DNA from: a virus
Strand: one strand, 5' to 3'
Virus record (IMG/VR): IMGVR_UViG_3300035388_000035
Span: 1-22,476 of that record
Length of the DNA stretch: 22,476 nucleotides
Under the pieces are notes generated by a model that was not told the origin of the DNA, did no database searches, and saw only the letters and a list, made by a program, of their open reading frames with translations. Positions 1-22,476 of this stretch are shown in pieces. The first letter of the stretch is position 1. Every line of letters starts with the position of its first letter. The translations under genes and the position numbers were made by a program.

Positions 1-120
1 ACACAGAAGAAATTCAAATCATTTTTTGCCAATCAACCGGCAAAAAAAATTATTTGAATGGACCAAAAGAACAAAATCTAAATTAAAAAATAATCAAAAA
101 AAGGTCAACCTATTTCAGTA
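1..120. mobile_element. Right end of an insertion sequence (partial)
   Basis: The first 120 bases do not continue the phage gene that follows. Read inward on the minus strand from about 120, the edge is TACTGAAATAGGTTGACC. This matches 14 of 18 positions with the IS edge at 22357, TCCTAAAATAGGTTTACA, as expected for the two imperfect terminal repeats of one IS type. Frame 2 is open from base 2 to about 133, and frame 1 could end a protein at 55-57, so I cannot tell which, if either, is the transposase end. Family is not certain; the reading frame at the other copy suggests an IS3-like orfA. The exact boundary is uncertain by a few bases. Confidence 0.7.
12..59. repeat. Long inverted repeat near the IS end
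   Basis: ATTCAAAT at 12-19 pairs with ATTTGAAT at 52-59, and TTTTTTGCC at 22-30 pairs with GGCAAAAAA at 39-47, leaving the loop AATCAACC at 31-38. A few bases between the two stem parts do not pair. Runs of T or A flank the short GC core on both strands, so this may be a weak terminator closing the IS transposase gene or shielding it from outside transcription. The role is inferred. Confidence 0.6.
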
Positions 121-292
121 TAATACACATGCTCCATGAAGAACCTTTGTTACTTCCTAAAGCATGATTCATTTGATGCTCCTGTTCTGTATTATATCTG
201 ATCTCAGTTACTTCGTAATCGAGGCTACCAAACATGGCGATTTGAACATCGCCACCGTCAAATGCTTTTCCGTTCCTTATAATTCTACTCAT
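110..292 (-). pseudogene. Tail tube protein, truncated by IS insertion
   Basis: The N-terminal 55 or so residues (starting MSRIIRNGKAFDGGDVQI, then YEVTEIRYNTEQEHQMNHAL and GSNKGSSWSM) have the pattern I associate with tail tube proteins of Mu-like Bacteroidetes phages. That protein forms the inner tube inside the contractile sheath and normally has well over 100 residues. Here homology-like sequence stops near residue 55. The last codons and the TAG at 110-112 come from the IS end, whose edge lies at about 120. The start ATG at 290-292 abuts the stop of the sheath gene, and the order sheath then tube is standard for contractile tails. Loss of the C-terminal half should abolish tail assembly. 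Confidence 0.7.
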
Positions 293-1584
293 TACAATGA
301 TTTTTTAACGTTAATCTTAGCGGATATCTGTCCTAATGTGGCAGTATCAACCATATTGAATTCAATAGGTAATACTTTGTCACCCGATTTTAAATCGGCA
401 TTAGGATCAACAATAGCTTCACCTCCTGAAATTTCTCCAGCTTTCAGCATCTCAATGAATGGTTCGTTGGCAAGGCCTTCGAAATACTTCACCATTCCAG
501 TAGTAAGTTTACCTGTTACAGTATCAACAGGAACGGTACTTTTAACTTTTGGCAATAACTTCTTGCGAATTAACCTTGCCAATTTGTTCAAAGTAGCTCC
601 GATAGCAATAGAATGAATATTCTGATTGTTATTTTCATCTATAATTACAGGAGCGCAAACTGGATCATTATTCCAACGGAATCCTGCAAAACCAGTATAA
701 TTAACACCGAATATGTATCCTTTATCTTCGTAAAGTTGAAGATCCGCATCAGAAATTTCCTTAATCTTACTATGATTACTTAAACCTGCTGTTAACCAAA
801 CTTTACGGTTAGCATCGCTAATATCAAGGCTATCTTCATCACCTTCTTCTCCAACTTCACCCGGATTTTCATTTACTTTAACACCTGCTTTAGTTCCCAT
901 AAAGGTTCCAACATCGGCAAATTTCTTTGCTTCACCTATTAGCTTATCTGCGTAATCCCAATCCTGACCAATCATAACAGAAACCAAACCGTATTCCATA
1001 ATTACATCGGCAACAGTAATGGCTCTTAAATTTTGCGTTGCAGCAGCCAAACCATTAATACCACGCCCTTCAAGAAATACGTTTAATGGCTTATCATGAT
1101 TAAAAGCCCAATCTGCTAATGTTTGTGCCACAGGAATAGCAGCATCAACAATAGCTTCCAAACCATTCACATATGTCGGAGCATATGCATCTGGAGCATT
1201 ATAAGCAACGGATAAATATCTAATGTCACCATCAGCACCGTTAATTAATGCCTCACCATGATCTTCGAGCATGGTTTTCATATCCTTGGCAGAATCAGCA
1301 AGCATGATAAAACATTTTGTTCCTTCGCCAGCCATACGATAAAACTCGGTAATGTGACGGTAAAGCAAAACCTTATTATCGGTGTCGTACTTTTCGTTAA
1401 TACCTAAGTTCTCAGCATCGTTAACGCTTTCAAGTTTAGCAACTGTTGCCAGTGCTAAACCAACAACATCACCCGCTCCCACAATGGCAGGAGCGTTGAT
1501 TAGGAAAGAGGAGACCCCGTCTTTATTTTCAACGTTTGCTCCAACTTTCCCTTTGCTGGTTATAACTCCTCTTAAATTACTCAT
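292..1584 (-). CDS. Contractile tail sheath protein (DUF2586-like)
   Basis: This 430-residue protein is the probable sheath that surrounds the tail tube and contracts on infection. The C-terminal third is the most recognisable part: an RNNDP-like stretch (FRWNNDPVCAPVIID), then LARLIRKKLLPKVKSTVPVD, TGKL, a YFEGL helix and GEISGGEAIVDP, a pattern typical of DUF2586-type sheaths. An acidic low-complexity stretch near residues 245-252 (EEGDEDS) looks like a surface loop. It starts inside the end of the upstream 153-residue gene (8-nt overlap) and its stop meets the start of the tail tube gene, so the three are co-transcribed and probably translationally coupled. It is the best evidence that this is a myovirus. 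Confidence 0.8.
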   Translation of the reverse strand: MSNLRGVITSKGKVGANVENKDGVSSFLINAPAIVGAGDVVGLALATVAKLESVNDAENLGINEKYDTDNKVLLYRHITEFYRMAGEGTKCFIMLADSAKDMKTMLEDHGEALINGADGDIRYLSVAYNAPDAYAPTYVNGLEAIVDAAIPVAQTLADWAFNHDKPLNVFLEGRGINGLAAATQNLRAITVADVIMEYGLVSVMIGQDWDYADKLIGEAKKFADVGTFMGTKAGVKVNENPGEVGEEGDEDSLDISDANRKVWLTAGLSNHSKIKEISDADLQLYEDKGYIFGVNYTGFAGFRWNNDPVCAPVIIDENNNQNIHSIAIGATLNKLARLIRKKLLPKVKSTVPVDTVTGKLTTGMVKYFEGLANEPFIEMLKAGEISGGEAIVDPNADLKSGDKVLPIEFNMVDTATLGQISAKINVKKSL

Positions 1585-2038
1585 CCTTGCTATTGATTAA
1601 GTCGTTAATTTCTTTGCGAATATTGGCAGCAGCTTCGTCAACCGCTATGGGAATATCTCGCAGTTCTTTAAGTGCTTTATCTTTTTGAGATTTAAATTTT
1701 TGAATTAACTCTTTTGCCGACATATCATCGGTATCAGCAAAATTTTCCATCAGTTCCAGCATGCTTGTGATGCTGCCAGAAGCTTGAGCAATTTCGGTAG
1801 ATACTTTTGAAAGGCCTGTGGTAACAGCAATTGGAATATCAATGATTTCCTTTATTTTTTTAAAAACACCACTAAAACGCTTTCTTGCCCAAACTACAAC
1901 TCCTCCAATAAGAGTTAAGCCTGCGCCTGATAACCAGCCTAAAAAGCCAGTTTTTTCAGTAGGTTCGCCATCGGTAGCAAAAAGAAATACAGGAGCTACC
2001 ATTAATGCCATAAATAAGATTATTCTAAATTTTTTCAT
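1577..2038 (-). CDS. Small exported or membrane protein of the head-tail operon
   Basis: I do not recognise the family of this 153-residue protein. Residues 1-21 look like a signal peptide or first membrane segment (MKKFRIILFMALMVAPVFLFA, then TDGEP). A second hydrophobic segment with several glycines lies at about 38-51 (GAGLTLIGGVVVWARK), followed by a basic turn. The rest (55-153) is a charged, helical, probably coiled region with DIPIAV occurring twice (near residues 68 and 129). Two N-terminal membrane segments and a charged tail would suit a holin, but a membrane-anchored assembly factor is equally possible. It overlaps the 67-residue gene upstream by 4 nt and the sheath gene downstream by 8 nt. 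Confidence 0.75.
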   Translation of the reverse strand: MKKFRIILFMALMVAPVFLFATDGEPTEKTGFLGWLSGAGLTLIGGVVVWARKRFSGVFKKIKEIIDIPIAVTTGLSKVSTEIAQASGSITSMLELMENFADTDDMSAKELIQKFKSQKDKALKELRDIPIAVDEAAANIRKEINDLINSKDE

Positions 2039-2238
2039 TTGTCAAGTTTTAAGATTTTTAAAAATGCTTCAGCAATATCATACTTCTCATCTTTAAGAAG
2101 TTCTTTGTCAGCTTCAGTAAGTCCATCAGCATCACGCTTCAATTTTCTGCGCTTAATAAGAAAATCAATGGTCTCGTAAAGAGCTTCACGAACACCTTTA
2201 TTTGTTAAAAGAAAATTGACAATTAATGCTAATTTCAT
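2035..2238 (-). CDS. Small hypothetical protein in the head-tail operon
   Basis: This 67-residue protein is not recognised. It begins MKLALIVNFLLTNKGVREAL and is rich in charged residues, with a basic patch (IKRRKLKRDADGL) in the middle and a helical C-terminus ending LKILKLDK. There is no clear membrane segment. It is packed between the helical 168-residue gene (2-nt gap) and the membrane-protein gene (4-nt ATGA-type overlap). Its position between capsid and sheath is where Mu-like phages carry small head-decoration or head-tail joining proteins, but nothing in the sequence fixes that role. Confidence 0.65.
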   Translation of the reverse strand: MKLALIVNFLLTNKGVREALYETIDFLIKRRKLKRDADGLTEADKELLKDEKYDIAEAFLKILKLDK

Positions 2239-2240
2239 CG

Positions 2241-2747
2241 CTACTTAATTAAGTTTTCTACAGCTTCACGAGTAATCTTCTTAACCTTTGTTTTGTCCTT
2301 TTCCGACAATTCAGCAAGATTCTGACTGGTGAAAGTTTCACCTTTAGAGTTTAGGAACAGCTCCTTAACTTTGTAGCGATCCATAATAGCTAATTGATCC
2401 TTAGATTTCTTTACTTTAGCTGTTTCTTTAGCTTTTTGAGCTTCCGAGCCAGAAGTGGACTTATTAGAGTTCTTTGTATCTGTTTTTTTGGTATTCTTTG
2501 AATCAGACTTTGAATTTTTAGTTTCAGTCTTTTCTCCAGAATCAGTTTTAACAGAATCAATTAATTCCTGAACTGCGGTGTTATCGCCATCAGTTTCTGC
2601 TTTCTCAAGAAATTCTTTTGCTTCTGTTACAACAGAATCAATTAACTCTTGGGCTGCTGACTTATCTTTATCAGTCTTAGCATTTTTACGAAGCTCTTGG
2701 GCTTCCTGCAAATCTGCTTTTAATTGTTCTAAAGTTTTTTGTGCCAT
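2241..2747 (-). CDS. Lys/Glu-rich helical head-associated protein
   Basis: The 168-residue protein has three parts. Residues 1-70 are coiled-coil-like and contain a 27-residue near-duplication (AAQELIDSV and AVQELIDSV), visible in DNA as an 18 of 20 match between 2551-2570 and 2632-2651. Residues 70-115 are a Lys/Ser/Thr/Asn-rich linker (KSDSKNTKKTDTKNSNKSTS). Residues 125-168 form a compact C-terminal module (YKVKELFLNSKGETFTSQNL). That C-terminal pattern resembles small proteins found next to capsid genes in Bacteroidetes Mu-like phages, so decoration or head-completion is a reasonable guess. No catalytic motif is visible. It lies 8 nt downstream of the XhlA-like gene. Confidence 0.7.
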   Translation of the reverse strand: MAQKTLEQLKADLQEAQELRKNAKTDKDKSAAQELIDSVVTEAKEFLEKAETDGDNTAVQELIDSVKTDSGEKTETKNSKSDSKNTKKTDTKNSNKSTSGSEAQKAKETAKVKKSKDQLAIMDRYKVKELFLNSKGETFTSQNLAELSEKDKTKVKKITREAVENLIK

Positions 2748-2755
2748 TGGTATTT

Positions 2756-2995
2756 TTATTTAAAAAGTTCGAATACATTAATTACAATAGAGATAATAAT
2801 AGATGCTAAACCAAAAGAACCTGCCACAACCATAATTTTGGTTTCTACTTTAGTCATTCGAGTTTCAAGTAATGGAATAGCTTTTTTAAAGTCTTTCACA
2901 TCACCTTTAACACCTTCCATTTGGTCGGAAAGGAGTATAAGAAGCTCACGCTGGGTGAGCTTGCTTTTATCTATTATTTCACTCCCTTTATTCAT
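2756..2995 (-). CDS. XhlA-like small membrane protein
   Basis: At 79 residues this has the layout of the XhlA/haemolysin-like phage family: an N-terminal charged coiled-coil region (about 10-52, including MEGVKGDVKDFKKAIPLLET and RMTKVETKI) followed by one C-terminal membrane segment (about 54-75, VVAGSFGLASIIISIVINVF). XhlA-type proteins act at the cytoplasmic membrane, often with a holin, in lysis. Here the gene sits directly after the capsid gene (10-nt gap), not beside an endolysin, so lysis is only one option. A membrane anchor for head assembly is another. Confidence 0.6.
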   Translation of the reverse strand: MNKGSEIIDKSKLTQRELLILLSDQMEGVKGDVKDFKKAIPLLETRMTKVETKIMVVAGSFGLASIIISIVINVFELFK

Positions 2996-3005
2996 CTATG
3001 AAAAA

Positions 3006-4070
3006 CTAAACTACGTTATCAGATATGATTGCTCCACGACCTTCCTCACGGGTTGGCATCACAATGAAATGGTGACGGAAATTACACATATTTCTTTGTC
3101 GTGCAGGATCAGTTTTTGCTTCGCTATAATACATCTTAGTCCAACCCTGAGCCTTCGCAGCACGTTCTAAAGTAAAGAATACAGAAGCTTTTCTATCAGT
3201 ACCGGCAGGAACTGCACCAAAAGCTAATTTTGCTTTGGTTGTTGGATTATAATAAGGGTTACCTGTATAATCAAAAGTTTCAAATCCGAAAAAATCAGAA
3301 ACTTTACCCGATTTATAATTATAATACTGATCTGTGAATTTTTGTTCCCAACTTAAAATATCATTCACATGATCGTTACAAAGAACTAACCTTCTTCCTT
3401 CTTCAGGTACTTCAAGATCATCCAATTCCTTTTTAAGCCGAATTAAATCAGCAGGAGTTAAACGTTTCCTTCCAGTACCATCATCTGCACCTGTTGTTAA
3501 TAACACGGGCATTGCTACTGTTGCACCACTAGGAGCTAATGAATGGATAGCCTTTTTGATTTTGTTTCTTGCAATAGATTTACCATGCTTACCCTTAACT
3601 GTTGCAATCTTATCATATGTTAATGCATATAATTCATCATCAGTAATTGGGGTTTGTTTAGTTACGTATTTATCAAGAGTGATTACAATATCTTCTTCTC
3701 CTAATTCCTGTTCAGGTATTGGATAGGTGGTATTATTAATTAACACATCAGGAGAAACACCCATATAAACCAAGTGAATAACCTGAGTTTCATCGCCCAC
3801 AGCTGATACATATCTACTACAATCTTCAATACCCTGTAAGAATGAATCCTTTTCGAGGTTCGAAAACTCTTCAACAACCTTGCCTGTCCACATTTCTTTT
3901 AAAACACCTGCCATAGCAACGCCTGAAGTATTAAGTGGAAGCATTGATAAAGCTGCTAAACCAGAAACAACAGGTAAAGGTGCACAACCCATTGCCATAG
4001 CAATTCCAGTTCCTCCTAAAACACTCACAAGTAGTGAGAAAAATATGCTTAAAATTAATTTTGTTCTCAT
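3006..4070 (-). CDS. Major capsid protein with hydrophobic N-terminus
   Basis: This 354-residue protein is the likely HK97-fold major capsid protein. Supporting patterns are VLKEMWTGKVVEEF near residues 56-69, DVLINNTTYPIPEQE near 109-123, VTKQTPITDDELYALTYDKI near 135-155 and KKAIHSLAP near 166-175, which match capsids of Mu-like Bacteroidetes phages as I remember them. It directly follows the protease-scaffold gene, the standard order. Residues 1-46 are strikingly hydrophobic (MRTKLILSIFFSLLVSVLGG and then GIAMAMG), like a signal peptide plus membrane segment. A scaffold-like delta domain removed by the protease would explain this better than export. The leader between protease and capsid carries a palindrome (4087-4102). 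Confidence 0.78.
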   Translation of the reverse strand: MRTKLILSIFFSLLVSVLGGTGIAMAMGCAPLPVVSGLAALSMLPLNTSGVAMAGVLKEMWTGKVVEEFSNLEKDSFLQGIEDCSRYVSAVGDETQVIHLVYMGVSPDVLINNTTYPIPEQELGEEDIVITLDKYVTKQTPITDDELYALTYDKIATVKGKHGKSIARNKIKKAIHSLAPSGATVAMPVLLTTGADDGTGRKRLTPADLIRLKKELDDLEVPEEGRRLVLCNDHVNDILSWEQKFTDQYYNYKSGKVSDFFGFETFDYTGNPYYNPTTKAKLAFGAVPAGTDRKASVFFTLERAAKAQGWTKMYYSEAKTDPARQRNMCNFRHHFIVMPTREEGRGAIISDNVV

Positions 4071-4086
4071 TGTCTTTATTTTTTGA

Positions 4087-4102
4087 TCTGCCTATCGGCA
4101 GA
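4087..4102. repeat. REP-like palindrome in the capsid leader
   Basis: TCTGCC, loop TATC, GGCAGA forms a perfect 6-bp hairpin. It lies in the 37-nt gap between the protease-scaffold stop and the capsid start and is the only GC-rich piece there. No T-run follows on the minus strand, so it is not a rho-independent terminator. It resembles short CTGCC/GGCAG palindromes that I recall as dispersed repeats in Bacteroidetes genomes. It could also be a processing or stability hairpin at the 5' end of the capsid message. Confidence 0.55.
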
Positions 4103-4107
4103 CAGGT

Positions 4108-4611
4108 TTATAATTCAGGTTCAGTATCAAATTTTGCTTTATACAAAGCAGTAAAGGCTTTAGAATCCTTCTTAGGCATTGCCTCAAACTCAGCTTTTAC
4201 AGTTTTGTTTTTTTCAGCTTCTGCCTGCCATTTGTCCCAATCCCAGTTCTTACGATCGGCATTTGCCTGACTTCCAGAACCACCACTTTGCTCACCATCA
4301 AGCTTATCGGTAATCGTTTCGTAAACCTGCATGTCGGCAAATATGGCGTTCAGTTCTTCCAAACCAATTTTTTCACCACGTGCGATATATTCCTCTTCTT
4401 TTGCTTCAGGAATTTTACCAGCTTTCGAAGCAGCTTTTACAGCAGCTTCAATTGATTTCTTTTCAGTTTCCTTCTGCTTATCTTCAGCAGCTTTTGCTCT
4501 GTCATTAGATGCTTTTATTTTAGCATCAACGGCAGCCATTACTTCTTCTTCAGTATTGGCATCGGTTACTGTTGTAAGCCCGTACCTGGCTATCAAGATT
4601 TTTTTGTCCAT
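4108..4611 (-). CDS. Possible nested scaffold protein from an internal start
   Basis: An in-frame ATG at 4609-4611 (residue 219, MDKKILIARYGLTTVT) falls exactly at the junction between the protease half and the scaffold half of the parent gene. The resulting 167-residue protein would be the complete scaffold domain. Phage lambda and Mu both make scaffold from such an internal start. The upstream bases (AATAACTTAAAA) are A-rich without a Shine-Dalgarno site, which is normal for Bacteroidetes. The use of this start is inferred. Confidence 0.4.
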   Translation of the reverse strand: MDKKILIARYGLTTVTDANTEEEVMAAVDAKIKASNDRAKAAEDKQKETEKKSIEAAVKAASKAGKIPEAKEEEYIARGEKIGLEELNAIFADMQVYETITDKLDGEQSGGSGSQANADRKNWDWDKWQAEAEKNKTVKAEFEAMPKKDSKAFTALYKAKFDTEPEL

Positions 4612-5265
4612 TTTTAAGTTATTTTGATTTTTCGTTTCAGGAATAGTAAGTGCTGCAAACCTTTCGAAAACACCTTTTGCACCAAGAGTTTCTATTTCCT
4701 CTTTGTCAAGTGTTGTAATATCGGTTACCGTAGATGGTATTTTATCATCGAATAAACCCATATCTATTAGCTCATCAGCATCGTACCAATAATCAGTACC
4801 ATCCATCCATTCAGTAATTTCTTTTTCTGATTTATTAGAGATTTGATTTAAGTCTTTTTTGAATCGCTTTTCAATTAAGCGTAGAAGGTTAGCGGTTTGC
4901 TCCATATCTTTGGCTGTGCCATATGCACCACCTCTGGGAGCGTGGATCATACCAAATCCATTATCGGCTATATATCTTTCATTGCATGCCATAGCTAAAG
5001 GCATACCCATTGAAGCAACAATACCCGGAGCGTATAAATCTACTACACCACCAGCTTTTCTAAATTCATGAATGAAAGTAATCATTAAATTACCCTCAAA
5101 AACATCTCCCCCGTAGGTATGACACCAAAAGTCAACCTGTTTTAATCCCGATGCTTTGATATCGTGTAGAGCATTTTCTACTGCCCTAAAATCAAGATAA
5201 GCACCACCTACATAACCGTAGATGGTGAGTATTGCCTTATCTGATAATTTTTCAAGTCTAAACAT
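4108..5265 (-). CDS. ClpP-like prohead protease fused to scaffold
   Basis: This 385-residue protein has two halves. Residues 1-200 are a ClpP/S14-type serine protease: GG motif at 52-53 (HTYGGDVFEGN), nucleophile Ser85 in GIVASMGMPLA, His108 in GMIHAPRGG, and a probable Asp at about 155-161 before YDADELIDMGLFDD. Residues 219-385 are charged and helical (a long Lys/Glu/Ala-rich coil around 250-290) with a Gly/Ser linker (GEQSGGSGSQ), as expected of an internal scaffold degraded during head maturation. This copies Mu I/Z and lambda C/Nu3 organisation. It is the first gene of the minus late operon, 177 nt from the divergent small-terminase gene, and the capsid gene follows. Confidence 0.82.
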   Translation of the reverse strand: MFRLEKLSDKAILTIYGYVGGAYLDFRAVENALHDIKASGLKQVDFWCHTYGGDVFEGNLMITFIHEFRKAGGVVDLYAPGIVASMGMPLAMACNERYIADNGFGMIHAPRGGAYGTAKDMEQTANLLRLIEKRFKKDLNQISNKSEKEITEWMDGTDYWYDADELIDMGLFDDKIPSTVTDITTLDKEEIETLGAKGVFERFAALTIPETKNQNNLKMDKKILIARYGLTTVTDANTEEEVMAAVDAKIKASNDRAKAAEDKQKETEKKSIEAAVKAASKAGKIPEAKEEEYIARGEKIGLEELNAIFADMQVYETITDKLDGEQSGGSGSQANADRKNWDWDKWQAEAEKNKTVKAEFEAMPKKDSKAFTALYKAKFDTEPEL

Positions 5266-5339
5266 TCAAAAAAAATTACATGATCACTGTGTTTAATTCA
5301 CTTAAAAGTCGAATACAATTTTAACACGATTTGTGCATC

Positions 5340-5353
5340 ATACCTATTATATA
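5340..5353 (-). promoter_or_regulatory. Promoter-like motif for the minus late operon
   Basis: Read on the minus strand this is TATATAATAGGTAT. It matches 13 of 14 bases with TATAAAATAGGTAT at 5426-5439 on the plus strand, so the two divergent operons carry mirror copies of one motif. It lies about 75 nt before the protease ATG. The AT-rich core could be a promoter -7/-10 element or an operator. Neither copy matches the classic Bacteroidetes TAnnTTTG element well. Confidence 0.5.
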
Positions 5354-5387
5354 TGACAGTATATCAGGCTTTTATGTCAGCGTATCA
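5354..5387. promoter_or_regulatory. Pair of 13-bp direct repeats, likely activator or repressor sites
   Basis: TGACAGTATATCA (5354-5366) and TGTCAGCGTATCA (5375-5387) match at 10 of 13 positions and start 21 bp apart, two helical turns, so a dimeric protein would bind both on the same DNA face. They sit between the mirrored promoter-like motifs, directly upstream of the minus copy. In Mu the late genes are switched on by the activator C bound next to weak promoters; these repeats are candidates for the equivalent site here. The regulator is not identified in the window. Confidence 0.5.
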
Positions 5388-5425
5388 TAATAATTGTTTT
5401 TTGAAATCAGCAAAAAGCAACTTTG

Positions 5426-5439
5426 TATAAAATAGGTAT
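5426..5439 (+). promoter_or_regulatory. Promoter-like motif before the plus late operon
   Basis: TATAAAATAGGTAT ends 3 nt before the ATG of the small terminase gene. It is the mirror copy of the motif at 5340-5353. Just upstream, CAACTTTG (5418-5425) is one base from the Bacteroidetes -7 consensus TAnnTTTG, with ATTG 21 nt further upstream (5393-5396) as a possible -33 element. If that is the promoter the leader is only about 10 nt. AGG at 5434-5436 could also be a weak ribosome site. Confidence 0.45.
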
Positions 5440-5442
5440 CAA

Positions 5443-5946
5443 ATGGCTAAGGAAAGAGAAAAGAAAATCGCTAAGGTTCTGTATGTTGAACAGCTTAAAG
5501 AAGCAAAAGAAATAAGTAAACTAATTAATGTTAGCGAGGTAACTTTAAGTAAGTGGGTAAATGAAAACGGTGGAGCGTGGAAAATCGAACGTAATGCCAA
5601 GATGAGTAATCCGAATGTTCGAACCGATAACATTAAACAGATCATCAACGATCTTAGCGAACAGCGCATCACTTTGAACACCCAACTAAAACAAGCTGAA
5701 TTAAATGGCGATTTAAAAGAAACAGGCCTCCTACGTGAGTCTATTGCACGAATTGATGATGCGGTTTCAAAATGGAATAAAACCCTTACCTCAATCGACA
5801 AAGAAAGTCAGGTTACACTTTCAACCTACTTAGCAATAATGGAAATGCTATTTGATGCTTTAAAAGCATTCGATGAAAAACTCTTTTTCTCTACCCTCGA
5901 TTTTCAGGAAGTGCATTTAAACGATGTTTCATTAAAGTTTAAATAG
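5443..5946 (+). CDS. Small terminase subunit / HTH DNA-binding protein
   Basis: The 167-residue protein begins with a helix-turn-helix (about residues 12-45: YVEQLKEAKEISKLINVSEV then TLSKWVNENGG), the layout of terminase small-subunit N-terminal DNA-binding domains in Mu-like phages. A long helical middle (70-125, LSEQRITLNTQLKQAELNGD) probably mediates ring assembly. The gene ends 1 nt before the large terminase start, which supports the small-subunit role: recognising phage DNA and feeding it to the motor. It is the first gene of the plus late operon. A transcription regulator is less likely in this place. Confidence 0.75.
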   Translation: MAKEREKKIAKVLYVEQLKEAKEISKLINVSEVTLSKWVNENGGAWKIERNAKMSNPNVRTDNIKQIINDLSEQRITLNTQLKQAELNGDLKETGLLRESIARIDDAVSKWNKTLTSIDKESQVTLSTYLAIMEMLFDALKAFDEKLFFSTLDFQEVHLNDVSLKFK

Positions 5947-5947
5947 T

Positions 5948-7474
5948 ATGAAAATTCAGGATAAACAAGCTTTACAACATTACAAGGATAAACTTCTTTT
6001 AATTCGTAGCGGTCAGGATATTATTGCAAACGAAACCAAGCAAGAACAAAAAGAGCGTATCGAAAAAGCAAAAAAGAATCCTGCCATTTTTATTCAAACC
6101 TACTTTAAACATTACTGCGATGCTAAAACTCCTTGGTTTCATACCGCTTTAATGGTATTGGTATTAAAATTCAAACTAATACGGGCATTAGTTCGTTGGG
6201 GACGTGGTTTAGCTAAATCGGTTGTTTGCGATGTATTTATTCCTTTATGGCTTTGGGTAAATGGCGAAGATGTGTATTTGGTTATCGTAGGTAATAGTCT
6301 AGATAAAGCTAAAATTCTTTTATCTGATGTACAAGCCGAATTCGAAGCCAATCAACTTTTAATACACGATTTTGGAGATCAGAAACTTGAAGGTAGTTGG
6401 ACAGATGAAGAGTTTTGCACTCGTGATAACCGTTTTTTAGGTAAAGCTCTTGGTATGGGACAAAGTCCACGTGGTTTGCGTAAAGGCAAAAAACGACCAA
6501 ACTTAATCGTTTGCGATGATTTAGAGGATAAAGATACCAGCCGAAATCCTAAACGACAGGACGATGTTGTAAACTGGATCGAGCGTGATTTAATTCCAAC
6601 AATGGATGGTGAAACAAGACGGTATTTGCATCCAAACAATGATCCGTGGCCTCGTTCTATTCAAAACTTATTGGAGAAACGACATCCAAAGTGGAAAGTT
6701 CATGAAGTAAAAGCATACGATCAAACAACTTACGAACCTGCATGGAAAGAAAAGTATCCACCAAATTACTATAAGGATGTTGAAGAAGACATTGGATCGT
6801 TAGCATCACGTGCCGAGTACAACAACGAAAAGCACACCGAAGGCAAGATTTTTACTGATGATATGATTCAGTGGGCTAAACCTCCAGCATTAAATCATTT
6901 CAAAATAATTACAGGATTTTGGGATGTAGCCTTTTCTGGTAAGAACGATTACAATGCTGTTAAGGTTTGGGGTTTATACGAACGTAATTTTTGGCAATTA
7001 AAGGCTTTTGTTCGACAATGTAAAATGGTTGATGCTATTCGTTTCATGTACGATTATGAAGAAGGTTTACCTCAAACAGTAGTGGTACATTGGAAAGTTG
7101 AAAGCCAGTTTTGGAACGATCCACTTAAAGATGCTTTACGATTGGTCGAAATAGAAAAAGGCAGACCCTTAAATATTGCTATTGTCGATCGCCCACGCAT
7201 GAATAAATACGATCGTATGATAGCAGGTTTACATCCTTATTACCAAAACGGACGAATTTATTACAACGAAAAAGAAAAGGCTAACAACGATATGCAAGTA
7301 GGTATATCGCAGTTAAAAGGTATCGAACCGGGATACAAAACCCACGATGATAGTCCCGATGCCGATGAACAAGCTCTTAATCAATTAAGCACTTATATAC
7401 GATCTGAGAACTTCGGGGCTATTCGAACCCGAAGTAAAGCAAGTATTCACAGTAATTCTAAAAACAGGTTTTAG
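5948..7474 (+). CDS. terL: Terminase large subunit (Mu gp28-type)
   Basis: This 508-residue protein is the DNA-packaging motor and nuclease. The ATPase half has Walker A at 84-92 (WGRGLAKSV), a Walker B-like segment at 185-194 (NLIVCDDLED) and a coupling region near 200-212 (NPKRQDDVVNW). The RNase H-like nuclease half has the first Asp at 326 in GFWDVAFSGKNDYNAVKVWG and further acidic residues at about 468-473 (DDSPDADEQAL). Length and motif order fit the Mu gp28 family, which packs host-flanked DNA by a headful mechanism. It lies 1 nt after the small subunit and 2 nt before the DUF1320 gene. Confidence 0.9.
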   Translation: MKIQDKQALQHYKDKLLLIRSGQDIIANETKQEQKERIEKAKKNPAIFIQTYFKHYCDAKTPWFHTALMVLVLKFKLIRALVRWGRGLAKSVVCDVFIPLWLWVNGEDVYLVIVGNSLDKAKILLSDVQAEFEANQLLIHDFGDQKLEGSWTDEEFCTRDNRFLGKALGMGQSPRGLRKGKKRPNLIVCDDLEDKDTSRNPKRQDDVVNWIERDLIPTMDGETRRYLHPNNDPWPRSIQNLLEKRHPKWKVHEVKAYDQTTYEPAWKEKYPPNYYKDVEEDIGSLASRAEYNNEKHTEGKIFTDDMIQWAKPPALNHFKIITGFWDVAFSGKNDYNAVKVWGLYERNFWQLKAFVRQCKMVDAIRFMYDYEEGLPQTVVVHWKVESQFWNDPLKDALRLVEIEKGRPLNIAIVDRPRMNKYDRMIAGLHPYYQNGRIYYNEKEKANNDMQVGISQLKGIEPGYKTHDDSPDADEQALNQLSTYIRSENFGAIRTRSKASIHSNSKNRF

Positions 7475-7476
7475 TT

Positions 7477-7914
7477 ATGGCATTTATTATAGAAAGTGAT
7501 TACGATGTTCAATTACGTTCAGAAATATCGGGTGTAATTGACCCGACACAGGAAAAATCGAAGCTTAAAAAAGCTGAAGATATGGCTATATCACAAATGA
7601 AAAACTATTTGGCGGGCAGATATGATATTGATCAAATATTTGTTGATGCTCCAGCCGATGGTGATGATGATCCCCGCGATAGTTTTATTGTAATGTGTGC
7701 CATAGATATGGCATTGTATCACTTATGGAGCAAAGAAGGTGGTAACAGAATACCGCAAACCCGAAGCGATCGATATGCCGATTGTCTCGAATGGCTTAAA
7801 GCTGTTCAGAAGGGAGCTGCCTGTAATTTGCCTGTTATTACTGATGATGAAGGTAACGAATCACACGATATACGAATTTGGAGTAAACACGAACCCGAAA
7901 ATAATAGATTCTAA
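7477..7914 (+). CDS. Mu gp36-like protein (DUF1320), head-tail connector
   Basis: The 145-residue sequence has the DUF1320 pattern: an N-terminal FIIESDYDVQLRSEISGVID, a helix with AEDMAISQMKNYLAGRYDID, then DSFIVMCAIDMALYHLWS and a C-terminal RSDRYADCLEWLKAVQKGA. This family is related to the gp6/gp36 head-tail adaptors placed under the portal. Its stop overlaps the portal start (TAATGA). In Mu this gene is downstream of the capsid; here it sits between terminase and portal, so gene order has been shuffled. Confidence 0.82.
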   Translation: MAFIIESDYDVQLRSEISGVIDPTQEKSKLKKAEDMAISQMKNYLAGRYDIDQIFVDAPADGDDDPRDSFIVMCAIDMALYHLWSKEGGNRIPQTRSDRYADCLEWLKAVQKGAACNLPVITDDEGNESHDIRIWSKHEPENNRF

Positions 7915-9164
7915 TGAATAACATGGAAGTAAAATCTCAATCATATTTATGGGGACTAATCAGAAAAGAAACCAAATCCCCGACAGCATCTACAAGCTCA
8001 TCAAAAAAGAGTGGAGTTGTAGCACAAATTATAAGCGAATTTAAAGATCAAACCCGGACGAATATCCAAAAGTGGCGTGAGGCAATGCAAGCCGCTTATG
8101 ATACTGATGATCCCCGTTGGTTTCCTTTACAGGATTTATTTGATAATTTATCAACAGATGGTCATTTACAAGCTTTAATGCAAATTCGTAAAGCTGCTGT
8201 AACAGGTAACCGCTTTTATATTATGTCCGCAGATGGTAGTGAAAATGAAGAAGCAACACAGCAATTGCAAACCGAATGGTTTTATAACCTAATGGAGTAC
8301 TTCCTCGATAGCATATACAAGAAGGTTTCAGTAATTGAGCTATTCGATCCTGCCAATATGTTATGGAAACCTGTACCACAACGTAATATATGCCCTCAAT
8401 TACAACGTATTTACATGGAGGTTTCTGGCAATAAGTTTATAAACTATGCTGATCCTAAGTTTCAAAGGAATTTGATTTTTACAGAAAGCATCCATCATTA
8501 TGGAATACTTAACGATATTATACCACAGCTTATTTGGAAAAGAAATGCACAACAAGTGTGGGCTGATCTCGCAGAGCGTTTTGGTATTCCTATGATTACT
8601 GCCGAAACTATTGCAACCAACAAGAAACAATTGGATGATATTGAAGATTCATTAAATAAACTTGGACAGGCTGCAAATGCTGTTTTACCTGAAGGAACAA
8701 AAGTTACTATTCACGATGGTTCAACAAAGGGAGATCCGCATAAAATATTCATGGAGCAAATTAAAACCACAAACGATGAAATGAGCAAGGACATGGTTGG
8801 TGGAACTATGGTTATTGATGATGGAAGCTCACGAAGTCAAAGCGAAGTTCATGAACGTACTTTAGATAAAAAGATAGCCGAAAAAGATAGACGTATGATT
8901 GAGTTTATCGTAAATAATAAACTCATTCCAATGCTTCGTATGCATGGTTTTAAGTTCAACGATAAAGAACGTTTTGTTTTCGACCGTAGTGAATCGCTTT
9001 CTCTAAAAGAACATTGGGAAATTGTAAGTGAGGCTGCTACACAATTTGAGTTTGACCAAAAAGGAATTGAATGGATTGCTAAAACATTTAATGTGCCTGT
9101 TGTTGGTAAAAAACAAAACACTCAGTCAAATTCAGGAACTGGCCTAACTGCAAATTTTCGGTAG
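7914..9164 (+). CDS. Portal protein (DUF935, Mu gp29-like)
   Basis: This 416-residue protein is the dodecameric portal through which DNA enters and leaves the head. Recognisable parts are the N-terminal SQSYLWGLIRKETKSPTAST region, DDPRWFPLQDLFDNLSTDGHL near 60-82, VSVIELF, the QVWADLAERFGIPMITAET segment near 215-235, and MVGGTMVIDDGSSRSQSEVH near 292-315. The C-terminus is cut off by TAG at 9162-9164 about ten codons after an abrupt low-complexity stretch (QNTQSNSGTG). The last codons contain the slippery heptamer AAATTTT, so a share of ribosomes may read on into the MuF frame. An alternative ATG lies three codons inside the start. Confidence 0.88.
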   Translation: MNNMEVKSQSYLWGLIRKETKSPTASTSSSKKSGVVAQIISEFKDQTRTNIQKWREAMQAAYDTDDPRWFPLQDLFDNLSTDGHLQALMQIRKAAVTGNRFYIMSADGSENEEATQQLQTEWFYNLMEYFLDSIYKKVSVIELFDPANMLWKPVPQRNICPQLQRIYMEVSGNKFINYADPKFQRNLIFTESIHHYGILNDIIPQLIWKRNAQQVWADLAERFGIPMITAETIATNKKQLDDIEDSLNKLGQAANAVLPEGTKVTIHDGSTKGDPHKIFMEQIKTTNDEMSKDMVGGTMVIDDGSSRSQSEVHERTLDKKIAEKDRRMIEFIVNNKLIPMLRMHGFKFNDKERFVFDRSESLSLKEHWEIVSEAATQFEFDQKGIEWIAKTFNVPVVGKKQNTQSNSGTGLTANFR

Positions 9165-9205
9165 GTGGTAATCCAAGGGCAGCGATTATCACCGAACATA
9201 CGCCC
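9152..9205 (+). other. Putative programmed -1 ribosomal frameshift signal
   Basis: The portal frame reads GCA AAT TTT CGG TAG. Bases 9152-9158, A AAT TTT, fit the X XXY YYZ slippery rule for -1 shifting. Five bases later GGTGGTAATC (9164-9173) pairs with GATTATCACC (9184-9193): ten pairs, one of them G-U, around the loop CAAGGGCAGC. Loop bases GGGC (9177-9180) can also pair with GCCC (9202-9205), giving a possible pseudoknot. The -1 frame is exactly the MuF frame, open from 9110 to 10489. Expected fusion: 415 portal residues plus 443 MuF residues. Confidence 0.65.
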
Positions 9206-10489
9206 GAACTTTATGCCGATGTTTGCCCTCATTGCGGAGGTAAACATCCCGAAGCTTCAGAAGATATTCCTGCCACACTTACAGCATCAATAAAACGAGA
9301 AGTAAAACGTATAATCGATGAAGTGTATAATGGTAAAATTGGAATTGGCGATATCGATGCCAAGCTGTTAAAACACATCGGTTCGGCTCTTGAAAATCAG
9401 GTAATCGCTGGATTTGGTAAAAGCTTTGCTAATGTCGATTTTACCACACCCGATGCTGCAATGTTAACACGCCTTACCCGTGACGTTTGGCACTTTTCGG
9501 CTGCTAAAAATTACCAGCAGCTTAGGGATATGACTTTAGCTTTAAAAGATGAAAACGGGAAACTTCGAAAGTTTGAAGATTTCAGGGAAATAGCTTTAAA
9601 TGATGATGAGAAGTATCGCAAGTGGTTAAAAACAGAATGGAATCAGGCTGCAGGTGGTAGTGTAATGGCTGCACGTTGGACAGAGTTCCAACAAAATGCC
9701 GATATCATGCCATACCTTAAATACGATACGGTTGGCGATGAAAATGTACGTAATGAACATGCTGCTCTTGATGGTATTGTTCGCAAGATAGTTGATGAAT
9801 TTTGGAAGAAGTACTTTCCTCCAAATGGTTGGGGATGTCGTTGTAGTGCCGATCAGCTAAGTACAAGTTATGCTAAAGAAACGGATCAAGTTCCTGAAAT
9901 TAAGATCCCGAAAATGTTTCAAACTAACTTAGCCGATAGTGGTTTGATATTTCCTGAAGATCATCCATATTACATTGGAACTCCAGCTAAAATACTGCGA
10001 CAATCGGTACAAACATTACCCGATAGTGTTGCTTACAAAGATGTTTACACCAGCGAAACAGGAAATGTTAAGATGCATTTCTTACACGGCATCGATGAAA
10101 TGAACGATAATATCGAAATGTCTAAAAGACTTGCTGATAATGGCTATAAAGTTAGATTACTACCTGTTTTAGATGATGATAAGATTAGAAAAGCAGTTTA
10201 TAAAACGGATACTTTTATTTCAGGTAAGAACCCTGATGCTTTATTGAATAAAACTTTGTTTGAGTTTAAAAAACTTAGTTCGGTAAACTACAAAAATATT
10301 CAACGCAACATCTACAGGGCATCAAAACAAGCTGAAAATATTTTTATTAGCATAAACCAAGAGTTAAGTTTAAAAGATATTGAACGCCCGGTTAATGGAT
10401 TATTCAGTCAAAGTAAAACTATAAAACAAGTGTGGATCGATAATAATGGTAATATTATAAAAATGCAAAATCCGAACTACGAAAAGTAA
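9158..10489 (+). CDS. MuF head protein with C-terminal nuclease-like toxin domain
   Basis: Only start codon in frame is GTG at 9323 (388 residues), but the frame is open from 9110 and the preceding 55 codons look coding (ELYADVCPHCGGKHPE, a single zinc-knuckle-like CxxC). Expression by -1 shift from the portal is therefore proposed. Numbering from the GTG: residues 30-180 are the MuF (Mu gpF, PF04233) domain, with VWHFSAAKNYQQLRDMTLAL at 55-74 and FPPNGWGCRC at 165-174. Residues 245-388 form a separate domain resembling CdiA-type tRNA nuclease toxins: NGYKVRLLP, then GKNPDALLN with Asp305, EFK at 314-316, and RASKQAENIFISI. PD...ExK is the nuclease signature. MuF-toxin fusions are a known class of phage polymorphic toxins. 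No immunity gene follows directly. Confidence 0.75.
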   Translation, partial: SVGGNPRAAIITEHTPELYADVCPHCGGKHPEASEDIPATLTASIKREVKRIIDEVYNGKIGIGDIDAKLLKHIGSALENQVIAGFGKSFANVDFTTPDAAMLTRLTRDVWHFSAAKNYQQLRDMTLALKDENGKLRKFEDFREIALNDDEKYRKWLKTEWNQAAGGSVMAARWTEFQQNADIMPYLKYDTVGDENVRNEHAALDGIVRKIVDEFWKKYFPPNGWGCRCSADQLSTSYAKETDQVPEIKIPKMFQTNLADSGLIFPEDHPYYIGTPAKILRQSVQTLPDSVAYKDVYTSETGNVKMHFLHGIDEMNDNIEMSKRLADNGYKVRLLPVLDDDKIRKAVYKTDTFISGKNPDALLNKTLFEFKKLSSVNYKNIQRNIYRASKQAENIFISINQELSLKDIERPVNGLFSQSKTIKQVWIDNNGNIIKMQNPNYEK

Positions 10490-10490
10490 C

Positions 10491-10517
10491 TCGGACCTTG
10501 GGCTTCCTTGAGGCCGA
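10491..10517 (+). repeat. GC-rich hairpin between MuF-toxin and tape measure genes
   Basis: TCGG (10491-10494) pairs with CCGA (10514-10517) and CCT (10496-10498) with AGG (10511-10513), with one bulged A. An alternative fold pairs GGCTTC (10501-10506) with GAGGCC (10510-10515). It begins right after the MuF stop in an 86-nt gap that is otherwise AT-rich. No T-run follows, so a rho-independent terminator is unlikely; partial attenuation or mRNA processing is possible. Confidence 0.45.
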
Positions 10518-10575
10518 ACCTCTTGGAACATTACAAATATACGAAATAACTAATTAAAAGTCAAATCTTTTTCAT

Positions 10576-12447
10576 ATGTCAGCAAAAGGACAAGCAAAAG
10601 TAGAGTTAATACTAGATATGAAATCCAAGTTAAAAACTGGATTTACTAAAGCAAAGCAATCGGTTAACTCAAATGTACGTGAAATAAAATCGAAGTTAGG
10701 CGATTTAAAATCATCAACTACTTCTACATTTTCAAATATGTTTTCGGGTTTTAGCCTTAATCCTGTAAAAGGTCAATTTACCGATTTAAAGTTAAATGCA
10801 GTAAAAGCCATGCGTGATATTCAAAGCGAAATACCAATGGTCGGCACTGCCTTTAGGCTGCTTAAAAATCCAATAACATTGGCTGCAGCCGCAATATTCG
10901 GAATAGGGAAAGCTGCCAATGCAGCTACAAACGATGCAGCAGCATTTAATAAAAACTTCAGACAGCTTCAGATGCTTAACCTCGATAAACCTATTGCCGA
11001 CATGCAGCATTTAAAACGTTTAGTAAAAGATACTGCATTTAAAAAAGGTTTCGACATGAACCAAACAAATACAGCCTTTTTTGATGTCCAATCGGTTACC
11101 GGGGAGTATGGTTCTGAAGTAAAAAAGATCGTTTCAAAACAAGGTGAGTTTGCTCAATTAATGCAGGCTGATTTTAACTCTTGGGTTGAAGGTACAGCAA
11201 AAGCAATGGCTAATTATGGTTTTGGAGCTGATAAGCTGGATGAATTTAATAGAGCTGCTTTTGCTACAGTAAAAACAGGTGTTACTACATTTGATCAGTT
11301 ATCAAAAGTAATGAGTGTTTATGCTGGATCAGCATCATCGGCTAAACAGAACTTTGGAGCAGCCAATAAAATATTCTCGTTATTTACTGTTAAGGTTAAG
11401 AGTGTTGACGAAGCTGCTACTTTAACAAAATCGTTGTTTAATGACCTGACAAAGAAAAGTACTATTGATGCCTTTAAGAAGATTGGTATTAATGTGTATA
11501 ATAACAACGGGCAAATGAAACAAGCCGATAGTTTACTAATTGAATTAAGCCAGAAGTTTAAAAAGCTTGGCGATAACGATAGGGCATTAATTGACCTTAA
11601 AAATCAATTCTCAGGTTCTGAAGGTTTAACTTCTTTCATACAATCGGCTATGGGTAGTACAGAAAAGCTTCAGAGTATGATAAATAATTTTGATGCCACT
11701 GGATTAGACTTGTCGAAAGCTTTAAATATATCTAAGCAAGATTCAACATACCTTCAGGAGCAACTTGAAAACAGGCTTAAAATATTAAAAGCTGATATCG
11801 GAGAAGAGTTACTTCCAACAAAAGTTGCATGGCAACAGTTTAAACTTGACTTTGTAGGAAAATCAAGATCATCTATAAATCCAAGCAAAGCAAGCGAAGG
11901 CTACCAGCAGGCAGGTACTGATTTTATATTAGAACGATTTGCAGGAATCATAAACAATCCTGGGCAATTTACAACTAAGCAGTTTGATGATGTATTCTCA
12001 GACATTCATACGTTGCACGAATACTACCAGAAGGACTATGCAAAATCACGAAAGTATGAACCTAATATTTATGAGTACACAAAAAAAGAAGAAAGGTTTG
12101 GAGCATTCTATGACAAAGGTGCATTATCGACTTTATACAATTTAGAAAGGCAATTACGCAAGGTTTATGCAAATCTTCCAGAAAATCATGATCAGACTAT
12201 AGCGGATCAGGACGGAGGTATTACAACAGGTACTGAAGATACCAGCTTGGTAAAAGAATCGCCAATTGATAAAATTACTGGCCATGCTAAACAAATACGT
12301 AATCTCACGATTAACATAGATGCTTTTAATAAAGGTGGTATTAATACCGAAAATACTACTTTACAACATATGGATGCTCACGAATTGGAAGAATGGTTTT
12401 CTAATATGATGATGAGAGTTGTACGTAATACTGAAAAAGGATATTAA
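10576..12447 (+). CDS. Tail tape measure protein
   Basis: At 623 residues this is the longest gene in the window. The N-terminus is basic and coiled (KLKTGFTKAKQSVNSNVREI), with a hydrophobic segment at about 97-115 (ITLAAAAIFGIGKAANAA). The middle resembles the TP901 tape-measure core: FNKNFRQLQ, FDMNQTNTAFFDVQS, FAQLMQADF, VMSVYAGSASSAKQNFGAAN and KSLFNDLTKKSTIDAFKKIG. The C-terminus ends ITGHAKQIRNLTINIDAF through MMMRVVRNTEKGY, a pattern I associate with tape measures of Bacteroidetes phages. The tape sets tail length; at about 1.5 angstrom per residue it implies a tail somewhat under 100 nm. It is unusual that it lies in the head operon, on the opposite strand from sheath and tube. Confidence 0.75.
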   Translation: MSAKGQAKVELILDMKSKLKTGFTKAKQSVNSNVREIKSKLGDLKSSTTSTFSNMFSGFSLNPVKGQFTDLKLNAVKAMRDIQSEIPMVGTAFRLLKNPITLAAAAIFGIGKAANAATNDAAAFNKNFRQLQMLNLDKPIADMQHLKRLVKDTAFKKGFDMNQTNTAFFDVQSVTGEYGSEVKKIVSKQGEFAQLMQADFNSWVEGTAKAMANYGFGADKLDEFNRAAFATVKTGVTTFDQLSKVMSVYAGSASSAKQNFGAANKIFSLFTVKVKSVDEAATLTKSLFNDLTKKSTIDAFKKIGINVYNNNGQMKQADSLLIELSQKFKKLGDNDRALIDLKNQFSGSEGLTSFIQSAMGSTEKLQSMINNFDATGLDLSKALNISKQDSTYLQEQLENRLKILKADIGEELLPTKVAWQQFKLDFVGKSRSSINPSKASEGYQQAGTDFILERFAGIINNPGQFTTKQFDDVFSDIHTLHEYYQKDYAKSRKYEPNIYEYTKKEERFGAFYDKGALSTLYNLERQLRKVYANLPENHDQTIADQDGGITTGTEDTSLVKESPIDKITGHAKQIRNLTINIDAFNKGGINTENTTLQHMDAHELEEWFSNMMMRVVRNTEKGY

Positions 12448-12450
12448 GCT

Positions 12451-12678
12451 ATGACAGACTATAGATTAGAACAGGTTTTAAATGAGAACACAGTTGTTTT
12501 GAGTAGCAAATATGGCTCTCAAATCTGGAGCAAATGCAAATTAAGAAAAGATAATACTTGCGAACAAACGGGTATTATTTTAATTAAAGGCAGTGGTGCA
12601 TTTAGACCTAACACTAATGGTTATAATAGAATGCATAGGATTTCAATTAACGCTATGAATATTATTATCAATGAGTGA
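12451..12678 (+). CDS. Small hypothetical protein, late operon
   Basis: The 75-residue protein is not assigned to a family. It has KLRKDNTCEQTGIILIKGSG (residues 31-50) followed by AFRPNTNGYNRMHRISINAM. This looks like a small ribbon or treble-clef-like fold, but with only two cysteines (30 and 38) a zinc site is incomplete. It begins 3 nt after the tape measure stop and overlaps the gpG-like start by 8 nt. It could be a tail chaperone-like factor, a moron gene or a displaced immunity protein for the MuF toxin; the sequence does not decide. Confidence 0.6.
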   Translation: MTDYRLEQVLNENTVVLSSKYGSQIWSKCKLRKDNTCEQTGIILIKGSGAFRPNTNGYNRMHRISINAMNIIINE

Positions 12679-13165
12679 ACTCACAGCATACTTTAACATG
12701 CTCGATCGTGTCAGCCGAACTGTTGACACTTTGCCACGCCGTGCAGCAATGGAGGCGGTTAACTTTACAAAGGATAGGTTTAAGCAGCAAAATTGGGTTG
12801 ATACTACCACAAAACCATGGAAGAAAAGAAAGCCTGTTCGTGGTGAAAGCAAAAGAAGTTCGCAGCGTTCTACTTTAGTTCGAAGCGGACGATTACGCAG
12901 AAGCCCAAGAACTATTCATGCCGATAATAATTCGGCTGCTATTGGAACTGATGTAGAATATGCACAAGTTCATAATGACGGTTTCAGGGGACGTGTTAAC
13001 CAACGTGTTCGTTCGCATATGCGCAATGGGAAAAAAGTAAAGAGATTTACTCGAACCATTAACCTAAATATTCCTGAAAGGAAATATATTGGCGAATCAG
13101 TTGTGCAAACAGCTCGCATACAACGCATGATGACAGCAGAAATTACAAGAGCTATTAAAGATTAA
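12671..13165 (+). CDS. Virion morphogenesis protein (Mu gpG-like, Phage_tail_S)
   Basis: This 164-residue, very basic protein matches the Mu gpG / P2 gpS tail-completion family. The typical order is an N-terminal helix with LPRRAAMEAVNFTKDRFKQQ, a WVDTTTKPWKKRK segment, STLVRSGRLRRSPRTI near 70-85 and AAIGTDVEYAQVHNDG near 92-107, and IPERKYIGES near the C-terminus. Proteins of this family help complete the tail or join head to tail. Start ATG at 12671 overlaps the previous gene by 8 nt, so coupling is likely. Gene order MuF before G follows Mu except for the tape measure placed in between. Confidence 0.85.
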   Translation: MSELTAYFNMLDRVSRTVDTLPRRAAMEAVNFTKDRFKQQNWVDTTTKPWKKRKPVRGESKRSSQRSTLVRSGRLRRSPRTIHADNNSAAIGTDVEYAQVHNDGFRGRVNQRVRSHMRNGKKVKRFTRTINLNIPERKYIGESVVQTARIQRMMTAEITRAIKD

Positions 13166-13181
13166 TTAAAAATGAATAATT

Positions 13182-13361
13182 ATGATTGATAAAAAAGTTT
13201 GTTACAAAATTGAGAAGTATCAATATAATCAAACTGGAATTATTAAAGACAAAATAACTATCGATGGTTCTGATTATTATTTGATTAATAACAGAGATAA
13301 ATTCTCTTTAGATAAAGTTAGGTGTGATCAAGTATTGTACATCGAAACATCAAGATATTAA
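13182..13361 (+). CDS. Tiny hypothetical protein, late operon
   Basis: A 59-residue frame starting MIDKKVCYKIEKYQYNQTGI and ending QVLYIETSRY. It is predicted to be mostly beta strands (alternating hydrophobic and polar residues), possibly a small OB or SH3-like barrel. It is not recognised. It sits in its own 236-nt gap between the gpG-like and gp37-like genes, on the same strand, and is lower in GC than they are. This is a candidate moron or toxin-immunity gene. Confidence 0.5.
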   Translation: MIDKKVCYKIEKYQYNQTGIIKDKITIDGSDYYLINNRDKFSLDKVRCDQVLYIETSRY

Positions 13362-13382
13362 ACACTTTTAACTTGGAACCGT

Positions 13383-13393
13383 AAACTTTAAAC
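13383..13393 (+). repeat. AAACTTTAAAC leader motif, copy 1
   Basis: AAACTTTAAAC lies 7 nt before the ATG at 13401. The same 11 bases stand 8 nt before the DUF3164 start on the other strand (18307-18317). Both are followed by an AT-only or nearly AT-only spacer and then ATGG. It may be part of a leader or promoter shared by internal genes, or only a common low-complexity intergenic pattern. Confidence 0.4.
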
Positions 13394-13400
13394 TTACATT

Positions 13401-13949
13401 ATGGAGATTCTTTACAAAAAAATAGTAGATACATTCAATGCTAACGAGGCAGTATTTACAGAGAGGAACTTGCCACCAATAAGGCAGATTGATATTAACT
13501 ACGGACAGTTAGATCATGTTGAAGATTTTGAGGTTTTCTTACCCGGCATATTTATCGGCTGGGAAATTATCGAAAACAATAGCAACGAACCCAGCTTGGC
13601 AAGACTTGATTTTCATTTGGCACAAGACCCAGGAGCAAATACTGAAAGTTTTAGTAAAACACTAGAAGCTGGAATGGAGTATATTTTAATGATAAAAACA
13701 GTTAAATATGTTTTAAATAAGCTTCGGGCTAGTAATACTTCAGGATTAGTTTACGCAGGAGAAAGACCTGAAATAACTCCCTATTTGCGTTATCATGTTA
13801 TATCGTACCAATGCTTTATCGATAAGGTACACGACTCATTAACGGGTGGTAAAACCGAAGAAGTTAAATTAACCGACTATACCAAGGACTTTAAAACAAA
13901 AGAAAAAGCCGATATTCCTTTAGCTCCAGATATTGATACGATGAAATAA
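13401..13949 (+). CDS. Tail terminator-like protein (possible Mu gp37 analogue)
   Basis: The 182-residue protein begins MEILYKKIVDTFNANEAVFT and has the layout of tail terminator or neck proteins: an N-terminal helix, DINYGQLDHVEDFEVFLPGI with a beta-strand core (FIGWEII, LARLDFHLAQDP), a long central helix (MEYILMIKTVKYVLNKLRAS), then ITPYLRYHVISYQCFID and an unstructured charged tail. Its position as last gene of the plus late operon, after gpG, fits gp37, but I recognise the fold pattern rather than the family. The stop codon is part of the terminator palindrome. Confidence 0.55.
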   Translation: MEILYKKIVDTFNANEAVFTERNLPPIRQIDINYGQLDHVEDFEVFLPGIFIGWEIIENNSNEPSLARLDFHLAQDPGANTESFSKTLEAGMEYILMIKTVKYVLNKLRASNTSGLVYAGERPEITPYLRYHVISYQCFIDKVHDSLTGGKTEEVKLTDYTKDFKTKEKADIPLAPDIDTMK

Positions 13950-13981
13950 AAAAAGCCGAGTAGATCTACTCGGCTTTTTTT
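13948..13981. terminator. Bidirectional rho-independent terminator
   Basis: Seven A, GCCGAGTAGA, then TCTACTCGGC and seven T form a perfect 34-bp palindrome centred at 13964/13965, so each strand shows a stem followed by a T-run. It separates the plus late operon (stop TAA at 13947-13949 overlaps it) from the 3' end of the minus early operon at 14005. It should stop transcription from both sides. Confidence 0.92.
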
Positions 13982-14004
13982 GTGTTTCTGTATCTCAATA
14001 TAAA

Positions 14005-14286
14005 TTACTTTCTTTTCAAATCACTTATTACTTCTTCAACTTCTTCTTCTGTTAAACGTTCCTGAACAGCTTTGTTTTTTGGATATTTATTATTAACAAG
14101 CCTTCTAAGATTCTTGGAGATACTCAACAGTGAAATCATTATAATAAGCAATAATAAATTTGTTAAAATAATTGAATTATCGTTTACACTCAAAGGACCA
14201 GAAAATTTTCCATTATCAAATTTAACTGCTGATAGGGCACATGATTGTAACCCGACAAATAACATAAAATAGATAACTTTTTTCAT
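14005..14286 (-). CDS. Lipoprotein-like membrane protein at operon end
   Basis: This 93-residue protein has a short lipoprotein-type signal (MKKVIYFMLFVGLQSCAL, lipobox ending in Cys16), about 25 polar residues, then a strong membrane segment at about 41-57 (IILTNLLLLIIMISLLSI) and a charged 35-residue tail (LTEEEVEEVISDLKRK). A lipobox plus a transmembrane helix is the design of one-gene spanins that fuse inner and outer membranes in lysis, but the stretch between them is too short for a typical span of the periplasm. A superinfection-exclusion or moron protein is an alternative. It is the last gene of the minus early operon, just before the terminator. Confidence 0.55.
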   Translation of the reverse strand: MKKVIYFMLFVGLQSCALSAVKFDNGKFSGPLSVNDNSIILTNLLLLIIMISLLSISKNLRRLVNNKYPKNKAVQERLTEEEVEEVISDLKRK

Positions 14287-14330
14287 AAAATTTAATTAAT
14301 GATTAATAACAATTTAAACGGAATATAAAG

Positions 14331-14498
14331 TTAGTTAAAATAATATATAATCGTAATAGCTATTACAACTATTAACACAAAAAATATAAATCCAACACCG
14401 CTACTGTCAGAATCTACACCCGTAGGATTACCTGTCAATTCATAATAAAGTATCGGATCATTCTTTTTTAAATATTCAAGTTCGTCTTTATGATTCAT
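14331..14498 (-). CDS. Tiny tail-anchored membrane protein
   Basis: A 55-residue frame: polar N-terminus (MNHKDELEYLKKNDPILYYE), a Gly/Ser/Asp turn (TGNPTGVDSDSSGVG), then one C-terminal membrane helix (FIFFVLIVVIAITIIYYF). Such tail-anchored miniproteins are frequent among phage accessory genes and may act as holin-like or immunity proteins. No family is recognised. It lies 11 nt downstream of the 169-residue gene in a very AT-rich stretch. Confidence 0.55.
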   Translation of the reverse strand: MNHKDELEYLKKNDPILYYELTGNPTGVDSDSSGVGFIFFVLIVVIAITIIYYFN

Positions 14499-14509
14499 TT
14501 TTTAGCTAT

Positions 14510-15019
14510 TTAAACCTTATCAATAACGAGCCAAGCACCTTCTGTCATATAATCAGGATCTTCCCCATGTTCTATAAAATCTTGTTCATCAGCTTCGACC
14601 CCAAGTGGGCAGGTAAATGTATAACATGCTCCTTGCCATTTATAGCTGTATTTTTTTAATTCTTCATTATTAAACTGAATTGCTCGTGCTTTTTTTACGA
14701 ATTTTTTAGCTAATCTACGATTGCATTTAATGTGCCTTTTCGTCATTCTTTTTGCAAGTGCTGTAACAACATCACCTTCAATATACTGATCGTTACCCCA
14801 GTAATAATTTCCTAATTTAACGTGGCTGCCATCGTCACAATCTTTATGATTACAACCGTAACCAGAATTTACCACAGTTGAAGAATTGAAAAAACCACAC
14901 CTACAGCAAAAATTATCAATATGTTCTAATATTGTATCCATCGGACTTTGTATTCCTTCTATTTCTTTATTATCAATCATTAATTTTACATTGTCCCAAT
15001 TATATTGTTTTGTAGCCAT
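14510..15019 (-). CDS. Cys-rich hypothetical protein
   Basis: The 169-residue protein is not recognised. It has a CCRC motif near residue 38 (IDNFCCRCGFFNSS) and a second cluster (GYGCNHKDCDDGSHV) near 53-67, together a plausible zinc-binding knuckle or treble clef; CYTFTCPLG follows near 132-140. A basic helix (KRMTKRHIKCNRRLAKKFVK) is in the middle, and the end is acidic. A nucleic-acid contact is possible but only inferred. It is part of the AT-rich accessory tail of the early operon. Confidence 0.65.
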   Translation of the reverse strand: MATKQYNWDNVKLMIDNKEIEGIQSPMDTILEHIDNFCCRCGFFNSSTVVNSGYGCNHKDCDDGSHVKLGNYYWGNDQYIEGDVVTALAKRMTKRHIKCNRRLAKKFVKKARAIQFNNEELKKYSYKWQGACYTFTCPLGVEADEQDFIEHGEDPDYMTEGAWLVIDKV

Positions 15020-15029
15020 TTAATTAGTA

Positions 15030-15392
15030 TTAAAATGTTTTATTACGTGATATTCTTAAAAAACCCGTTGTATGCGGAGAAGCATCAACCTTTATGTTTG
15101 CATGCCTTTCAAAGCCTCTCAAAAACAAACCTATTTCTCTTATGTTTGAATTTCCAAGGTCAACAAATTTAATATAGTCTGTTTTTTGACCCTGCAATGA
15201 AATAACAGCCCAAGAATTTGAATGTCTACAATATTCATGAACATCTACACTTACATCAATATTTTGCAATATATTCTTAATAATCTTTTCTTGAGCTTCG
15301 TAGCTGGAAGTTGCTTCTTTAGTTCTATTAATTTGAGCCTGCAATTGTTGTAGCTCATTTTTAAATATCCATTTAAAAAACTTTCGTATCAT
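15030..15392 (-). CDS. Hypothetical protein with N-terminal coiled coil
   Basis: The 120-residue protein starts with a basic amphipathic stretch (MIRKFFKWIFKNEL), a coiled coil at about 13-45 (LQQLQAQINRTKEATSSYEA, KIIKNILQNI), then an alpha/beta domain with YCRHSNSWAVISLQGQKTDY and RGFERHANIKVDASPHTTGF. I do not know the family. It is 10 nt upstream of the Cys-rich gene and 12 nt downstream of the gene carrying an NCRC motif. Confidence 0.6.
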   Translation of the reverse strand: MIRKFFKWIFKNELQQLQAQINRTKEATSSYEAQEKIIKNILQNIDVSVDVHEYCRHSNSWAVISLQGQKTDYIKFVDLGNSNIREIGLFLRGFERHANIKVDASPHTTGFLRISRNKTF

Positions 15393-15404
15393 AATAATAA
15401 TCGT

Positions 15405-15674
15405 TTAAACCTTGTGAAATTCTGAGATCATACACCTACAATTCCAATGTTGCGGTGGATTATGGTAATGTTTGAGTATATAAACCTTTTTAAACATTCG
15501 CTTATAAACTAAGGTTGTTGAATGTATTCCCTCTTTATCTGTAAAATATCTCCTTTTACAAAAATATAAGCCTATTTTTTCAAAGAAATTAATCTTTGTT
15601 ATTTTTTCCATATCGAAAATTAGTGAGTTTTGTTCGCCAACCATATTTATAACTTTAAATATTAAACTATTCAT
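15405..15674 (-). CDS. Small protein ending in a MuF-like NCRC motif
   Basis: Start chosen at ATG 15672-15674, which overlaps the upstream stop by 8 nt (ATGAATAG); a later ATG at 15642-15644 is possible. The 89-residue protein ends YHNPPQHWNCRCMISEFHKV. NPPQHWNCRC looks like the C-terminal signature of MuF domains (P-P-x-H-x-N-C-R-C), and the real MuF protein here has FPPNGWGCRC. The rest (INFFEKIGLYFCKRRYFTDK) is not MuF-like in an obvious way. It could be a remnant of a MuF protein, or a small zinc-binding protein that shares the motif by chance. Confidence 0.55.
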   Translation of the reverse strand: MNSLIFKVINMVGEQNSLIFDMEKITKINFFEKIGLYFCKRRYFTDKEGIHSTTLVYKRMFKKVYILKHYHNPPQHWNCRCMISEFHKV

Positions 15675-16071
15675 CCATATATCTTTTATTACGCAAATAG
15701 CGTATGGCATAAATCATTTCACGGCTTTTTGCTTTACATGCAAACTTATACCGTTTTATAGCACCTATGGCTTTGGATTTTTCGTTATCTGGCATTTTCT
15801 TCCAGTAGTCTTCGGCTTGTTTACGATCTTCTTTATAATCATATTCGTCCCAAAAACGCTTAAAAGTTAAGTCAGTACAATCTTCGAGTTTACCTTCGCC
15901 TACAATCTTTGGTAAATATTCCTCAGTAAGTGGAAAAGCCATTGATAAATACGCCTGTTGTTTGTTTGTTAAAACAGCTTGGTTTTCATATTTAACTAGT
16001 ACTCCATCGGAATCGTAACCGAATTTCATGTATCCAGTAAAATGCTTTGATGTTAAAACGTATTCTTTCAT
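15667..16071 (-). CDS. Hypothetical phage protein (FW..Y...A..W pattern)
   Basis: The 134-residue protein has a C-terminal half with FKRFWDEYDYKEDRKQAEDY, WKKMPDNEKSKAIGAIKRY and a final RYLRNKRYMDE. This FW-x-x-Y, A-x-x-W, A-x-x-x-I-x-x-Y pattern recurs at the ends of phage replication-accessory proteins, where it is thought to be an interaction or DNA-binding helix bundle. The N-terminal half (TGYMKFGYDSDGVLVKYENQ) looks like a small beta domain. Function is not known. Confidence 0.65.
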   Translation of the reverse strand: MKEYVLTSKHFTGYMKFGYDSDGVLVKYENQAVLTNKQQAYLSMAFPLTEEYLPKIVGEGKLEDCTDLTFKRFWDEYDYKEDRKQAEDYWKKMPDNEKSKAIGAIKRYKFACKAKSREMIYAIRYLRNKRYMDE

Positions 16072-16078
16072 TGTTCAT

Positions 16079-16345
16079 TTAATTTTTATATCTGCACTTT
16101 AAGCAAATAGTTCCTATAACTGTATTTTTAATCTTAAATAACCTACTATGATTACATTCATTATCGCTAGATAGTTTCTTAATAGCTTTGTTAGCTTGTT
16201 TAATAAACTCTTCGGATTCTTTCATATCCTGTTTTAATAAACTAAAATTTTCATAATTGCCACTAACCAACCTATTTTTACATTTTATTAATGTAGTTTC
16301 TTCTACGTCAATTCCAGCTGTGAGGAATTCTATTACTTTATCCAT
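16079..16345 (-). CDS. Small hypothetical protein with C-terminal Cys/His cluster
   Basis: The 88-residue protein is helical in its first two-thirds (ETTLIKCKNRLVSGNYENFS, DMKESEEFIKQANKAIKKL) and ends with NECNHSRLFKIKNTVIGTIC and LKCRYKN. The spacing C-x-H, then C-x-x-C suggests a zinc ribbon, CxH...CxxC. No family is recognised. It overlaps the 65-residue gene upstream by 8 nt. Confidence 0.6.
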   Translation of the reverse strand: MDKVIEFLTAGIDVEETTLIKCKNRLVSGNYENFSLLKQDMKESEEFIKQANKAIKKLSSDNECNHSRLFKIKNTVIGTICLKCRYKN

Positions 16346-16535
16346 TTTCTTTACGTTTTATTGCTCGTAGTTCTTTTAATGATTGAATAATACTTACAAA
16401 AACAGGCATTTGTGTTAAGTTTTCATTTAATACTTCAATAGCCTTTATTTGTGAGTCTATATCGGTTTTGCAACTATCTTTCATAATAAGATTAACAACC
16501 GCTTTGAATTGTTTATTAAATGTTATTTTATCCAT
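16338..16535 (-). CDS. Small hypothetical protein
   Basis: The frame is open further upstream to 16649, but the start at ATG 16533-16535 is preferred. It overlaps the previous stop by 8 nt as its neighbours do and removes a 121-nt overlap. The 65-residue product (MDKITFNKQFKAVVNLIMKD, ending LRAIKRKENG) is predicted to be all helical and is not recognised. Confidence 0.6.
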   Translation of the reverse strand: MDKITFNKQFKAVVNLIMKDSCKTDIDSQIKAIEVLNENLTQMPVFVSIIQSLKELRAIKRKENG

Positions 16536-16869
16536 TTCTCTTAAATTGGTTTTTAAAAATGAAATCACAAATAGAATCGGTATCGTAACCGAATAATGCT
16601 CCAAGTAAGTAATGCTCCGAAGCTGTTTTAGCTTCTTTGGGCAGTTCATTTATTACCATAGCTAAATGCTCGTTTCTGTATATGTACAGAACTCCCCAGC
16701 CTTTACTATTGGTTTCAGTTTTAAAATGCAGCTTACTTTCCTTTACAAGTTCTACAACTTCGTTATGGTAACGCTCCTGATACGATAACATACTAAGTGG
16801 TTTAACGCCTCGTTGAACCAATGTGCATTGTTCTTGTATTTGTGCTTTTAAATAGTCGTTTAGATTCAT
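16528..16869 (-). CDS. Hypothetical phage protein
   Basis: The 113-residue protein begins MNLNDYLKAQIQEQCTLVQR and continues SYQERYHNEVVELVKESKLH, a helical N-terminal half, then a small beta region (WGVLYIYRNEHLAMVINELP) and a helix (ASEHYLLGALFGYDTDSICD). The last part resembles a loose version of short phage proteins found near DUF4406 genes, but I cannot name a family. It overlaps the DUF4406-like stop by 4 nt (ATGA). Confidence 0.6.
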   Translation of the reverse strand: MNLNDYLKAQIQEQCTLVQRGVKPLSMLSYQERYHNEVVELVKESKLHFKTETNSKGWGVLYIYRNEHLAMVINELPKEAKTASEHYLLGALFGYDTDSICDFIFKNQFKRNG

Positions 16870-17204
16870 TTTTGGTATTTTATTTTTTGTTTATAACAGG
16901 AAAGAATCATTCCTCGCGAAAGCAAAGTAATTTTGTTTAACATGCAGAACTCCATTTCAAGGCAAGCTCCATCGCTTTGTATCCAGTTTTCCATAAACAA
17001 GGCTTTATTGCATTGTGCCAAATGATAAAAACATATTTGCATAGCTTCCTGCCAATCGCAATTGGCAGGAACAATATCAATTGGCGAAACAACATCGTAA
17101 CCAAGCATAATTAAACGGTTTTTCCATTTATTAAACTCATATTCAACCTTGCTTCGTTTAAGTCCCGTAACTGGTCCTGCTATGTAAACTTTTTCACGTT
17201 TCAT
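16866..17204 (-). CDS. DUF4406-like protein (deoxyribosyltransferase-like fold)
   Basis: The first half has the DUF4406 pattern: KVYIAGPVTGL at residues 5-15, FNKWKNRLIMLGYDVVSPID near 24-43 and WQEAMQICFYHLAQCNKALF near 51-70, then a D-G-A-C-L-E-M-E-F segment near 78-86. The family shares the Rossmann-like fold of nucleoside 2-deoxyribosyltransferases, with IAGP near the nucleotide site and a possible catalytic Glu in the LEMEF helix. It is common in phages, with suggested roles in nucleotide metabolism. It lies between a small conserved gene (11-nt overlap) and an unknown one. Confidence 0.8.
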   Translation of the reverse strand: MKREKVYIAGPVTGLKRSKVEYEFNKWKNRLIMLGYDVVSPIDIVPANCDWQEAMQICFYHLAQCNKALFMENWIQSDGACLEMEFCMLNKITLLSRGMILSCYKQKIKYQK

Positions 17205-17403
17205 TCGGGTATAAATCCTTTAATAGCTTTTTAGCTGGTACTCCTAAGTAACGATCGTATGTTCGTTTCGATAAGAAAAATTGATCTTTTATAAGGTTAT
17301 TATAGACCCATGTTTGAGTAATTCCTTTACGGGTATTTTCAAGAGTAATGTTTTGAATCTTGACAATCTTTAATAAGGTATTTTTCCTATACTTTTCGGC
17401 CAT
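17194..17403 (-). CDS. Small conserved Mu-like phage protein, HTH-like
   Basis: The 69-residue protein (LLKIVKIQNITLENTRKGIT, then QTWVYNNLIKDQFFLSKRTY and DRYLGVPAKKLL) has the look of a short helix-turn-helix protein common next to DUF3164 genes in Bacteroidetes Mu-like phages. It might bind DNA and regulate the middle or late genes; the activator of the late promoters has no other clear candidate in the window. The ATG overlaps the stop of the upstream gene (TAATG). The role is inferred. Confidence 0.6.
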   Translation of the reverse strand: MAEKYRKNTLLKIVKIQNITLENTRKGITQTWVYNNLIKDQFFLSKRTYDRYLGVPAKKLLKDLYPNET

Positions 17404-17681
17404 TATTTAAATAATATTTGGGTTAATGTTTTTAGTTCGTTAAAATCATTAATGGCAACATATTCCCACTGGCCACACAATTCGATTGTTACCACCTGTT
17501 CAATTACTTTGAGTTTGTTATTAATAGTATCCCTAACCGTAGTAACATCGAGTTTTAACTCGTTACGTTCAATTACAAAAGAAGTGTGAAACAGCCCGCC
17601 ATCAGACCAAGCTGATGGCTTGAAGTTTAGGCTGTACAACTCCCGTTCCGATATAATTGTATTTACTACAGGGTAATCCAT
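17403..17681 (-). CDS. Hypothetical early protein
   Basis: The 92-residue protein (MDYPVVNTIISERELYSLNF, ending LKTLTQILFK) looks like an alpha/beta protein with several beta strands (SFVIERNELKLDVTTVRDTI, VIEQVVTIELCGQWEYVAIN). It is not recognised. It is joined by TAATG-type overlaps to DUF3164 upstream and to the HTH-like gene downstream, so it is probably translated in a coupled fashion with them. Confidence 0.6.
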   Translation of the reverse strand: MDYPVVNTIISERELYSLNFKPSAWSDGGLFHTSFVIERNELKLDVTTVRDTINNKLKVIEQVVTIELCGQWEYVAINDFNELKTLTQILFK

Positions 17682-18298
17682 TAAATACTACTAAAATTAA
17701 GATCGATTACTTTGTATTCTTGGTTCTCCTGACGTTCAGAAATTCGATGATACACTTTAGATACCTTTCTTCGTATTGAATCTTCGGTATCTTTAATTGC
17801 GCTTTGATAAAGCTCATCTTTAACTTTTGATTTATAACGTAACAAATCGAATATCTTTTTAGGATCAAGCTGCCCGTTTCGGGTTTCAAAGGCCTTCATT
17901 ACAATTTCCTTCGCAAAATCATCTTTGCTTGTAATGTTCTCAGAAAAATACTGATTAAACTTTTCTCGTGCCGATGTTATTAATAATTCATCGAATGTAA
18001 TTGATTCGCTAAATTTGGTTTCAATTTTAATAGAACGATCAAAATTATACCAAGTAAAGTTCCCTTTACGTTCGGTTTTAACATCCCTTTCAATAAGAAA
18101 TTTTTTATATACATCTTCGCATATCTCAGCAAACAAAGCTTTGTATTCACTTAATTTTGTGTTTAGAGATTTGGCTTCACGCAATAGTTTAGCCCCTTTA
18201 GTTTCCATTAACCTTTCGGTTTTTGTGGTTCTGGAGTAAGGAATCTTATTCCCACTTTCATCAAACCAGAATTCGTCTTTTGATTTTTGATGTGCCAT
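17681..18298 (-). CDS. DUF3164 family Mu-like phage protein
   Basis: The 205-residue sequence shows the DUF3164 pattern: an N-terminal FWFDESGNKIPYSRTTKTER, a long helix (TKGAKLLREAKSLNTKLSEY then KALFAEICEDVYKKFL), RKGNFTWYNFDRSIKIETKF, an ITFDELLITSAREKFNQYFS region and a C-terminal helical tail. The family occurs in Mu-like prophages near the transposition genes; its biochemical role is not established. The preceding 24-nt gap carries the AAACTTTAAAC motif, hinting at a start of a second transcript. Confidence 0.82.
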   Translation of the reverse strand: MAHQKSKDEFWFDESGNKIPYSRTTKTERLMETKGAKLLREAKSLNTKLSEYKALFAEICEDVYKKFLIERDVKTERKGNFTWYNFDRSIKIETKFSESITFDELLITSAREKFNQYFSENITSKDDFAKEIVMKAFETRNGQLDPKKIFDLLRYKSKVKDELYQSAIKDTEDSIRRKVSKVYHRISERQENQEYKVIDLNFSSI

Positions 18299-18306
18299 AT
18301 TTTTAT

Positions 18307-18317
18307 GTTTAAAGTTT
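18307..18317 (-). repeat. AAACTTTAAAC leader motif, copy 2
   Basis: On the minus strand AAACTTTAAAC lies 8 nt before the DUF3164 start; the same 11 bases occur 7 nt before the gp37-like start at 13383-13393. Just upstream, AACTTTGAACTTG resembles an imperfect repetition of the same bases and includes a near match to the Bacteroidetes -7 element (ACTTTG). This may be an internal promoter. Confidence 0.4.
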
Positions 18318-18322
18318 CAAGT

Positions 18323-18595
18323 TCAAAGTTTATGTGTCGAATCTATTTCGTTAGCAGTTTTTATAAGCATATCCTTAAACATTTTTTGGATCTGTTCTTC
18401 GTTGTGTTGTTTCCCATCAACATCAATAGAATCAATTAGTTTATCAATCTTTATTTCTATATTAATGTTACTTTTAGGAATAATGAAATTCGTAGGTTTT
18501 TCAATTCGCAAATTGCGAATTTGTAACCATAACACCCATGCGCAAAAAGCTAATACGGCAAGGCATATTATTAGGAATTTAGTTGAGTAGTCCAT
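18323..18595 (-). CDS. Small membrane protein, early operon
   Basis: The 90-residue protein has one N-terminal membrane helix (about 6-26: KFLIICLAVLAFCAWVLWLQ) and a soluble, charged tail (INIEIKIDKLIDSIDVDGKQ, MFKDMLIKTANEIDS). It is not recognised. Small early membrane proteins of transposable phages often protect against superinfection or stop host functions; here that is only a possibility. It starts 2 nt after the stop of the 54-residue gene. Confidence 0.6.
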   Translation of the reverse strand: MDYSTKFLIICLAVLAFCAWVLWLQIRNLRIEKPTNFIIPKSNINIEIKIDKLIDSIDVDGKQHNEEQIQKMFKDMLIKTANEIDSTHKL

Positions 18596-18597
18596 AG

Positions 18598-18762
18598 TTA
18601 TTGGTTTAAGGTTTTATCCGTATAAAAAGGTACTTCATGCCATCCCCAATTATTCTCAGTACAGAAATCAATACAATCCTGTTCTTCTTCAAAAACTTTT
18701 TCATTGAATTCTGAATCACCTTTTATATCAGTAGCTAAATACACTGTTTTCGTTTTGCTCAT
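18598..18762 (-). CDS. Tiny hypothetical protein
   Basis: A 54-residue acidic frame, MSKTKTVYLATDIKGDSEFN, with ENNWGWHEVPFY near the end. It fills the otherwise empty space between two same-strand genes with gaps of only 2 and 4 nt, and has a good ATG, so I consider it real. No family is recognised. The acidic composition and small size would suit an inhibitor that mimics nucleic acid, but nothing else supports that. Confidence 0.55.
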   Translation of the reverse strand: MSKTKTVYLATDIKGDSEFNEKVFEEEQDCIDFCTENNWGWHEVPFYTDKTLNQ

Positions 18763-18766
18763 ATCC

Positions 18767-18949
18767 TTAATTGTTAATTAAATCAAGGCATTGCTGTGCC
18801 TTTTGTTTTTCTGATTTTGATTCGGTTATCATCTGATCTAACTCATCGTTATTTTCTAATTCGGTATACATTAAATCATAATGAATAGCTTCCTGTAATG
18901 TTTCGTTTTCGTGTATTACACGGTTTAGTTCTTGCTTAACTTTTTCCAT
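18767..18949 (-). CDS. Small coiled-coil protein
   Basis: The 60-residue product (MEKVKQELNRVIHENETLQE, ending KAQQCLDLINN) is acidic and almost entirely helical, with heptad spacing of Leu and Ile consistent with a coiled coil. It overlaps the zinc-ribbon gene upstream by 14 nt and lies 4 nt before the 54-residue gene. It has no recognisable family. Confidence 0.55.
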   Translation of the reverse strand: MEKVKQELNRVIHENETLQEAIHYDLMYTELENNDELDQMITESKSEKQKAQQCLDLINN

Positions 18950-19214
18950 TTGTTTCCTCCTTTTCTATATGATATGGTGTACCACAAAACGGACAATGAC
19001 TAAATAAAATAGCCTGTACATGAATGGCATTCGAACCTTTCTGCTGAAAGTTAAAGTTCATATAAGGCATTTCATCGCTACCGTTTTCGGTTTTATGCAC
19101 GTTACCCCAATGTCCCGAACGCTTTTTATAGTTAGAATCGTTGCGTAATTGCTTTTCTACATTTTGAGCAATACGTTTTAAACAGTTGCATTTTGCTTTT
19201 CTAATATTGCTCAT
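18936..19214 (-). CDS. Small zinc-ribbon phage protein
   Basis: The 92-residue protein has an N-terminal C-x-C pair (KAKCNCLKRIAQNVEKQL) and a C-terminal CPFCGTPY near residues 74-81. Together they can form a four-cysteine zinc site. Between them NGSDEMPYMNFNFQQKG and IHVQAILFSH form a likely beta sheet. Proteins with this split C-x-C...CPFCG arrangement are common short phage proteins of unknown function. It lies 2 nt after the 102-residue gene. Confidence 0.65.
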   Translation of the reverse strand: MSNIRKAKCNCLKRIAQNVEKQLRNDSNYKKRSGHWGNVHKTENGSDEMPYMNFNFQQKGSNAIHVQAILFSHCPFCGTPYHIEKEETNGKS

Positions 19215-19216
19215 GG

Positions 19217-19525
19217 TTATTTATTTTGAAGTCTGTCAATTTCAGCAGCTATTAAAGCTCCTGCAATAACTAATCGTTTTTCTAATGGCTTTTTAGTAAG
19301 TCCAATGAACTGTTTCTTATCAAAACTGCATGGGCAAAATTCCTCTAGCTCATAAACATCGAGATCTTCTTGTTCATAGTCGGGCAGACATAATGCTGTA
19401 GCCACACCTAGCAATTGATTATCTTTGTGATTATTGATATCCTTTTCAATTGAAATTTGATGTTTATTCAATTGCTCTTCCCTTTCTTGGGCAATTAATT
19501 CGATTCCTGATTTTTGTTTATCCAT
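19217..19525 (-). CDS. Phage protein resembling dATP/dGTP pyrophosphohydrolase-like family
   Basis: The 102-residue sequence has GIELIAQEREEQLNKHQISI at residues 7-26, an ATALCLPDYEQEDLD segment and a C-terminal EKRLVIAGALIAAEIDRLQN. The IAxEREEQ start and the AGALIAAEIDRL end are the pattern of a phage protein family sometimes annotated as nucleoside triphosphate pyrophosphohydrolase (MazG-like helical fold). The middle E-E-x-x-x-D-type metal sites are not clearly preserved, and CPCS near residue 66 is unusual. Enzyme activity is therefore doubtful. Confidence 0.65.
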   Translation of the reverse strand: MDKQKSGIELIAQEREEQLNKHQISIEKDINNHKDNQLLGVATALCLPDYEQEDLDVYELEEFCPCSFDKKQFIGLTKKPLEKRLVIAGALIAAEIDRLQNK

Positions 19526-19553
19526 TTTATTATTTATTAAGGGTTAAATGTGT

Positions 19554-19757
19554 TTATCTAGCTTTATTCTCATTCTTTAAAATATTAATTGAATTATCTA
19601 TTACTGTATGATTTTTTAAAGCAACTTTAATTTTACCTTCACAGATTTTATAATATATTGTATGTTTATTATAAAGGAGTAATTCCTTTTTTAGCTTTAA
19701 AAATCCTTTCCATACTTCTTTCTTTTCAGTCTCAAGTAGCTTTATTGCATAATTCAT
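19554..19757 (-). CDS. Small hypothetical helical protein
   Basis: The 67-residue, basic, Lys-rich product (MNYAIKLLETEKKEVWKGFL, ending IDNSINILKNENKAR) is predicted to be helical. It is not recognised. It is separated by 28 nt from the next gene and 43 nt from the 56-residue gene upstream, looser than most of the operon, and is more AT-rich. Confidence 0.5.
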   Translation of the reverse strand: MNYAIKLLETEKKEVWKGFLKLKKELLLYNKHTIYYKICEGKIKVALKNHTVIDNSINILKNENKAR

Positions 19758-19800
19758 AATATTTATATTTTGAATGACTTATTGAAAGCACCATCGCTTT

Positions 19801-19971
19801 CTACTCTTTTAAATCCTTTAGATTTTGCTCCATTTCCTTTGTATCTTTCAACACTGCGGAGTAGGTTCTTCGCTTTTTATTGGCATCGTTATTTAGCCAT
19901 TTGTAGCGTTTCTCAATTAATGCTGAGAGCGATTCAGTTTCTTTTTGTTTAACAGCTTTACTTTTGAGCAT
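19801..19971 (-). CDS. Tiny basic helical protein
   Basis: A 56-residue frame, MLKSKAVKQKETESLSALIE, then KRYKWLNNDANKKRRTYSAV and a KEMEQNLKDLKE end, is basic and helical with a coiled C-terminus. The ATG at 19969-19971 overlaps the 63-residue zinc-protein stop by 14 nt, as other genes in this operon do. No family is recognised. A shorter overlapping frame on the plus strand is a shadow. Confidence 0.55.
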   Translation of the reverse strand: MLKSKAVKQKETESLSALIEKRYKWLNNDANKKRRTYSAVLKDTKEMEQNLKDLKE

Positions 19972-20149
19972 AAGGCTTAGGAGTTTTAGGAGTAATCCTG
20001 ATGGTTAAATCTTTGTTTACAGTAACCAAGCCACTACCATTACATATGGCACATACGACTTCTTTTTTACTATCTGTTAGCACAACACCTTCGCCAACAC
20101 AGGCTCGGCATACTTCAACATTCTTTAAATTATAATCACGTGTTTTCAT
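19958..20149 (-). CDS. Small zinc-finger protein (DnaJ-type CxxCxGxG motifs)
   Basis: The 63-residue protein has two CxxCxGxG-type motifs, CRACVGEG at residues 14-21 and CAICNGSG at 32-39, the pairing found in the DnaJ central zinc domain, with a short strand-rich linker. There is no J-domain. It may bind partner proteins or nucleic acids. The start overlaps the stop of the GemA-like gene by one base. A zinc-site role is seen in the sequence; the biological role is not known. Confidence 0.7.
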   Translation of the reverse strand: MKTRDYNLKNVEVCRACVGEGVVLTDSKKEVVCAICNGSGLVTVNKDLTIRITPKTPKPYAQK

Positions 20150-20574
20150 TAGTTCAGGCTTATTCCGTTAATTAATACTTGTTTATCGTGTGATTCTTTT
20201 TTAGATGCTATACTTCTTAGTTTTGAGCATAGCGCTTTTAGCTCATCAACAGTAAGCTCGTATAACAGCTTACCGCAAATTCGGGAATCGAGCATGAAAT
20301 TATTAACTCGATCCCAATCGTTATTGGTAACATACACACCACACTTGTTTAATAGGCTTAATGCACAGCTCCGCCAGTAGCGTAATTCTTTGCTGCTGTT
20401 GTATCTATTATCAACACTATTTTGTAGTCGTTGTATCAGATGATCAATTTCTTCATCATTTAACTCTGTGGTACTCGTTACTCCATATTCTTCCAGAAAA
20501 GCAGTTTTACTTTTGGTAGCTCCAAGCTTCCAAAGTAATTTATGTACGAGTACTCGTTTTTCTTTTATTAGCAT
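20149..20574 (-). CDS. GemA-like regulatory protein (DUF1018, Mu gp16-like)
   Basis: The 141-residue protein has the two-part helical layout of the DUF1018 family: an N-terminal segment (VLVHKLLWKLGATKSKTAFL, EEYGVTSTTELNDEEIDHLI) and, after a linker, RYWRSCALSLLNKCGVYVTN through LLYELTVDELKALCSKLRSI, where lambda-like L-T-x-x-E-L is typical. In Mu, GemA (gp16) affects host gene expression and DNA topology. The match is by pattern only. Start ATG at 20574 overlaps the ASCH gene by 35 nt, more than its neighbours, but no better start is available. Confidence 0.65.
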   Translation of the reverse strand: MLIKEKRVLVHKLLWKLGATKSKTAFLEEYGVTSTTELNDEEIDHLIQRLQNSVDNRYNSSKELRYWRSCALSLLNKCGVYVTNNDWDRVNNFMLDSRICGKLLYELTVDELKALCSKLRSIASKKESHDKQVLINGISLN

Positions 20575-21085
20575 AATTCTTATACTTTAGATTTGTCCAG
20601 TGAATTATTATACCTTCAAAGTCGGTATTAAACCAAAGTTGAAAAGCTGCTAAATTTTCAAATCCATCATTCCATGCTAATTGCTGCATTTCTTCTGTGG
20701 TTAAAAGCTTTCCATCAATATAAATTTTTTGGTCATTGAGATACTCTGTTGGGCATTCTATTTTAATTTTTTGAATACTAGCAACAGGAATTATAGGAGC
20801 GAATCGAAACATATTTTTCGTTCTTGAATTAATATAGAAATGAATTTTCATGCCTGATTTCCATCTCCCTTTTTTATCTCTCCTTATAGTGTGTAATTTT
20901 GGCTTATATTCAGAATTAACCACAAATGGCAAACAATTAGGAGCATATATTCTCATATAGCTAATTGGTATTCCATTGGCATGTAAATTTTTATGAGTAG
21001 GCATAATATCTAATCCAGACCATATTTTTTCAATAAAATATGTTGATCCACCTTTAAGCCATTTAGTTCTAAAACTTAAATTCAT
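20540..21085 (-). CDS. ASCH/PUA-like domain protein
   Basis: The 181-residue protein has the ASCH-like signature KLHTIRRDKKGRWKSGMKIH at residues 63-82, where HTIR and GRWK-x-G surround the predicted RNA-binding cleft, followed by strand-rich segments (PVASIQKIKIECPTEYLN) and LLTTEEMQQLAWNDGFENLA, then FQLWFNTDFEGIIIHWT. The G-F-x-x-x-x-x-F-x-x-W-F tail is typical of ASCH proteins. ASCH relates to PUA and may bind RNA or modified nucleotides. Phages carry such genes near replication genes; the target is unknown. Confidence 0.75.
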   Translation of the reverse strand: MNLSFRTKWLKGGSTYFIEKIWSGLDIMPTHKNLHANGIPISYMRIYAPNCLPFVVNSEYKPKLHTIRRDKKGRWKSGMKIHFYINSRTKNMFRFAPIIPVASIQKIKIECPTEYLNDQKIYIDGKLLTTEEMQQLAWNDGFENLAAFQLWFNTDFEGIIIHWTNLKYKNYANKRKTSTRT

Positions 21086-21087
21086 AG

Positions 21088-21732
21088 CTATTCATTTTTA
21101 TCGGTATCATTACCCCAATACAGCTCGGCTTTTTCCATATCAATATCAACATGTCCACCTTTACTGTATCGGCTTACAACAAATGCACGCAAGCCCAAAA
21201 TATGGATGTAAGATTTACATAGCTTTTTAGCTTGCTTTGCAATAGCAGGATAGGGTTCTTTTCGCTCTTCGTGTCCAACGAAAATAATCAGCTTATTATG
21301 TAGCTGGGTAAGAAAGTCTACAAGTTTTAAATACCTGAAATCATCTTTATAAATCAACAGGTTATCAATAAATATCACTTGCGATGATTTAGCCTTTTGA
21401 AACTTGTCTATAAGATCAGGAACCTGTATATATTCATCAAATAGAATCTTATCGGCACGAGTTATGCCAGCACGTTTACATGCCAGTTTAAACGAAACAT
21501 CTGTGCCTTCCTCTGCACTTATATAGGTAACCTTTTGATTTACTGCCAAATCTTTGGCAAGTCTTAATGAAAGCCATGTTTTACCGTTCTTTTCAGGACC
21601 ATATATTAACCAGCATCCTTTCAGCTCGGCATCTTTGCCTATTAATTCCTCGAAAACAGGCGATGCAAACTGAACCTTATTACCTGGCTTTTTATCGTAA
21701 AGATTTTTGGTTGTTAAACTTCGTTTTTTCAT
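21088..21732 (-). CDS. RecA-like NTPase next to MuB
   Basis: This 214-residue protein has Walker A GPEKNGKTWLSLRLAKDL at about residues 45-62, a sensor-like SAEEGTDVSFKLACKRAGI stretch, and Walker B VIFIDNLLIYKDD near 118-130. The fold is RecA/RadA-like (AAA_24-type). Phages use such ATPases as recombination mediators or DnaB-like accessory factors. It follows MuB immediately (TAATG-type junction), so it probably works in replication by transposition, for instance loading MuB or host helicase. Distinguishing these needs structure comparison. It is a second ATPase separate from MuB. Confidence 0.75.
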   Translation of the reverse strand: MKKRSLTTKNLYDKKPGNKVQFASPVFEELIGKDAELKGCWLIYGPEKNGKTWLSLRLAKDLAVNQKVTYISAEEGTDVSFKLACKRAGITRADKILFDEYIQVPDLIDKFQKAKSSQVIFIDNLLIYKDDFRYLKLVDFLTQLHNKLIIFVGHEERKEPYPAIAKQAKKLCKSYIHILGLRAFVVSRYSKGGHVDIDMEKAELYWGNDTDKNE

Positions 21733-22356
21733 TAGGCTTGTAATCTTAAAAGGCTTTCGGCTCTTCGTAAATCGCCAATCAGGTTATTATTATCTGAGCG
21801 TAAACATTTCATTACAAGATTATCAACGTTTACACCATCTTTAGCATTCACACTTAACACATCGTGTAACAGTTTTTTGTAAAAACCAATCTTATCGGAT
21901 TTAGAAACAGGAATAATGGAAGTATAGCGGTTTCCATTTCGGCTAAACATCGCTCTGAAACCAACCTTTTTGCTATTAATCCCTCGTTCAATTTTCTCAC
22001 GTAAGCTATCATCGCCAATTTGATACCAGCCGCAAACATTTTCAGTAGCATCAATAAACTCTAACATTTCCATGTAAGCTGAATACTGTAAGTAACCAGC
22101 ATCATCGGTAATAATAACAGGGCGTTCTAGTATCGATAAGTAATATTTAAGATTTTGCTTTACTTCAGCATATCGACCTTGACTATCGACACCGATCGTT
22201 TTTGCCAATGCTCTTATGAATAATTGTGTTGATTTTGCCTGTTTACAATCAATGTAAAAGCAGTTTTGTAATGTTCTCGAAAGGTATTTGGCGGTGTGGC
22301 TTTTACCAATTCCACACTCATCGGCACAAATAAGGCTTTTCGAATATTCTGACTCG
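21732..22356 (-). pseudogene. MuB-like transposition ATPase, N-terminus lost to IS
   Basis: The reading frame is open from 22358 to the TAG-side edge and has no ATG, GTG or TTG start before a TTG at 22206-22208, which would begin after the P-loop. Sequence upstream of that TTG is clearly coding: SLICADECGIGKSHTAKYLS (P-loop ECGIGKS), then LQNCFYIDCKQAKSTQLFIR. Later come VIITDDAGYLQYSAYMEMLE (Walker B), VCGWYQIGDDSLREKIERGI, SRNGNRYTSIIPVSKSDKIG and a C-terminal KLLHDVLSV. This is a Bacteroidetes-type MuB, the ATP-dependent target-capture and MuA-activator protein. About 207 of roughly 310 residues remain; the N-terminal helix-turn-helix region is gone. The gene cannot be normal. Confidence 0.82.
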
Positions 22357-22476
22357 TCCTAAAATAGGTTTACACAAAAAAGGATAAAAATGAATAAAAA
22401 ACGTAAATCTATTTCAGGATTAAGAACTGAAAAAATTAAAAGAAAAAGGAGCAAGTATTTTTCAGAAACTGAGAAG
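22357..22476. mobile_element. Left end of a second insertion sequence (partial)
   Basis: The MuB frame ends and a foreign sequence begins at about TCCTAAAATAGGTTTACAC. The edge matches 14 of 18 bases with the inverted IS edge at 120, so both are ends of the same IS type, in the same orientation. The MuB frame meets a stop (TAG on the minus strand, 22359-22361) inside the element. The junction flank on the phage side, CTCG, does not match the left junction, so these are two separate insertions. Confidence 0.72.
22390..22476 (+). CDS. IS transposase orfA, N-terminal fragment
   Basis: ATG at 22390 opens a frame to the window end (29 residues): MNKKRKSISGLRTEKIKRKR, SKYFSETEK. It is basic, and RSKYFSETEK resembles the start of Bacteroidetes IS3-type orfA proteins, whose first part is a helix-turn-helix. 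The start is 33 bases inside the proposed IS end, the usual distance. The window ends before any catalytic motif. Confidence 0.6.
   Translation, partial: MNKKRKSISGLRTEKIKRKRSKYFSETEK

What the first reader, a model, noticed from the sequence alone, without database searches (positions are those of the whole stretch)
9152..9205. Programmed -1 frameshift signal fusing portal to a MuF-toxin protein
In the portal frame GCA AAT TTT CGG TAG, the heptamer A AAT TTT fits X XXY YYZ. Five nt later a 10-bp stem (9164-9173 with 9184-9193, one G-U pair) begins, and loop GGGC (9177-9180) can pair with GCCC (9202-9205). The -1 frame is the MuF frame, open from 9110, coding in appearance but without ATG, GTG or TTG until GTG at 9323. 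Slippery site, spacing and structure coincide at exactly the right place. Known phage frameshifts mostly make tail assembly chaperones (gpG/gpGT); I know of none joining portal to MuF. A fusion would fix a few MuF-toxin subunits to the portal ring, next to the DNA exit, so the toxin could leave with the DNA.
Basis: partly seen in the sequence, partly recalled or inferred. Interest (0 to 1): 0.85.

Follow-up and report, generated by a model that had tools for sequence, protein, structure and literature searches.

The report
Frameshift joins phage portal and toxin
In this phage, and in many related phages of Bacteroidota bacteria, a conserved slippery site would let some ribosomes slip one base at the end of the portal (DNA gate) gene and add a second head protein that ends in a toxin-like nuclease, so one gene appears to make both plain and toxin-bearing gate subunits.

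Summary
Of 123 portal loci (IMG/VR, GTDB genomes, phage records), 70 have MuF in the portal's -1 frame. In 60 of these 70, AAATTTT, AAATTTC or TTTTTTC lies exactly 9 nt before the portal stop; of the other 10, 4 have A-runs, 4 an upstream TTTTTTC, 2 a degenerate site. A stem starts after a 5-nt spacer in 41 of 53 dereplicated loci and beats chance in 44; it covaries. The frame after the slip site is under protein selection before any start codon. Beyond the finding, 43 loci are single-ORF portal-MuF fusions. By my reading, 42 of these carry a slippage element at the junction (3 of them degenerate); 10 have AAATTTTAA, where a -1 slip stops at once and would give portal alone. So shift-to-extend, shift-to-terminate and A9-A11 runs could each give portal and portal-MuF, as dnaX gives gamma and tau. 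No product, efficiency or toxin delivery was measured. Ten full-text searches found no report of this.

The parts
7914..9164 (+). Mu-type portal gene (416 aa), zero-frame product
   Evidence: PF06074 Portal_Mu E 2.8e-60; phrog_113 portal
9152..9158 (+). slippery heptamer A AAT TTT
   Evidence: 46 of 46 dereplicated AAATTT[TC] relatives have AAT and a preceding A by selection; own-gene codon use makes this improbable by chance
9159..9163 (+). 5-nt spacer between heptamer and stem
   Evidence: spacer 5 in 41 of 53 dereplicated loci; 4 in 5, 6 in 6, 7 in 1
9162..9164 (+). zero-frame stop TAG of the portal; its G opens the stem
   Evidence: 45 TAG, 6 TAA, 2 TGA among 53
9164..9173 (+). 5' arm of stimulatory stem
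   Evidence: 93.1% of cells paired, 7 of 10 pairs with two-sided changes over 16 chosen sequences
9184..9193 (+). 3' arm of stimulatory stem
9177..9180 (+). loop GGGC, possible pseudoknot strand
   Evidence: each pair kept in at least 5 of 6 near relatives, no two-sided change; unproven
9202..9205 (+). GCCC, possible pseudoknot partner
   Evidence: overlaps conserved protein codons, so inconclusive
9158..10489 (+). -1 frame MuF extension (443 aa after the slip), reached by frameshift
   Evidence: open from 9110; pN/pS 0.26, 0.44, 0.31 in this frame before GTG 9323, 1.0-2.5 in the other two frames
9158..9271 (+). flexible linker with CPHC motif joining portal to folded MuF
   Evidence: AlphaFold2 block pLDDT 38, 50, 54, 76 for residues 1-40, first helix 39-57
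9617..9847 (+). MuF core
   Evidence: PF04233 E 3e-14
10061..10471 (+). C-terminal CdiA-CT-like nuclease domain
   Evidence: PF18451 E 6.6e-9; PDB 4g6v_A Z 12.0, rmsd 2.5 A over 118 aa, 25% id

Best explanation
The junction is a programmed -1 ribosomal frameshift signal. Most ribosomes stop at TAG 9162-9164 and make the 416-residue portal. Some, held by the stem at 9164-9193, slip from A AAT TTT to AAA TTT and read on in the MuF frame, giving an 858-residue portal-linker-MuF-nuclease protein. Shown here: conservation, position, codon constraint, covarying stem, protein selection in the new frame, and relatives that encode the same fusion in one ORF. Inferred: that slipping occurs, and its rate. 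Also inferred: mixed portal rings carry a small number of tethered MuF domains inside the head, because portal C-termini face the capsid interior (recalled) and SPP1 gp7 is targeted there by the portal in few copies (PMC6316719, passages). The nuclease may then enter the cell with the DNA (others' proposal for MuF toxins, same passages; untested). Across Bacteroidota Mu-like phages the same two products seem to be secured by three interchangeable designs: shift-to-extend, shift-to-terminate, and slippage on A9-A11 runs.
For: 60 of 70 rows with MuF in the -1 frame have AAATTTT (47), AAATTTC (6) or TTTTTTC (7) at exactly -9 from the portal stop; of the other 10, 4 have an A-run of at least 9, 4 have TTTTTTC further upstream, 2 are degenerate. 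Stem score averages 21.0 against 10.4 in shuffles and 12.2 when arms are swapped between phages. Stem p<=0.05 in 44 of 53 loci, against 1-5 of 52-53 at five control offsets. Covariation score 0.650 against 0.278 shuffled, 0 of 500 shuffles as high. In 46 AAATTT[TC] loci AAT is always used where own-gene use is near half AAC, and A always precedes (rows chosen for the heptamer). -1 frame pN/pS 0.26-0.44 upstream of the first start codon. One-ORF fusions with a junction AAATTTT: an immediate -1 stop in 10 of 10. The first start codon, GTG 9323, would cut helix 39-57 of the model.
Against: No translation, proteomic or reporter data. The strength of AAATTTT as a slip site was not tested. The 74-nt region folds no better than shuffles. 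Nine of 53 stems are not better than chance at 0.05. On A6, two of five covariation measures are reached by shuffles (24 and 159 of 500). Two of 70 -1 rows have degenerate heptamers (L105 GGATTTT, L156 TCTTTT). Six of 70 have an ATG within 60 nt as first MuF start, in the p00-like L078 overlapping the portal stop, so independent initiation may coexist. Mu, D3112, lotta8-2 and FPSV-S1 have separate genes, and L023 has no MuF there, so tethering is not universally needed. Rows share ancestry, so the probabilities are not literal.
Confidence: 0.9

Rival explanations
1. MuF is an ordinary separate gene started at a non-standard codon or by re-initiation at the portal stop; the heptamer and stem are incidental.
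For: Bacteroidota do not depend on Shine-Dalgarno sites (recalled). Six of 70 relatives have ATG near or over the stop as first start (L078, L131, L114, L090, L092, L084). Mu and D3112 use separate starts.
Against: The heptamer is fixed at -9 with codon constraint and a covarying stem. In W the first ATG/GTG/TTG is residue 56, inside helix 39-57. Coding selection starts right after the slip site.
Confidence: 0.05
2. Sequencing or assembly indel, or a decaying gene.
For: Two relatives have further breaks inside MuF: L022 and L127.
Against: The same layout with the same heptamer class occurs in dozens of metagenome contigs, isolate genomes and phage records, and the -1 frame is under selection.
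Confidence: 0.01
3. Transcriptional slippage rather than ribosomal frameshifting makes the second product.
For: Flavobacterial relatives have A9-A11 runs at the junction, nearly absent elsewhere in the same loci. fF4 has A9 and its host's prophage A10 in otherwise 99.96% identical DNA. Runs of 9 A or T slip in bacteria (PMC5009743, passages).
Against: W has only TTTT in the heptamer, and a spaced covarying stem typical of ribosomal signals. For W this is unlikely; for the A-run clade it is at least as likely as ribosomal slipping.
Confidence: 0.035
4. A lambda gpG/gpGT-type tail chaperone frameshift that happens to lie here.
For: A -1 heptamer upstream of the tape measure gene (10576), as in gpG/gpGT.
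Against: The products are portal (PF06074) and MuF (PF04233) by profile, not tail chaperones.
Confidence: 0.005

Closest known systems
dnaX tau/gamma (E. coli shift-to-terminate; reversed in some bacteria; Thermus transcriptional slippage)
   Same: One gene, two products sharing the N-terminal part. The same three designs are described for dnaX in PMC5009743 (passages read). Here AAATTTTAA gives an immediate -1 stop, A-runs occur in other members, and stop-then-extend in W.
   Different: Unrelated proteins; heptamer mostly AAATTTT rather than AAAAAAG; phage head genes.
lambda gpG/gpGT tail assembly chaperone frameshift
   Same: [quoted passage not shown] L196 has a GGGAAAG heptamer, the one used in TP901-1 gpG (PMC4493119, passage).
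   Different: Portal and MuF, not tail chaperones; a stem with a 5-nt spacer; the product is expected in the virion (inferred), whereas gpG and gpGT are absent from mature virions (PMC5009743, passage).
Frameshift-extended phage capsid and tail-tube proteins (A2, T3/T7, PSA, SPP1 gp17.1*)
   Same: A virion protein made with and without a C-terminal extension (PMC5009743; PMC6316719; passages).
   Different: The extension is a whole MuF domain plus a nuclease-like domain, on the portal, a dodecamer in other phages (passages).
MuF polymorphic toxins (EFV, Apk2, Bxa)
   Same: MuF domain with a C-terminal toxin-like domain next to portal genes (PMC5576092, PMC11699363, PMC3482391; passages).
   Different: In the passages read, muf is a gene downstream of the portal gene; here MuF has no start of its own near the junction and is reached through the portal. 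No immunity gene lies directly downstream in W.
Single-ORF portal-MuF fusions of Microbacterium phages
   Same: Portal and MuF joined in one protein (PMC7302621, passages).
   Different: The passages read mention no frameshift between portal and MuF (only for tail chaperones); I did not examine those junctions.

Membership tests
Canonical bacterial -1 programmed ribosomal frameshift | in-frame X XXY YYZ heptamer near the end of ORF1, with ORF2 open in the -1 frame | tested here: met
Canonical bacterial -1 programmed ribosomal frameshift | downstream stem or pseudoknot generally starting 5-8 nt after the heptamer (range from PMC4066793, passage) | tested here: met
   5-nt spacer in W and in 41 of 53 loci; covariation
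Canonical bacterial -1 programmed ribosomal frameshift | conserved across relatives with synonymous constraint | tested here: met
Canonical bacterial -1 programmed ribosomal frameshift | measured frameshift product | not testable with these tools
   needs reporter or mass spectrometry
lambda gpG/gpGT tail chaperone frameshift | genes encode tail assembly chaperones | tested here: not met
   PF06074 and PF04233
MuF polymorphic toxin | MuF domain followed by a toxin-type C-terminal domain next to a portal gene | tested here: met
MuF polymorphic toxin | immunity gene directly downstream | tested here: not met
   86 nt between the MuF stop 10489 and the tape measure ATG 10576; no ORF of 60 aa or more starts there on either strand. 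An immunity gene elsewhere was not sought.
MuF polymorphic toxin | toxicity | not testable with these tools
   none
dnaX-type shift-to-terminate (fused relatives) | heptamer in a single long ORF, -1 stop at once, stem after it | tested here: met
   10 of 10 fused rows with a junction AAATTTT: TAA at 0 codons; stem p 0.01-0.09, 2 of 10 above 0.05; one two-sided pair in the larger clade

The most novel reading that the evidence does not exclude
Bacteroidota transposable phages follow a conserved rule: one portal gene must yield both portal and portal-MuF(-nuclease). The rule is kept while its genetics switches repeatedly between shift-to-extend, shift-to-terminate and A-run slippage. Gate rings would then be mixed, with a set number of subunits carrying a tethered effector at the DNA exit, a built-in dosing device for a protein sent in with the genome.
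Probability: 0.65. Interest if true: 0.87.

Novelty: new variant of a known kind. Interest (0 to 1): 0.8.

Why it matters
It would explain why MuF genes in these phages lack start codons near the junction and look truncated in annotations (fF4, Peternella_1, TCUEAP3). It gives a physical route by which a MuF effector is placed on the portal in a controlled number of copies. It also offers a natural series (extend, terminate, A-run) for testing why a phage needs both portal forms. How MuF toxins are loaded and dosed becomes directly testable in cultured phages such as hankyphage p00.

Tried and rejected
Assembly error and re-initiation were considered and set low (see rivals). Pseudoknot: kept in 6 near relatives but without two-sided changes, and its strands lie in conserved codons; not claimed. 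Thermodynamic z-score of the 74-nt window: not significant. Near stops in both other frames after the A-runs: not tested against chance, so not used as evidence. Fold search: only the C-terminal domain matched well (4g6v, Z 12.0); no other row reached Z 8, so the MuF core has no convincing solved match in this look. The search of 395 genomes gave 10 with a portal match, G001 among them. Of the 10 loci first examined, L196 has GGGAAAG without a stem, L199 no heptamer and an ATG at +29, L200 no MuF found. The stems of L077, L078, L084 and L085 were seen by eye only. Of 57 phage records matching the portal, 15 were opened; one search kept 80 of 82 confirmed loci. Two further portal copies in G003 and one in G002 were not examined. 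Literature: ten full-text searches, and passages of 14 papers found by term, named no portal-MuF frameshift. No paper was read whole; subscription papers and supplements were not seen; Xu 2004 is not held. The printed table was cut in its middle, so some rows are known only through the counts and the tree.

Full report
What is there. The window is a 22,476-base virus record with a Mu-like head operon: terminase, gp36-like adaptor (PF07030), portal (PF06074), MuF (PF04233) with a C-terminal CdiA_C domain (PF18451), then tape measure. The portal ORF ends GCA AAT TTT CGG TAG at 9164. MuF lies in the -1 frame, open from 9110, with no ATG, GTG or TTG until GTG 9323. All coordinates in the finding check. 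Within the window, 59 in-frame heptamers occur in 7295 codons; of those within 60 nt of an ORF end, only this one leads into a long -1 frame (443 codons; the next are 46 and 38).

Relatives. The first scan gave 8 IMG/VR contigs with portals 54-75% identical. All 8 have AAATTTT and TAG at the same place and MuF in the -1 frame; L004 and L005 share one junction and L003's contig ends 39 codons past the slip site. Wider scans and 14 of 57 matching phage records gave 123 rows after removing identical 250-nt junctions: 70 with MuF in -1, 43 with portal and MuF in one ORF, 5 in the other frame, 1 broken, 2 without MuF, 2 cut. The 40 pattern hits include unrelated contigs; only those with a portal match entered the count. 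The -1 row L127 has a further break inside MuF.

The -1 group. In 60 of 70 the heptamer sits at exactly -9 from the stop: AAATTTT 47, AAATTTC 6, TTTTTTC 7. The other ten: A-runs of at least 9 (L072 fF4, L127, L114, L073 Peternella_1), TTTTTTC further upstream with, by eye, a stem before or across the stop (L077 TCUEAP3, L078, L084, L085), and two degenerate (L105 Bacteroides neonati, L156). In 53 dereplicated members of the 60, the best stem scores 21.0 on average against 10.4 for shuffles and 12.2 when arms are swapped between phages. It is significant at 0.05 in 44 of 53, against 2, 2, 2, 1 and 5 of 52-53 at five control offsets, with the spacer at 5 nt in 41. For covariation I took 16 of the 53, near relatives with equal or nearly equal loop length (L183, also equal, was left out), which leans towards the structure. 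The 10-bp helix is paired in 93.1% of cells with 7 pairs changed on both sides. No shuffle of 500 reaches the pairing, the two-sided cells or the score, but 24 reach the number of two-sided pairs and 159 the pair types; sliding the partner collapses it. Codons: the 46 AAATTT[TC] loci all use AAT with A before it, although their portal genes use AAC slightly more than AAT (534 to 465); the product of own-gene frequencies is 10^-17 and 10^-25. These rows were chosen for having the heptamer and are related, so the figures show direction, not exact probability. Between the slip site and GTG 9323, W against L002, L003 (35 codons) and L004 gives pN/pS 0.26, 0.44 and 0.31 in the -1 frame and 1.0-2.5 in the other two.

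The one-ORF group. A tree of 119 portals needs about 15 changes between the -1 and fused states (quick method, long branches flagged, and one change is the fF4 A9/A10 pair). L140 (-1) and L141 (fused) share 91% identical DNA through the portal and 94% upstream, then carry different MuF parts with no DNA match until 83% identity resumes downstream: a recombination at the junction. By my reading, 42 of the 43 fused rows have a slippage element there: 10 AAATTTTAA, 3 TCTTTTAA (degenerate), 2 TTTTTTC with a GC-rich stem, 27 runs of 9-11 A; L124 has none. In all 10 AAATTTTAA rows a -1 slip meets TAA at once and a stem follows (p 0.01-0.09, 2 of 10 above 0.05). The codon choices again favour slipping (joint 10^-9.8). 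Stem covariation is weak here, one two-sided pair. In the AlphaFold2 model of the fused L088 protein (mean pLDDT 76, pTM 0.50) the site falls in the low-confidence linker (about residues 392-430) between portal and MuF, so both designs would release a complete portal. A or T runs of 9 or more occur elsewhere in only 1 of the 25 fused A-run loci listed. fF4 and its host's prophage differ there by A9 and A10 within 2801 nt of 99.96% identity. The 27 A-run rows include near copies (Tenacibaculum and others), so independent cases are fewer. The two TTTTTTC fused rows have 24 and 30 codons before a -1 stop, not an immediate one.

Further loci. A portal-profile search of 395 genomes of the phylum gave 10 loci not examined before (one a second copy in G001; L192 resembles L155). 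Seven show heptamer plus candidate stem (L192, L193, L194, L195 fused, L197, L198, L201 fused; stem p 0.02-0.10), L196 has GGGAAAG without stem, L199 has no heptamer, L200 has no MuF found.

The extension. The model of W's MuF part has mean pLDDT 89, a floppy first 30-40 residues and then a folded body; GTG 9323 would start inside helix 39-57. Its C-terminal domain matches CdiA-CT 4g6v_A (Z 12.0, 2.5 A, 118 residues). By C-terminal similarity 42 of 108 MuF proteins group with W and 42 with the fused L029. Of those scanned, L027, L028, L103 and L139 reach the CdiA_C cut-off, L105 falls below it, L090 matches nothing; L029 and L115 (both fused) match PBECR2; L024 and L081 match LPD3. No toxicity was tested.

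Mechanism and comparison. The reading is a classic -1 signal producing portal and portal-MuF. Mixed rings would hold few MuF copies, as SPP1 achieves by binding gp7 to the portal (PMC6316719, passages). Against a strict need: Mu, D3112, lotta8-2 and FPSV-S1 keep separate genes, and p00-like phages also have an ATG over the stop. For the same ratio, shift-to-terminate would need far more slipping than shift-to-extend; this is unresolved. The set of designs mirrors dnaX (PMC5009743, passages). The five annotated records I opened with a -1 layout (fF4, Peternella_1, TCUEAP3, jmh72, p00) show the two genes apart, with no slippage noted in the tables returned. Ten literature searches, named under Tried and rejected, found no prior account.

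Noticed in passing
L072 3643 and L126 6200: Phage fF4 and the prophage of its listed host Flavobacterium columnare differ by A9 versus A10 at the portal-MuF junction (99.96% identity over 2.8 kb): a slippage run or a homopolymer reading difference.
   Followed up: partly
L022 (= L036), just after the portal stop: Slip site and stop intact, but the MuF frame is interrupted after about 30 codons and continues in another frame: indel or decay.
   Followed up: no
L127, MuF region: The MuF frame of this Flavobacterium davisii prophage is itself split in two frames about 325 nt after the portal stop.
   Followed up: no
L023, after the portal stop: Portal ends in an ordinary TAA and no MuF was found downstream; an ATG-started ORF resembling the start of W's tape measure follows.
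   Followed up: no
L140 and L141: Near-identical portals joined to different MuF proteins, one by frameshift and one in frame: recombination at the junction.
   Followed up: partly
L107: A contig labelled as a Rickettsiales MAG carries this Bacteroidota phage locus, nearly the same as L110; probably a binning error.
   Followed up: no
   Followed up: no
window 10061-10471: CdiA-CT-like domain with a conserved KNPDA...EFK stretch, like PD-(D/E)xK nucleases (motif name recalled); no immunity gene directly downstream.
   Followed up: partly
L073, L077, L072: Annotated MuF starts lie 99, 276 and 9 nt after the portal stop, so the annotated N-termini are probably truncated.
   Followed up: yes
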